Virus record (IMG/VR): IMGVR_UViG_3300020119_000019 | Coordinates: 1-44,422 of that record | From: a virus | Length of the DNA: 44,422 nucleotides | Strand: one strand, 5' to 3' | Notes under the pieces: model-generated | The model's database searches: none | What the model was told of the DNA's origin: nothing | The model's input: only the letters and a program-made list of their open reading frames with translations | In this document: in pieces, positions 1 through 44,422 of the stretch | Position numbering within the stretch: position 1 is the first letter of the stretch | Layout: each line of letters opens with the position of its first letter | Made by a program: the position numbers and the translations under genes

Positions 1-127
1 GGCGAGATTTGAAATCCGTATATCGCGACAAGATCGGTTGAAACCGGAAGATCAACCGTGATTTCGGCGCCGTCGCTGTCATCGGTTGTCGTCGACGTGA
101 ACGCGGAACGCTTTAGCGCGAGCGGAA
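1..127. repeat. Left copy of 127-bp terminal direct repeat
   Basis: The first 127 bases are identical to the last 127 bases of the window (44296-44422). A gene reads through the joined ends without a break, so the window is a whole circular or circularly permuted genome of 44,295 bp. A 127-base overlap is what a k=127 assembly graph leaves on a circular contig, so it need not be a physical terminal repeat. Confidence 0.95.
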
Positions 128-281
128 GATAATCGTTCGGCGCATCTTCGTCCGGCGCTTGAAAGCTTTCGACGCGCTGCCCCGACGTGTAATAGAAGTT
201 TTGATACGTGCCGACGAAGCGATAAAGTTCGATTGGCTTTCCGCCATGCTTCGAAACTTCGCTGTCTTCGTAAGTTGGCAT
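1..281 (-). CDS. Tail hub protein (DUF2163/BR0599-like), N-terminal part; continues at 44295
   Basis: This is the 5' part of a gene that runs leftward off position 1 and continues at 44295 down to 43290, giving a 428-residue protein when the ends are joined. Translation begins MPTYEDSEVSKHGGKPIELY and stays open through the junction. The ATG at 281-279 shares one base with the TAA stop of the upstream distal tail gene (TAATG), which suggests translational coupling. The N-terminal part resembles phage_BR0599/DUF2163 proteins, which form the baseplate hub in siphoviruses and gene transfer agents. The motifs that define the family are in the other part, described at 43290-44422. Confidence 0.85.
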   Translation of the reverse strand, partial: MPTYEDSEVSKHGGKPIELYRFVGTYQNFYYTSGQRVESFQAPDEDAPNDYLPLALKRSAFTSTTTDDSDGAEITVDLPVSTDLVAIYGFQIS

Positions 282-1450
282 TAGTCGACCGTCCGAAGGT
301 TGATCGTCACAACCGAATGCGACGCGCTATGCAAGGTCGAAACTGTATCGTCGGCAATCCGACACTTCAAGAGCAAGCCGAGAGTTTGCCCCGTCCAAGT
401 GCCAGCGGGCAGCGCCGGGGAAAAGGTGAGCGTATCGCGCCCCAGGGCGGTTGCAACGCCGGTCACGGTCGCAAAGTGTTGCGTGCCGTCGGGTTTGGTA
501 ATGGCGATCGTGCCGAAGGCTTCCTTGCCCTGAAAAACGGTGCTGTACGCCGTGTCGGCGATGACGATCGTTGATCCCCCGCCGACGGCAGCCGTATGGA
601 TTTCAAAGTCGGGCCTGAATGTGGGCATGAAGAACGGGTTCGTTGATCCCCGACAATAGTCGGCGAACGTCTTCCACCATGCCCAATCGTCGGGATTGAA
701 AGTTCGATTGCAGAGGAACGAAAGCGCCCTGCCAAATTGCGAATTATCCCAACGCGAGCGCAACGACGGCTGCCCGCCGTAATCGGTCGCTTCAAGTCCG
801 GTAATCAAAGTTTCCTGAAAATCAGTGCCGAAAGCGCGCTTGTTCAACACGGGATAACCGGCGAACATTTCGAGTGTTTGCGTCGCAGCTTCTGTAAGGA
901 AAGGGTCTTGAAAGCCGTATTCGTAAAACGAAAAATTGACCTGGGCATAATCATTCGAAGTTTTGCGGATTATGGCCGCATTGCTCGCCGAATAGACGGG
1001 AACTATTGGGCAAACTCGCGCACGTTCACTGAAGGCGTTTGCAAGCGTGCCAACGATCGTAAAACCGTCGGACGTTATCGCGTTTACGGTTACGACTTCG
1101 TATTTCGTCCCTTCAAGCAAAATCGCAAGCGCGCCTTCGCGAAGGTCCGACCGCGTAGTATTGCAAACCAGGGCATTGGCCCCGATCGCAACGGCAGCCT
1201 TCAGCTTCGTTTGTTCGGTCCATAGCGGCCAATTGAACGAAGTTGAAAACTTATGAAACATAGTCGCGACGTGCCGACGAATTTCCCCTTGATCGTTGAA
1301 GAAAAACGATCCCGACCAAGATCGTTTAGGCAAACTCGCGAGCGATATCCGTTGCTCTTTCCCGTTGTCAGCCGTTAGCGTTTCGCTGGAATGAACCCAA
1401 CGTTCCGTTATTTCCGTTTCGGGATTTTGCAATAGGATATCAAACGACAT
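281..1450 (-). CDS. Putative distal tail protein
   Basis: This 389-residue protein lies directly after the tape measure gene and before the hub gene, where siphophages encode the distal tail protein linking the tail tube to the tip complex. Its N-terminus (MSFDILLQNPETEITERWVH) and the tryptophan- and phenylalanine-rich middle (around residues 230-270, with W and F clusters) look like a phage tail protein, but I recognise no catalytic motif. It begins only one base after the tape measure stop codon and its own stop overlaps the hub start by one base, so tape measure, this protein and the hub look translationally coupled. The function rests mainly on gene order; it could also be another tail-tip subunit. 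Confidence 0.6.
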   Translation of the reverse strand: MSFDILLQNPETEITERWVHSSETLTADNGKEQRISLASLPKRSWSGSFFFNDQGEIRRHVATMFHKFSTSFNWPLWTEQTKLKAAVAIGANALVCNTTRSDLREGALAILLEGTKYEVVTVNAITSDGFTIVGTLANAFSERARVCPIVPVYSASNAAIIRKTSNDYAQVNFSFYEYGFQDPFLTEAATQTLEMFAGYPVLNKRAFGTDFQETLITGLEATDYGGQPSLRSRWDNSQFGRALSFLCNRTFNPDDWAWWKTFADYCRGSTNPFFMPTFRPDFEIHTAAVGGGSTIVIADTAYSTVFQGKEAFGTIAITKPDGTQHFATVTGVATALGRDTLTFSPALPAGTWTGQTLGLLLKCRIADDTVSTLHSASHSVVTINLRTVD

Positions 1451-1451
1451 G

Positions 1452-4178
1452 TTATCCGCCCATCATTTGCTTAACGTCCGATTTACGACGGGCGATTACG
1501 TTCATAATCACTTCTTCGCCGTCTTCGCTATCCATTGCGCCGACGAAAGACTTTTCGTCAAAAAGGTTGACGATCTTCGGGTTAACCGAAACGTTCGTTC
1601 CGCCCCCGTTCTTATCGCTCGCCCGCTGTTGCGCAGGGGTTTCGATCGTCACGCGCTCGCCGCGCGAAACGTTCATATTGATATTGTTGCGATCAACGCC
1701 CGCTCTGCCGTCGACAATGAAGGCGCCGCCGTTCTGATAGCTGCCCACATTGGTTGACGCGATCTTTGCAACCATCATGCCCGTTTTGAGCGCGACGGCG
1801 GCAGCCGCGACGAAGTTCCAGGGCGGCGGAGCCGATGCAAGCGCCTTTTGCGTCGCAACGAAGCCGTCGATAGTCGCTTGCGCGATTGCCGCCGCCTTGT
1901 TGATCGCGCCGATTGCGCCATTGCCGCCTTTCGTAACGTCGGCAAGTGCGCCGAAGAAGTCCGATGCTGCCCCAAGACGCTGTTCGTCCGCCTTGATTTG
2001 AAAGGCAAGCTTCGCTCGCTGCGCTTGTTCTTCGTTCAGCACATCCATTTTACGAAGCCGATCAATTTCAGCGTAAACAGCGGCTTTGCTGTCTCGCATT
2101 TTTTGATCTTCAAGTATTGGATTTACAACGGAACCGACTTGCGATTGGACGAATTGCGATTGCTGCAAAGCGGCGTTGCGACGCATAAGCGCGTCGACTT
2201 CGCTGTTTACGCCTGCAACGTAATTCATCGAAAGAACAACGCCGTCCTTCAGCATCGCTTGGCGAATTTGTTCGTAATAATTTGCCTTCTGGACCTGATC
2301 GCCGTAATTGTGGGTTGCCGCTTCGGCGGTGTTCATCGCCTCTTTCAACTGAAACAACGGGTCTTTCGCTTCGGCAAGCTTGCGACCAGCGAGAACAAGT
2401 TGCTTGTTGTAATCGTCAAGGCTTATCGCGCCCTTGGTTAGCAATTCGTTTGCGGCTGCAACGGACGCGTTGAAATCGCGCTGCGGCCCGATCACAGCGG
2501 TATATATCTTGTCCATTTCGGCTTGAACGTACTTGTATTCTTGGATCGCGTGTATCTTCGCCGCGAAGCTTTGGATTTCCTGGGCATTCAACGGCATACG
2601 ACGCTTCAAGAATTCTTCTTCGATTTGGTCAAGCCGTTGCTGTTCTTCGCGCGCATCCTTCAACATGTGCATACGGTTAAGTTCGTCGTCAAGCTTCTTG
2701 TTTTCGTCGTTAAGGTAATCCGCTTTCGTCTTGGGATCGGCGTTGCTAGGCTTCTTCGGATTGCGGTTGTTGATTACCGCGTTCGCTTCCTCGCGAAGCC
2801 GATCCTTCGCAGCCTGAATGCTGTTCTTTTTCCAATCGTTATAAAAGCCGGTCATTCCAGCTTTGGCCCTGTTAAAGGCGGCATTGTACGTATTTCCGAT
2901 ATCTTCCGCCGACGATCCTGTTGCAGCTTTCAGGCGCGGAATATGCACATCGGCAATCTGCGCAATATTCGATCCGAAAACCTTGTTAATGCCTTGGGCA
3001 ATGCCGTTCAGCACGCTAATTGACATATTCGCGATCGTTTCAAGGTCTTTTATCGCTTCGTTAGCGCACGCGATAAAGAAGACTTCGAATAACCCTGGAA
3101 GGTTCGACCAGCCTTTGCGAATAACTTCGTAAGTGCCCACAAATGCCGCGTAAATACCAGCGGTCGCGTTTACCGCACCTTTAACAAGGTCGTCTAGCAC
3201 TGACAAAGTATTCTTTTTCAGATTGCCAAGAGCGTCCTTTACGCCCGTGTAATCAGAAACCGTCTTCATAAGTCCGTGCCATACGTCGGCGAACTGAAGT
3301 TGAACGGTGTTGAATTCCTTAAGCTTGCCGTTTGCGCCTAGCGTTTCATCGCCAAGCTTGCGCATTTCCTTATGCGTCAAACCAAGCGTGTTAGCGTACG
3401 CCTGAAGCTGCGGATTGGCTTCGCTTGCAATTGACAATTGAAACAGCTTCATTGCGCCAGCGACAACGCCAAGCGTGATCGCAACAGGCAACATGACGGT
3501 TTCAAGAATGCCAAGGGCGCCCGCCAGGACGGTTACGGAACCGGCCATGCGCGTAAAGTCGCCGCGTCCGCCTTCGCGTGCGAGTACGAACAATTCGCGG
3601 ATCGCCGTTGAATTCAGCTTTGCCGACGCGCCAAGGCTTGCGACCGACTTCGCTTCCTGTTCGACCTTTTCGGCCCCGCCGGAACCTAGAAAGCCCTTGA
3701 AGTTCGCCGCCGCTGCATTGCTCGCCGTGAGCGCCGCCGCTTGCTCCCCAGGCGTCAAGCCGGACGCCATGCCAGCGGTTTGCGCGGCTGCCAGGGCCTT
3801 CGATCCCGTCGGGCCTGCGATCGGCCCTGAACGGCTCGCTGCGGCTGCCTGGGCATTGTACCGGGCAATTGTTTCGTCGATAACCTTGGACAACCGCTGT
3901 TGCGCCGCAACTTCCTTATCGATCGAAACCGTCGTTGTATCGTGGGCAGCTTTGACCTTGGTTTGCGCGGTCAATTCTTTGTTAAGCGAACTTGTCGCGT
4001 TATCGGTCGCGTCCTTAAGCTTCTTCGTTGGCGTATCCGTAACCGTCGCAAGAGCGTCTTTCAGCTTCTTAACGGAACTTTCGCCAGCGTCGGCGCCGGT
4101 CGCAATATCCCGAAGCTTCTTCGAAATGTTAGCGTCGATCTTATCGTTGATTTCAATATCAATTCGATCGTCCGCCAT
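1452..4178 (-). CDS. Tail tape measure protein
   Basis: At 908 residues this is the longest gene of the window, located between the tail chaperones and tail-tip genes, the standard place for the tape measure that sets tail length and fills the tail tube. It has long alpha-helical, Lys/Asp/Ala-rich stretches, a hydrophobic segment near residues 215-245 (VTVLAGALGILETVMLPVAI is part of it) and further amphipathic regions, all typical of the family. At roughly 0.15 nm per residue it predicts a tail of about 135 nm. The ATG at 4178 follows the stop of the gp10-like gene by one base. The C-terminal 90 residues include an Ala/Pro-rich stretch and polar repeats. No lytic transglycosylase or peptidase motif was noticed. 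Confidence 0.85.
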   Translation of the reverse strand: MADDRIDIEINDKIDANISKKLRDIATGADAGESSVKKLKDALATVTDTPTKKLKDATDNATSSLNKELTAQTKVKAAHDTTTVSIDKEVAAQQRLSKVIDETIARYNAQAAAASRSGPIAGPTGSKALAAAQTAGMASGLTPGEQAAALTASNAAAANFKGFLGSGGAEKVEQEAKSVASLGASAKLNSTAIRELFVLAREGGRGDFTRMAGSVTVLAGALGILETVMLPVAITLGVVAGAMKLFQLSIASEANPQLQAYANTLGLTHKEMRKLGDETLGANGKLKEFNTVQLQFADVWHGLMKTVSDYTGVKDALGNLKKNTLSVLDDLVKGAVNATAGIYAAFVGTYEVIRKGWSNLPGLFEVFFIACANEAIKDLETIANMSISVLNGIAQGINKVFGSNIAQIADVHIPRLKAATGSSAEDIGNTYNAAFNRAKAGMTGFYNDWKKNSIQAAKDRLREEANAVINNRNPKKPSNADPKTKADYLNDENKKLDDELNRMHMLKDAREEQQRLDQIEEEFLKRRMPLNAQEIQSFAAKIHAIQEYKYVQAEMDKIYTAVIGPQRDFNASVAAANELLTKGAISLDDYNKQLVLAGRKLAEAKDPLFQLKEAMNTAEAATHNYGDQVQKANYYEQIRQAMLKDGVVLSMNYVAGVNSEVDALMRRNAALQQSQFVQSQVGSVVNPILEDQKMRDSKAAVYAEIDRLRKMDVLNEEQAQRAKLAFQIKADEQRLGAASDFFGALADVTKGGNGAIGAINKAAAIAQATIDGFVATQKALASAPPPWNFVAAAAVALKTGMMVAKIASTNVGSYQNGGAFIVDGRAGVDRNNINMNVSRGERVTIETPAQQRASDKNGGGTNVSVNPKIVNLFDEKSFVGAMDSEDGEEVIMNVIARRKSDVKQMMGG

Positions 4179-4179
4179 A

Positions 4180-4626
4180 TCACAAGCCTTTTAACAATGT
4201 GCCTTTAAGCGTTTGAGCGAACTTCTTCGCATTAATTATCGAAGTTTGAACCCAACCAGAAGGCGCTTGTTTTGAAGAACCGTTGTTCAAGTCGACAATA
4301 TAAGGGGCATTGTTCGACAAGTAAATAACCTGTCCAAGTTTTCGACCTTCAAGGGAATATTCGGCAATGTTCAACGTTGCTTCGGCGCTTTGCGTTCGCG
4401 ACGAACCTCCTTCGCCTTCGACGTATGGCGGCAGGAAGCTGTCAGGACGGAACCCGAAAGAGGCTTGCCAGTTAGACAACGCTTGGGACGTGTCAACAGG
4501 CGTTTCGATCGCGGCCAAGTCTTCGACAAGTTCTAGCGTAACTGCAACGGTAAGCGCCGAAACACGGTCCGGCAATTCCTTGTCAATCTTGCGGGTTCGT
4601 TTCGCTAGATCAGCCAACGTTGCCAT
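4180..4626 (-). CDS. HK97 gp10-like tail completion/neck protein
   Basis: The protein is 148 residues long. The block TPVDTSQALSNW in the first half and YLSNNAPYIVDLNNGSSKQA followed by PSGWV in the second half match the pattern of the HK97 gp10 family (TPVDTG..R.NW and YxxNxxPYxxxLxxGxSxQAPxG), which forms part of the head-tail joining or tail completion apparatus. Family members usually sit between the connector and the tail terminator genes; here the gene lies after the tail chaperones and just before the tape measure. Its start at 4626 overlaps the end of the frameshifted chaperone by 17 bases, so it is probably coupled to it. Confidence 0.7.
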   Translation of the reverse strand: MATLADLAKRTRKIDKELPDRVSALTVAVTLELVEDLAAIETPVDTSQALSNWQASFGFRPDSFLPPYVEGEGGSSRTQSAEATLNIAEYSLEGRKLGQVIYLSNNAPYIVDLNNGSSKQAPSGWVQTSIINAKKFAQTLKGTLLKGL

Positions 4627-4969
4627 TGTTTTCCGCCTTAGGTGCGATTGACCTTCGATATTTCAAATATTCGCGATCCATGCGACAAACGTAATACCAA
4701 AGGTCTTCACGCTGCCATTCGTCGAATTCGTAATCTTGGGCGTAAGCGAAACAAGACGAACGTTTTATAGCTTCGTATTCGCTCGCGTCCCTTTCAAAAT
4801 CAAGTTCGAACCAAGCGTTAAAATAAAGTGCAAGCCCTAGCCTTAGCCTTGGGGGATTTGCTAGGTCCAACGGTAACGGTTCGTTGAACCTAGCGCATTC
4901 CTGCCGTTCGCGTAACGCCCTATCTTCAGGCCACTTAACGGCGTGAATTAGGGCTTTTGCGAGTTTCCC
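4610..4969 (-). CDS. Tail assembly chaperone, -1 frameshift extension (GT type)
   Basis: The -1 frame relative to the upstream chaperone is open without a stop from the slippery heptamer GGGAAAC (4969-4963) to the stop at 4610. Frameshifting there would make a 274-residue fusion: 157 residues of the first frame plus 117 of this one. The extension contains acidic and aromatic stretches such as YAQDYEFDEWQREDLWYYV. This is the arrangement of lambda G/GT, where a small fraction of ribosomes slip to make the fusion that binds the tape measure protein. Independent initiation (TTG at 4870 or another codon) is possible but lacks a good ribosome binding site. The reading frame and the slippery site agree, which makes frameshifting the better explanation. 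Confidence 0.8.
   Translation of the reverse strand, partial: GKLAKALIHAVKWPEDRALRERQECARFNEPLPLDLANPPRLRLGLALYFNAWFELDFERDASEYEAIKRSSCFAYAQDYEFDEWQREDLWYYVCRMDREYLKYRRSIAPKAENNGNVG
4860..4894 (-). promoter_or_regulatory. 13-bp RNA hairpin within the frameshift extension
   Basis: On the minus strand GCTAGGTTCAACG (4894-4882) can pair with CGTTGGACCTAGC (4872-4860) over 13 pairs with one G-U and a 9-base loop. It begins about 69 bases after the slippery site. That is farther than usual for a frameshift stimulator, but the stem is strong and lies inside coding sequence. It may instead modulate translation or stability of this part of the message. Confidence 0.5.
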
Positions 4970-5433
4970 GCGTTGTCTTCCCGTTCGCTATCGCGGAAGT
5001 TCGCCGCGCGCTTGGCATGGGCTTCCCAATTGTCGTACAGGTCCGGCATTTCTTCGAACAGCTTCAGCGCGTTTTCGCGAGTGAACGGAAGATTCGAAGT
5101 GTCTTCGTTGTTGCCGGTCAATTCCGACTTCGGAAGGTTCGACCAGCCGAGAAGAACGGTATCAACGAAGACTTCCTGAAGAAGCTTTGCGCCGAGTTCG
5201 TTATCGAGTGTTTCGTTAGCGATTGCCGCGCTATGCGGGCGGGTCGCTTCTTCAAGCGCCTTGGTATAACGCTTGTTCGAACGCGACATACGCGAAACAC
5301 GAATTGTAATCGGCTTGCCGTTGTGATCGTTGACGGCAACGGGGATTTCGACGCCTTCGGTTTCCTTCGTCGAATTCGTCTTGAAAGTGTTACGAAGTCC
5401 CATTATTTGTCCTTCCAAAGAAAAAAGGGGCAA
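4948..5433 (-). CDS. Tail assembly chaperone (G type)
   Basis: This 161-residue protein sits between the tail tube and tape measure genes. The sequence contains EIPVAVNDHNGKPITIRVSR near the N-terminus and a mostly helical remainder, fitting the short tail assembly chaperones that keep the tape measure soluble during tail assembly. Four codons before its stop region it carries the heptamer GGGAAAC in the correct X-XXY-YYZ phase (codons GCG-GGA-AAC), so a -1 slip joins it to the extension at 4610. The start at 5433 may be replaced by the ATG at 5403 (MGLRNTFKTNS), which has a GGAAGGAC ribosome binding site upstream; I think 5403 is the more likely true start. The intervening terminator hairpin (5421-5450) also favours the later start. 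Confidence 0.8.
   Translation of the reverse strand: MPLFSLEGQIMGLRNTFKTNSTKETEGVEIPVAVNDHNGKPITIRVSRMSRSNKRYTKALEEATRPHSAAIANETLDNELGAKLLQEVFVDTVLLGWSNLPKSELTGNNEDTSNLPFTRENALKLFEEMPDLYDNWEAHAKRAANFRDSEREDNAGNSQKP
4963..4969 (-). promoter_or_regulatory. -1 ribosomal frameshift slippery site GGGAAAC
   Basis: The heptamer GGGAAAC is read as G-GGA-AAC in the chaperone frame, which is the canonical X-XXY-YYZ arrangement, and it closely resembles GGGAAAG in lambda gene G. It lies 15 bases before the zero-frame stop, and the -1 frame is open for 117 codons downstream. Confidence 0.8.
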
Positions 5434-5450
5434 GCCGAAGCCTGCCCCTT
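5421..5450 (-). terminator. Intrinsic terminator after the tail tube gene
   Basis: On the minus strand AAGGGGCAGGC, a TTCG loop and GCTTGCCCCTT form an 11-bp stem followed by TTTTTTC. It sits between the tail tube stop (5487) and the chaperone, so it probably lowers expression of the downstream tail genes relative to the tube protein. Confidence 0.75.
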
Positions 5451-5486
5451 ATCCCTAACCCTGTATCGAATGCGAAGCAATGCCGA

Positions 5487-6998
5487 TTAGGCGTTGCCCA
5501 CACTAGGCACATACGGAAAGAAGTTGAAAAGGACGGTATGGCCAAAGACGCTTTCGGCTGCGCTGTTCTTCAGCGGAACCATAATCGGCTTATCCATGTC
5601 GACCTTCAGCCGACCGCCACCCAGGGCGATAAGCGGGAAGTCTGCAACGATAGCCTTGTTCCTCGCCGCGTAAATCGCGTCGAACGTAACGTCGTCGTTT
5701 TCTTCGATCGAAGTCATCGGCGAAACAGTCGCGAAATACGCGCTCGCTTCAATGTCGACTTCGAAAACGCCAGCGGTCGTATCGAAAGCGCCTAGCGTGC
5801 CTTGTGCCTTCGCAGCCGAAACGTTGTTCTTAATCGTGCCCTTCCATTCGGTAATGCGGGCGAACAGCGAAGTCGGATTGAGCGTTGCCGGATCAACCTT
5901 GGCCATGCGAATGCGATAAACATTCTTCGACGTGTTAATCGGGTCTTCGCCAGGGGCGGGCAGGATCGTCCCAGAAGCCGCCGAAAGCGGCCCGTCGGCG
6001 CCGGTGCGCGTATGATAGCTTGCGCCAATGCCGGTCACGTCAACGCTAACCTTGTCGGTAAGCGGCGAAGTCCAAGTGAGTTCGTTAAAAACGAACCCGT
6101 CAATATATTCGGACTGCCGCCCGTCGGCGTCGCGGCCAAGCGTGCGTTCGATCGTATGGGTATATTTTACGATCAAGTCGGGATCGTCTTCGTTGCGAAT
6201 GACGGTGCCGAAGAAGATACGAAGCGTCGTACCGACGCCAGTATCTGCGGCAGCGGCAAAAGTCGTCTTGTCGAAAACGATCGCAGTCGACGAAACCGAC
6301 TTGACGCGAGCGTACCCGTACTGGCCCGCCGTGTCGTTGAACTGGTTTGCGCCAGCATCGCCGCCGACGAAAACCCATTCCCCGGGGATAAGGCCGAAGG
6401 TCGTCGGATTGATCGTCGAAGAAGTAAGGACGTAAGTTCCGCCGACGATCGATGCAACAACGTCCGCCGCCGGGAACTGATAGCCGACAACGGTTACAGT
6501 CTGCGCAGCCGCTGCGCCTTCGTCGGCAAGCGCCGAAGAAGTCGAAACGTGCGTACCGTCGGTAATGCCGTTGCAAACGTGAAGGCCGTTGTTCGCGGTG
6601 TTGTCGAAGCCTTCGGCAAAGATCAACGATCCGGCGAGGAAATCCGCCGAACTGTCAACGGTGAAGTCGTCGGTTGCGGCAACAGCCGCGACGTTGATCG
6701 AATGCCCCTTCTTGCGGGCCGCTGCGAAGCAAAACGCTTCGATTGTGGGCAGCATGTTGCCTAGCGTAACGTCTTCGTTCCAACCGCCGTTTGCGTCAAG
6801 GTCGACAATGCCGCCTTTCAGACGCTGCCGCGAAGGGTTGAACGGTCGACGCGCGAGAAGCGTATATTCGCCGCCCATATCGTTGAACGAATTCGGTTCG
6901 CGCGTTGCCCATTCCGGCGAGCCGGGAAGAACGCGATTGCTTTCTTCGCGTGCGATGAACAGTCCAACGTTGTTGCTGTCTTGCTTTTCAACCGTCAT
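5487..6998 (-). CDS. Major tail tube protein
   Basis: The 503-residue product lies between the tail terminator and the chaperones and is followed by a strong terminator, as expected of a protein needed in many copies. The sequence starts MTVEKQDSNNVGLFIAREES and is rich in beta-prone Thr/Val/Ala stretches. Near residues 60-75 it has DLDANGGWNEDVTLGNMLP, a pattern seen in phage tail tube proteins with an inserted domain. It is longer than simple tube proteins (about 150-250 residues), and the middle (about residues 90-250) probably forms an additional surface domain. The start ATG at 6998 has AGGAG (AGGAGCCGGTTAA) upstream. The role is strongly suggested by position and composition. Confidence 0.75.
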   Translation of the reverse strand: MTVEKQDSNNVGLFIAREESNRVLPGSPEWATREPNSFNDMGGEYTLLARRPFNPSRQRLKGGIVDLDANGGWNEDVTLGNMLPTIEAFCFAAARKKGHSINVAAVAATDDFTVDSSADFLAGSLIFAEGFDNTANNGLHVCNGITDGTHVSTSSALADEGAAAAQTVTVVGYQFPAADVVASIVGGTYVLTSSTINPTTFGLIPGEWVFVGGDAGANQFNDTAGQYGYARVKSVSSTAIVFDKTTFAAAADTGVGTTLRIFFGTVIRNEDDPDLIVKYTHTIERTLGRDADGRQSEYIDGFVFNELTWTSPLTDKVSVDVTGIGASYHTRTGADGPLSAASGTILPAPGEDPINTSKNVYRIRMAKVDPATLNPTSLFARITEWKGTIKNNVSAAKAQGTLGAFDTTAGVFEVDIEASAYFATVSPMTSIEENDDVTFDAIYAARNKAIVADFPLIALGGGRLKVDMDKPIMVPLKNSAAESVFGHTVLFNFFPYVPSVGNA

Positions 6999-7017
6999 TT
7001 AACCGGCTCCTATTAGT

Positions 7018-7515
7018 TTACGCCTGCCAATTGGTCGCTTCGGGCGCCTGGATCGTGTTCGCGCTGGCGTTTTCCGTATATTCGAATTCGGCGGTAACTT
7101 TCCAGCGATAAAATTTTTCTTCGGGCGCTAGTTCTTCATAGCGGCAATTCCGAAACCATACACCATTGGGCGTTTGAATTCCCCGAAAAATGTTGCGGGC
7201 TTCGATCGCCATGCGCTCGCCTAAGCGATAGCTGTCCGCCTTGCTGCGCAAGGCAAAGACTTGAACGAAGACAAGGCCGGAAGCGTCATAGCAAATCTTG
7301 CTTGGGCCGGGGTCTTCGTACGAAAGGAAGCCGCCTTGAACTTGCTTCGCATTCTGAATAGAAACGCGAACAAAATCAGTTTCGGGAACGGCGCCTTTTT
7401 CGAACCCTTGCCAACGAATAGGCGGTTTCGGATCGGCCAAATCAGCGATTGCCCAACCTGTATTAAACAGGCCGAACATTTCATCGCGTGCTTGCAAGGG
7501 GTTTGCGATCGGCAT
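7018..7515 (-). CDS. Tail terminator protein (DUF4128-like)
   Basis: The protein has 165 residues. The early segment ARDEMFGLFNTGWAIA, the central segment QVFALRSKADSYRLGERMAI and the Cys-containing segment GVWFRNCRYEELAPEEKFYR resemble phage tail terminator proteins (DUF4128 and related), which cap the head-proximal end of the tail tube. The gene directly precedes the tail tube gene and its ATG at 7515 shares one base with the stop codon of the preceding connector gene (TAATG). The family match is by pattern, so moderate confidence. Confidence 0.65.
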   Translation of the reverse strand: MPIANPLQARDEMFGLFNTGWAIADLADPKPPIRWQGFEKGAVPETDFVRVSIQNAKQVQGGFLSYEDPGPSKICYDASGLVFVQVFALRSKADSYRLGERMAIEARNIFRGIQTPNGVWFRNCRYEELAPEEKFYRWKVTAEFEYTENASANTIQAPEATNWQA

Positions 7516-7901
7516 TAGATTTTAACCCAAACGAACCAAACAACCGGCGTACCGTCCGGCGCGAGGCGGTCAAGATAGCCTATTTCCGAAGGAACGCTAT
7601 TGCGAACAACAACGTCGGTTAATTCAGGCTCGAAATCCGTTCCGCCTGCCATAAGGCCGACTTCGAAACCTTCGGCAATTTCGGTATCAGGTATCGAACG
7701 CAAAAATTCTGTTCGACCGTATCCCAAGTCGCGCGGTCGAAACCATGCAATTTTTACGTCGTGATCGTCCGGCGAACCGCTGCGAACGTCGCGCCAATCT
7801 TCGGCGCCGCTATCGTGAGCCCCAGGCTTGCGCCACACACAAGCGCCGCCCTTGGCAGCGATAAGCCGAAGCGCGGTCGCGATGGCGCCTGAATAGCCCA
7901 T
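7515..7901 (-). CDS. Putative head closure/neck protein
   Basis: This 128-residue protein lies between the DnaT-like connector and the tail terminator, where head closure (stopper) proteins are encoded. The sequence begins MGYSGAIATALRLIAAKGGA and ends with a hydrophobic aromatic stretch (VVWFVWVKI), compatible with a small beta-barrel neck protein. I recognise no specific family motif; the call comes from size and position. Start and stop both overlap the neighbouring genes by one base (TAATG). Confidence 0.5.
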   Translation of the reverse strand: MGYSGAIATALRLIAAKGGACVWRKPGAHDSGAEDWRDVRSGSPDDHDVKIAWFRPRDLGYGRTEFLRSIPDTEIAEGFEVGLMAGGTDFEPELTDVVVRNSVPSEIGYLDRLAPDGTPVVWFVWVKI

Positions 7902-8392
7902 TAGCCGCGAATAACGTTGATGCCGAACCCGATGCCCACAACATAAGGCCGCAAGATCGCGTCAAGCGTCGGCGTTGTCGGTACGACGTTCGGGGCGCCG
8001 AAGTATTCCGTTTCGATCGGTCCTACTTTTTCGCTTTTAACGTAAGCGTCGGTATTCCGATTGGGCATTAGTTCGATGCCCTGGGAAAGCAAAAGAACGG
8101 CTTCGCTTTCGGCCTTCTTAATTGCCTTCGGTATCGTATCCGTCGGAAGTTCTTCTTCGCCGATGATTACGTACTTGCGCGGCCATTCTAAAGGCTGTTC
8201 AAGCCCGTTGACGCGCTCGCCGTTAAAGCGACGGCTTTCGATAAAGTCCATCGCCTTGATGGCAAGCACGTCGGTTCCGGCATCGTCGGCAATAGTTACG
8301 CCGCGCGCCGCTGCATATGCGATGATTTCGGCTCGCGTCACATAGCTGTTAGCATCTGCAACGTTCGTTCCGTCTTCGATAGTCAGCGGCAC
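7901..8392 (-). CDS. Head-tail connector, DnaT-like family
   Basis: At 163 residues, the protein begins MPLTIEDGTNVADANSYVTR and contains RRFNGER and LEWPRKYV, which follow the pattern of the phage 'putative DnaT-like ssDNA-binding protein' family (DGt.v..AnsYv, RrfxG, WPR). In virion gene clusters these act as head-tail adaptors rather than in replication. It follows the capsid decoration genes and precedes the neck protein, consistent with an adaptor on the portal ring. The start ATG at 8392 has weak Shine-Dalgarno complementarity, and the preceding gene ends 19 bases upstream. Confidence 0.65.
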   Translation of the reverse strand: MPLTIEDGTNVADANSYVTRAEIIAYAAARGVTIADDAGTDVLAIKAMDFIESRRFNGERVNGLEQPLEWPRKYVIIGEEELPTDTIPKAIKKAESEAVLLLSQGIELMPNRNTDAYVKSEKVGPIETEYFGAPNVVPTTPTLDAILRPYVVGIGFGINVIRG

Positions 8393-8411
8393 GCGGCGTC
8401 CCCCGTCAAGC

Positions 8412-8969
8412 TTATGCGAACGTCGCGGTTGCGGTTGCGGTCAACGGCGTTTCGCTGCCAGCGCCGTCCCAATCGTACGACGCGGTAATAACCGACGTAC
8501 CCGCGCCGCCATTGGCGCCGGTAACAATGCCGGTCGACGCGCCGACGGTGCCCTTGCCGGTCGTTGCCGAAGTCCAAGCGCAAGCCGTGGTTACGTCGGT
8601 AAGGACAACGCCGCCGGTTTCGGGATCGTAAACCGCCTTGACCGCGACCATCTGCCGCGTTCCACCATTCGCGGTGATATTGCCGCCAAGGTTGAAAACC
8701 TTCAGCGCGGCAATGCCGACAGTGTTGTTCGGCGTTACGTCGCCGTCGGGATAAAGCGCCGTATCGACGGCGGTTCCACCGGAAGCGGTAAGGTATGCGG
8801 CAGGGATCGCACCGGCAAGCGCGTCGGCGGGTTCAAGTCGCCCCTCGCCGTACGTCGCCGGTACAAGCGCGTTGCGAATTTGCACGTTGCCGACGATAGC
8901 GGCGATTTCGGCGGCTTCGTCCGCCGTCGCTTCCATGCCTGCCGTGAAATAGAGAACTTTACGGGCCAT
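8412..8969 (-). CDS. Decoration-like protein with C-terminal Ig-like domain
   Basis: The 185-residue product has two parts. Residues 1-60 (starting MARKVLYFTAGMEATADEAA) are homologous to the N-terminus of the adjacent gene at 8985-9434: both have VLYF-x-AG, TA-[ED]-x-A-x-I, RNA and AGA-[VI]-P-x-x-Y in the same order. Residues of about 110-185 look like a bacterial Ig-like (BIG_2) domain, with CAWTSATTGKGTVGASTGIV and SVITASYDWDG. Phage capsids often display Ig-like domains on head surfaces, where they may bind carbohydrates. The position just after the major capsid gene supports a capsid decoration or fibre role. The ATG at 8969 is preceded by GAAGGGAAG. Function is inferred. Confidence 0.6.
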   Translation of the reverse strand: MARKVLYFTAGMEATADEAAEIAAIVGNVQIRNALVPATYGEGRLEPADALAGAIPAAYLTASGGTAVDTALYPDGDVTPNNTVGIAALKVFNLGGNITANGGTRQMVAVKAVYDPETGGVVLTDVTTACAWTSATTGKGTVGASTGIVTGANGGAGTSVITASYDWDGAGSETPLTATATATFA

Positions 8970-8984
8970 TTGACTTCCCTTCGT

Positions 8985-9434
8985 TTAGGCGTTGGGCTTC
9001 CAGCCCTTCGCGGCTTCAGGCTTGGGCGCCGGGGCCTTGGGCTTGGCGGCGTTTCCGGCGTCCTGGGGCTCGCCAGCGCCTTCGCCTTCCCCGGTGCCCG
9101 CATCGCTCGCCGGGGGCGCCACGGGGCTGCCCTGGGGCGCCACGGGGCTGCCCTGGGGCGCCACGGGGCTGCCCTGGGGCGCGCTGGCAGCCGGTACAGT
9201 CGGGCGAGAGGGTTCGACGAACGGGCCTTTTTCTTCGGCGGCTTCAGCATAGCGCGGCGGCACGGCGCCAGCGACGATATCGAAGTCTTCAATGGCGTCG
9301 CGGTCCCCGATCATTTCCGCATTGCGATAGCAAACGTTATGCCGGGCGTCGTACTTTTCAATCGCGGCGTCGTCTTCGGCGGTCGACGCCGAACCCGCGA
9401 TGAAATAAAGAACCTTGATTTTCTTCTTTGCCAT
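8985..9434 (-). CDS. Decoration-like protein with Pro/Ala-rich repeat tail
   Basis: The protein has 149 residues. Residues 1-62 share an N-terminal domain with the next gene (8412-8969), indicating tandem duplication. From about residue 75 it becomes low complexity: three perfect heptapeptides PQGSPVA followed by a Gly/Glu/Ala/Pro/Lys-rich tail. The first domain probably anchors the protein on the capsid while the tail is an exposed flexible rod. It lies immediately downstream of the capsid gene terminator. Upstream of the ATG at 9434 is GGGAAAG. I know of no assigned function; a head fibre or decoration protein is the best guess. Confidence 0.55.
   Translation of the reverse strand: MAKKKIKVLYFIAGSASTAEDDAAIEKYDARHNVCYRNAEMIGDRDAIEDFDIVAGAVPPRYAEAAEEKGPFVEPSRPTVPAASAPQGSPVAPQGSPVAPQGSPVAPPASDAGTGEGEGAGEPQDAGNAAKPKAPAPKPEAAKGWKPNA
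9117..9182 (-). repeat. Tandem 21-bp repeats encoding PQGSPVA
   Basis: Three nearly perfect copies of a 21-bp unit (plus strand core CACGGGGCTGCCCTGGGGCGC) encode three heptapeptides PQGSPVA in the proline-rich tail of the 8985-9434 protein. Copy number could vary by slippage. Confidence 0.85.
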
Positions 9435-9492
9435 TGTTTCAACTTTCCCGGTTTACCTTTCGTCGCGCTCGCCAAATACGAATGCGACGAAA

Positions 9493-9514
9493 GGGGCGGA
9501 CCGAAGCCCGCCCC
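9493..9514 (-). terminator. Terminator-like hairpin after the major capsid gene
   Basis: On the minus strand GGGGCGG pairs with CCGCCCC around a small TTCG-containing loop and is followed by TTTCG. The stem is strong but the T-tract is short, so partial termination is likely. It lies 14 bases beyond the capsid stop codon. Confidence 0.55.
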
Positions 9515-9527
9515 AACCGTTCCGCGG

Positions 9528-10490
9528 TTACTGCGTGAGAATGATCACGCCCGCCGTATCCTTGTGCGACGTGGCGTAACGATCCCAATTGTTCGCGGTC
9601 GCAAGCGCCGCGTCGTTCGGCGACTTGCCGCCCGAAGTCTTGTCCCAGGAATAACCCTTGATCCCCAGGTTATAGGTCCATTCGGCCTGATACGTGCGCT
9701 GAATGTTTTCGTCGCCGTTCGAAGTCTGAATGTTATCGTCGAAGTCGCCGTTCTGTTCGACGATAATCGCGCCAGTGACAAGGCCAAGGGTGCGATAAAC
9801 GTCGGGGTTCGGCGTGGTATTGACCAGCGCAGGGCTGTCAGTCACGACGAACGGGCGTCCAAAACCGTCCTGCCGAACGTTGACGTTGCCGAAATTGAAC
9901 AGAATTTCAGTGTTCGTCAAGGCGGCGCCGAAGATATCGAACATTGACTTCGAATGAAGAACCCAGGCGCGAAGATCGTTCGCACGGTCGCCGAACTTGG
10001 CGGCACCGTTGTTGAGAACCTTCAGGTCCGCAACGCCAGTTGCCGAATAGTCGTGCGTAACATCGGTTTCGCCGGCAAGCGCAGCGACATAGGCCATGAT
10101 CGAAGTGTTCAGCATATCGCCAAGCATATCGCCCGCAAGCTGCTGCCCGATGACGGCGCCGCCTTCTTCCTGGTTCTGCTGAATCCAAGAGAACATGGAA
10201 GGCGGAATGTTGACCGGCGGCGTACCGGCGGCAACCTTCACCATCGTATCAATCAGGTGCTGAAGGTCCTTCGCAGCCTGCGTACCGGAACCGTAGGCGT
10301 TACGGCGCCGAACAAGGCCGGAAATCTTCGCCCAAAGCGCAACGTCCGAATAATCGCCCTGGTGAGCGCCGGAACGAAGAACAATTGCGCCGTCCGAAGC
10401 GTTGTTGAAAAGTTCAACCTGCTGTGCGATGACTTCGGAAAGCGACGAATAGACGTATTCGGAGAATACGGCGAGATCGGAAAGAGCCAT
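9528..10490 (-). CDS. Major capsid protein
   Basis: The 320-residue protein follows the scaffold gene and is followed by a terminator hairpin, which is where the major capsid protein of this gene order is expected. It starts MALSDLAVFSEYVYSSLSEV and ends in an Asn/Trp/Ala-rich segment. Segments such as NASDGAIVLRSGAHQGDYSD and VLHSKSMFDIFGAALTNTE resemble the class of phage capsid proteins with an F-E-Y-N-terminal helix and a conserved VLHSK...F motif. No maturation protease was seen between portal and capsid; the scaffold is separate. The ATG at 10490 lies after an AAGGGAAT sequence. Confidence 0.8.
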   Translation of the reverse strand: MALSDLAVFSEYVYSSLSEVIAQQVELFNNASDGAIVLRSGAHQGDYSDVALWAKISGLVRRRNAYGSGTQAAKDLQHLIDTMVKVAAGTPPVNIPPSMFSWIQQNQEEGGAVIGQQLAGDMLGDMLNTSIMAYVAALAGETDVTHDYSATGVADLKVLNNGAAKFGDRANDLRAWVLHSKSMFDIFGAALTNTEILFNFGNVNVRQDGFGRPFVVTDSPALVNTTPNPDVYRTLGLVTGAIIVEQNGDFDDNIQTSNGDENIQRTYQAEWTYNLGIKGYSWDKTSGGKSPNDAALATANNWDRYATSHKDTAGVIILTQ

Positions 10491-10541
10491 TTGAAAAATT
10501 CCCTTGCTTGCGCGTATTCCCCGAAATCGGACGAACCGCGC

Positions 10542-11225
10542 TTATTCTTGCGCTTCGGCTGCCTTCTTTGCCTGAAGGTGAGCGACTAGTTCAGTCGGCT
10601 TTGCCTTCGCGGCATTGAACGGTTTGCCTTGTTCGCCTTGCGGGGCACCGCCGCCCAAGGGCTTGACCAAAGGCTTGCCAGGGGCACCGCCGCCCGAAGC
10701 CTTCGATGCGATAATAATACCCTTGTAATCCGGGTTTGCAACAAATTCTTCGCTAATTTTTTCCACAGTCAACGACGTATCCGGCTTGCCGTCTTTTCCA
10801 AGGAAAACCGTCTTCGGTTCGTCGCCAGACATGTCGACCGAAATGCGTTCCGCGATCTTCGGCGCGAGCAACGACGGCACGGTTGAAATCTTGCCCGCGA
10901 TCGAACTGGCGACGCTATCGCGAAGCGTCTTGTCGGCAAACTGCTTAAGCTTGCCGCTTTCGGCAGCGTGTTGCGTCTTCAGCGCTTCAACGTCGGGAAA
11001 GCTTTCGATCTTGGCAGTCGCCTCGCCAAGCTTCGTCTTCGTTTCCTTGTGGGCATTGCGTTCGTTTTCAAGAGCCCGTTTGATCGGGGCAGGGTCTTCG
11101 CCCTTCGGAAGATCGGTTACGTCTAGGACGTATTCGCCGTCACCTTCGCCCGCGACGTATTCCTTCTTTACGTCGTCCGAAAGGGCGTCGTAAATGCTCT
11201 TGCTGATTTTAAACTTCAATGCCAT
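10542..11225 (-). CDS. Capsid scaffold protein
   Basis: This 227-residue protein directly precedes the capsid gene. It has an acidic helical middle (EDPAPIKRALENERNAHKET and following residues) with a predicted coiled coil at about residues 45-105 and a Gly/Ala/Lys-rich C-terminus that includes GGGAPGKPLVKPLGGGAP. This is the usual composition of phage scaffolding proteins that line the procapsid and leave on maturation. No protease motif is visible. The ATG at 11225 is preceded by AAGGAAGG. Confidence 0.7.
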   Translation of the reverse strand: MALKFKISKSIYDALSDDVKKEYVAGEGDGEYVLDVTDLPKGEDPAPIKRALENERNAHKETKTKLGEATAKIESFPDVEALKTQHAAESGKLKQFADKTLRDSVASSIAGKISTVPSLLAPKIAERISVDMSGDEPKTVFLGKDGKPDTSLTVEKISEEFVANPDYKGIIIASKASGGGAPGKPLVKPLGGGAPQGEQGKPFNAAKAKPTELVAHLQAKKAAEAQE

Positions 11226-11241
11226 TTTGTTTCGTCCTTCC

Positions 11242-12177
11242 TTATTGCCCGATTAGAGGCGCCTTTGCCGCGTATTCGTCAAGCGTCAACGGGGCCGATC
11301 GTTCATAGATCGAACCCCTTCGCCCGTCTAGGGCGTCGCTAACGAATTCGTCCGATTGTTTCTTGATCCAATCTGAAAAGCTTTCCGGCGAAGACGGGCT
11401 ATCCGCGAAGACAGGAACTGTTGTCGACCGACAATTGACATGCGCGGGCGGAAGCGGCCCTTTTCCGTACTTATAGCGGTTGCCGTTTCGCGATCGGCAA
11501 ATTTCGGTCGTGTGACTATCTAGGACCGAAACCCATTCGTATTCGTCGGTTATCTTCAAACCTAGCTTTAGCGCGACTTGGCTTGAAACGTGTTGAATGA
11601 TCGTTGCGCTTGCAGCATCCGAGGCGTTTTGAAGCTGGCGAATAAGCCCGTCTTGCTTAACCGCTTTTGGCGTACCGACGATCGCTTTTATCAAATCGCT
11701 TTTCGTCGAACGATTGGCGTATGCCTGAAACGTCGTACGTTCAAGCTTGACGAACAACAGCGGAAGTTGCGCGGTCAAAAACGGCAATGCCAGGGTGCCC
11801 GTTGCAGCGAGTGGCTGATTGACGATATATGCCCACAATGTATCGTGATTGGGGCGTTCGATCGGCTTCGGCGCGAAAGGCGCGAACAGTTTCGCAAGCA
11901 AGTCTTCGTCGACCGTGCAAAAGCGTTCAAGCCATGCGATAAGCGACTTCAAATACGGATCGAAGATATCAGATGCGATCTTGCGAAGATCGGCAATCAA
12001 CGCCTTAAGCGCGCCCTTCGTCGCGTCGCCTAGTTCGTCGTACTGAAAGGTCGAAAGGCGGTTATAGAGTTCGCTTCTCAGCTTCGCCAGCATAACGGCA
12101 AATTCGCCGGTCTTGGCGTGCTTAAGCCCTTCGATGTAGATTTGTCGCCGAACGACAATATCGAATAAATCAGCCAT
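11242..12177 (-). CDS. Minor head protein, Mu gpF/SPP1 gp7-like
   Basis: The protein has 311 residues from the ATG at 12177, which lies within the end of the preceding 68-residue gene. The C-terminal region has the classic Mu F-like signature: W-x-SVLDSHTTEICRSRNG, then Y-x-YG-x-GPLPPAHVNCRSTTVPVF. Members bind the portal inside the head and are carried in few copies, with a possible role in DNA ejection. A longer upstream reading exists but starts inside the neighbour's coding sequence and has no better start signal. The conserved Cys and His residues of the motif are all present. Confidence 0.85.
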   Translation of the reverse strand: MADLFDIVVRRQIYIEGLKHAKTGEFAVMLAKLRSELYNRLSTFQYDELGDATKGALKALIADLRKIASDIFDPYLKSLIAWLERFCTVDEDLLAKLFAPFAPKPIERPNHDTLWAYIVNQPLAATGTLALPFLTAQLPLLFVKLERTTFQAYANRSTKSDLIKAIVGTPKAVKQDGLIRQLQNASDAASATIIQHVSSQVALKLGLKITDEYEWVSVLDSHTTEICRSRNGNRYKYGKGPLPPAHVNCRSTTVPVFADSPSSPESFSDWIKKQSDEFVSDALDGRRGSIYERSAPLTLDEYAAKAPLIGQ

Positions 12178-12376
12178 AAACCAATCGCAATCTTTGTTTG
12201 CCGTTGTAAAATTCGGCAATACCCGCTTCGACAAGCTTTTTAACGGTTCCGCATGTGAACGGTCCGGTTTCGCCTTGCGCCAGGAAGAAGCGTCCGCCTG
12301 CCTTCGACTTGGCAACAGCGCAATCGCCGCCGCGTTCGCGAAGCCATTTCAAAGCGTCTTGTTCGGCTTTTCCCAT
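12170..12376 (-). CDS. Small hypothetical protein between portal and minor head genes
   Basis: The 68-residue product begins MGKAEQDALKWLRERGGDCA and is basic, with a predicted helix followed by a small domain (GETGPFTCGTVKKLVEAGIA) that could be a helix-turn-helix. The start overlaps the portal stop by one base (TAATG) and its end overlaps the minor head gene start by eight bases, so it is translated as part of the head operon. I recognise no family. It might be a winged-helix-like accessory protein. Confidence 0.6.
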   Translation of the reverse strand: MGKAEQDALKWLRERGGDCAVAKSKAGGRFFLAQGETGPFTCGTVKKLVEAGIAEFYNGKQRLRLVYG

Positions 12377-13893
12377 TAGTTACCGTTGCCGGTCGCTGGC
12401 GTATCGGTCTTGTTCGGATTGCCCCCAGGGGCGGCGAGCGCGGCAGCTTGTTCGACCGCTTGTGCCATGCGATCGGCTTCTTCGGCTGCCGATTTCGTCT
12501 TAAACGCCGCGTCGTCAAGCGAGGCGATGCCAGCCCGGCGAAGGTTGTCGCGGTATTCTTCCATGACAATTCCGCCTGCCTGCCATTCGACAAGCAATTG
12601 CTTACGTTCTTCGGGCGTTAGATTAACTAGATCGAATTCCGTGTTCAAATCGTAATCGATCGTCGTTGTGTCGGCGCCGACGAACGTTGCGGCCCATCCA
12701 AGCGCCCATTCGAACGCTTCGCCGACGTTCTTTGCAACCGACGACAAAACCGACGTTTCCGAAACGTTATCAATGTTCGCTTCGGTTGCCGTACGCTGAA
12801 CTTGCGAGCCTTCGACAAGCTTCGCGCCAAGCGCGAGCATTTGCGCTTCCTTTTGATCCATGGCTTCTTTCGCCATAGTGTTGGGCTGCACTTGAAGCAA
12901 ACCGGCGGACGACGACGCGGGAAGCGGAATAATCGAACGCGAGCCAAGCGCGATCGTGCCTCCCATTACGTTCTTAACCCATTCTTCGGTCAAGCCACTG
13001 AACCATGCGGTTGGTTGCCCAAGCATGTAAACAGCTTCTTCGTAATCGGCGGAATTACGATAATGCGCGATATTGACGCTGCAAAGATCGTACATGGGCA
13101 TCGGCCCCGGCGTCGGATCGTTGTTGACCGCGCCGATAAAGCTGAACGGAACGTCTTTTAGCCGGTTGCCTTGGTTATCGCGCGGTTCGTACCGTTCGTC
13201 GGGCGCAATGCCGTTCTTATTGCGATAAACTTCGATTACGTATTCGTCGTTTTCGTCAAGGCGAAGGACGCGCCATTGATCCTTAACCTTTGTTTCAAAT
13301 CCGTCGTCTTCGATAATCGCATCTTCGCGGAAGACGACAAGCGACAAGACAAGCTTTGCCCCTCGCCGCTTCAGGCGCCAGTTAAGGCAATCCCAGGGCG
13401 CGACAAGCTTGATCGTCGGGCGAATGTCGCCGGTTTCAAGATCGGCGACGGTGAACGCGGGAACTTCGCCCAAGGCTTCGTCGGTTGTCACAAGGTCGAC
13501 CGCCGGATAATCGACGTACAAGCCGCAACGCCCGTGGCTAATACCGAAGCCGGTCGCTGCCTGGGCAAGCTGGTCAAGCGAAATGCCGCTTCCGGTTGCG
13601 TCGGTTTCCAGCACGCTAAGTTGCGTCGGAAGGGTAACGGTCGGATCGCGAAGAAAGACTTGCCCGACAAGTCCGGCAAGGGTTCGCTGCGCAACGTTAT
13701 AGAATACGGCGCGCGTTAGGTATCCGTTATAACGCTTCCCGTTTGCGTCGCTAGTGTCTTCCGCATTAGGCTTCGGCAAATACTTTTCGCGACGCTTCTT
13801 AACGGTCAACTCGCCTGCCAAGCAATCGCGAATTAGATCGTACGACGGCAGCAAAGTGCGAACCAAGGGATGGACGAAAACGACGTTCGGCAT
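12376..13893 (-). CDS. Portal protein (DUF4055-like)
   Basis: The protein has 505 residues from the ATG at 13893, chosen because CAGGGG lies eight bases upstream; an in-frame start further upstream (13929) would overlap the terminase gene and lacks such a site. The segment MPNVVFVHPLVRTLLPSYDL, the early GKRYNGYLTRAVFYNVAQRT and the later RDNQGNRLKDVPFSFIGAVN match the pattern of DUF4055 portal proteins. The portal forms the dodecameric ring at the head vertex through which DNA passes. It lies directly after the terminase large subunit, in the usual order. Confidence 0.8.
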   Translation of the reverse strand: MPNVVFVHPLVRTLLPSYDLIRDCLAGELTVKKRREKYLPKPNAEDTSDANGKRYNGYLTRAVFYNVAQRTLAGLVGQVFLRDPTVTLPTQLSVLETDATGSGISLDQLAQAATGFGISHGRCGLYVDYPAVDLVTTDEALGEVPAFTVADLETGDIRPTIKLVAPWDCLNWRLKRRGAKLVLSLVVFREDAIIEDDGFETKVKDQWRVLRLDENDEYVIEVYRNKNGIAPDERYEPRDNQGNRLKDVPFSFIGAVNNDPTPGPMPMYDLCSVNIAHYRNSADYEEAVYMLGQPTAWFSGLTEEWVKNVMGGTIALGSRSIIPLPASSSAGLLQVQPNTMAKEAMDQKEAQMLALGAKLVEGSQVQRTATEANIDNVSETSVLSSVAKNVGEAFEWALGWAATFVGADTTTIDYDLNTEFDLVNLTPEERKQLLVEWQAGGIVMEEYRDNLRRAGIASLDDAAFKTKSAAEEADRMAQAVEQAAALAAPGGNPNKTDTPATGNGN

Positions 13894-13916
13894 TCGGTTA
13901 ACCCCTGATTGCTCGC

Positions 13917-15563
13917 CTAGCCCGGCCAATGGGCCTTAAGCTTCTTCGCGAGGCGGTTAGCGCCCTTCAGGACGCGATATCGTATCATGTCATATGCATG
14001 ATCTTCGGCTTCTGTGTCAACGTCGTCGGGATCGTCTTCGTCGCGCGGAAGTGTGGGCAAAGTCGCGATTGTTGCCCGGCAATTGTCCATAAAATACAAC
14101 CGGGCTTCTTCCTTGCCTTTCATCGCAGCTTCAAGCCGATCGCGGATAAGCTGAAGGCCGTTCTTTCGCGAACATGGGGATTTGTCGGAACGCTCCCAAC
14201 GTACGCCGTTGTCGCTGAACTTCTTTTCGATCGTGTCAACGTCGGCTTCGCGTACGTCGCGTATTTGGTTATCGGCAGGACCGGGCCAAGGCTGTTCTTC
14301 AATCCAACCTTCAGCTAACAGCTTAATTTCGTATTCGCGAATACGTTCAGCAACCGAAGGCGCCGACAACCGCAAGCCCACATTAGAGCCGAGTTTTTCG
14401 GTTAGGTACAACTCGCCAATCTGAATAAGCGTACCGGGCGGCGGGCAGAAAGGAACCGACGTGCCGTTATCGTATTCAATCGTCGCTTCCTCGCCGTTTG
14501 CTTCGGCGAACCATCCGATGGAACAAGGATGCGATGAACCCCAATCAAGCGCCCGGTCGACGCGCCAGCTTTCAGGAATAGCGAACCTGGGCAGGATGTG
14601 GATATGCTTGCGCCAAACGTCGTCTATCGCGCCGCCCGCGACAATATCCCAATCGCCTTCAAGCCAAGCCGCTCGCTTGTTTTCGTCGGTTATGCTTTCG
14701 AGTTCGGCGACGTATAGCGGATCAAGATAAGGGTTTTCCTTGTACGAACCGAATATCGCAACTTGCTTTCGCCGAACGACGATATCTTGCTTCGTACGCG
14801 GATCGAATACCTTGACTTCGGTAATGAACACGCGCCCGACCGGCGCAACGTCAATAAACTTCGCCTTAACCCAATTGTGCCCCGGCCCATAAGGGTTCGT
14901 CGTCGAAAAGACTTCAAGCGGGATCGGTGGCAAATTCCAGCATCGCCGTTGATGATCGTAAACGCCGTCTTTCTCTTGCGTCCAAGACGAACGGTTACAA
15001 CTCATCATCGAATCGTAAGCGTTGGAATTCGGATACTTACAAAGTTCGTTCCAGCCGATGAACGGGAATTCTTGCCCGTGATAGTTCCAATAATCGTCCG
15101 CCTTCAGGAACTGGCGAAACATGAGTTCTTCGCCGGTATCCCAAACCCACTTATAATCGCCCTTGCTTTCAAGGAACTTACAACGATCGCCGAATATCTT
15201 TTTGAAGATACGTTTCGACTTAATGATAAGATCATCTAGGTTCTTATACTTGCGATCGAAGATAACCCCTCGCCAGTACGAACCGTAACCGCGCCCGACG
15301 TTCGAAGCGAAGCGCGCAAGCTGGCAATCGGTTTTGCCAGGGCCGCGCGTGCCGTGATAAAGGATATGGTTCGCATTCGTGCGAAATGCGTATTCTTGGC
15401 TTGTGCCAGGAAGAAACGCCCAACCGTCTTCGTATGTCACGCCTGGGGGCGCCGCGTCCATTGCGGCAGCCGACGCGCTCGCGCCCAAGGTAACGGCTGC
15501 GATTGCTGCCTTAACGGGCGTGCCCCATTTATCCCGCAGCGGCGGGGCGGCTGGATTTGGCAT
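13917..15563 (-). CDS. terL: Terminase large subunit
   Basis: The 548-residue packaging motor contains a Walker A motif GTRGPGKT (about residues 71-78), a Walker B-like FPFIGWNE (166-173) with the catalytic Glu, and a coupling motif FSTTNP. The C-terminal nuclease has an Asp in RALDWGSSHP and further acidic residues in the last third (EDHAYDMIRY). The order is ATPase then nuclease, as in other terminases. About 40 residues precede the start of the ATPase domain, including an Ala-rich stretch; a later start is conceivable. The gene overlaps the small subunit end by 35 bases, a typical terS-terL arrangement. Confidence 0.92.
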   Translation of the reverse strand: MPNPAAPPLRDKWGTPVKAAIAAVTLGASASAAAMDAAPPGVTYEDGWAFLPGTSQEYAFRTNANHILYHGTRGPGKTDCQLARFASNVGRGYGSYWRGVIFDRKYKNLDDLIIKSKRIFKKIFGDRCKFLESKGDYKWVWDTGEELMFRQFLKADDYWNYHGQEFPFIGWNELCKYPNSNAYDSMMSCNRSSWTQEKDGVYDHQRRCWNLPPIPLEVFSTTNPYGPGHNWVKAKFIDVAPVGRVFITEVKVFDPRTKQDIVVRRKQVAIFGSYKENPYLDPLYVAELESITDENKRAAWLEGDWDIVAGGAIDDVWRKHIHILPRFAIPESWRVDRALDWGSSHPCSIGWFAEANGEEATIEYDNGTSVPFCPPPGTLIQIGELYLTEKLGSNVGLRLSAPSVAERIREYEIKLLAEGWIEEQPWPGPADNQIRDVREADVDTIEKKFSDNGVRWERSDKSPCSRKNGLQLIRDRLEAAMKGKEEARLYFMDNCRATIATLPTLPRDEDDPDDVDTEAEDHAYDMIRYRVLKGANRLAKKLKAHWPG

Positions 15564-16059
15564 TAGCGATTAGTGCAGTTTGTTGTGCGTAAAAACGCTG
15601 ATCAAAGTCGGCGTCGTCTTCGGGCGTTACGTCGCGAGCCGGTACGCGCAATACGTGAACAACGCGGTTGTCTTGCGCGATCGTTACGTTCGTTCCGCCC
15701 TTTTGGATCATACCGCGAACGTCGGCAATCAGCTTCAAAGCTGCGATACGATCCTTCGGTTCAACCTGTCTGTCTTCGGCGATTTCCCAAGCGACTTGTT
15801 CAACCTTGGCGTCTTGTTCAGGTACGAACGCCTTCGGGTCGCCGTCGCGAATGCGGGCGATTTCTTCCTGAACGATCGGATCGGAAAGCCAAGCCTGGGC
15901 TTGCATTGCTCGCCCATAATTGTCTTGCCCTGGAAAGACAGTATATCCGGCGGTTAGCTTGGCGTTCGGATTACGCGCGACAATCCCGGCGTATTGCAGC
16001 TTCAACTGCAATTCATCTTCGCCTTCAAAGATCGGCGGGGGTACGCGTTCCCATGACAT
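15529..16059 (-). CDS. terS: Terminase small subunit
   Basis: This 176-residue protein lies immediately upstream of terL. It contains the small-terminase pattern of a short helical N-terminal region with the segment YGRAMQAQAWLSDPIVQEEI, an acidic linker and the helix EPKDRIAALKLIADVRGMIQ, as in proteins that recognise the packaging site on DNA. The ATG at 16059 gives the start MSWERVPPPIFEGEDE; a TTG at 16086 is in frame but has no better ribosome binding site. The end overlaps terL. Confidence comes from the combination of sequence pattern and position. Confidence 0.7.
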   Translation of the reverse strand: MSWERVPPPIFEGEDELQLKLQYAGIVARNPNAKLTAGYTVFPGQDNYGRAMQAQAWLSDPIVQEEIARIRDGDPKAFVPEQDAKVEQVAWEIAEDRQVEPKDRIAALKLIADVRGMIQKGGTNVTIAQDNRVVHVLRVPARDVTPEDDADFDQRFYAQQTALIANAKSSRPAAAG

Positions 16060-16086
16060 AAGCGCAACGTTATCCGAAGCCCACAA

Positions 16087-16278
16087 TCAGCGCAAGCTAG
16101 TTGGCAAAACTTTCCAGCCGTTGATTTGAAACCGCGCAACGCATTCGTAAGCCTGCGCATCGGCGTAAGGACCGCACCACATTATAAGCTTATCGTCTTC
16201 GTCGTACACGTTAACGATTAGATCGCCCGTCCGCTTAACTCGCGCAATGCGAATAAGCTTACGGGCGCACGCGGTCAT
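16087..16278 (-). CDS. Small hypothetical protein after the spanins
   Basis: The 63-residue protein starts at the ATG at 16278, which overlaps the stop of the Rz1-type gene as ATGA. It has GDLIVNVYDEDDKLIMWCGP and ends in a basic aromatic segment. No family is recognised. It is predicted to be soluble, with no signal peptide, and is translated within the lysis-packaging operon. A longer reading (16317) starts inside the spanin gene and is less likely. Confidence 0.55.
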   Translation of the reverse strand: MTACARKLIRIARVKRTGDLIVNVYDEDDKLIMWCGPYADAQAYECVARFQINGWKVLPTSLR

Positions 16279-16553
16279 TTGCCGGGTTCGGATCGCTTCA
16301 GCGCGTCGGCTCGCCATTGCCTAAGCCCGTCGACATTGGTCGCACAATCGTTGCGCTGCCGCCGCGTGCGGTTCAATTCGTCCGCTAGATCGCCGTTGGT
16401 CGGTACATCGCGGTCGGACGTGTCGCACGGCGCCACAAGGGCCGCGTCGGGCAAATCAGCGGGGCGGCTGGCGTACTTCACCGGGGGCGGCAAGCGCGGC
16501 CCGCACGCTGCCAGGAACGGGAGTATCAGCCCAACTGCGAACTTGCGGATCAT
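16275..16553 (-). CDS. Outer-membrane spanin lipoprotein (Rz1)
   Basis: The 92-residue product has a signal peptide with a lipobox LAAC (about residues 14-17, cysteine at 17): MIRKFAVGLILPFLAACGPR. After cleavage it would be lipidated and sit in the outer membrane. The mature part is proline-rich at its start (LPPPVKYASRPADLP) and then charged. The first 98 bases overlap the Rz-like gene in another frame, the standard Rz/Rz1 arrangement, and it is the partner that joins the inner membrane spanin to fuse membranes at the end of lysis. Confidence 0.85.
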   Translation of the reverse strand: MIRKFAVGLILPFLAACGPRLPPPVKYASRPADLPDAALVAPCDTSDRDVPTNGDLADELNRTRRQRNDCATNVDGLRQWRADALKRSEPGK

Positions 16554-16845
16554 TGCGCGCTTCCCTCAATAGGACCGTGCGCCGATCGAATAACGCCCGG
16601 TTGGTTTCTAGCTTGTTTGCGACTGCTTCGGCGATTGCGTCGTTGTCAACACGTTGCGCACGAACGGCGTCCACCGTCTTTTGCGCTTCCTTGTTCGCGT
16701 CAATTGCGCTTTGAAGTTCGACGGCCAATGCGTGCTTATCGCCGTTCGCCTTGGCCATGTCGCCGCGATACCAAAGGACAAGCGCGATCAAAGCGGCGAT
16801 TACGACGTAAGGGCCGAACTTCAGCGCAAGCTTTACATATGCCAT
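16456..16845 (-). CDS. Inner-membrane spanin (Rz)
   Basis: This 129-residue protein begins MAYVKLALKFGPYVVIAALI and has a single N-terminal membrane anchor (about residues 9-28), then a periplasmic coiled coil (DKHALAVELQSAIDANKEAQ and following residues) and a Pro-containing C-terminus. This is the i-spanin architecture. It contains the Rz1-like gene embedded in a shifted frame at its end. Starting at 16845 rather than the longer upstream reading places the membrane helix at the N-terminus and overlaps the small upstream membrane peptide gene. Confidence 0.85.
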   Translation of the reverse strand: MAYVKLALKFGPYVVIAALIALVLWYRGDMAKANGDKHALAVELQSAIDANKEAQKTVDAVRAQRVDNDAIAEAVANKLETNRALFDRRTVLLREARNDPQVRSWADTPVPGSVRAALAAPGEVRQPPR

Positions 16846-16937
16846 TTTATCAACCCTTCGGCCATGCCGCCGACGATAGCAACGCCGATGCCAATTACCG
16901 CGAAAAGGCAACGGTAAATCGTGTTAAGGTCGACCAT
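16833..16937 (-). CDS. 34-residue membrane peptide in the lysis cassette
   Basis: Between the endolysin and Rz genes a 34-codon reading frame begins MVDLNTIYRCLFAVIGIGVA and continues with a short hydrophobic stretch and WHM at the end. Most of it is one transmembrane helix with small residues (IGIGVAIVGGMA). The ATG at 16937 has AGGGG seven bases upstream. It overlaps the end of the endolysin and the start of the Rz gene by 13-14 bases. It could be a second holin-like or antiholin component, but the small size means chance cannot be excluded. Confidence 0.5.
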   Translation of the reverse strand: MVDLNTIYRCLFAVIGIGVAIVGGMAEGLIKWHM

Positions 16938-17541
16938 ACAAAACCCCTAGCCCCTTGCGACATACGTTCGCTTCGCGAGTGCGCCGCGCCGTTAGTCCTT
17001 TGCTAACTACGCCGCCCGCGCGATTATACCAAGTGATCGCTTCGCAGCCCTGGGGATAAGCGCCAGCGTTGAAGCGAGCGCGAGCGGTCGACTTGCAATA
17101 GGTCGGAACGCCGACGTTGTACGCGAGCGATACGGCAGCGAAGCGCGGCCCCTGCCGCATGGTTTCGCTTGTCAGGTTCGAAGATAGCGCCAGCCCCGGC
17201 GAACACGCCATGACGCCGCGCGCGGTTTCGGTCAACTCGGCTTCAAGCATCGATGCGCATTGCGCTTCGGTAAACCGATCGCCGACCTTGATCGCCTTGC
17301 CTTGATATCGCGTCAAGCCATCGCACGCTGTTGCGACGTTCACAACGTCAAGGTACGCGCGAAGATATTGCCTGCCGCTTAAATTTGTTAGCTGAAGGTG
17401 CCCGTCGGTTGTGACTTCGGCGCGAACGCTGCGACCGCTTTCGTTTGCCGGAATAGCCATGCCAAGCGCGAGCGCAACGGCGGTTCCGACGATCCCGACA
17501 AGTGTTGCTTTGCCCGACGGCGGAAGTTCAGGCCGGGGCAT
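16924..17541 (-). CDS. Signal-anchor-release endolysin, GH24-like
   Basis: The 205-residue protein begins MPRPELPPSG, then has a Gly/Ala-rich hydrophobic stretch (about residues 12-31) that acts as a signal-anchor-release domain, and then a lysozyme-like domain. The domain has YLD (Asp65), a Cys/Asp/Gly segment CDGLT (Cys73, Thr77) and later NVGVPTYCKSTARARFNAGA and WYNRAGG, which match the phage P21 R-type lysozyme pattern. The catalytic Glu of the E-x8-D-x5-T triad appears to be Gly56 here. Six cysteines may form activating disulfides. The start at 17541 overlaps the holin end by 14 bases; a longer start at 17628 would overlap much more. Confidence 0.75.
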   Translation of the reverse strand: MPRPELPPSGKATLVGIVGTAVALALGMAIPANESGRSVRAEVTTDGHLQLTNLSGRQYLRAYLDVVNVATACDGLTRYQGKAIKVGDRFTEAQCASMLEAELTETARGVMACSPGLALSSNLTSETMRQGPRFAAVSLAYNVGVPTYCKSTARARFNAGAYPQGCEAITWYNRAGGVVSKGLTARRTREANVCRKGLGVLYGRP

Positions 17542-17743
17542 CGCCGCCCGCTTTCGACGTTTTGCGCGCCTTGTATTCGCCCGACCATTTCCAAAGGAGA
17601 TAAGCCGTTTGAAGAAGAACGTACGCAATCGAAACGTATATTAAAACGTCGTTCATCGTCCAAGCTGCCGCCGCAACGACGGGGGTTCCGAACGCCGCTT
17701 CTCTTGCGAAATCGGTTGAAAAAGTCGAACTTGAACTATCCAT
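17528..17743 (-). CDS. Putative holin
   Basis: The 71-residue protein has a short polar N-terminus (MDSSSSTFSTDFAREAAFGT) followed by two hydrophobic segments (about residues 19-36 and 40-58) and a charged Lys/Arg C-terminus. That is a class II holin pattern, and it is the first gene of the lysis cassette, directly before the endolysin. A 16-residue longer reading exists (17791) but starts within the hairpin region; the ATG at 17743 is preferred. I cannot distinguish a holin from a pinholin by sequence alone; with a signal-anchor endolysin a pinholin is plausible. Confidence 0.6.
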   Translation of the reverse strand: MDSSSSTFSTDFAREAAFGTPVVAAAAWTMNDVLIYVSIAYVLLQTAYLLWKWSGEYKARKTSKAGGDAPA

Positions 17744-17796
17744 AACGCGCCCCGCCGCCTGTTTGGCACGGTATGTCAAAACGGCAGGCAAAAAGA

Positions 17797-17826
17797 AACC
17801 CCCAACGGTTAAAACCGCCGGGGGTT
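17797..17826 (-). terminator. Bidirectional intrinsic terminator before the lysis operon
   Basis: On the minus strand AACCCCC pairs with GGGGGTT and the inner CGGTT with AACCG, with a short loop, followed by TTTCTTTTTG. On the plus strand the same stem is followed by TTCCCTATTTTTTC. It sits just beyond the stop of the 17852-18409 gene and separates that gene from the late operon. Confidence 0.75.
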
Positions 17827-17851
17827 CCCTATTTTTTCGGCGAGCCGTTGG

Positions 17852-18409
17852 TTAGGCGGCAGCGGCTTCGTCGGCAGCGCGATAGATCACGGCGCCGTTC
17901 GCGGGAGCGGTGAATTCGCCGTACACCTTGCCAGCTTCGACCGACTGGACGCCGAACTTCTTCGGCTTGCTGCGCTTCGTCGCGCTGGAAACGGTCGAAG
18001 CGAGCGACTTGGCCGGGTTCGGCTTGGCTTCGGTCGCCGGCACGAAGATAAAGCCGCCAACGGCGAGGCTGTCGAAGTCGTACAGACTGCGACCGCGACC
18101 GCCGCGCGACTGCGACGGAACGAAGCCCGATCCGGTAACGAAGGTCGACGGCATGGCGACGGGGGCGGCAGCCTGGGCGGCGGTATCGGTCGAAGCGGTG
18201 TTTTCGTTGTTCACGGTAATCCCCTTGTCGGTTGCACGAACCGCGACCTTTTCACCGTCGCGAATTTCGGCATTGGTTTCGACAAGTCCCTCCTTCGCCA
18301 GCCCGGCAATCTCGGCTTCCGTAAGCATTGCATACGGGGTCGCTTCAATCTGCATGGCGGCGACGATCGACGCGAGAAGCGTCAAATTTGCCTTCGAAAT
18401 TTTTGCCAT
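17852..18409 (-). CDS. Hypothetical protein, 185 residues, with its own promoter and terminator
   Basis: The gene begins MAKISKANLTLLASIVAAMQ at the ATG at 18409, which has GAAGGAAAG upstream. It has Ala/Ser/Thr-rich linkers in the middle and segments such as GRSLYDFDSLAVGGFIFVPA and SKPKKFGVQSVEAGKVYGEF. It is flanked by its own promoter (18465-18493) and a strong terminator (17797-17826), so it is probably a monocistronic, highly expressed gene. I recognise no family. The high-expression setting suggests a structural or host-takeover role, but this is inference. Confidence 0.65.
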   Translation of the reverse strand: MAKISKANLTLLASIVAAMQIEATPYAMLTEAEIAGLAKEGLVETNAEIRDGEKVAVRATDKGITVNNENTASTDTAAQAAAPVAMPSTFVTGSGFVPSQSRGGRGRSLYDFDSLAVGGFIFVPATEAKPNPAKSLASTVSSATKRSKPKKFGVQSVEAGKVYGEFTAPANGAVIYRAADEAAAA

Positions 18410-18464
18410 TTGACTTTCCTTCGTTTGCTGTTGTGGGCAACCGTGCCCGGTTAAGCCGAAACCG

Positions 18465-18493
18465 ACATAAGCGACGGTTGCGGCGAATGTCAA
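18465..18493 (-). promoter_or_regulatory. Promoter for the 17852-18409 gene
   Basis: TTGACA (18493-18488) and TTATGT (18470-18465) are separated by 17 bases on the minus strand. The -35 overlaps the stop region of the upstream 18490-18819 gene, and the mRNA would start about 50 bases before the ATG at 18409. Confidence 0.6.
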
Positions 18494-18819
18494 TCGTCTT
18501 TTTTATCCACAGCTAAAGTTTCCAAGCCTTCGCGAGCGATGCGACGGGTTACGCTGATTGCAGCTTGTATCTTCAACGTCGAATCAATGGCGTCTTCAAT
18601 GCCTGCCGCTTCAAGCCATACAATCAGTCTTTCGCTCCACACTTCGGCGTTGCTTAATGTGTGATACATGACAAGCGATGCGTTCCGAAGGTTGCGGTAT
18701 CGGGGATCGGCCCCGTCCCCTGTCGCCTGGACAATCTCGCCAGTTGGCAGGAATGCCCACATATTGCCGTCTTGCATGACGGCGCCGATCGTGCGCTTCA
18801 GGTCGTCGTCTTCGATCAT
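18490..18819 (-). CDS. Hypothetical protein, 109 residues
   Basis: The protein begins MIEDDDLKRTIGAVMQDGNM and includes a helical C-terminal half (STLKIQAAISVTRRIAREGL). Upstream of the ATG at 18819 is GGAAACCGGGCAA, the leader motif shared by several genes of this block. No recognised family or catalytic motif; predicted soluble and mixed alpha/beta. It lies last before a promoter that overlaps its stop codon. Confidence 0.6.
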   Translation of the reverse strand: MIEDDDLKRTIGAVMQDGNMWAFLPTGEIVQATGDGADPRYRNLRNASLVMYHTLSNAEVWSERLIVWLEAAGIEDAIDSTLKIQAAISVTRRIAREGLETLAVDKKDD

Positions 18820-18865
18820 TTGCCCGGTTTCCTTTACGAATGCTTACCGCATTCGGCGACGACGA

Positions 18866-19027
18866 TCAATCGGCTTGTTTCATGTACCGACGCCGAACGC
18901 CCCCGTCGGGCGCGCGAGCGGTGCAAGGCGCAGCCTGGGGCGGCTTAGGGGCCTGTTCGGGCGCGCTGGCCCCCTTGGACGCCCTGCGCAGCCGCAAGGC
19001 GTCCATGATGCGCCGAAGCTTACCCAT
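18866..19027 (-). CDS. Small basic, Pro/Ala-rich protein after MazG-like gene
   Basis: This 53-residue reading frame begins MGKLRRIMDALRLRRASKGA, overlaps the end of the MazG-like gene by eight bases and ends about 45 bases before the start of the next gene. It is strongly basic and proline-rich. Overlap with the upstream gene and absence of any other use of the stretch favour a real gene, but its composition gives no function. Confidence 0.45.
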   Translation of the reverse strand: MGKLRRIMDALRLRRASKGASAPEQAPKPPQAAPCTARAPDGGVRRRYMKQAD

Positions 19028-19721
19028 TGTCGGGTTCGTCGCCGTACACGCCCGACGGGAGGCGAAGCATAGGGTCGCGATAGCCGCAAGCCGTGTCCCC
19101 GAAGTTAGACACATTGCCGAAGCGTTCCGCGTCGCACATGTCGGACATATCGGACGTGCGCGGTTCGACAATGCCGGGCAGCGTCGCGCTTTCCAAGATC
19201 GCGCGTTCGGCCTGAAGGTCGCGGTTGCTGTCGGCCTGGGCATTGAAGCCGAACGCGAAGCCGCGCCCGTGAAGCTTGGCGATGTTCGCGCGCTCGCATT
19301 CTTCGTCGGTAACGCCAGCCCAACGCAAGACGCGGTTGATATACCATCGCAAATCGCCCGCTTCTTCCACGGCGTTGACGCGATCGGGCGGCGTGCCTTC
19401 GATCATCGCAATAAGGATTTCGACGGCTTCGCCCGCTTCGGTCGCAATGCCGACGATCCCATGCACAAGATCAACGTCGGCGTCGGGAATGAAGCTGCGA
19501 AGCGTTGCGAATTCGGCGGGTTCAGAAAGCCCAACGTCTTCAGGCAGCTTGCCGCGAAAGAGAAGCTTCTTATAAAGGTTCAGGATTTGCGCGGTTACGG
19601 CGAAAACCCGAAGCTGCCCAAGGAAGTCGGCGCGATTGACCTTGTGCGCGCCCCATTCGATCGAACACGTTTTATCGGCTTCGCCCTGATAGTCGAAGCC
19701 TTCGGCGGTAATTCTGTTCAT
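19020..19721 (-). CDS. MazG-like nucleotide pyrophosphohydrolase
   Basis: The protein is 233 residues. The central region has HGIVGIATEAGEAVEILIAM then a few residues and VEEAGDLRWYINRVLRWAG, which fit the all-alpha NTP pyrophosphatase (MazG) pattern with E-x2-E and E-x3-D metal-binding motifs. Phage MazG-like enzymes hydrolyse dNTPs or modulate host signalling nucleotides. The C-terminus of about 70 residues is not part of the fold. The ATG at 19721 has AGGGG upstream. A hairpin terminator lies between it and the next gene upstream. Confidence 0.7.
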   Translation of the reverse strand: MNRITAEGFDYQGEADKTCSIEWGAHKVNRADFLGQLRVFAVTAQILNLYKKLLFRGKLPEDVGLSEPAEFATLRSFIPDADVDLVHGIVGIATEAGEAVEILIAMIEGTPPDRVNAVEEAGDLRWYINRVLRWAGVTDEECERANIAKLHGRGFAFGFNAQADSNRDLQAERAILESATLPGIVEPRTSDMSDMCDAERFGNVSNFGDTACGYRDPMLRLPSGVYGDEPDNG

Positions 19722-19751
19722 GCTGTTTTGCCCCTGCCCTTTGCAAAAGAG

Positions 19752-19773
19752 GAGCGCGACATTTGCCGCGCTC
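19752..19773 (-). terminator. Terminator-like hairpin between 19785 and MazG-like genes
   Basis: GAGCGCG and CGCGCTC form a seven-base stem with an eight-base loop; on the minus strand the stem is followed by CTCTTTTGC. It lies 11 bases after the stop of the 19785-20024 gene and may partly end that transcript. Confidence 0.5.
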
Positions 19774-19784
19774 GCCCTGGGCAG

Positions 19785-20024
19785 TCAAGGTGCGAAATGC
19801 GACGCGCTGTCGATAGCTGCGAAACATTCGTTCGGGGTGTCGTATGATGCGCCAAGGCCGAACCACCATTTTCCGACGCCATAGCGGCGAACCGTGAAAC
19901 CGCAATATTCGTATTCCTTTACACCTGCCTGCCATTCGGGCCAGTTTTCGCAATCAAGTCCGTCGTGCGCGTTCCAATGACGAATAAGACGATCACACTT
20001 ATCGCAACGGCGTTCTTCGGACAT
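19785..20024 (-). CDS. Small cysteine-rich protein
   Basis: At 79 residues it begins MSEERRCDKCDRLIRHWNAH with a CxxC pair and further Cys residues (LDCENW, YEYCGF), and a Trp-rich centre (KWWFGLG). The cysteines suggest a small metal-binding domain. The ATG at 20024 has AGGGG upstream. It is the first gene after the 96-base structured leader and its promoter (20154-20182), so it may be regulated through that RNA. No family recognised. Confidence 0.6.
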   Translation of the reverse strand: MSEERRCDKCDRLIRHWNAHDGLDCENWPEWQAGVKEYEYCGFTVRRYGVGKWWFGLGASYDTPNECFAAIDSASHFAP

Positions 20025-20049
20025 TTCAATTCCCCTTGCGTGTTCGGTT

Positions 20050-20145
20050 GAAGAAGGGCGTTCGAAGCGTCCGGCTCGCGCAAACTCTAGTGATAGGCCG
20101 AAGCGATCCTAGATATACGGCTTTGCGGTTCGATTGCCCTTCTTC
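20050..20145 (-). ncRNA. Candidate structured leader or small RNA with paired ends
   Basis: On the minus strand the RNA would begin GAAGAAGGGC (20145-20136) and end GCCCTTCTTC (20059-20050), a perfect 10-bp terminal stem. Nested inside are CGCAAA/TTTGCG (6 bp) and TCTAGGAT/ATC-A-CTAGA (8 bp with one bulge). A promoter (-35 at 20182-20177, -10 at 20159-20154) predicts a start about base 20146-20147, almost exactly at the 5' end of the terminal stem. It contains a 12-codon reading frame (MKKGNRTAKPYI) but no larger gene. It does not fold as a tRNA. Whether it is a leader of the 19785 gene or a free small RNA cannot be told. Confidence 0.5.
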
Positions 20146-20153
20146 ATGTTCAA

Positions 20154-20182
20154 CGAATACGACGGTTACGAACGTTCGTCAA
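20154..20182 (-). promoter_or_regulatory. Promoter in front of structured RNA
   Basis: TTGACG (20182-20177), 17-base spacer, TATTCG (20159-20154) on the minus strand. The same -10 hexamer and spacer length occur at 21618-21646 and 25247-25275. Confidence 0.65.
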
Positions 20183-20192
20183 GCACAAAAAG

Positions 20193-20214
20193 AAGGACGC
20201 TCGAAAGCGCCCTT
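20193..20214 (-). terminator. Intrinsic terminator after the AT-hook gene
   Basis: On the minus strand AAGGGCGCT, TTCG loop region and AGCGTCCTT form a nine-base stem with one mismatch, followed by CTTTTTG. It is immediately upstream of the next promoter. Confidence 0.7.
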
Positions 20215-20289
20215 CAAAGTTTGACGATCCCATTTGTTAACAGGGCGCGAGATTTCCCCGCCTAACGGCACCCCTGCGCAGCCGGTTCG

Positions 20290-20730
20290 TTATGCGTGCG
20301 CCGAGTTGCCCCATGCCGAAGGCGTCTTACGCGGTCGACCGCGCCCGCGCTTCACGGGTTCGGGGATACGCCAGCCGGAACCGATCGCAGGCTTGCGGTT
20401 CGCCGGTTGTTCGCTTGCCTCGCCGTGATACGGTTCAGGCTTCGGCGACTTGCCGACGGCTTCAAGGAAGCCGCGCATTCCCGCGTCAAAGTTCTGCCGC
20501 GCCTGCCGCCAACGTTCGGCTTCGGCGTCGCGCCAATGCGACCGGCATTCCGTTTCGCGATCGATGAACGCCGCGATCATTGCGGTATGCATACACGCGG
20601 CAACGTCAATTGAGTTTTCAGGCGTGCGATAGGGCCTTGCGAACCATTCGCGAATATGGCTTTCGAGTGTTTCGCAGTCGGCGCTTTCAAACGCCCGAAG
20701 AAACGCTTCGCTGCTGTCCATCATTCCCAT
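20290..20730 (-). CDS. Hypothetical protein with C-terminal AT-hook
   Basis: The 146-residue protein begins MGMMDSSEAFLRAFESADCE. Near its C-terminus is KRGRGRPRKT, an AT-hook (R-G-R-P) that binds the minor groove of AT-rich DNA. The rest is helical and acidic or basic. The start has the GGAAACCGGGCAA leader. Its DNA-binding tail could make it a nucleoid-like or regulatory protein; function is otherwise unknown. The gene is followed by a good terminator. Confidence 0.65.
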   Translation of the reverse strand: MGMMDSSEAFLRAFESADCETLESHIREWFARPYRTPENSIDVAACMHTAMIAAFIDRETECRSHWRDAEAERWRQARQNFDAGMRGFLEAVGKSPKPEPYHGEASEQPANRKPAIGSGWRIPEPVKRGRGRPRKTPSAWGNSAHA

Positions 20731-20827
20731 TTGCCCGGTTTCCTTTCGGGTTGCGAATCATCCCCCGTCACCGTTTGAAGCTTTGGCGAGCAAATTGGTT
20801 CCTGTCAAGTTTTCCACAGATTTAACG

Positions 20828-20989
20828 CTAGCGAGGCGTTGACTTAGGGCAGGGCGGACGTTCCTCGCCCCGATCCCAACGCATGAAGCAGCCCCGGCAA
20901 ACATATTCGTCACCTTCGGCAATCTGCCCACATTGGGCGTAATGCGGGAAGCCCTGGGCTGGTTTGCTGCGCTTGTTCGATCGGTACAT
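20828..20989 (-). CDS. Small zinc-ribbon-like protein, 53 residues
   Basis: The 53-residue reading frame begins MYRSNKRSKPAQGFPHYAQC and includes QCGQ, CRGC and CPK, giving a CxnCxxC pattern that suggests a zinc ribbon. The ATG at 20989 has AGGGGGA eight bases upstream. It lies alone in an otherwise gene-free stretch of about 310 bases. Its Cys spacing and binding site make it a likely gene. Confidence 0.55.
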   Translation of the reverse strand: MYRSNKRSKPAQGFPHYAQCGQIAEGDEYVCRGCFMRWDRGEERPPCPKSTPR

Positions 20990-21041
20990 TCGCCGTCCCC
21001 CTATGCGACGAAAGCGAGCCTAAGCCCGCCTTCGCATTGGT

Positions 21042-21281
21042 TCAACTGTCGCGGCTGCCGCGAACCTGAAGGACGCCGCGTCGCCCGCCTTCCGGCAAAA
21101 CGGCGCGAGCATCTTCGCGAGTGTCAAAGCGATACGCTTCGACAATCTTGCGCGTCCAGCCCCATGCGCCGCCAACTTGCGCGACATACTTGGGCGGTTC
21201 GTCAAGGTCGCGATGCCATGCGACGTATTGCGGCGGGTTCGGCGGCGTCGGCGCCCCGTGGATCAACTCGCGAAGTGTCAT
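21042..21281 (-). CDS. Hypothetical protein, 79 residues
   Basis: The protein begins MTLRELIHGAPTPPNPPQYV and has aromatic and proline-rich segments (YVAWHRDLDEPPKYVAQVGG). Its start overlaps the stop of the upstream gene as ATGA at 21281-21278, so it is translated with it. No family recognised. Confidence 0.55.
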   Translation of the reverse strand: MTLRELIHGAPTPPNPPQYVAWHRDLDEPPKYVAQVGGAWGWTRKIVEAYRFDTREDARAVLPEGGRRGVLQVRGSRDS

Positions 21282-21586
21282 GCCGTCGCCTTTCCATGCG
21301 CTTCAAGATCGGCGGCAAGCTGCCGAAGAACGCGAGCCGCGCTAAGAAACGCGCCGTCTTCGGCATACGTCTTCGCAAGTTCGGTTTGCTCTTTTATACG
21401 ATCATGAATGGTCGGCACGCGAGGCGCTGCATCGGCTTTGTTTGACGGGTGCGCCCCCGTAAACGAATGCCTTCTAAATTCAAAAGGCGGAGCGCAATAG
21501 GTTCGACTGATAGACGACTGCGCGTGCGTCTTTTCCATTCCGCAATAATCGCACCTAATAGGTTGCGGCTCGCGTTCCTTTTCCAT
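21278..21586 (-). CDS. Small zinc-binding-like protein with helical tail
   Basis: The 102-residue protein begins MEKEREPQPIRCDYCGMEKT with a CxxC pair, another Cys later (YCAPPFEF) and a helical C-terminus (IHDRIKEQTELAKTYAEDGA). The start at 21586 is set by the GGGAACCGGGCAA leader; a longer reading exists but lacks a site. First gene after the promoter at 21618-21646. No function known. Confidence 0.6.
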   Translation of the reverse strand: MEKEREPQPIRCDYCGMEKTHAQSSISRTYCAPPFEFRRHSFTGAHPSNKADAAPRVPTIHDRIKEQTELAKTYAEDGAFLSAARVLRQLAADLEAHGKATA

Positions 21587-21617
21587 TTGCCCGGTTCCCT
21601 TCGTTGATGTTGTTCGT

Positions 21618-21646
21618 CGAATACGTCGTATCCGAACCCCTGTCAA
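21618..21646 (-). promoter_or_regulatory. Promoter for the 21586 operon
   Basis: TTGACA (21646-21641), 17-base spacer, TATTCG (21623-21618) on the minus strand; the start would be about 25 bases before the ATG at 21586. It lies directly after a terminator. Confidence 0.7.
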
Positions 21647-21659
21647 GCGCAAAAAGAAA

Positions 21660-21685
21660 CCCCGCCGGGCCGAAGCCAAGCGGGG
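21660..21685 (-). terminator. Intrinsic terminator at the end of the nuclease operon
   Basis: On the minus strand CCCCGC and GCGGGG pair around an inner loop (with GGC/GCC possible inside) and are followed by TTTCTTTTTG. It ends the operon that includes the VRR-NUC gene. Confidence 0.7.
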
Positions 21686-21718
21686 CGAGAAGTTTGGGAG
21701 AGGATGCCTGAAAGGCGC

Positions 21719-21982
21719 CTAGCTTGTGGCACGCTTCGCAGCCTGGGGCAAGGCTATTTCGCCTTCGACCATGCGGCAAACGTCAAGCCCGGTTTCTGTC
21801 AATCGAATGCATACGCCTTCAAGGCGCGCGAACGGTCGACGTTCAGCTTCAACGGCGTATCCGCGATCAATTAAAGCGCGTGCGGTTACGGCTCGCACAA
21901 TTACGCCGTATTTGGCGGTTTGATGTTGACGCACGTAAAAAAGTGCGCTGCGCTGTTGCGGCGGGAATTTCTGAAGGTTCAT
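21719..21982 (-). CDS. Small winged-helix-like protein
   Basis: This 87-residue protein begins MNLQKFPPQQRSALFYVRQH. The segment TARALIDRGYAVEAERRP and RLTETGLDVCRMVEG resemble a winged helix-turn-helix with the final wing-helix containing T-x-x-G. The ATG at 21982 overlaps the stop of the nuclease gene (ATGA). It may act in DNA binding; no specific family assigned. Confidence 0.5.
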   Translation of the reverse strand: MNLQKFPPQQRSALFYVRQHQTAKYGVIVRAVTARALIDRGYAVEAERRPFARLEGVCIRLTETGLDVCRMVEGEIALPQAAKRATS

Positions 21983-22515
21983 GCGGCCCCCGCTTCGCGA
22001 ATATAATGTTCGATTGTTCTAGCTGCCTCGCGCCAATCGAAGACGACGCTAACGGCGTATCCGGCTTGCCGAAGGTACGCAATCCAATCGTCTTGTTCGG
22101 CGCTGGTCGTGCCCTTGCGTTGCGTTCCGGTCTTGGGCCGCTTCAGTTCGATATAGAGCCCACAATAGCGAATATTGCCGCTGATTGCCGACGGGCACGG
22201 CAGCGGAAGGAACACGTCGGGCACGCCTTGCTTGACGCCTTCGGCCTTAAGCTTGCCAGCCGTGATCTTGTCGCGATAGCCGCCGTTCGGGATTGCGTGC
22301 AGACGGGCCAGGACGGGGACGGGGAACAAGCCTTGCGCTTCGGTTTTGCCGAAAGGAACGCCGCCGTACGTCGTCGCCGCGTGCCCTTGGGTTGTGTACG
22401 ACAATTCGTCCCAAGCGGCAGCGAAGCCGAAGCGTTGCGCCATATTCGCCCAAGCGAAAAGCGCGCGTTGCTGTGAATGCTCGCTTCCGCTTTCAGCGAG
22501 TTTGTCCGGGGTCAT
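21979..22515 (-). CDS. VRR-NUC-like endonuclease
   Basis: The 178-residue protein begins MTPDKLAESGSEHSQQRALF. It contains AIPNGGYRDKITAGKLKAEG, then VKQGVPDVFLPLP and GLYIELKRPKTG, and QDDWIAYLRQAGYAVSVVFD. This is the VRR-NUC nuclease pattern, with catalytic Asp in PDV and E-x-K in IELK. Such nucleases in phages are proposed to act in recombination, repair or packaging. The ATG at 22515 overlaps the previous stop (ATGA), and AGGAAAG lies upstream. Confidence 0.8.
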   Translation of the reverse strand: MTPDKLAESGSEHSQQRALFAWANMAQRFGFAAAWDELSYTTQGHAATTYGGVPFGKTEAQGLFPVPVLARLHAIPNGGYRDKITAGKLKAEGVKQGVPDVFLPLPCPSAISGNIRYCGLYIELKRPKTGTQRKGTTSAEQDDWIAYLRQAGYAVSVVFDWREAARTIEHYIREAGAA

Positions 22516-22790
22516 ATGTCGTCGCTTTCCTGCATGATCCCGAAGCCGAGTACGACGAAGCCGACGGGTACGCCCTGGGGGAAGTCTTCGTGATGTAGCA
22601 CATACGACACTTGGCGAATTTCGCCTTCGCACGCTGCGCTAATGTAGCCGTGTTCAGGGGACCATTCGCGCAAAAGGCACATGTCGCCTACTTTAAACTT
22701 GCGATCGTTGCGGCGCACTTCGAACGGCTTCGAACCGTTAACCAATGCTTCCCAAAACTGCGGATGAACTTTCAATTCATGTATAATCAT
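22512..22790 (-). CDS. DUF3850 (ASCH-like) protein
   Basis: The 92-residue protein begins MIIHELKVHPQFWEALVNGS and has KPFEVRRNDRKFKVGDMCLL followed by an REW motif and a late GVPVGFVVLGFG. This fits DUF3850, a PUA/ASCH-like domain (H-E-L-K, F-E-x-R-x-N-D-R, G-D). Such domains probably bind RNA; a role in phage gene regulation is unproven. The start at 22790 is preceded by GGAAACCGGGCA and overlaps the nuclease start at its end (ATGA). Confidence 0.75.
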   Translation of the reverse strand: MIIHELKVHPQFWEALVNGSKPFEVRRNDRKFKVGDMCLLREWSPEHGYISAACEGEIRQVSYVLHHEDFPQGVPVGFVVLGFGIMQESDDI

Positions 22791-22803
22791 TGCCCGGTTT
22801 CCT

Positions 22804-22989
22804 TCATGGTTCAAAGGACGAACCGACGTGCCACATTTTACAGAAAACGCAACGGTAAACTTTCAGGTGCCCGCGATTATTCCGCTTGTGCTTCTTATGC
22901 GGCTTGCGTTGGGCGAGTACGACGCGATTATACGCTTCGCCTGGGCTTACGTATCGGGTTTTTCCCGTACATCCGGCGTCTTCGTACAT
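22804..22989 (-). CDS. Small zinc-ribbon-like protein, 61 residues
   Basis: It begins MYEDAGCTGKTRYVSPGEAY, then has a basic stretch (KPHKKHKRNNRGH) and YRCVFCKMWHVG near the end: CxxC followed by WH, a pattern common in small phage proteins whose first half is a GK-x-RY-x-S repeat region. The gene starts 43 bases inside the upstream gene. No function is known. Confidence 0.6.
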   Translation of the reverse strand: MYEDAGCTGKTRYVSPGEAYNRVVLAQRKPHKKHKRNNRGHLKVYRCVFCKMWHVGSSFEP

Positions 22990-23171
22990 GGCGATTGCCC
23001 CCGCTGCCCGTGGGCATCATGCGGGAAGCGTTGGCCCGGCGCAAGGTCACGCTCGCGACTGTTCAGGATAACCGCAAGCAGGCCCGCCGCGCGTTCTGAT
23101 CGCACGTCGGCAAGGTGCAAGCCGTCAAGTAATAGCTGTTTGCCGTTCGTCGTATAGCGAAGCGTTGTCAT
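22947..23171 (-). CDS. Hypothetical protein, 74 residues
   Basis: It begins MTTLRYTTNGKQLLLDGLHL. Predicted to be a small mixed fold with a charged C-terminus. The start overlaps the stop of the upstream gene (ATGA) at 23171-23168. No family recognised. Confidence 0.5.
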   Translation of the reverse strand: MTTLRYTTNGKQLLLDGLHLADVRSERAAGLLAVILNSRERDLAPGQRFPHDAHGQRGQSPCTKTPDVREKPDT

Positions 23172-23395
23172 GGCCAATAAATCTTGGATTGTTCGAACCA
23201 CGAAGCGACATGCGAAAGCGACGTATCGATTTCGTTAAGCAAGTCCTTCGAAGTCGACGCAAGTTCGTTAGCCTTCGCCGCAATCGCGAGTTGCAAAACC
23301 TGAACGCGGTTTTCAGGCGGGAGCGCGTCGAAGGTCGTGCCCTCGCCGCCGATCAACGCCGCAACCTTGTCTAGTTCAGTCTTCGTCGGCAGCAT
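23168..23395 (-). CDS. Hypothetical helical protein, 75 residues
   Basis: The protein begins MLPTKTELDKVAALIGGEGT and is mostly helical with an Ala/Leu-rich core and an acidic end (DLLNEIDTSLSHVASWFEQS). It overlaps the end of the membrane protein gene by 20 bases and its own stop overlaps the next start (ATGA). No family recognised. Confidence 0.5.
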   Translation of the reverse strand: MLPTKTELDKVAALIGGEGTTFDALPPENRVQVLQLAIAAKANELASTSKDLLNEIDTSLSHVASWFEQSKIYWP

Positions 23396-23552
23396 GACGC
23401 GGCGCCCCCAGGATCATTAGCCGAACGCCGTCCAATACCAAAGCGGCGACAAGCATAATCAAGCCCGCTGTCGAATAGCCGAACACGATCGCGGCAATAC
23501 CGCCGATCGCAAGTCCCTGTTGAATGATCCAACTCGCAAGCCAAGGTTTCAT
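23376..23552 (-). CDS. Small two-helix membrane protein
   Basis: The 58-residue protein begins MKPWLASWIIQQGLAIGGIA and has two hydrophobic segments (about residues 12-28 and 30-48). The ATG at 23552 has GGGGGA upstream and its ATGA overlaps the Tad2-like gene stop. It is probably in the inner membrane; function unknown. Confidence 0.6.
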   Translation of the reverse strand: MKPWLASWIIQQGLAIGGIAAIVFGYSTAGLIMLVAALVLDGVRLMILGAPRHAADED

Positions 23553-23887
23553 TGCGGTTTCCCCCATTTGTCGCGCGTAACGGGCGCGTGCGCAGGCCGT
23601 CCCCAATTGATCGAAGGATTGCCCCATTTGCTGCGAATAGCTTCGTCGCGTTTGGCGAGGCGTTCGGCTTGCTCCCGTGTCGTAACGCAAAGCGCGTCGA
23701 CCATTGGACCGCAAATCGTCCAATTTGCCGCAAGGTCGTCGTTGCAAGGCGTCCAGCCGGAAGACGAAAGCTGAAAGTTGATGCGCAGCCCGGCGAAGGC
23801 GTACGACACGTACGAACCTTCGGCCATGCCGTCATGACGAACCCAGGCGCCTTGTACGGCTTCGGATCGGGCTTCGGCGAAGTTCAC
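23549..23887 (-). CDS. Candidate Tad2-like (DUF2829) protein
   Basis: From a GTG at 23887 the product is 112 residues (VNFAEARSEAVQGAWVRHDG at its start). It has NFAEA-x2-EAVQGAWVRHDG near the start and PCNDDLAANWTICGP later. These resemble the Tad2/DUF2829 pattern: F-x-EAL near the N-terminus, a central R-x-x-W-x-G, and a final D-x-LAxDW. Tad2 proteins sequester the signalling molecule of the Thoeris defence. The resemblance is moderate and the C-terminal 45 residues are extra. GTGA overlaps the stop of the previous gene. Confidence 0.5.
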   Translation of the reverse strand: MNFAEARSEAVQGAWVRHDGMAEGSYVSYAFAGLRINFQLSSSGWTPCNDDLAANWTICGPMVDALCVTTREQAERLAKRDEAIRSKWGNPSINWGRPAHAPVTRDKWGKPQ

Positions 23888-24075
23888 GACTTCTTCAACC
23901 GCCAAAAGCCAAACGCCTTTTGCGAAACGGCGACGTTGCGAGCAACGCCCGGCCATTTCATCGCATACGATATGTCGCCATTGCGAAGCGGCACGACGGC
24001 GCCCGGCGGGTTCGTTGTGCCGATCAAGCCGTTCGTAATTCGAAAGCCGTTCGTTGTACCTTCGACGATAACCAT
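23884..24075 (-). CDS. Hypothetical protein, 63 residues
   Basis: The protein begins MVIVEGTTNGFRITNGLIGT and ends in a basic segment RLKKS. The ATG at 24075 has GGAACCGGGCAA upstream. It is directly coupled to the Tad2-like gene (TGA/GTG overlap). Small beta-rich fold predicted; no family recognised. Confidence 0.55.
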   Translation of the reverse strand: MVIVEGTTNGFRITNGLIGTTNPPGAVVPLRNGDISYAMKWPGVARNVAVSQKAFGFWRLKKS

Positions 24076-24095
24076 TTGCCCGGTTCCTTTGCGCG

Positions 24096-24317
24096 TTATT
24101 CCGTCGGCTGGACTTCTTCCGAAGCGGCCAAGTCCAGCGGGGCAGCGACGCCGTACAGTGCGGAATGCACACGAGCGGCGACGTTTTCGATTGCCTTTGC
24201 GGCGAGCGGCAGGCCGCTTTCCTGAAGTGCGATCGTTACCGCATCCTTGATCCGCGCGGCGGCGTCCTTCACGTCTACGCCGATTGCGTCTAGGTCTTCC
24301 TTGATCGTCTTGGCCAT
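24096..24317 (-). CDS. Hypothetical helical protein, 73 residues
   Basis: It begins MAKTIKEDLDAIGVDVKDAA and is mostly helical (AARIKDAVTIALQES, AAKAIENVAARVHSAL) with an acidic C-terminus. AAAAGGAC lies upstream of the ATG at 24317, and just before that is the inverted repeat at 24337-24350. No family recognised. Confidence 0.55.
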   Translation of the reverse strand: MAKTIKEDLDAIGVDVKDAAARIKDAVTIALQESGLPLAAKAIENVAARVHSALYGVAAPLDLAASEEVQPTE

Positions 24318-24336
24318 GATCCGTCCTTTTCCGTCT

Positions 24337-24350
24337 AGCGGTCAACCGCT
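24337..24350. promoter_or_regulatory. Inverted repeat AGCGGT-CA-ACCGCT (possible operator)
   Basis: A perfect six-base inverted repeat with a two-base spacer sits 20 bases upstream of the ATG at 24317 and overlaps a TTGACC hexamer on the minus strand. It could be a protein-binding site or a very tight hairpin. Confidence 0.35.
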
Positions 24351-24364
24351 GGCCAGGGGTTAGG

Positions 24365-24754
24365 CTATCTGCCCCAATTCGTCAAGATGATGATCGCGAT
24401 TGACCAAAACACGGCGATAAAGACCGAATACAAAACGAATTTCGTTTCGTTGTGATGTTCGCGCAACAAAACCGCGTGATAATCGGACGGCGCGTCTTGA
24501 TCGTAATCGCCAAAGTCGAAGCTGTCGAAGCAATGACAGTCCGTCAAGAGTACGTCGCATTCTTGGCAATAGCCGTCGCCGAAGTCTTCCGCAACATCGA
24601 ACAAGCGTTCATGCCCGCCAACGGTCGTCACGCCGCCAACGGTCGTCACGCCGCCCGAAGGCGTCCCCAGGGTGTAACGCGGGCTCGCGATCAAGCGAGC
24701 CGCCACGAAGCCGGGTTCGTCGTCCTTTGCGTCGTCGATATACACGCTAGTCAT
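24365..24754 (-). CDS. Cysteine-cluster protein with C-terminal membrane anchor
   Basis: The 129-residue protein begins MTSVYIDDAKDDEPGFVAAR, then has two copies of GGVTT-V, then YCQECDVLLTDCHCFD, where several cysteines may bind metal, and ends in a hydrophobic segment VLYSVFIAVFWSIAIIILTN that looks like one membrane helix. The repeat in DNA is a tandem 18-bp unit at about 24619-24655. The ATG at 24754 overlaps the preceding small gene (ATGA). Confidence 0.6.
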   Translation of the reverse strand: MTSVYIDDAKDDEPGFVAARLIASPRYTLGTPSGGVTTVGGVTTVGGHERLFDVAEDFGDGYCQECDVLLTDCHCFDSFDFGDYDQDAPSDYHAVLLREHHNETKFVLYSVFIAVFWSIAIIILTNWGR

Positions 24755-24885
24755 TTCTGCCCCCAACGTTCAGGTTCGAAGCCGATCGGCTTCGTTCGCT
24801 CTTGTATGCGACGATCGAACCAAGCGCCCGACGACTTCGGCAGTTCGCGACGAAGTTCGTTGCGGTTGCGCGGATTATACCGCAC
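24751..24885 (-). CDS. Small basic protein, 44 residues (GTG start)
   Basis: The frame is open from a GTG at 24885 to a TGA at 24751 and gives a product starting MRYNPRNRNELRRELPKSSG, with WFDRRIQERTKPIGFEPERW later. It overlaps its neighbours on both sides by four and about eleven bases, and codon usage resembles neighbouring genes. The function is unknown. Confidence 0.5.
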   Translation of the reverse strand: MRYNPRNRNELRRELPKSSGAWFDRRIQERTKPIGFEPERWGQK

Positions 24886-25045
24886 GACGCGGGCCGATCG
24901 GATAGGTTGCAAGCTGCCGGTTCAAAAACGCCATATCGCCGCGATGATAACCGACGCGCTCCCATGTGTTGCCCTTGCGTTCTTCAATCCAAACGCAAAC
25001 GCGCCCGTCGTCGCAACAGTCAAGTTGAATGCGTTGTTCGTTCAT
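24875..25045 (-). CDS. Small hypothetical protein, 56 residues
   Basis: The 56-residue product begins MNEQRIQLDCCDDGRVCVWI, with three cysteines, then EERKGNTWERVGYHRGDMAF and a basic end. The ATG at 25045 has AGGACCGGGCAT upstream, a variant of the recurring leader. No family recognised. Confidence 0.55.
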   Translation of the reverse strand: MNEQRIQLDCCDDGRVCVWIEERKGNTWERVGYHRGDMAFLNRQLATYPIGPRRAV

Positions 25046-25063
25046 TATGCCCGGTCCTTCGCT

Positions 25064-25240
25064 TCAGCCGTAAACGGCTCGCCATGCGATGCCGCCGAAC
25101 CTATAGACGACTACCGCGCCGCGCAACTCATTCAACGCGAGTAATCCCCATATCATCCAAGGGTTTCCGCCCAAACGCCGCAAAGCGATGTTCAGCCCCA
25201 GGCTTAGGACGGTTTCAGCGATGAAAGCGGCGCGGTTCAT
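25064..25240 (-). CDS. Small hydrophobic protein, leaderless candidate
   Basis: The 58-residue protein begins MNRAAFIAETVLSLGLNIAL and has a hydrophobic centre with a tryptophan-rich segment (NPWMIWGLLALNELRG) and a C-terminal basic/aromatic stretch. It may be membrane-associated. The start at 25240 has no Shine-Dalgarno; the predicted promoter places the transcription start at the A of the ATG, so it would be translated from a leaderless message. Confidence 0.55.
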   Translation of the reverse strand: MNRAAFIAETVLSLGLNIALRRLGGNPWMIWGLLALNELRGAVVVYRFGGIAWRAVYG

Positions 25241-25246
25241 GTACGA

Positions 25247-25275
25247 CGAATACGACGCTTTCGTTTATTCGTCAA
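25247..25275 (-). promoter_or_regulatory. Promoter for the 25240 gene
   Basis: TTGACG (25275-25270), a 17-base spacer and TATTCG (25252-25247), on the minus strand. Start site expected at 25240, the first base of the gene's ATG. Confidence 0.65.
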
Positions 25276-25579
25276 GTGTTTTGTTGTGCGAAATAATAAT
25301 GTCGCGTTGTCTCTTATCGCGGCGCATTCTCGCTTCGCCTTCCTCTTGTTTGTACGTTTCATGCGCAGCGACTAACGCGGCGACTAACGCAACGGCGTGC
25401 GCTTCGTTCCTGCACTTCACTAAATGCGTTTCGTGCGCTTCCAAAGCGTAAGGCTGTTGACTTTCGAAAGATGATTTTTCCTGCCATCTTCCGAGCGAGG
25501 CGTAACGAAAGATTTTGAATAAGCGTCCGCCGTTCGCGTTCAGCAATACGGCGACTTCGCCTTTGCGAAAGTTTCGCAT
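25265..25579 (-). CDS. Hypothetical protein, 104 residues
   Basis: The protein begins MRNFRKGEVAVLLNANGGRL and has a helical Ala/Val-rich second half (EAHAVALVAALVAAHETYKQ) and a basic end. The ATG at 25579 has GAAGGGA upstream. The end of this gene overlaps the promoter of the next gene. No family recognised. Confidence 0.6.
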   Translation of the reverse strand: MRNFRKGEVAVLLNANGGRLFKIFRYASLGRWQEKSSFESQQPYALEAHETHLVKCRNEAHAVALVAALVAAHETYKQEEGEARMRRDKRQRDIIISHNKTLDE

Positions 25580-25582
25580 GTC

Positions 25583-25708
25583 TTATCCCTTCGTCAAATG
25601 CCAAACAATGAAAAGGCCGATCGCCAGCCATAGCGGAACGCGGTTTGCCGCCCTGCGCCCCAGGCCAAAGCCAAAGCCGCGAAGCATCGCGTTAAATACG
25701 CGGTCCAT
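25583..25708 (-). CDS. Small membrane protein, 41 residues
   Basis: The 41-residue protein begins MDRVFNAMLRGFGFGLGRRA and has a single hydrophobic segment (PLWLAIGLFIVWHL) before a short basic end. The ATG at 25708 has AAGGGGAAT upstream. Too small for family recognition; probably an inner-membrane peptide. Confidence 0.6.
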   Translation of the reverse strand: MDRVFNAMLRGFGFGLGRRAANRVPLWLAIGLFIVWHLTKG

Positions 25709-25719
25709 TGTAATTCCCC

Positions 25720-25854
25720 TTAGCGACGATGGCTGCGGCGGTCGCGATGCGCGATCGCAATGGCTTTCTTGCGCGCGAGGCGTTCGCGTTCTTCGAAAGC
25801 GGCGATATGGGCGAAGGCGTATCCTTCGAAGTATGCGAGTTCCGAATAAGGCAT
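25720..25854 (-). CDS. Small basic protein, 44 residues
   Basis: The 44-residue product begins MPYSELAYFEGYAFAHIAAF and continues with an Arg/Lys-rich helix (ERERLARKKAIAIAHRDRRS). The ATG at 25854 has GGAAGGAAC upstream, a strong ribosome binding site. No family recognised. Confidence 0.6.
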   Translation of the reverse strand: MPYSELAYFEGYAFAHIAAFEERERLARKKAIAIAHRDRRSHRR

Positions 25855-25875
25855 TGTTCGTTCCTTCCGTTGCGT

Positions 25876-26073
25876 TCAAGCGATACCGTGCTTCGCCTTC
25901 ATTTCAGCGTAAAGCTTGTTGCAAGCCTTCTTCGTGCCAGCGGTTGCGCTGTCAATCTTCTTGAAGCGAAGCGAGCCGTCCAGGGTAGGGCCTGCAAGCT
26001 GTTCCATAACGTACACGACGAAGCCGCGAGCGTCGGGGTTGTTCTTGAAGCGGATAACCTTGGGAGCGGTCAT
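25876..26073 (-). CDS. Small basic protein, 65 residues
   Basis: The protein begins MTAPKVIRFKNNPDARGFVV and has alternating beta and helical parts with Lys-rich segments (KKACNKLYAEMKAKHG). The ATG at 26073 has AAGGAAAT upstream. No family recognised; may be DNA- or RNA-binding by charge. Confidence 0.6.
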   Translation of the reverse strand: MTAPKVIRFKNNPDARGFVVYVMEQLAGPTLDGSLRFKKIDSATAGTKKACNKLYAEMKAKHGIA

Positions 26074-26101
26074 TTCGATTTCCTTCCGTCTTGATATACG
26101 A

Positions 26102-26130
26102 CGGTTACGACGATTGCGTTTCGTTGTCAA
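26102..26130 (-). promoter_or_regulatory. Candidate promoter between methyltransferase-like gene and 26073 operon
   Basis: TTGACA (26130-26125) overlaps the stop codon of the methyltransferase-like gene, followed after 17 bases by TAACCG (26107-26102), a weak -10. The surrounding CGTCGT matches the other promoters of this block. Confidence 0.4.
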
Positions 26131-26861
26131 GCGGCTTTCGCAAATTGCTTCAACGTCCAGTTAGCGAAGAACACGGCTTGCGCCCAACCGCGTGGCGTCG
26201 TGCTGCGAATGCGCTTGGTTCGTTCGCTCTTGCCGCCAAGGTTCGACCAACCGGGATAGTACCCGCAATCGGGAACCGGACGCTTAGGCGGAACGACGAA
26301 GCCGTTGCCGTACCAAATCCAAGTTTCTTTCGTGTAAGCGTCGCGCGGCGGGATGATATCGGGATACGTCGGGTGCCGATCGTCTTCGGATAGATAGCCG
26401 CCGAAGTCGGACGGATCGAATTTGAAATTCGGCGGACGATACATGGTCGAAATAACCGAACGCGGGTTTTCAGCGAACCACGGGCAACCGACGACATTGC
26501 CGACGGTTTCCGTTGTGCGCCAGAGAGAGAGAGCCCGCGACTGAAATTCAGGATCGATCGCACGCTTCTTTGCAAAGTGCTTGGCGCCGCATGTCGCAAG
26601 TTCGGTACACGGCCCGAAGCCGAACACGATAAGCGGGTTCATCGCAATGATTGCTTCGATCGCGTAATTCGTCGCGCCTTCAGCCTGCCAGGGCGAAGGC
26701 ATAAGATCGGCTTTGACGAAGCCAATCGAACCGCCTGAAGCGAAGTGCTCAACGCGCCCGTCGTTCAATATGTCGAAGCAAAGGCATTCAAAGCCGCGTT
26801 CAGCCCAAGGGCGAACCATAAGCCCGCTTTCGTCGAACATTGATACAACAGGTCGGTTCAT
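26127..26861 (-). CDS. C5-cytosine methyltransferase-like protein
   Basis: The 244-residue protein begins MNRPVVSMFDESGLMVRPWA. It has the features of a phage family related to C5 DNA methyltransferases: a start segment like a nucleotide-binding loop (SMFDESG), a Pro-Cys motif in FGFGPCTELATCGAKHF (PC as in motif IV), ENPRS (motif VI-like ENP), and near the end DAYTKETWIWYGNGFVVP. Key residues PC and ENP are present, so methylation of cytosine is possible. The order and short length differ from classical enzymes, so it might modify another substrate. AAAGGAAG lies upstream of the ATG at 26861. Confidence 0.6.
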   Translation of the reverse strand: MNRPVVSMFDESGLMVRPWAERGFECLCFDILNDGRVEHFASGGSIGFVKADLMPSPWQAEGATNYAIEAIIAMNPLIVFGFGPCTELATCGAKHFAKKRAIDPEFQSRALSLWRTTETVGNVVGCPWFAENPRSVISTMYRPPNFKFDPSDFGGYLSEDDRHPTYPDIIPPRDAYTKETWIWYGNGFVVPPKRPVPDCGYYPGWSNLGGKSERTKRIRSTTPRGWAQAVFFANWTLKQFAKAA

Positions 26862-26883
26862 TGCTTCGCTTCCTTTGCCCACA

Positions 26884-27069
26884 TTAAGCGGCCCAAGCTG
26901 CCCGGCGTCGATCGTCTTCGCTCGCCGGTTCGCGTCCAATGACGGCGCCAAGCTTCGAACCTTCAGGGTTCACGCCTTCAGCCGTCCAGTAATCGAATTC
27001 GGCCTTCGTGCCGCAGCCGAAAGAAACCCCGTCTTCGAAAACCCATTCGTAAACTTCAACGGTCGTCAT
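26884..27069 (-). CDS. Small hypothetical protein, 61 residues
   Basis: The protein begins MTTVEVYEWVFEDGVSFGCG and has a short beta-rich first half and a helical, acidic second half. The ATG at 27069 has AAAGGAC upstream. It is the first gene after the promoter beside the dyad element. No family recognised. Confidence 0.6.
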   Translation of the reverse strand: MTTVEVYEWVFEDGVSFGCGTKAEFDYWTAEGVNPEGSKLGAVIGREPASEDDRRRAAWAA

Positions 27070-27090
27070 GGTTCGTCCTTTCGGTCTTGA

Positions 27091-27126
27091 TAGGTTGAAC
27101 CTAATAGCATTCGCCGAAGCTGTCAA
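27091..27126 (-). promoter_or_regulatory. Promoter with overlapping palindrome
   Basis: TTGACA (27126-27121), 17-base spacer, TAGGTT (27103-27098) on the minus strand, about 30 bases before the ATG at 27069. The -10 lies in the perfect palindrome TAGGTTGAACCTA (27091-27103), a likely operator. Confidence 0.6.
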
Positions 27127-27191
27127 GCGCAATCGACAAAATTTTTATCGGATGTACGATCGTCGGTACGTTTAGCCCTTCGGCGGTTCCA

Positions 27192-27409
27192 TAGTATAGA
27201 ATAGTAGGGGGAATATGATGCTCAAACCCTTGGAAATCTGCCAAATAGTATAAATAGTATAATAGTATATAAGGGGTAGGGGAATTTTCGTTATCCGGTT
27301 AGGTCCAGGTCGGTCCGATATCACTCACTACCCTACTATCGTACTATTCGTACTATTTGGCGGTTTTCTGCGGGTTTCAGCCTACTACGGGCCATACTAC
27401 CCCATACTA
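27192..27409. repeat. 218-bp dyad-symmetric element with TAGTA boxes; candidate origin
   Basis: The 344-base gap between 27069 and 27415 holds this element. Five TAGTA boxes lie on the left (27192, 27202, 27246, 27255, 27263) and five mirrored TACTA boxes on the right (ending at 27409, 27399, 27355, 27346, 27338), all positioned symmetrically around 27300.5. The inner arms, 27239-27267 and 27362-27334, are 29 bases with 24 identities when one is reverse-complemented. An eleventh box (27383-27387) is outside the mirror. The region is AT-rich compared with the rest and adjoins the primase-helicase gene. Clustered iteron-like boxes beside a replication gene suggest an origin; an operator array is the alternative. 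Confidence 0.65.
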
Positions 27410-27414
27410 TCCGG

Positions 27415-29787
27415 TTAAACGAATGTTGAAGCGCGAGCAATGACGAACGCTCTAGCGGTTGTTCCGAACATTCCTTCCACTTGCTTTCGCGGCAATTCGC
27501 GAAGATCGTCGGCATCTAGCAAATGCTGAAGCGTGCGTTTAATCGCATTTGTCGAACCTGCTTTATCGGTACGGAACGACGCGCGTTGCATAAGGGCTTT
27601 CGAGATAGCCGAGTACGGATATACGCCCGCCGCGTGCCAGTTTCCAGCGATGCCGTATTTCGACGCTTCCTGTCCTGTCGTATCCTTCGCCCAACGCGAT
27701 ATAACTTTGATCATTTCGCCGATTTGCTTTTGCTCACCAGCGCCAAAGACTGCCGATCCGATTTCGCCGTTCTGAAAGCGGCTAATGACTGCGACGATAT
27801 CGCGAGCGACAAGATCGCAAGCCCAACGGGCCGCATCGATATCAATGCAGGGATCGTACGGGTATTGTCCGACGGCGACCAGGGCGGCAAGCTTCAGCGC
27901 CTTGACGTGCGCGCGGTTCCACATATGCCGAACGACTTCGTTTGCCTGCCCGTCGTTAATGTGGGCATCTGCAAACTTGTCGAAATCGTCTAGCAGCTTT
28001 TCGGCGTATGGATCGGCTCGCACCTGAACGACGCCGCCCGACGACATAACCTGTTTGACGTGCGCGGTTAGTTCGGTGACCATATCGATTAGGGCGAACG
28101 ACGGTTTCGCATATGCCGCGCTTTTGGACATGGCGGGCCGCTTGCCCTGATATTCGATCGTTAGGAAGCGAGGAAGGAAGCCGTCGGCAATCATGCCTTC
28201 GTCTAGGGCTTCGTAAAACTTTTCGGGCGTGCTTTCGCCGATTAGGGTGAACGACGGGGCGGCGATCGGCGGCGTGTTCTTATCCTTATCCGAATACGCC
28301 ATCGGGTTTAGGATGTTGCCGTGACCGGACTTGTTAAACAGGTCCATTACGACTTTCTTAACGCCGATTTCGTTTGAGTTTGCGAACGGGCTCGCCATCT
28401 GCTTTAGCCGCATCCCCCATTCGCCTTGTACGCTGAACACGCAAGGTTGACGGGCGAGCCATTTGATAAGCGCCGCGTCCGATCGTGTTTCGCCCGGTCC
28501 GACGAAATCGGCAATTACGGGGCACGTCGGCAGACACGCGCTAATCAGCTTCGATACGCCCGCGTTGATGGCTTCTTTACCCGTGCCCGTTGGGGCGAGG
28601 CAAAGGACGTACATATTCAGGCCAGTTGCCGATATGTTGAACGCCTTGCCCACAATACCTGCAACAAGGCCGATCGCGCCGACTAGGGCGATTTCACGCA
28701 CCGGACGCGGCGCGGCTTCGTAAATGAAGTTCGCGACTTCCCCTAGCAAGCCTGGGGGTAAAATTATGTCGGACGGGTTGACGCCTTCAGGGCCTTGTGC
28801 GACTTGTGGCGTCGCCTGAAGCGCGGTCCTGCCCGGTTCCGCATCGGTCGGGGCGGTTGGTCCTTCCACCGCCCCGTTACCGCCCAGGAACCCCGGCAAT
28901 TCAATCTGTTCTTCCGGCTGCAACAAGTCGTCGAACTGGACCTTCAAGCCTTCGATATCGATTTCGGGCAACTGCCGATCGAACGACTTGTTCACCATGT
29001 ACGAAACGTAATCGTCGCGCTTCGCTTTGTCGCGCTCGCCAAGCTTGGATGCGCGGAAGATGCGCGCGATTTGATCGCGGTTTTGCGTATAGAATGCGAC
29101 GATATCGACAAGCGCGAAATCGGCTTCAGATTGCGAGGCGTAAAGGCTTTCCCAATCGCCTTCGTATAGCGCGCGGAACTTGTCGCCGTTCAGGGCAGAC
29201 AGCGCCTTGCCGATAACGCTTGCGTCGTCTTCCTTCTGTTCGGCGTTGCCGCCGTATTGATGGATCGAAGCTGGCCCGCCCATTTGATGCCAAAGCAACA
29301 TTGCGGCATTTTGGCATTCGATAATCGGCGCATCGCGGTAAACGTCGCCGGTCATGGTCATGAAGCGAAGGTTCGAATAGATTTCGATTTGCGCCCGCTT
29401 GCGACCGCGCGGAATGCTGCCCTTACCGATGATATGCAAGCCGGTGCCCGATGGCGAGCGTTCGGCGTACGATTGGATTTCGTGGAATATGCGCTGTTGA
29501 CGCTGAAAGATTTCGTCGTCGCCCTTGGGGTCGTCAAGGTCGATAAAAACGTAAGGATCGTCGTCGGTAAGGACGAACCCGATACCGCTGAAGGCGCCGC
29601 TTTCGAACGCGCGCAAGGCGTCTTCGAATGTGCCCCATGTCGATGGCTTGTCGACGGCAGCCTTAGCGCCCGCGACGATAGGCGAGTACGGAACCTTCGT
29701 CGGTTTCGGCCCGCCTTGATCCTCTAGCCGCCACACAATCCATTGACGGTAAAAGCGCATTTCGCTTGGAATTGCATCGAACGCCAT
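27415..29787 (-). CDS. Primase-polymerase/DUF3987 helicase
   Basis: The 790-residue protein begins MAFDAIPSEMRFYRQWIVWR. The N-terminal half is a bifunctional primase-polymerase-like domain with WR at the front, GFVLTDDDPYVFIDLDDPKG near residue 80 (acidic residues of the active site) and SGTGLHIIGKG. The C-terminal half is a DUF3987-type helicase/ATPase with a Walker A motif APTGTGKEAI near residue 395-402. It would prime and unwind DNA at the fork. The start at 29787 uses TAATG overlap with the HTH gene; an upstream start (29814) is within that gene. The stop lies at the edge of the dyad element. Confidence 0.8.
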   Translation of the reverse strand: MAFDAIPSEMRFYRQWIVWRLEDQGGPKPTKVPYSPIVAGAKAAVDKPSTWGTFEDALRAFESGAFSGIGFVLTDDDPYVFIDLDDPKGDDEIFQRQQRIFHEIQSYAERSPSGTGLHIIGKGSIPRGRKRAQIEIYSNLRFMTMTGDVYRDAPIIECQNAAMLLWHQMGGPASIHQYGGNAEQKEDDASVIGKALSALNGDKFRALYEGDWESLYASQSEADFALVDIVAFYTQNRDQIARIFRASKLGERDKAKRDDYVSYMVNKSFDRQLPEIDIEGLKVQFDDLLQPEEQIELPGFLGGNGAVEGPTAPTDAEPGRTALQATPQVAQGPEGVNPSDIILPPGLLGEVANFIYEAAPRPVREIALVGAIGLVAGIVGKAFNISATGLNMYVLCLAPTGTGKEAINAGVSKLISACLPTCPVIADFVGPGETRSDAALIKWLARQPCVFSVQGEWGMRLKQMASPFANSNEIGVKKVVMDLFNKSGHGNILNPMAYSDKDKNTPPIAAPSFTLIGESTPEKFYEALDEGMIADGFLPRFLTIEYQGKRPAMSKSAAYAKPSFALIDMVTELTAHVKQVMSSGGVVQVRADPYAEKLLDDFDKFADAHINDGQANEVVRHMWNRAHVKALKLAALVAVGQYPYDPCIDIDAARWACDLVARDIVAVISRFQNGEIGSAVFGAGEQKQIGEMIKVISRWAKDTTGQEASKYGIAGNWHAAGVYPYSAISKALMQRASFRTDKAGSTNAIKRTLQHLLDADDLRELPRKQVEGMFGTTARAFVIARASTFV

Positions 29788-29996
29788 TAAACACGCCCCG
29801 CTGCAATAAGCCAATCGTGCAAACGCTGGACCTTTACGACACTAGGTTCGGCAATCCTTCCGCGCCGAAAGCGCGAAAGCCAAGCTTCATCCAAGCCGCT
29901 AAGTTCGGCGATTTCCTTCGCCGTTCGTTCGGTTAACGCGTGATTGTAAAGGGCAATCGTCCGCTCTAATAGCGGAACGCCTGGGGCGGGGTGCAT
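29787..29996 (-). CDS. Small helix-turn-helix protein
   Basis: From the ATG at 29996 the product has 69 residues, starting MHPAPGVPLLERTIALYNHA. It contains TAKEIAELSGLDEAWLSRFR and RGRIAEPSVVKVQRLHDWLI, the helix-turn-helix of Cro/CI-like proteins with the turn at about residues 24-45. GAAAGG lies seven bases upstream of this start, and I prefer it to the longer start at 30137. As the first gene of the leftward operon, facing a rightward promoter in the shared control region, it may regulate both. Its stop overlaps the primase start by one base. Confidence 0.7.
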   Translation of the reverse strand: MHPAPGVPLLERTIALYNHALTERTAKEIAELSGLDEAWLSRFRRGRIAEPSVVKVQRLHDWLIAAGRV

Positions 29997-30061
29997 ACGG
30001 TGCCTTTCGATTTGCCGGGCAACATACGGCGAAAAAGGGATTGCACAAGTGAAATTCCCTG

Positions 30062-30090
30062 TTGACTTCGGTTTTCCCCGGTTCCATGTT
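30062..30090 (+). promoter_or_regulatory. Candidate rightward promoter of the replication operon
   Basis: TTGACT (30062-30067), 17-base spacer, CATGTT (30085-30090) on the plus strand, about 55 bases before the ATG at 30151. The -10 is weak. It lies in the divergent control region (29997-30150), which also has a palindrome GCCGATCGGC at 30108-30117. Confidence 0.45.
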
Positions 30091-30150
30091 GCAAGCGTCG
30101 ATCGAACGCCGATCGGCAAACAGTCGTAACCGGGCAAAGGAATTCAAACC

Positions 30151-30786
30151 ATGGCATGGGGAACCCCTGCAACCGCCGAACCGTCGGCGCCGTCGGTCGT
30201 TATTTGCGATCATCCCGAATGCAACAACGTTGCGTTTCTTCGGGTTGAAATCGAAGGGCACGGCGAGGTTAACGCTTGCGTCGAACATGCGACAGCCCCT
30301 TTCTCCCTTGCAAGGATCATCAGCGCTGTCGAAGGCGCCCCGTTCAACGAAGCGGCTCGCGACGCGCTCTTGAAGCGTTGGGAAGTTACCAAAGCGGCGC
30401 TTGAAGCTGCCAAGAATTCCGAAATGGAAATTCGTAAGGCGGTCGGCGCGTACGTCTTCCCGACGCCGAAGGAAGGCGTTAACAATCACGATCTAGGCAA
30501 CGGCTATACGCTTAAGCTTGGTCACAAGCTGAACTACAAGCTTCGCGGCGACGTTGAAGCAATCGAAGCCGTCGAAGACAAGTGCGAAGCCTTGGGCAAC
30601 GAAGGCAAGTTCCTTGTCGAACGTATTATCGTTTGGAAGGCGGACTTTAGCAAGTCCGAATATAACAAGCTTGACGCTTCGCTTCCGACGCATAGCGCCG
30701 TGAAGAAGCTTGTCGACGAAATCCTCGAAATTACGCCCGGTTCGCCGTCGCTGGAAATCAAGGAACCGAAGGCGGCGCTTCGCTGA
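30151..30786 (+). CDS. DUF7173-like replication-module protein
   Basis: The 211-residue protein begins MAWGTPATAEPSAPSVVICD and has a possible zinc-like pair (CDHPECNN) near the N-terminus and a helical region with KNSEMEIRKAVGAYVFPTPK followed by EGVNNHDLGNGYTLKLGHKL and NYKLRGD. This resembles the DUF7173-like family found in phage replication modules with DUF669 proteins. AAAGGA (in CAAAGGAATTC) lies upstream of the ATG. It is the first gene of the rightward operon. Biochemical role unknown. Confidence 0.65.
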   Translation: MAWGTPATAEPSAPSVVICDHPECNNVAFLRVEIEGHGEVNACVEHATAPFSLARIISAVEGAPFNEAARDALLKRWEVTKAALEAAKNSEMEIRKAVGAYVFPTPKEGVNNHDLGNGYTLKLGHKLNYKLRGDVEAIEAVEDKCEALGNEGKFLVERIIVWKADFSKSEYNKLDASLPTHSAVKKLVDEILEITPGSPSLEIKEPKAALR

Positions 30787-30811
30787 TAGCCCGACGGGTC
30801 GCACCACGGGC

Positions 30812-30860
30812 GCCGGGGCAGGGTACGGGCATTCGAAAAGGGCAACGTACCCGCCCCGGC
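30812..30860 (+). promoter_or_regulatory. Long GC-rich hairpin between replication genes
   Basis: GCCGGGGC-A-GGGTACG (30812-30827) pairs with CGTACCCGCCCCGGC (30846-30860) over 15 base pairs with one bulged A and an 18-base loop. No T-run follows, so it is not a standard terminator. It lies 25 bases after the first replication gene and 20 bases before the next start, and may act as an RNA processing or attenuation element. Confidence 0.6.
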
Positions 30861-30880
30861 ACTTCCTGAAAGTTCGAACA

Positions 30881-31057
30881 ATGAACCGCCTTCAACTTCT
30901 CGAACGCGTAAATGAACTTAACGTTAAAGCCGTTCGCGACGCCAAGCCCGATCGATATTGGACAGTCGTTGTTCTTTATAACGCTGTCATTTGGCGATCG
31001 ACTGCCGAAGCGCCAACCGGCGAACTGTTCGAAATCGTAAAGGACTATAAGGCATGA
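30881..31057 (+). CDS. Small hypothetical protein, 58 residues
   Basis: The protein begins MNRLQLLERVNELNVKAVRD and has PDRYWTVVVLYNAVIWR in the middle. The start at 30881 comes directly after the long hairpin; the Shine-Dalgarno (GAAAG) is weak. Its end overlaps the next start (ATGA). No family recognised. Confidence 0.6.
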   Translation: MNRLQLLERVNELNVKAVRDAKPDRYWTVVVLYNAVIWRSTAEAPTGELFEIVKDYKA

Positions 31058-32028
31058 ACGCTTTTGCCGACGCCCTAGGCGCGAACAATCCGGGTTTCGG
31101 GCAGCCCACAAACAACGCGGCAGCGTTTGGCGGCTTCGCTCCCCAGGCGCCGGGCAAGAGCGCGCTTGACACGATCGAAAGCGTAACGCGGCAAGTCGGC
31201 GCACGTATCGTCGTGTCGGGCGTTGAAAAGATCGGCAAGACAACGCTCGCTTGCGGTGCGCCTAGTGCCCTGTTGATCCCGCTTGAAATGGGTTACGGAT
31301 CAATCGTCGTTCCGAAGACGAAGCAAATCGAAACATTTGACGAATTGCTTGCGACGGTCGACGATATCAAGCGCCGTGCGCAGGCGGGGCAATTCCCCTT
31401 CCGATCGATCGTACTCGATAGCGCCACGGCGACCGAACAGCGCATTCACGAAAAGACGATTGCGAGCGACAAGGATTACAAGCCGGGCAATCCCAAGGGC
31501 GTTACAATGGAAAGCGCGCTAGGCGGATACGGCAAGGCGTACGGCTATGCGAACGAACAATTCGGCAAGCTGTTGACCGCACTTGACGAACTGGCGTTTT
31601 ACGGCGGCATTAACGTAATCTTCACCGCGCATGTTTTCGCGTCGAAGGCGATCGATCCCGCGTTCGGCGAATATGACGCTTGGGATTTGCTCTTGCATTC
31701 GCCGAAGAATAATAAGAACTACGGCAAACGCGAAATGTTGACGCAATGGGCGGATATGATCGCGTTTGTTCATGAACCAATGTTCATTACGAAGGGCGAT
31801 CAAATTCAACAGGCTACTTCAATGAACCAAGGGCGAGTTGCGGGCGTTGTTCGCAAGCCGTCGTATGTCGCAGGCAACCGCTTCGGCATATCCGGCGAAA
31901 TCCCGCTTCCAACGGCTCCCCAGGGTACGCCTTCGAATTTGATTGCAGGACATTCGTGGAACCAAATCGCCAACGCCGTAAACGTCGCGACGGGCGGGGC
32001 AATCGATCTTTTCAATCGCGACGTATAA
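31054..32028 (+). CDS. Sak4-like RecA-fold ATPase
   Basis: The 324-residue protein begins MNAFADALGANNPGFGQPTN. It has a Walker A motif GVEKIGKTT (about residues 55-63) and a Walker B strand SIVLDSA (about 112-118), then an HVFASK-type segment, in the order of phage AAA_24/Sak4-like proteins. These single-domain RecA-like ATPases promote strand annealing and recombination, usually next to an SSB. The low-complexity N-terminal 40 residues (Asn/Gly/Phe-rich) are outside the fold. The ATG at 31054 overlaps the upstream stop. Confidence 0.75.
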   Translation: MNAFADALGANNPGFGQPTNNAAAFGGFAPQAPGKSALDTIESVTRQVGARIVVSGVEKIGKTTLACGAPSALLIPLEMGYGSIVVPKTKQIETFDELLATVDDIKRRAQAGQFPFRSIVLDSATATEQRIHEKTIASDKDYKPGNPKGVTMESALGGYGKAYGYANEQFGKLLTALDELAFYGGINVIFTAHVFASKAIDPAFGEYDAWDLLLHSPKNNKNYGKREMLTQWADMIAFVHEPMFITKGDQIQQATSMNQGRVAGVVRKPSYVAGNRFGISGEIPLPTAPQGTPSNLIAGHSWNQIANAVNVATGGAIDLFNRDV

Positions 32029-32043
32029 TCGAAAGGAAGTCAA

Positions 32044-32766
32044 ATGCCTGCATTCCAGTTTGATAGCAACGGCATCGATCCGTCGTACGGCGGCGGCTCG
32101 CAACTGCCCGTCGGCAAGCATCCCGTCGTTATTGTGGGAAGCGAACTAAAGCCGACCAAGGACGGAACCGGCGGTTTTCTCGCACTTACGCTTGAAGCGA
32201 TCGACGGTCCGGCGAAGGGCGTTCAGCATATCGACCGCCTGAACCTTCACAACAAGAACCCCGACACGGTTCGTATCGCCAACGGGCAGCTTTCGGCGTA
32301 TTGCCACGTAACCGGCGTCTTCCGCTTCCAGGCAACCGAAGAACTGCACGGCAAGCCGTTCGTCGTCGACATTGCCCCCGATCCCGACGAACGCAACGCC
32401 AACCGTACGAAGATTGGCAAGCTGTTCGATATCAACGGCAACGAACCGAACAAGGCCGGTGCGGGCGCACAGCAGGGCGGCGGCTTCGGCGGCGGTTCGG
32501 CAGGCTTCGGCGGTGCGAGCGGTGCGCAACAGGGCGGGCAGCCCCAGGGCCAGCAGAGCGGCGGTTTCCAGCCGGGCGCCGGTGCTGCGCAGGGCGGGCA
32601 GCCCCAGGGCGGCAATCCCCAGGGCGGGCAGGCAACCGGCGGCGGTTGGGGCGCGCAAGGCGGCGGGGCCGGTGCCCAGGGCGGCGGCGCGGCAGCGGGC
32701 GGCAATGGTCAACAGGCTTGGTCGCAGGGTTCCGGCGGCGGGGCGCCCGGTTGGGGCCAGCGTTAA
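32044..32766 (+). CDS. DUF669-type ssDNA-binding protein with long Gly/Gln tail
   Basis: The protein has 240 residues. The first 130 residues fit DUF669 phage ssDNA-binding proteins: MPAFQFDSNGIDPSYGGGSQ, LPVGKHPVVIVGSELKPTKD, later ELHGKPFVVDI. The remaining 100 residues are Gly, Gln, Ala and Pro rich with repeats like QGGQPQG, and end in WGQR rather than the acidic tip of bacterial SSB. The neighbour is a Sak4-like ATPase, the usual partner. AAAGGAAG is upstream of the start. The tail is unusually long, and a role in condensate-like replication sites is speculation. Confidence 0.8.
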   Translation: MPAFQFDSNGIDPSYGGGSQLPVGKHPVVIVGSELKPTKDGTGGFLALTLEAIDGPAKGVQHIDRLNLHNKNPDTVRIANGQLSAYCHVTGVFRFQATEELHGKPFVVDIAPDPDERNANRTKIGKLFDINGNEPNKAGAGAQQGGGFGGGSAGFGGASGAQQGGQPQGQQSGGFQPGAGAAQGGQPQGGNPQGGQATGGGWGAQGGGAGAQGGGAAAGGNGQQAWSQGSGGGAPGWGQR

Positions 32767-32775
32767 GCGTCGATC

Positions 32776-32797
32776 GGCAGGGGCTTCGGTCCCTGCC
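32776..32797 (+). terminator. UUCG hairpin after the SSB gene
   Basis: GGCAGGGGC and GTCCCTGCC form a nine-base stem with a TTCG loop, followed by CTTTG. The T-run is weak, so it is probably a partial terminator or a 3'-end stabiliser. Confidence 0.45.
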
Positions 32798-32804
32798 CTT
32801 TGAT

Positions 32805-32882
32805 GGATCATGCCGGGCGTTTTCGTTACGACCGTGCGTAATCGAACTGTGACGACTGCGGTTCGACTAACCGGCATGATCC
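32805..32882 (+). ncRNA. Candidate structured RNA: three-way junction
   Basis: A perfect 12-base inverted repeat, GGATCATGCCGG (32805-32816) and CCGGCATGATCC (32871-32882), closes two internal hairpins: TTACG/CGTAA (32826-32841) and TCGAAC/GTTCGA (32842-32866). It fits a three-way junction. It lies between the SSB and nuclease genes, and the AAAGGGG ribosome binding site of the nuclease begins four bases after the closing stem, so folding could affect translation. It lacks tRNA features (no T-stem, no encoded CCA, 12-bp acceptor). I cannot assign a class. Confidence 0.5.
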
Positions 32883-32899
32883 TTCAAAGGGGATTTGAC

Positions 32900-33802
32900 G
32901 TGTTCGACTTGTCGTTTCAAACGGAACGCGAAAGGCTCGCCGCGACTATTAGCGCGGAAGTCGAAGCCGATAGCGTTGCTGAATACGAAGAAGGGCCGCG
33001 CTGGCATCTTGGCGGTTCCGAAATTGGCAAGCCGTGCGAAATGCAGCTTTGGGCGGGCTTTCGTTGGCTTCGGCAGGAAAAGCACGACGGGCGAAAGCAT
33101 CGGCTGTTTAAGCGCGGTCATTACGAAGAACCGCAATTTATTAAGCGGCTTCGTCGCATCGGCTTTGAAGTTTTCGAGTTCGACGCGGATGGCAAACAAT
33201 ACAAAATCAGCGGGCATAAGGGGCATTACGGCGGTTCCCTTGACGGTATCGCAATTGCTCCCGCGCGCTATGGCTTGCCGGGGCCGTTGCTTGTCGAATT
33301 CAAAACGCATAACGAAAAGTCGTTTGCCAAACTTGCCGGGCCTATCACTTCGAAATGGCCAGTATTAACGCGCAACACGGCGAAGGCTGAAGGTATGCGC
33401 AAGTCGAAGCCGGTGCATTTCTCGCAAATGTCGTCATACGGGCAGGCGTACGCTTTGCCGTACGGGCTGTATTGCGCAGTCAACAAGGAAACTGACGAAC
33501 TTTATTTTGAAATCATTCAGCTTGATTTCAACCACGGCGTTCGCTTGTACGAAAAAGCGGGCCGCGTGATCTTCAGCCAAACGCCCCCCGCGAAGATCGC
33601 GCAAAGCGCCGCGTTCGGCGAATGCAAGCTTTGTCACTATTCGCCGATATGCCATCACGGGGCCGCGCCCGAAGTCAATTGCCGAAGCTGCGAACACGCT
33701 TCGCCCGTCGACGGGGGCGAGTGGCATTGTCGCATCTTCGACGGCATTATTCAGCGCGAGTTAGTCCCCCAGGGTTGCCCACAATGGCGCCGGATCGTAT
33801 GA
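32900..33802 (+). CDS. PD-(D/E)XK nuclease with cysteine clusters
   Basis: From a GTG at 32900, with AAAGGGG eight bases upstream, the product has 300 residues (starting MFDLSFQTERERLAATISAE). It contains HYGGSLDGIA and LLVEFKTHNEKS, the Asp and E-x-K of the PD-(D/E)XK fold. The second half has CKLCHYSPIC and then CRSCEHASP, WHC and GCPQWR: cysteines that may bind a metal cluster as in Cas4-like or AddB-like nucleases. It would work with the SSB and helicase in recombination. A longer reading to 32810 overlaps the structured RNA and is less likely. Confidence 0.75.
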   Translation: MFDLSFQTERERLAATISAEVEADSVAEYEEGPRWHLGGSEIGKPCEMQLWAGFRWLRQEKHDGRKHRLFKRGHYEEPQFIKRLRRIGFEVFEFDADGKQYKISGHKGHYGGSLDGIAIAPARYGLPGPLLVEFKTHNEKSFAKLAGPITSKWPVLTRNTAKAEGMRKSKPVHFSQMSSYGQAYALPYGLYCAVNKETDELYFEIIQLDFNHGVRLYEKAGRVIFSQTPPAKIAQSAAFGECKLCHYSPICHHGAAPEVNCRSCEHASPVDGGEWHCRIFDGIIQRELVPQGCPQWRRIV

Positions 33803-34020
33803 CGCGGGAAGCTTACGTTAAAGCGTTCGATCGCGCTTTAGAGCGGTATAAGCTTTTGCTTATACCGTCGGAAGAAGAACAACTTCGGGCCGATTTTGCG
33901 AGCCAATGGGCGTACAACGAAATGGACGAAGGAAAGCCCTTTAGCGAACTTCAATGGGCTGCCGATATCTATGTTAATGCGATAACTTCGTATCGTCGCA
34001 TTGCGGGAATTCGTCAATGA
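33799..34020 (+). CDS. Small hypothetical protein, 73 residues
   Basis: The protein begins MTREAYVKAFDRALERYKLL and is helical with acidic and aromatic residues. It overlaps the stops and starts of both neighbours (ATGA), so it is co-translated between the nuclease and the helicase. No family recognised. Confidence 0.6.
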   Translation: MTREAYVKAFDRALERYKLLLIPSEEEQLRADFASQWAYNEMDEGKPFSELQWAADIYVNAITSYRRIAGIRQ

Positions 34021-35768
34021 ACGCGCCGTTCGCGACAATTGGGCACAACGGCGGGCCGTCGCTTGATCGATGGTATCAAGAGGAAGCGGTTGACACGCTC
34101 TTTCGGTACTTCGACGAACACGGCGGAACCGACGCCGAAGGGCGCCCTATCGAAGCGAACCCGCTTATCGCCCTGCCGACGGGAACAGGCAAGTCGTTCG
34201 TTATCGCGAAGTTCCTTCGGCGAGTGTACGACGTATTTCCCCAAACGCGGGTTATTATGTCAACTCACGTCAAAGAGTTGATCGAACAAAACGCGAAGCA
34301 ACTGCAAAGGGTTTGGCCGAACGCGCCGCTTGGCATCTATTCCGCCGGGCTGAAGCAAAAGGACTTTATACAACCGATCATCTTCGGCGGCGTCAAATCA
34401 ATGGTTCGCGGCGTCGACGAAGACGGGCGTTCGATCTTCGGCTTTCGCGATCTAATGATTATCGACGAAGCGCATCTAGTCGGACCTTCGGCGGATAGTT
34501 CTTACGGCGACTTCATTCTTCAGCTAAAGGCGATCAATCCTTATCTGAAGATCATTGGACTTAGTGCGACAATCTATCGTCTAGGCATGGGGCTTTTAAC
34601 GAACGGGCCGATATTTACCGACATTGCGTACAACCTTTGCGATATTCAAGGTTTCTCGCGCCTGATTGCCGAAGGTTATCTTTGCCCGATTTTCCCGAAG
34701 AAAACGGCGACTGAACTTGACGTATCGGGCGTCGGCATGTCGTCAACAGGCGACTTTATCGAAGGCGCGTTGCAAGCTGCCGTCGACAAAGACGACATTA
34801 CGTACGAAGCCCTTTGCGAAGTCGTTCAACAGGGAATGCAGCGGCGATCTTGGCTTATCTTCGCGAGCGGCATTGAACACGCCGAACACATCGCGGAAAT
34901 GTTGCGGTCGACCTTCGGCGTTCCGGCGGCTGCGGTTCATTCAAAGATGCCCCAGGGGCAGCGCGACGAAATTATTGCGGCGTTCAAGCGCGGCGAGTTG
35001 CGTTGTATTGTCAACAAAGACATTCTTACGACGGGCTTCGATCATCCCCCGATTGATCTAATCGCAATGCTTCGGCCAACTATGTCAACCGGGCTATGGG
35101 TTCAGATGCTAGGGCGAGGAACGCGCCCGTACGACTATACCAACCCGCAACAATATATCCCCGGTTTCGAATTCATTAAGCATCATTGCTTAGTGTTGGA
35201 CTTCGCGGGCAATACGCGCCGCCTGGGGCCGATCAATGATCCAGTAATCCCGAAGCCGAAGGGCAACGGCAAGCCGGGCGATGCGCCTGTTAAGATTTGT
35301 TCAGTCGGCAAGATGATAGACAAGCAAGCCGGTTGCGGGGCCTACGCTCACACTACAGCCAAAGAATGCGTTGTTTGTGGGGAAACATTCGACATTCAAT
35401 ACGAAGGGCCGAATATCGACGGCACTTCCAGCAACGAAGAACTTCTTCGGTCCGACTTGCCGGTTGTTGAATACTTCGACGTTTTGCGCGTCGTGTATTC
35501 TCCGCATACGTCGCGTTCTTCGGGCAGAGCGTCAATTAAGGTTTCGTACTTTACCGCCGATCTTCGGACCTTTTACGAATGGATTACGGTTGAAGGCGAC
35601 GGCTTCCCCAGGAAGCGGGGCCGCGATTGGTTTCGCCAACGGGCGCCCGTCGAACCGCCGGAAAGCAACGCCGAAATTCTCGCAAATGCCGGATACCTTC
35701 GCACGCCTCGCCGCATTCGGGTTTGGCTGAACAAGAAAAATCCCGAAGTGTTAGGATATGAATTTTGA
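34017..35768 (+). CDS. SF2 DEAH-type helicase
   Basis: The 583-residue protein has PTGTGKS (about residues 54-60), MIIDEAHL (about 144-151), LSATI (about 182-186) and QMLGRGTRP (about 363), which are motifs I, II, III and VI of superfamily 2. The region after motif VI has CGAYAHTTAKECVVCGETF, a possible zinc finger, and a long C-terminal portion of unknown role. Its N-terminus contains IGHNGGP, a short motif common in phage proteins of this host range. The ATG at 34017 overlaps the previous stop. It probably unwinds or remodels DNA at replication or recombination sites. Confidence 0.85.
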   Translation: MNAPFATIGHNGGPSLDRWYQEEAVDTLFRYFDEHGGTDAEGRPIEANPLIALPTGTGKSFVIAKFLRRVYDVFPQTRVIMSTHVKELIEQNAKQLQRVWPNAPLGIYSAGLKQKDFIQPIIFGGVKSMVRGVDEDGRSIFGFRDLMIIDEAHLVGPSADSSYGDFILQLKAINPYLKIIGLSATIYRLGMGLLTNGPIFTDIAYNLCDIQGFSRLIAEGYLCPIFPKKTATELDVSGVGMSSTGDFIEGALQAAVDKDDITYEALCEVVQQGMQRRSWLIFASGIEHAEHIAEMLRSTFGVPAAAVHSKMPQGQRDEIIAAFKRGELRCIVNKDILTTGFDHPPIDLIAMLRPTMSTGLWVQMLGRGTRPYDYTNPQQYIPGFEFIKHHCLVLDFAGNTRRLGPINDPVIPKPKGNGKPGDAPVKICSVGKMIDKQAGCGAYAHTTAKECVVCGETFDIQYEGPNIDGTSSNEELLRSDLPVVEYFDVLRVVYSPHTSRSSGRASIKVSYFTADLRTFYEWITVEGDGFPRKRGRDWFRQRAPVEPPESNAEILANAGYLRTPRRIRVWLNKKNPEVLGYEF

Positions 35769-35977
35769 CCGATTGGCGCAATCGCAGCCCTGAAGGGATA
35801 GCGGACCTTTCGCGCTATATGGCCGAATGTCTTGCCGGTTACGTAATTAAGACGGCGCGAACGTGCGTCCTTTGCAGGAACTTCGACGAACCGTCCGAAG
35901 CCTGTCGACTGAACGGGCAGCGACCGCCCGCGCGAGTGATCGCGTACGGTTGCGAGTGTTTCGAACTGAAAGGCTGA
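35765..35977 (+). CDS. Small cysteine-rich protein, 70 residues
   Basis: From a TTG at 35765 (TTGA overlaps the helicase stop; AGGAT upstream) the product begins MTDWRNRSPEGIADLSRYMA. It has CVLCRNFDEPSEAC and later YGCECFELKG, a cysteine pattern that resembles the C-terminal cluster of the nuclease at 32900. An ATG at 35819 is an alternative start. It may be a stand-alone zinc-binding domain in the replication module. Confidence 0.6.
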   Translation: MTDWRNRSPEGIADLSRYMAECLAGYVIKTARTCVLCRNFDEPSEACRLNGQRPPARVIAYGCECFELKG

Positions 35978-35980
35978 ACA

Positions 35981-37249
35981 ATGGCAAGGCGTCCAAGCAA
36001 AAAAGCAAAGTCCGAAGCGGCGTCGAAACTCGCCGAAGCTTTGAACTTCATTGCGCCCGCGTACAAAGACGGCGAAGAAGCGTACAAGGCGCACGCTCGC
36101 CTAGCTGGCAAGATGATAACCGCAACCGACGGCGTATTTTCCGCCGGGCATAGCGTCGAAGAAGAACTTGCGTTATGCCCACATATCGGGCGGTTTATCG
36201 ATGCCTTGAACCGGGCCGGTTCGACGCTCGCGCTAACCGAAAACGAAAACGGCACGCTGCTAGTCAAGGGCGATCGTATTCGCGCGACGGTTCCTTGCCT
36301 TGCGGGCGATCAAATCCCCCAGGCGATGCCCGATCCCCGATGCGCCGCGATCGATGATCGGTTGAAGGACGGGTTCGCCCGGCTGTTGCCGCTTATCGAC
36401 AACGAAGGCGAGCGCGTTGTTGAAGTGTCGGTATTGCTTCGAGCTAATTCGATGACTTCGACGAACGGGCGGGTTATCTTCGAATATTGGCACGGCATTG
36501 ATCTTCCGCCGGGGCTTGTGATCCCGAAGACGTTCGCGGCAGCCGTGGCGGGTTGCGGAAAGAAGCTTGAAGGCTTCGGTTTTTCGAACAAGTCAGTTAC
36601 GTTCTATTTCGAAGACGGCTCTTGGTACAAAACGCAACAGTACGGCGACAAATGGCCGGAAACTTCGCACCTTTTCAATTATCCCGCGTATCCAGCTGCT
36701 GTGCCTGAAGGGTTGTTCGAAGCGGTTAAAGCCGTGGAAAGCTTCAGCAAAGATGGGCTTATTCATTTCCACGACGAAAAGGTTAAGTCAACGTACGATA
36801 AATACCAAGATTTCGGAAGCCCGGTTTACGGTGCGACGTTCGACGTTCCGGGTTTGCAGAAAGGGCATTCGTTCACGGCGAAGCTTTTCCGATCGATCGA
36901 ACCCGTTTGCGCCCAACTCGATTATACGTCGAACGACGATCGCGCGTTCTTCTTCGACGAAACAGGAAGCCTTCGCGGCTGCATTATGAAGGCGCGGGCG
37001 GAAGCGCGCGAGCCTGCCCCGGAACCGCCTGCCGTCGTGGCGTCTTGGACGCTGCCCGACGACACTTCGGGAACGGAAGTCGGCGAAGCCTTCGCAGCCC
37101 TGCGCAGCGGCGTCCAGGCGGGCACTTGGGGCATTCCTGAAGCGTCGACCGCTGAAGCCCCGGCGAGCGATCCGGCGAACCCTTGGGCGGCTATTGTGGG
37201 CACGGTTCCCGGCTTCGTTGATATTGACGATGACGACGTGCCGTTCTAA
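35981..37249 (+). CDS. Sliding-clamp-like (DnaN-like) protein
   Basis: The 422-residue protein begins MARRPSKKAKSEAASKLAEA. Its central part has LVKGDRIRATVPCLAG, then VSVLLRANSMTSTNGRVIF and GIDLPPGLVIPKTFAAAVAG, and FSNKSVTFYFEDGSWYKTQ. This alternation of strands and helices and the LP-x-G-x-V-I-P-K segment resemble the beta sliding clamp (DnaN) fold. It directly precedes the DNA polymerase, as expected for a processivity factor. The end is acidic (DIDDDDVPF). The resemblance is moderate; structure prediction would be decisive. Confidence 0.5.
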   Translation: MARRPSKKAKSEAASKLAEALNFIAPAYKDGEEAYKAHARLAGKMITATDGVFSAGHSVEEELALCPHIGRFIDALNRAGSTLALTENENGTLLVKGDRIRATVPCLAGDQIPQAMPDPRCAAIDDRLKDGFARLLPLIDNEGERVVEVSVLLRANSMTSTNGRVIFEYWHGIDLPPGLVIPKTFAAAVAGCGKKLEGFGFSNKSVTFYFEDGSWYKTQQYGDKWPETSHLFNYPAYPAAVPEGLFEAVKAVESFSKDGLIHFHDEKVKSTYDKYQDFGSPVYGATFDVPGLQKGHSFTAKLFRSIEPVCAQLDYTSNDDRAFFFDETGSLRGCIMKARAEAREPAPEPPAVVASWTLPDDTSGTEVGEAFAALRSGVQAGTWGIPEASTAEAPASDPANPWAAIVGTVPGFVDIDDDDVPF

Positions 37250-37258
37250 GGCTTCGTT

Positions 37259-39220
37259 ATGTTCTTTGACGATTCAACGTTAGACGATTACGCGCCGCTT
37301 CCGACGAAGCGTAAAGCCAAGCGATACGACGGCGTTTTAAAGCGTCTGTCGTACTCGCCGGTTTTGCGCAAGTTTAGCGTCTCGCCGTGGAATTATTCTG
37401 TCGGAACCGAAGTCGTTTTCGACGTTGAATGTTATCGAAACTACTTCCTTTGCGCCTTTAAGAACATTGCGACGGGCGAATATTTTTACGTCGAACACTA
37501 CGGCGAAGGTCCGCTTCCCGAATGGATGCGAACCGAACTGCATAGGGCGCTGCATTGGTTCAAGATCATCGGCTTTAACTCGATTTCGTACGATATCCCG
37601 ATGATCGAAGCGGCTTGCAAAGGCGCGACGCTATACGAACTGAAGGAACTTAGCGATGACATAATTATTCGCGACGAACGCAAAGCGAATTGGCGGGCGC
37701 CGTACAATCATATCGACTTGATCGAAGTCGCACCGCTTGAAGGTTCGTTGAAGCTTTATGCTGCCAGGCTTCATTGTAAGCGAATGCAGGAATTGCCGAT
37801 CGATCCGCATTCGGATTTGTCGCCGCAAGACGTGATCGATACGCGAGATTATTGTTTTAACGATCTTGACAATACCGAACTTTTATACTCGCACCCCACA
37901 TACGGGTTAAAGCCGCATGTTGAATTGCGCGAGCGGTTGGGCGCCGAAATCAATCAGGACATTCGTTCGAAATCCGATGCCCAAGTAGGCGAAGCGTTCA
38001 TTAACGCGAAGATACGCGAAGCGCGCGGCTTCTCGCCGAAGAAGCCCGATTTGCCGGACGATTACGAATTCTATTATCAGCCGCCGGAATACCTGTCGTT
38101 CGATAATCCGCAGCTTCAGGAAGCCTTGCGGATTGTCCAGGCTGTCCCCTTCAGGCTGGACGGCAGCGGCGCCCCGGTCATGCCTGAAGCCCTGTCCAAG
38201 CTGTCAATTCGGATCGGCTCTTGCGTCTATAAAATGGGCATGGGCGGGCTTCATTCGAGCGAGAAGACGGCAGTCCATAAAGCGGACGACGAAACCGATC
38301 TAATCGACCGCGACGTAACGTCGTTCTACCCTTGGCTTATTATCAATTCAGGTTTCTTCCCGAAGCACATCGGCAAGTTGTTTATTGAAATCTTCCGCGA
38401 TGGGCTTGTGCTTCGTCGAATGGAACTAAAGAAGCTGAAGGACAAGTTAGAAGCCGGATTGAAGATCGCGATTAACGGCATCTTCGGCAAACTTGGATCA
38501 TTTTATTCGTCGATCTTTTCGCCCGATCTTCTAATTCAGGTTACGATAACGGGCCAGCTTGTTATCCTAAAGCTAATCGAAATGATCGAAGCGGCAGGAA
38601 TTCCGATCGTGTCGGCTAATACCGATGGCGTTATTATCAAGTGCCCCAAGCACATGGCCAATATCTTAGGCGCTGTTATCGCCGAATGGGAGCGCATAAC
38701 GTCGCTTCAGACTGAAGAAACGCGTTACGCCGCCGTTTACTCGCGCGACGTGAACAATTATATCGCGATCAAGGAAGACGGTTCGACGAAGGCAAAGGGC
38801 GCGTATTCCGAACGCGGTTCGGCCCAAAATTCCGCAATGTCGAAAAACCCCGAAGCGTTAATATGTTCGGACGCGGTGCAGGCTTTCTTGTCGAAGGGAA
38901 CGCCGATCGAAAAGACGGTTCGCGCGTGCCAGGATATCCGCCGCTTTGTCGTCGTTCGCAACGTGCGAGGCGGCGCGCATAAAGACGGCTATTTTCTAGG
39001 CAAAACAATTCGTTGGTACTATGCGCAAGGCGTGCAAGGCGTAATCAACTATATCGCAACCGGCAACAAGGTTCCGAATTCTGAAGGCGCTTGCCCTCTT
39101 ATGGAACTGCCCGACGAATGCCCGACCGATATCGCATATGAATATTATATCGATCGGGCTTTCGGAATGCTTGGTGATCTAGGGTACTTCGGTTCGACGA
39201 AACAAGGCGGATTGTTTTAA
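37259..39220 (+). CDS. Family B DNA polymerase, short
   Basis: The 653-residue protein has an N-terminal 3'-5' exonuclease (FDVE near residue 53; NSISYD near 105; YCFND near 198) and a polymerase domain with motif A DVTSFYP (near 351), motif B KIAINGIFG (near 401) and motif C SANTDGV (near 453). Motif C is NTD instead of DTD; the second Asp and the motif A Asp, which bind the catalytic metals, are both present. It is shorter than cellular family B polymerases. It follows the clamp-like gene by nine bases and ends the rightward operon. Confidence 0.85.
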   Translation: MFFDDSTLDDYAPLPTKRKAKRYDGVLKRLSYSPVLRKFSVSPWNYSVGTEVVFDVECYRNYFLCAFKNIATGEYFYVEHYGEGPLPEWMRTELHRALHWFKIIGFNSISYDIPMIEAACKGATLYELKELSDDIIIRDERKANWRAPYNHIDLIEVAPLEGSLKLYAARLHCKRMQELPIDPHSDLSPQDVIDTRDYCFNDLDNTELLYSHPTYGLKPHVELRERLGAEINQDIRSKSDAQVGEAFINAKIREARGFSPKKPDLPDDYEFYYQPPEYLSFDNPQLQEALRIVQAVPFRLDGSGAPVMPEALSKLSIRIGSCVYKMGMGGLHSSEKTAVHKADDETDLIDRDVTSFYPWLIINSGFFPKHIGKLFIEIFRDGLVLRRMELKKLKDKLEAGLKIAINGIFGKLGSFYSSIFSPDLLIQVTITGQLVILKLIEMIEAAGIPIVSANTDGVIIKCPKHMANILGAVIAEWERITSLQTEETRYAAVYSRDVNNYIAIKEDGSTKAKGAYSERGSAQNSAMSKNPEALICSDAVQAFLSKGTPIEKTVRACQDIRRFVVVRNVRGGAHKDGYFLGKTIRWYYAQGVQGVINYIATGNKVPNSEGACPLMELPDECPTDIAYEYYIDRAFGMLGDLGYFGSTKQGGLF

Positions 39221-39234
39221 CGCGTTCTTTAAAA

Positions 39235-40809
39235 TTACTTCAGACCAAAAAGTTTGAAAACGCCCGCCGTAAAATTGGAGGCAGACTCTTGGAAGAACTT
39301 TATAGCATTCGGCGAAGAAGTTGACTTCCAACCTAGAGCACTTCTAGCGGTATATACAAGGTCACCGGAAGAGATAATGACGCTCTCTACATGCATCAGC
39401 TTCTTCTTTGCCCCTGCTATTCCGTTTAGGCTCATTTCAAATTCGTAACTGTCGTTAGTAGTTCCCATTGGTGAAATCTTAAACGAAGTCGTGGCGGCCT
39501 TGTGATCATTCGCTGACGTGCCGTCGGTTCCAAAATATTGGCAAGCCGTTACATAGTTAGAAGCCGTATCCCAAGTCGAACCGCCATTAGTAGATAGCTG
39601 CGCTCTGACAAAATCAGAGGCGCTACTACCAATATTCTCTACAATTATCTTGTAACTACGATATGTCGAATTATCGAACGCGGTTAGGGCTACAGATGCG
39701 ACGGGGCTACTTACAGTGACTGTCTGTAGAAGGACCATATCGCTACTACCGCCGCCCGAAATCGTTACGGTAACCGCATGGCCTGAATTTGTGGCAGTGA
39801 CGCCCGCGCCAACAAAGTCGATCGACGTAACCGCCGTGTCAAGGTTCGTACCTTCGTCCTTAACCGTGAGTGCGGAACCGCCTCCACCGGACGAAGCTAA
39901 CGCCGTGCCGTCCGCCCGCTGATAAACGAAACAACGGAAATTGCCCGAACCTTCGGAAACGAAGCCCGCAATATCCCCTGCCGCCGTCGCGATGTTCGCG
40001 CCCGTTGGAAGGATCAAGCTTGTCGCATTATGCGTTAGGGTCAAAGAGCCGTCGAACTTCAGCCAAACCTTGCGCCCGGCCTTATCGACCGACAACGCGA
40101 GCGCGGTAATCGCCGTCGTGCCGGTGATATGAAAATAACCGCCTTCGCCTACGGTAAGCGTACCTGAACTGGCAATGTCGGCGCCCTTTTCCCACAATGC
40201 TGCAACGCTGTCGGGCGTCGACCTTTTCGAAGCGTCGGTTCCGGTAAGCTGTTCGGTCGTGCTTGCCAAGCTTCCGCCGCTAGACAAGACGCTCCACACA
40301 AGCGCGGTTGTGCCGATCGTCAACGGGCCATCCGTCGTGCAAGAATATTCGTTGTCCGCCTGGGTAGAACCTTCGCTAACCTTCACGGCGGCGCTAACAA
40401 GTTCGCTCGCTTGATCGGCATCGGCAGCACGCGTTAGGATGTAAGGGTGTGAACCGTCGCCAACTTGGGTTACGGTGTAAATGCCGTTGTGCGATCCGGT
40501 TCCTTCGTCCGCGACAAGCAAGCGATCGTTTGCAACCAGCGTTACGCCGTCTTGCGCGGCAAGTGCCCCGTTCGCATTTCCGGTTAGCGTTGCGCCTACG
40601 CCGCTTGTGCCGTTCGCGTAAGTGTTTGCAGCGAGTGCCGCCGTCGTCTTGGCGCGAACAGGGTTTTTCCATTTCAGGTTTGAAAGGATATAGTCGCGAA
40701 GTTGGCTTGCGGTTCCTTTCTTAACGCCCGTCGCGCCCGCCTTGCGAACTGCGATAAGGTCGCCGTCTTCAAGAATATCAAGGGCGGTTGCGGTTGTAAG
40801 TTCGGTCAT
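39235..40809 (-). CDS. Tail fibre protein
   Basis: The 524-residue protein begins MTELTTATALDILEDGDLIA and has typical tail fibre features: an N-terminal virion-binding segment, Gly/Thr/Ala-rich beta repeats in the middle and a C-terminal region (from about residue 350) that is Ser/Asn-rich. The DNA for the last 160 residues (39235-39720) is richer in A and T than the rest of the gene, suggesting exchange of the receptor-binding domain. The ATG at 40809 overlaps the previous stop by one base (TAATG). Its 3' end lies 14 bases from that of the polymerase gene, in a convergent arrangement without an obvious terminator. Confidence 0.75.
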   Translation of the reverse strand: MTELTTATALDILEDGDLIAVRKAGATGVKKGTASQLRDYILSNLKWKNPVRAKTTAALAANTYANGTSGVGATLTGNANGALAAQDGVTLVANDRLLVADEGTGSHNGIYTVTQVGDGSHPYILTRAADADQASELVSAAVKVSEGSTQADNEYSCTTDGPLTIGTTALVWSVLSSGGSLASTTEQLTGTDASKRSTPDSVAALWEKGADIASSGTLTVGEGGYFHITGTTAITALALSVDKAGRKVWLKFDGSLTLTHNATSLILPTGANIATAAGDIAGFVSEGSGNFRCFVYQRADGTALASSGGGGSALTVKDEGTNLDTAVTSIDFVGAGVTATNSGHAVTVTISGGGSSDMVLLQTVTVSSPVASVALTAFDNSTYRSYKIIVENIGSSASDFVRAQLSTNGGSTWDTASNYVTACQYFGTDGTSANDHKAATTSFKISPMGTTNDSYEFEMSLNGIAGAKKKLMHVESVIISSGDLVYTARSALGWKSTSSPNAIKFFQESASNFTAGVFKLFGLK

Positions 40810-43286
40810 TAGAAATCAATCCTTTCGCCATCGATGCGAACAATTTCACCGTCTATGATCAAAGCCGCGCTATTTACGAAAATTGGCATCGGGGTTGATG
40901 CGATCGAATACAAGCCGCCTTTTTTGGCTTCGACATGGATAATGCAGTCGCCGCCCATGTCTTCCGTGATCGTCAAGTTATACGGCAAAGCTTCGTCGTC
41001 GGCAACAACCGTCGTCACGCCTTCGACTTCGAACGATATGCGATAAGTCGTGCCAGCTTCAGCCGTCGACGCCGCGTCGTCTTCAAACCATAGTTCGGTA
41101 AGGTCCAAGCGCGAGCGGGCGCGAGCATCGATCGAAACCACGTCCCCAGGGTCGAAAATCTGCCAAGGGGTGCGGTCCCCGTCGGCAGTTGCCCAATCGG
41201 GCGCGATAACCCGTTCTACCCTTCCCAGGGCCGTTTCTGGCGTCACCGTGGCATCGGCAACGGCGCTGCGGCCCGTGGCAGTCCGATCGATGAAATATAC
41301 GTTCGCCGTATCGCCGGTTAGCGTGTCGCTTTCAAAGAAGCCTTCAGCCCCGTTGAAGAACCAAACGCGATCGTCTGTATTGTGGGCAAACCATCCGGTA
41401 TCGATCATCGCCCGGCGAACGTCGTTTAAGTCAAACGTGCTGTCCCCGTTATCAGTCGAAGACGAATACGAAAGAATTTCGTTACCGATGACGATCAAAC
41501 CGCCACCTTGGCGTTCGCTATCCCCTAGGGCGAGCGCTGCAACGTCCGAAACTTCCTTGATTGTGATTGCGCCGACAATGCCTGTCGCAAAGCCGTCAAA
41601 GCGCCCAAGCGGCCCCGCAAGCTTTGCGTTAGGCGTGTAAGGCGCCAACGACAAAACTTCAACGTCGTCTGGCGTTTCTTCAATGTATGCGTTGTATCCA
41701 AGCGTATATGACGAAGGCGCAAGCACGAATGAAGCGAAGCGAGTATAACCGACGCGCGTTCCCAAGCTAGATTTATAATCGAGGAAAGCAGGAAGTTCGA
41801 AAATATAAAAGGTCGAAATGTCAACCGGGGCAAGCGTTGTCGGAACATAACCTGAAATCGGCGGCGCGCTAACAACAGTCGTATCTAGCGAAAATTCATC
41901 CTGAACCGCACTTATTGATATTGAACCGCTTTGAAGCGTGCCGAAGTTCGGACGCTTGGCGCGCATAACCATTTGATCGATGCCGTATTCAGGCCAAGTA
42001 AAAACGAAGGCATCGCCAGGGCGAAGCGTAACAGCTTCACGGTTTAGCGTGAGTTCGGCAGAATAAAGCGGAACGTTCAGGTTCGATAACTCGCGCGCTG
42101 CGATAGCGTTGGCAAGGTCCGAAACGAAGACGCCCGGCATAGTGATTTCAAGCGGTCGCTGTCTTTTTTGAAAGCGGAGAAGCGAACTGTCTTTTGCGGT
42201 TGCAAGCTTACCTTGCGCGTAGCCGCCTTCGCGATCGGTATATTTGACGCGAACGACGTTGTTCGTTTCAGCCCAAAGCTTTTTAGTGAACTTGCGAACT
42301 TCAATGACTTGATCAGGGCCAATAACCGGCAAATCCGCAATCGTATAATCATTGCGAAGAAGCTTCAGATTAGCAAGCCCTGTCGATTGATCTTCGTAAA
42401 CAACCGCGTTAATTTGCCGCAATATCGTTTTAACGGCGTCCTTTGCTTCGGTCGCTGTTGCAACGGAAATCGATATGCCGTTATTTTCGTCGAAGATTTT
42501 AATCGCAATTTCACGCCATTGTGTAACATTAATGCGGGCCGGATCGTACCCTAGATTTCCCCAATCCTCGCAAAGAATATCGTACAGTACGCAAACCGGG
42601 TTCATATCAAGGCCGTTGGGCATGATATGGCGCCCGGCTGTAACCCCCAGGCTGTTGACGAAATAAGCGCCTTCCACGGCAACCGTATCGATCGAAGGCG
42701 AGTTGCCCCACCAAAAATCGCGGAATACCATGTGCGCGACGCCGACGTACGCGGGAACGTTCGGGTTCATATTCGCAACTAGGTATTCGTCGCGGTCTTG
42801 ATCGAAGTCGCCGCAATACATTGCAACATCGCCGAATATGCCGCCGCGATTGCCGTCGTCCGAACCGCCGTACAATTCAGGAAGATTGATCGGTATTACG
42901 TTAAGGCAAGTGCTGTCGTATAGGCAGCCTGCCCACACTAGGTTATTGCCGAACCACATTTTGCGGTAAACGACGCCCGGTCCAAGCGCCCAAGCAAGAT
43001 CAACCGTGAGATAGTACCGATATCCGGTAATGATCGTCTTGGAACTGAAAATTCCCGTCTTGACTTTCTTTTTGATCGGAACCGCGCGATATCCGGTAAT
43101 TGCGATCGTATTCGGCGAAAGAAGCTTTAGCGTTCCGTAAAAGCGCCCAACCGGCGAACCTTCTTCAGATCGCGGAAACTTGAATTCGTCAAGCCCTGCG
43201 GCTTTGGCGTTTTCGACCTTCATCTTCGGCGCGAGAAACGCCGTAAGGATGAACCCTATCGCGAAAAAAGCCAGGAAGAAGAACAT
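40809..43286 (-). CDS. Central tail tip/host-specificity protein
   Basis: The 825-residue protein begins MFFFLAFFAIGFILTAFLAP, a hydrophobic start, then has a segment with EFKFPRSEEGSPVGRFYGTL and a long tail-like sequence with many beta segments. It lies between the hub and the tail fibre gene, the place of lambda gpJ-like or baseplate 'megatron' proteins that form the central fibre and interact with the host. The N-terminal hydrophobic stretch could be a membrane-penetrating or signal-like element. No peptidase motif was identified. Function inferred from position and size. Confidence 0.65.
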   Translation of the reverse strand: MFFFLAFFAIGFILTAFLAPKMKVENAKAAGLDEFKFPRSEEGSPVGRFYGTLKLLSPNTIAITGYRAVPIKKKVKTGIFSSKTIITGYRYYLTVDLAWALGPGVVYRKMWFGNNLVWAGCLYDSTCLNVIPINLPELYGGSDDGNRGGIFGDVAMYCGDFDQDRDEYLVANMNPNVPAYVGVAHMVFRDFWWGNSPSIDTVAVEGAYFVNSLGVTAGRHIMPNGLDMNPVCVLYDILCEDWGNLGYDPARINVTQWREIAIKIFDENNGISISVATATEAKDAVKTILRQINAVVYEDQSTGLANLKLLRNDYTIADLPVIGPDQVIEVRKFTKKLWAETNNVVRVKYTDREGGYAQGKLATAKDSSLLRFQKRQRPLEITMPGVFVSDLANAIAARELSNLNVPLYSAELTLNREAVTLRPGDAFVFTWPEYGIDQMVMRAKRPNFGTLQSGSISISAVQDEFSLDTTVVSAPPISGYVPTTLAPVDISTFYIFELPAFLDYKSSLGTRVGYTRFASFVLAPSSYTLGYNAYIEETPDDVEVLSLAPYTPNAKLAGPLGRFDGFATGIVGAITIKEVSDVAALALGDSERQGGGLIVIGNEILSYSSSTDNGDSTFDLNDVRRAMIDTGWFAHNTDDRVWFFNGAEGFFESDTLTGDTANVYFIDRTATGRSAVADATVTPETALGRVERVIAPDWATADGDRTPWQIFDPGDVVSIDARARSRLDLTELWFEDDAASTAEAGTTYRISFEVEGVTTVVADDEALPYNLTITEDMGGDCIIHVEAKKGGLYSIASTPMPIFVNSAALIIDGEIVRIDGERIDF

Positions 43287-43289
43287 AGT

Positions 43290-44422
43290 TCAGAGCGTCC
43301 AAGTTGTTTCAACGATTACGTCGTCTTGCGAATACGAACGCCCGTCAATCATAGTGAAGCGTAGTTTAAATCTCGGCGCACCTGAAAGCCCCATAACTAG
43401 CTTGTAATGCCACGACGAACTAAGCGGCACAATTTCGTTTATCGGATAATGACATTCGAATACGAAAGTCGTCGAACTTGTCCGCGTTGCCGTCCAAAGA
43501 AGTTGGCCGTCCAAATAATCGTAAGGATCGGGCGAATTGGTTTCGTCTATCGTAAAAGGAAAAATGTTGTTTATGTAATTAAGATGTACGCCGCCTGTGT
43601 TTGCGTAATGCGCCGGAAAGTTAAAGCCTGTCGCCGTATTGGCATCATGTATTGACCAATCCCCAGGTTCAGTAATTTCGATCGAAAGCGTTGCGTAAAC
43701 GCCATCGAAGATCGCAGGCAAGCAAGCTTCGTCGGCAACGTCTTTGCCGGGCTCGATACCGTTGCTGAAGATGTTCTGCGGGGGAATGAACGGAAAACCG
43801 CCGTGCCGCTTCGTGTTGTCGAAGCGGGTAAGGCAATCTCCCGCCCAAGCAAGATCGCAGCCCGCTGCAACGACGATCGAACCGCCGACTTCGGCCCCTG
43901 CGAAGGGGTAGTTTACGATAATAACTTCGGCGACTTGTGCGACGATCATTCGGCGTTCACCTGACGTAAGGATTGCGTCGCCGCCGATCAAGTTTCCGTC
44001 AAGTGCAGGCGGCAGCGTGTCCAGCGTAATCGACTTGCCGTCAATGCCGACAATTGCGGCAGTTTCCGACCAAGCCGCAAAGTCGATACCGCAACGCGGG
44101 TCGTACAAGGTGTGATTGCACGGCGTTTGATAATAGACGTTCGGGAAGTCGGCGCTTAGGGCCGAAGCGAGTTTCGAGGGAACGCGAATTGTTGCTGTTC
44201 CACGTACGACGGATACGTTGTCAACGTCGCCTTTCCAAGCTTGAACGAATTCGCCCGCCGTATGGCCGCGAAAGATAGTCAACACAAGTTCAGGCGGCGA
44301 GATTTGAAATCCGTATATCGCGACAAGATCGGTTGAAACCGGAAGATCAACCGTGATTTCGGCGCCGTCGCTGTCATCGGTTGTCGTCGACGTGAACGCG
44401 GAACGCTTTAGCGCGAGCGGAA
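43290..44422 (-). CDS. Tail hub protein (DUF2163/BR0599-like), main part; 5' end at 281
   Basis: The gene continues across the ends of the window: its first 281 bases are at 281-1, then 44295 down to 43290 (428 residues in all). In the joined protein cysteines lie at about residues 153, 162, 240 and 248: CNHTLYDPRCG, then CDLAWAGDCLTRFDNTKR. The C-x8-C and C-x7-C pairs and DPRCG/CLTRFDN match BR0599/DUF2163 hub proteins and the Fe-S-binding pattern of lambda gpL. It probably forms the trimeric hub that closes the tail tube. The last third is a separate, more variable domain. Confidence 0.85.
   Translation of the reverse strand, partial: PLALKRSAFTSTTTDDSDGAEITVDLPVSTDLVAIYGFQISPPELVLTIFRGHTAGEFVQAWKGDVDNVSVVRGTATIRVPSKLASALSADFPNVYYQTPCNHTLYDPRCGIDFAAWSETAAIVGIDGKSITLDTLPPALDGNLIGGDAILTSGERRMIVAQVAEVIIVNYPFAGAEVGGSIVVAAGCDLAWAGDCLTRFDNTKRHGGFPFIPPQNIFSNGIEPGKDVADEACLPAIFDGVYATLSIEITEPGDWSIHDANTATGFNFPAHYANTGGVHLNYINNIFPFTIDETNSPDPYDYLDGQLLWTATRTSSTTFVFECHYPINEIVPLSSSWHYKLVMGLSGAPRFKLRFTMIDGRSYSQDDVIVETTWTL
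44296..44422. repeat. Right copy of 127-bp terminal direct repeat
   Basis: Identical to bases 1-127. Removing one copy joins the hub reading frame precisely, giving a circular map of 44,295 bp. Confidence 0.95.

Follow-up and report, generated by a model that had tools for sequence, protein, structure and literature searches.

A candidate replication origin built of inward-facing boxes beside a phage primase-helicase gene

The window, a viral stretch of 44,422 nt (IMG/VR record IMGVR_UViG_3300020119_000019, positions 1 to 44,422), carries beside its primase-helicase gene an array of short inward-facing boxes. With a probability of roughly 0.8, this array is the replication origin of the phage, its boxes being bound by the predicted C-terminal winged helix of the phage's own AEP-primase/AAA+ helicase. 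The case is a comparative one, drawing on the layout of the array, the uniformity of the box within each array, the switching of the box between phages, its covariation with residues 736-744 of the primase, and one pair of sequences that differ by a single block. An earlier note on the window had read the array as a replication origin, and the arrays of relatives together with the position of the GC-skew minimum favour that reading. In the literature outside subscription journals, we found no description of such an array, nor of the origins of the group of Septimatrevirus, Kilunavirus and Titanvirus. The results would place a likely, unannotated origin in a wide siphovirus group that includes these three genera, name a probable initiator domain, and yield a residue-to-base code for the choice of origin that can be put to the test.

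The array in the window

The gene order on the minus strand is the small HTH gene, the AEP primase/DUF3987 helicase gene, the array, and more small genes. Eleven TAGTA boxes lie within 218 bp (27192-27409), every one of them facing inward. The features are:

27192-27196, plus strand: TAGTA box, outer, primase-distal arm
27202-27206, plus strand: TAGTA box, outer, primase-distal arm
27246-27250, plus strand: TAGTA box, inner, primase-distal arm
27255-27259, plus strand: TAGTA box, inner, primase-distal arm
27263-27267, plus strand: TAGTA box, inner, primase-distal arm
27334-27338, minus strand: TAGTA box, inner, primase-proximal arm
27342-27346, minus strand: TAGTA box, inner, primase-proximal arm
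27351-27355, minus strand: TAGTA box, inner, primase-proximal arm
27383-27387, minus strand: TAGTA box, outer, primase-proximal arm, the eleventh, overlooked in the earlier note
27395-27399, minus strand: TAGTA box, outer, primase-proximal arm
27405-27409, minus strand: TAGTA box, outer, primase-proximal arm
27233-27273, no strand: candidate DNA-unwinding element, holding the window's most AT-rich 40-mers (80% AT)
27415-29787, minus strand: AEP primase and DUF3987 helicase gene
29787-29996, minus strand: small HTH gene, overlapping the primase start

The earlier note had listed ten boxes, and all ten are present, with five pairs centred on 27300.5 and equal 44-base gaps from outer to inner boxes on both sides, as it had described; its remark that the region is AT-rich also agrees with the sequence. 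Its count was one short, and the mirror position of the eleventh box (27214-27218) is degenerate, reading TATGA. Each arm spans 77 nt (27191-27267 and 27334-27410), and the two are 73% complementary (56/77); outside the boxes, the complementarity is 31/52. The note had further held that the symmetry exceeds chance. Across the window, TAGTA or its complement occurs in 19 copies, compared with 17.8 in shuffles, yet 11 of the 19 fall in the 218 bp, where about 0.1 (0.09) would be expected. The exact mirror register alone is weaker evidence than claimed, because 5 of 200 dinucleotide shuffles of the entire window also contained a 5-mer whose copies form five mirrored pairs about a common centre. 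It is the density of boxes in the 218 bp, rather than their mirror register, that cannot be chance. This is the sole TAGTA array of the window.

The spacers hold a second conserved element. In many arrays (e.g. L028 and L039) the sequence GCTAAGT(G/C)ATTGA separates the outer from the inner boxes, occurring at 38296 and 38348 in RcSpartan (L242); the window and loci L004, L013 and L021 have a GCTGAAA-CCGCAGAAA-CCGC element in its place. The spacer element is possibly a site for another protein. A DNA methyltransferase gene (phrog_757, 26127-26951) is also located near the array.

Arrays of the same design in relatives

The layout was found in more than 40 related phage genomes and contigs, mostly just 3' of the primase-helicase gene, with Septimatrevirus 73, KL1, Birtae and RcSpartan among the carriers. 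Thirty-five array loci entered the analysis, and arrays were also found in additional loci and cultured phages. The window's neighbours among cultured phages are Birtae, VCLv21, Septimatrevirus 73, KL1 and Titanvirus. Read in the direction of the primase, the shared plan starts with about three outer boxes, spaced by ~10 and 12, and after a gap of ~32 continues with three inner boxes spaced by 9 and 8; beyond a central stretch of ~50-110 bp, the set recurs in mirror order. Box orientation and spacing are preserved in relatives, whereas exact mirror register is often lost. Scanned genomes generally hold one strong array apiece, which in some relatives lies 0.4-3.5 kb downstream of the primase. 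Among remoter primase relatives, about half showed no clear array within the DNA examined. As a check, the earlier note had suggested looking for the array at the same position in related phages; it is present in the same neighbourhood there, with different boxes. Because the boxes differ among phages, an exact 25-mer of the window's array found no match in viral contigs. Our first array finder (fixed 9/8 spacing and a 6-mer) returned many low-scoring matches at the level of shuffled sequence, and these were discarded.

The box sequences seen across phages are TAGTA, TTGTA, TCTAA, TAGAA, TAGGA, TATAA and others, including the variants TATAG and TATAT. In a common register, the general form is nT-NNN-A-Y-G, the variable triplet being AGT in the window. 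The triplets observed are ATA (the commonest), CTA, CTT, AGT, TGT, TTA, AGG and AGA, while the box of Axy18, TGTTTWCGG, falls outside the register. Inside each array the box is near-uniform, with 8.8 copies of the phage's own box on average against 0.6 for the boxes of other phages. On a tree of the primase core, built without the C-terminus, the triplet requires 13 changes.

Of the two inner arms, the distal one has the higher AT content in 23 of 25 phages. The cumulative GC skew, another check proposed in the earlier note, reaches its minimum close to the array (0.1-1.6 kb away) in 10 of 13 genomes, namely the window, Birtae, 73, KL1, VCLv21, AH03, Langgrundblatt1, Halfdan, Loki and RcSpartan, and remote from it in PaMx42 (4.5 kb), Axy18 (~10 kb) and VPv64 (~21 kb). 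GC skew is partly confounded by gene orientation, and in Halfdan and Loki the minimum is inseparable from the gene-strand switch. However, in 73, KL1, VCLv21, AH03 and Langgrundblatt1 it lies 0.1-0.5 kb from the array and ~3-4 kb from the strand switch (an estimate for VCLv21, whose record is unannotated), so that in these five phages the skew does not merely reflect gene orientation. In Loki (L245, 31090-34308), the primase and HTH genes run as a pair in the opposite direction to those of other relatives and the array sits on the opposite side of the HTH gene, yet a TAGTA array is still found at the GC-skew minimum. Several copies of one putative initiator box and an adjoining AT-rich element near the initiator gene, the generic features of an iteron-type origin, are present.

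The primase domain that covaries with the box

The primase ORF opens with TTG at 29814, and its homologues begin at the ATG at 29787. The protein matches phrog_3022 (DNA primase, E 2e-232), and its AEP primase domain (residues 5-251) matches PDB chain 7ola (E 3e-50), which we take to be a DNA primase of SaPI type. Pfam gave DUF3987 and an NrS1 HBD match, and no match to D5, Primase_Cterm or MCM. The parts of the gene and of its surroundings that bear on box recognition are:

27418-27741, minus strand: predicted winged-helix C-terminal domain (~residues 692-799, AlphaFold2), proposed to bind the origin
27586-27609, minus strand: helix residues 736-743 (AISKALMQ), covarying with the box
27183-27781, minus strand: block differing as a unit between the window and L004/L020, comprising the last ~120 primase codons and the array

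AlphaFold2 models the C-terminal domain as a compact winged-helix-like fold with a pLDDT of ~90. In a fold search of the PDB, the model of helicase plus C-terminus resembles MCM chains most closely (E 3e-6, TM ~0.4); the 50 best matches are MCM, RuvB, ORC and ClpAP chains, with 7ola/7om0 and the NrS-1 polymerase structure absent among these 50. With the C-terminal domain alone, Foldseek gave weak matches (best E 0.09) and a PDB sequence search gave none. The C-terminus is predicted to be a winged helix on an MCM-like AAA+ core. In one relative (L026, 3501-5918), the primase gene has an in-frame stop codon, which is missing from its near-twin L027.

To relate protein to box, 9-residue segments along the whole primase (740 in all) were compared with the box by partial Mantel correlation, corrected for core similarity. 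Segment 736-744 shows the top correlation of the 740 (r 0.52, 0/2000 permutations). AEP-domain segments 163-175 are almost equal (r 0.47), and phylogeny is therefore incompletely removed. The conserved helix 754-767 was considered as the recognition helix and dropped, as it shows no correlation with the box. At the level of single residues, position 738 is Q, S or A in phages with the triplet ATA; a first triplet base of C goes with N738, in two separate lineages, and one of T goes with T738. All four GT-type phages in the first set carry Q743, as do L231 and L232, which were added later. On the tree, these residue-base pairs give 3-4 independent pairs per test and none contrary, the sign tests alone not being significant, and the code rests mostly on 35 loci of shared ancestry. 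Among loci outside the rule set, L163 (T738) has TTTAA and L106 (N738) has TCTAA, both in agreement, the L106 array being clear by eye with an automated box call only 1 above control; L231 and L232 (S738, Q743) carry TAGTA like the window. These additional loci test the rule only mildly, because most carry A, the default, at triplet position 1. Over all loci, the pairing of residue and base fails in L013 and L088 (S738 with C or T), L048 (Q743 without GT), Axy18, whose box lies outside the register, and L092 (N738), whose TTATA call is unclear, being AT-rich and ambiguous in register. Helix 736-743 comes second in the domain and is not the canonical recognition helix, so it would either enter the major groove or shift the recognition helix. 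Most likely, the primase C-terminal domain reads the boxes, and the box letters and the reading helix have repeatedly changed together.

A close relative gives a single case in which domain and array differ together. L004 and L020, which are one contig, have a primase core 99% identical to that of the window, and DNA identity between the window and L004 is ~96% over most of the primase gene upstream of the block. It drops to ~65-70% near codon 678, stays low throughout the array (52-83% inside the block, mostly 57-73%), and regains 90% just beyond it (27182-27123). As low identity spans codon ~678 through the array and is high on either side, the domain and the boxes differ as one block, which would most simply be explained by recombination. 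A second block of low identity (~50%) to L004 covers the HTH gene region (29822-30110), at the other end of the primase core.

Tentatively, and at somewhat less than even odds, we suggest that the box and the reading helix form an evolving replication password. Domain and array would move between phages as one specificity cassette, and selection, e.g. by co-infecting relatives or satellites able to exploit the initiator or titrate it away, would drive the repeated coordinated switches. If true, this would provide a readable residue-to-base code for a phage initiator. The repeated, coordinated switching of ~ten boxes with their putative reader offers a natural set of cases in which to study how initiator and multi-copy origin swap partners with function intact, and the same cases bear on whether origin incompatibility shapes phage competition.

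In the mechanism we propose, each box (nT-NNN-A-Y-G) would be a binding site for the C-terminal winged-helix domain of the primase-helicase. Since the copies of the two arms point inward, two initiator groups would assemble in opposite orientations. The AT-rich distal inner arm would then melt, two helicase rings would load in opposite orientation and move apart, one in each direction, and the primase domain would synthesise the first primers. The initiator is thus probably loaded as two opposed rings; MCM likewise loads as double hexamers. It is the symmetry of the array that suggests bidirectional forks.

Other readings and known origin systems

The boxes could instead be a large operator, at which the small HTH protein or another regulator controls the early genes downstream. 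The HTH gene adjoins the primase in most relatives and is, like the array, strongly divergent between the window and L004, and several relatives have a TTGACA-like element beyond the array. However, this element and the array do not overlap, the array is retained in Loki where the flanking genes are rearranged, and the same boxes occur in phages in which a ribbon-helix-helix-like or GIY-YIG protein replaces the HTH protein. HTH similarity shows no relation to box similarity (r -0.06, best segment 0.20), compared with 0.55 for the primase helix in the same 22 phages. We therefore consider an operator unlikely. The HTH protein, named as a possible array binder in the earlier note, was rejected as the box reader because its similarity does not track the box, and it is probably an autoregulator; the other protein named there, an AT-hook candidate (20290-20730), had no family match. 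A structured RNA, in which the primase read-through transcript adopts a long hairpin acting in early-gene regulation or as a terminator, would fit the minus-strand transcript of 27185-27415, which folds far better than shuffles (z -7.3). Yet pairing explains neither why one box is shared within each arm nor why arm spacings are often not mirror-matched in relatives, both of which lower this reading; the array has no Rfam match and no terminator-like site, and the box follows a helix of a DNA-binding-type domain of the primase, so we give the RNA hardly any credence. Inverted iteron arrays also act in copy control and partition in iteron plasmids, and the array lies up to 3.5 kb from the primase gene in some relatives. 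It could accordingly be another kind of DNA site (partition, recombination, or copy control by handcuffing) bound by the primase or another phage protein. The proximity of the skew minimum, the single strong array, the AT-rich element and the link to a primase-helicase point to initiation instead, and we regard such a site as very unlikely.

Several observations concern the neighbouring genes. A TTGACA hexamer at 27121-27126 (minus strand), ~65 bp past the array, is kept in relatives despite differing downstream genes and is likely the -35 element of the next early promoter, with a weak -10. In L011, L073 and L059, a GIY-YIG nuclease domain is joined to the HTH protein upstream of the primase or stands in its place, which we read as a homing-type insertion beside the replication gene. 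A ribbon-helix-helix-like gene of the same position and size replaces the HTH gene in L045, L049, L056, L065, L077, L078 and L082, as judged from sequence (L056 has no Pfam match).

At the origins of SV40 T-antigen and papillomavirus E1, short boxes by an AT-rich tract are read by the helicase, which forms a double hexamer. The arrangement proposed here is similar in these respects, but the origin-binding domain is N-terminal in those proteins and the lineages are unrelated. To our knowledge, no comparable box switching is found there. The T-antigen/E1 comparison has been drawn before (PMC7581432).

SaPI Rep, including the SaPI5 primase-Rep, and SCCmec Cch2 are self-loading initiator helicases in which an AEP is fused to or lies beside an AAA+ helicase; their C-terminal domain recognises short iterons lying immediately 3' of the gene (AAGTG for Cch2), and two hexamers have been proposed (PMC7581432). 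As in the SaPI5 type, an AEP primase domain and an iteron array directly downstream of the gene are found here. The SaPI type has a Primase_Cterm/D5 helicase, whereas here Pfam gives DUF3987 and the fold search MCM first; here, too, five to six boxes make up each of two arms that face inward, the genomes are of siphovirus type, and the triplet switches among relatives. The Sulfolobus plasmid pRN1 (orf56/orf904) has a small regulator gene, an AEP-helicase-winged-helix protein and a stem-loop origin just 3', and a stem-loop origin 3' of the replication gene has already been proposed for Bordetella phage BIP-1 (PMC4234260). A regulator gene directly before the replication gene (HTH, or ribbon-helix-helix-like in ~seven loci) is shared with pRN1, but those stem-loops lack iterons, which are the conserved feature here. 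Phage P4 alpha combines primase, helicase and winged-helix origin binding in one protein, with repeats at the origin (PMC4234260), much as our protein combines primase, helicase and a predicted winged helix with repeats at the putative origin; its primase is TOPRIM, whereas ours is AEP. The polymerase of deep-sea phage NrS-1 likewise has Prim/Pol and HBD followed by a ring helicase, with putative recognition sites in the middle of the genome, yet its Tail domain has been reported to adopt a new fold and its 8-nt site forms no array (PMC7102993), in contrast to the multi-box array described here. The system would be a variant of the iteron-origin kind, without the D5 helicase of SaPI5, the iteron-free stem-loop of pRN1 or the TOPRIM primase of P4. 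It appears to work like the SaPI Rep, P4 alpha and pRN1 origins, and is set apart from them by its MCM-like helicase fold and its switching triplet.

Follow-up and report, generated by a model that had tools for sequence, protein, structure and literature searches.

A structured element at positions 32805 to 32882 of the analyzed 44,422-nt stretch of viral DNA (IMG/VR record IMGVR_UViG_3300020119_000019; hereafter, the window) is confirmed as real. It is under selection for pairing and lies between the 3′ hairpin of a single-strand DNA-binding protein (SSB) gene and the ribosome-binding site of a downstream exonuclease gene. The slot immediately behind the SSB gene varies among phages: at least four RNA types (A to D, with A in the window) occur there, sometimes tRNAs, and in some phages it is empty. 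We read the element as an exchangeable structured-RNA cassette. Because the commonest build hides the Shine-Dalgarno sequence (SD) of the next gene in a long stem, cleavage would part the SSB and exonuclease mRNAs; such an SD-hiding stem with cleavage is the best explanation that we can offer, although we give it somewhat less than an even chance.

The features of the locus are listed in Table 1. The SSB gene of the window matches Pfam DUF669 (31.3 bits; cutoff, 21) and phrog_6015, single strand DNA binding protein (E = 8e−52).

Table 1. Coordinates of features at the window locus and of type D cores in other phage stretches
Feature	Position	Strand	Remark
AAA_24/Sak4-like annealing ATPase gene	31054..32028	+	operon context upstream of SSB
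SSB gene	32044..32766	+	DUF669-type single-strand DNA-binding protein, Gly/Gln-rich tail
GC hairpin	32776..32797	+	9 bp, TTCG loop, weak U-tract (CTTTGATG); 10 nt past SSB stop codon
Anti-SD arm	32796..32803	+	partner 32884-32891
U of U·U mismatch	32804	+	partner 32883
P1 5′ arm	32805..32816	+	partner 32871-32882
P2 hairpin, type A consensus	32817..32839	+	32817-32820 with 32836-32839
P3 hairpin	32842..32866	+	invariant ACGACTG at 32852-32858
P1 3′ arm	32871..32882	+	
SD-side arm of outer helix, TCAAAGGG	32884..32891	+	
Shine-Dalgarno AAAGGGG	32886..32892	+	nuclease gene
Cas4-domain exonuclease gene	32900..33802	+	GTG start; phrog_1990, E = 4e−88
Type D core, L026	3080		
Type D core, L029	2684		
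Type D core, L030	3200		
Type D core, L053	3015		

The original prediction described a perfect 12-base inverted repeat enclosing hairpins of 5 and 6 bp, and these letters are present as described. The repeat consists of GGATCATGCCGG (32805-32816) and CCGGCATGATCC (32871-32882), and the two hairpins inside it are TTACG/CGTAA (32826-32830/32837-32841) and TCGAAC/GTTCGA (32842-32847/32861-32866). It is the longest perfect inverted repeat of the 133-nt gap. A length of 12 bp was reached by none of 2,000 dinucleotide shuffles of the gap (shuffle mean, 6.2) and, in 133-nt frames taken every 25 nt across the whole window, at the element only. The region 32800-32900 folds with −42 kcal/mol (z = −4.7), and 0 of 200 shuffles folded equally well. 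By repeat search, the full arms (32796-32816/32871-32891) are 21 nt long and 95% complementary, and this long and almost continuous intergenic double helix is the observed part of a putative RNase III processing site. Beyond a single T·T mismatch (32804/32883), the stem continues into the SD as CCCTTTGA/TCAAAGGG, and the outer arm holds six SD bases (AAAGGG of AAAGGGG). The SD starts at 32886 and the GTG is at 32900; the SD, which the original prediction placed after the closing stem, lies partly within the 21-nt arm. Pairing of the SD fits the riboregulator that had been suggested. Positions 32796-32797 are common to the GC hairpin and the outer helix, which makes their pairings alternatives, here over 2 nt only. 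Four of the 8 nt after the GC hairpin are T, and no intrinsic terminator was predicted on the + strand of 32600-32960.

Evidence for selection on the pairing comes from near relatives. Three of them (L004 to L006; nuclease 98% identical) have the GC hairpin and the SD as in the window and a different allele of the element, while L007 carries the window allele. Between the window and L088 (the same contig as L005), 18 of 69 aligned element sites differ (26%), in addition to a 9-nt gap, against 38 of 900 sites in the nuclease gene, and the element differences show no strong coding bias. The outer helix of L088 changes in step (GAT/TTC to GTC/GAC). A more distant relative, L091, has a nuclease 76% identical to that of the window. 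The window shows all the features by which we define type A, namely the P1-P2-P3 junction, the ACGACTG loop, and covariation. The type A set comprises 3 distinct sequences, window included, and its alignment and helices, like those of types B and C, were picked by us after the folds were seen. In P1 of this set, two-sided changes are seen in 5 of the 12 pairs, and 97.2% of cells are paired (7 of 500 shuffles as high). RNAalifold, applied to the 3 distinct sequences, predicted P1, P2, and P3; 9 of the 26 pairs changed on both sides and were kept, and 7 of the 26 contain one broken cell. Such uncompensated breaks, named beforehand as evidence against a selected RNA, occur in 1 of 36 P1 cells (C·A in L088) and as single cells in 6 of the 14 P2 and P3 pairs. 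The selected three-way junction is supported in that compensatory change keeps P1-P2-P3, but not in all of its three nested helices: conservation extends to the enclosing stem and to the second hairpin, whereas the 5-bp hairpin (32826-32841) is allele-specific, is absent in L088, and competes with the consensus P2. Elsewhere in the window, the segment 33807-34016 between the exonuclease and helicase genes is absent in L004 to L007 (alignment break). In another relative with a 70% identical nuclease, a U-tailed branched hairpin (L092 1880-2003) directly follows the SSB stop codon, the GC hairpin being absent; it is a candidate for another RNA form or a terminator.

The other types share the position of the element and differ in their cores. 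Type B has P1 ends UAAY/RUUG (CAGC/GCUG in L240), the P2 loop GUUCCGCGNGUUCCG, and a P3 of GUGY/GCAC or GCAU. In its 4 sequences, all 80 cells are paired, two-sided changes affect 13 of the 21 pairs (a level reached by 0 of 500 shuffles), and about 30 of the 42 columns enclosed by the P1 arms are invariant, as counted by eye. Type C consists of a helix NNG/CNN, an internal loop GUAAU/GGUCNAUG, and then P2. Its 8 sequences show two-sided changes in 6 of 8 pairs (0 of 500 shuffles reached the covariation score) and strict conservation of 12 of 13 internal-loop positions, and the type C covariance model (R2) matched L013, which was outside the training set (E = 8e−4). The type D core, GAAAGCGGATGC ... 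GCAGCGAGTA, was found in L026/L028, L029, L030, and L053 behind DUF669 SSB genes. The window matched neither the type B (R1) nor the type C covariance model. Outside type B itself, the highest-ranking match to R1 is the type A element of L091 (1903-1983; same ends, E = 0.27), and types A and B may be distant kin. When 398 bacterial genomes were scanned with R1, the one hit (E = 0.0017) lay in coding-looking sequence with no SSB gene in view and was rejected as false. tRNAs occupy the slot in Sphingomonas phage Kimi (tRNA-Gln), L083 (tRNA-Leu), and L067 (Rfam tRNA). In Kimi, the tRNA-Gln (L059 2257-2330) lies between a type B RNA and the exonuclease gene and is missing from the annotation listed for that stretch. 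A terminator-like hairpin stands alone in the slot in 10 of 11 cultured-phage regions, as well as in L188, L190 to L193, L196, L198 to L201, L203, and L204; in the eleventh cultured-phage region, that of Pavpe01, a repeat-rich frame seems to run on beyond the annotated SSB end.

The association of the slot with SSB genes emerged from pattern scans for types B and C that were blind to gene positions. The type C pattern gave 8 of 17 stretches with core helices (7 distinct sequences), the other 9 being dropped for failing the helix descriptor, and the type B pattern gave the full core in 3 of 65 stretches. All 11 core-bearing stretches lie directly 3′ of an SSB-type gene, which is of the DUF669 type (by tblastn or Pfam), gp2.5-like (in L172), or of the L184 family. 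The L184-family gene is probably an SSB, judging from its predicted fold: the model (pLDDT, 93.9) matches DUF669 proteins (E = 2.9e−8) and the ssDNA-binding PrgE (E = 1e−4), and the profile comparison with DUF669 is weak. The SSB of L240 is DUF669 by Pfam, and its alignment-free fold has a pLDDT of 46.8. A search of 30 whole records found one strong element in 18 (which include two near-identical pairs), none in 12, and two types in 0. The single elements lie after the SSB gene, in the sense of its transcription; weak matches elsewhere were seen in W01, W02, and W04 (E = 0.04 to 0.61). Because the downstream genes differ, the association is with SSB and not with a regulated gene.

Closely related phages differ in what the slot holds. 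L014 (type B) and L016 (type C) group with strong support in the nuclease tree, their nucleases being 90% identical, and L187 (type B) and L188 (empty) group with strong support in the SSB tree. Given these sister groupings, the slot changes or loses its type more rapidly than the genes on either side diverge, and sister phages that carry B, carry C, or lack an element provide a natural experiment that makes the function testable. We consider it possible, yet with less than an even chance, that the slot behind SSB in many phages is a dedicated cassette site in which structured RNAs that are unrelated and change fast (at least four new families) and tRNAs replace one another. This reading includes the slot as an RNA counterpart of accessory anti-defence gene islands, with type A of the window as one accessory RNA.

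How the stem might work is suggested by its flanks. In 20 elements (3 of type A, 4 of B, 9 of C, and 4 unclassified: L009, L012, L058, and L060), flanks outside P1 pair with their own partner at a mean of −13.4 kcal/mol versus −8.4 kcal/mol with swapped partners (0 of 5,000 permutations as low). Taken singly, 13 elements have own flanks that stand out, no more than 1 of their 19 swaps being as good, and a U·U mismatch at the junction is present in 11 of the 20, a count that ignores kinship, many of them being kin. The 8 nt after the GC hairpin contain on average 2.7 T in filled and 4.4 T in empty slots (n = 20 and 19; P = 0.003, ignoring kinship). We propose that the element acts as RNA within the SSB-exonuclease transcript, where the folded stem would hide the exonuclease SD, so that SSB would be made abundantly and nuclease sparingly from the polycistronic message. 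Cleavage within the long double-stranded stem, for which precedent exists, would separate two mRNAs; the cutter would most likely be host RNase III, or else a factor recruited by the type-specific core. The SSB mRNA would then end in a protective GC hairpin, the exonuclease mRNA would begin near a freed SD, and the conserved cores of A, B, C, and D would be interchangeable recognition modules on a common stem. If the element is such a processing junction, it explains separate expression of SSB and exonuclease within one operon. The compensatory changes in A, B, and C, the preference for own flanks with the concerted change in L088, the presence of one element of one type per record after SSB in its transcription sense, and the weaker U-tracts of filled slots all argue for it. 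Against it stand the 7 of 20 elements with no clear own-flank helix (L091, L059, L187, L176, L184, L016, and L009), the Kimi tRNA between element and next gene, a further terminator-like hairpin after the element in L240, and the varying downstream genes. Moreover, a simple SD-hiding hairpin needs no conserved cores, and in the MFE fold of the window only AAAG of the SD is paired, with GGG left open.

Several known systems resemble parts of this arrangement. T7-type RNase III processing sites are intergenic double-stranded stems in polycistronic phage mRNA. As there, the upstream message could end up with a 3′ hairpin; by contrast, the RNAs here have conserved cores that fall into several unrelated types, are exchanged between sisters, and are tied to SSB genes, and their cleavage is presumed. 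The RAGATH concept refers to sets of different ribozymes that share phage gene neighbourhoods, and the slot likewise has different small structured RNAs at equivalent places, except that no known ribozyme class matches. The translational operator of T4 and RB69 gene 32 acts on gene 32 itself and is bound by gp32 (PMC535899); like the RNAs described here, it is a structured RNA tied to a phage SSB gene whose sequence diverges while its structure stays, but the RNA here lies 3′ of SSB and is a putative SSB target at most. The STAXI motif, described as repeated pseudoknots, is another candidate RNA whose neighbouring genes encode DNA-handling proteins, SSB among them (PMC2864571), whereas the element here has no Rfam match. 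The Rfam comparison that had been proposed yielded no family: at gathering thresholds, Rfam 15 found only tRNAs in the window and the A to D loci, and in E-value mode, types A to D gave only sub-threshold matches, mostly to microRNA models. By blastn against phages, A and B elements (the latter from L059 and L187) gave chance-like matches only, and C elements gave none. Among the titles and abstracts listed, which cover few subscription papers, no RNA slot behind SSB was named. Structured RNAs between phage genes are known as a kind, and at least four candidates without a match in Rfam 15 (types A to D) are all tied to one gene position.

A serious rival to the SD-hiding model, though a somewhat less probable one, is an accessory RNA acting in trans, for which the slot would be a landing place for small RNA genes (tRNAs and A to D) excised from the SSB transcript. 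As part of this reading, the RNA would bind or mimic some component of the host; it might, for instance, be a decoy that counters a defence system. Such a role would explain both exchange and fast change. It accounts better than processing does for the tRNA neighbours in Kimi, L083, and L067 and for the exchange in the two sister pairs, and the strict conservation of the B and C cores also speaks for it. It leaves the SD pairing unexplained, however, as well as the closing stems, which are kept paired beyond the cores. The two may both hold, if an RNA excised from an SD-hiding stem also acts in trans. Should accessory RNAs indeed reside in the slot, RNA counter-defence could be sought there.

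The remaining readings are weaker. The constant association with SSB-type genes of different families could mean that the core is a binding site through which the SSB controls translation of its own gene or of the neighbour, as T4 gp32 does on its mRNA, and the T4 and RB69 operators differ in sequence and are similar in structure (PMC535899). We regard this reading as improbable, since the element is 3′ of SSB and not in its leader, and close relatives have cores of unrelated sequence, or none. Small conserved cores in variable stems, with different types at one site, would suit a new ribozyme or riboswitch class; there is, however, no Rfam match, closing stems of 12 to 24 bp seem more stable than a ligand switch would allow, and cutting an apical loop would presumably leave the SD unreleased, so that we regard such a class as quite improbable. 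A coding role, in which the nuclease would be extended N-terminally from ATG 32810, is scarcely credible, and so is a chance hairpin. The frame from that ATG is open in the window and in L088, but L091 has an in-frame stop, relatives of the exonuclease start at about the same residue as the GTG, and differences between the window and L088 fall 5/4/9 by codon position (23 sites each) versus 1/3/34 in the nuclease (300 each). A DNA element, in which the single-strand hairpin would serve as a replication or primosome site, is suggested by the neighbouring SSB and recombination genes, and a comparison of G·T with A·C mismatches as an RNA-versus-DNA test gave 7 versus 5, which favours neither. We consider it as doubtful as a ribozyme, given the fixed orientation with SD pairing and a better origin candidate in the inverted region 27191-27410. 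This candidate replication origin is an imperfect inverted repeat with 77-nt arms (73%), rich in TAGTA/TACTAT repeats; it adjoins the minus-strand gene 27415-29814, and its minus-strand fold has a z score of −6.25.
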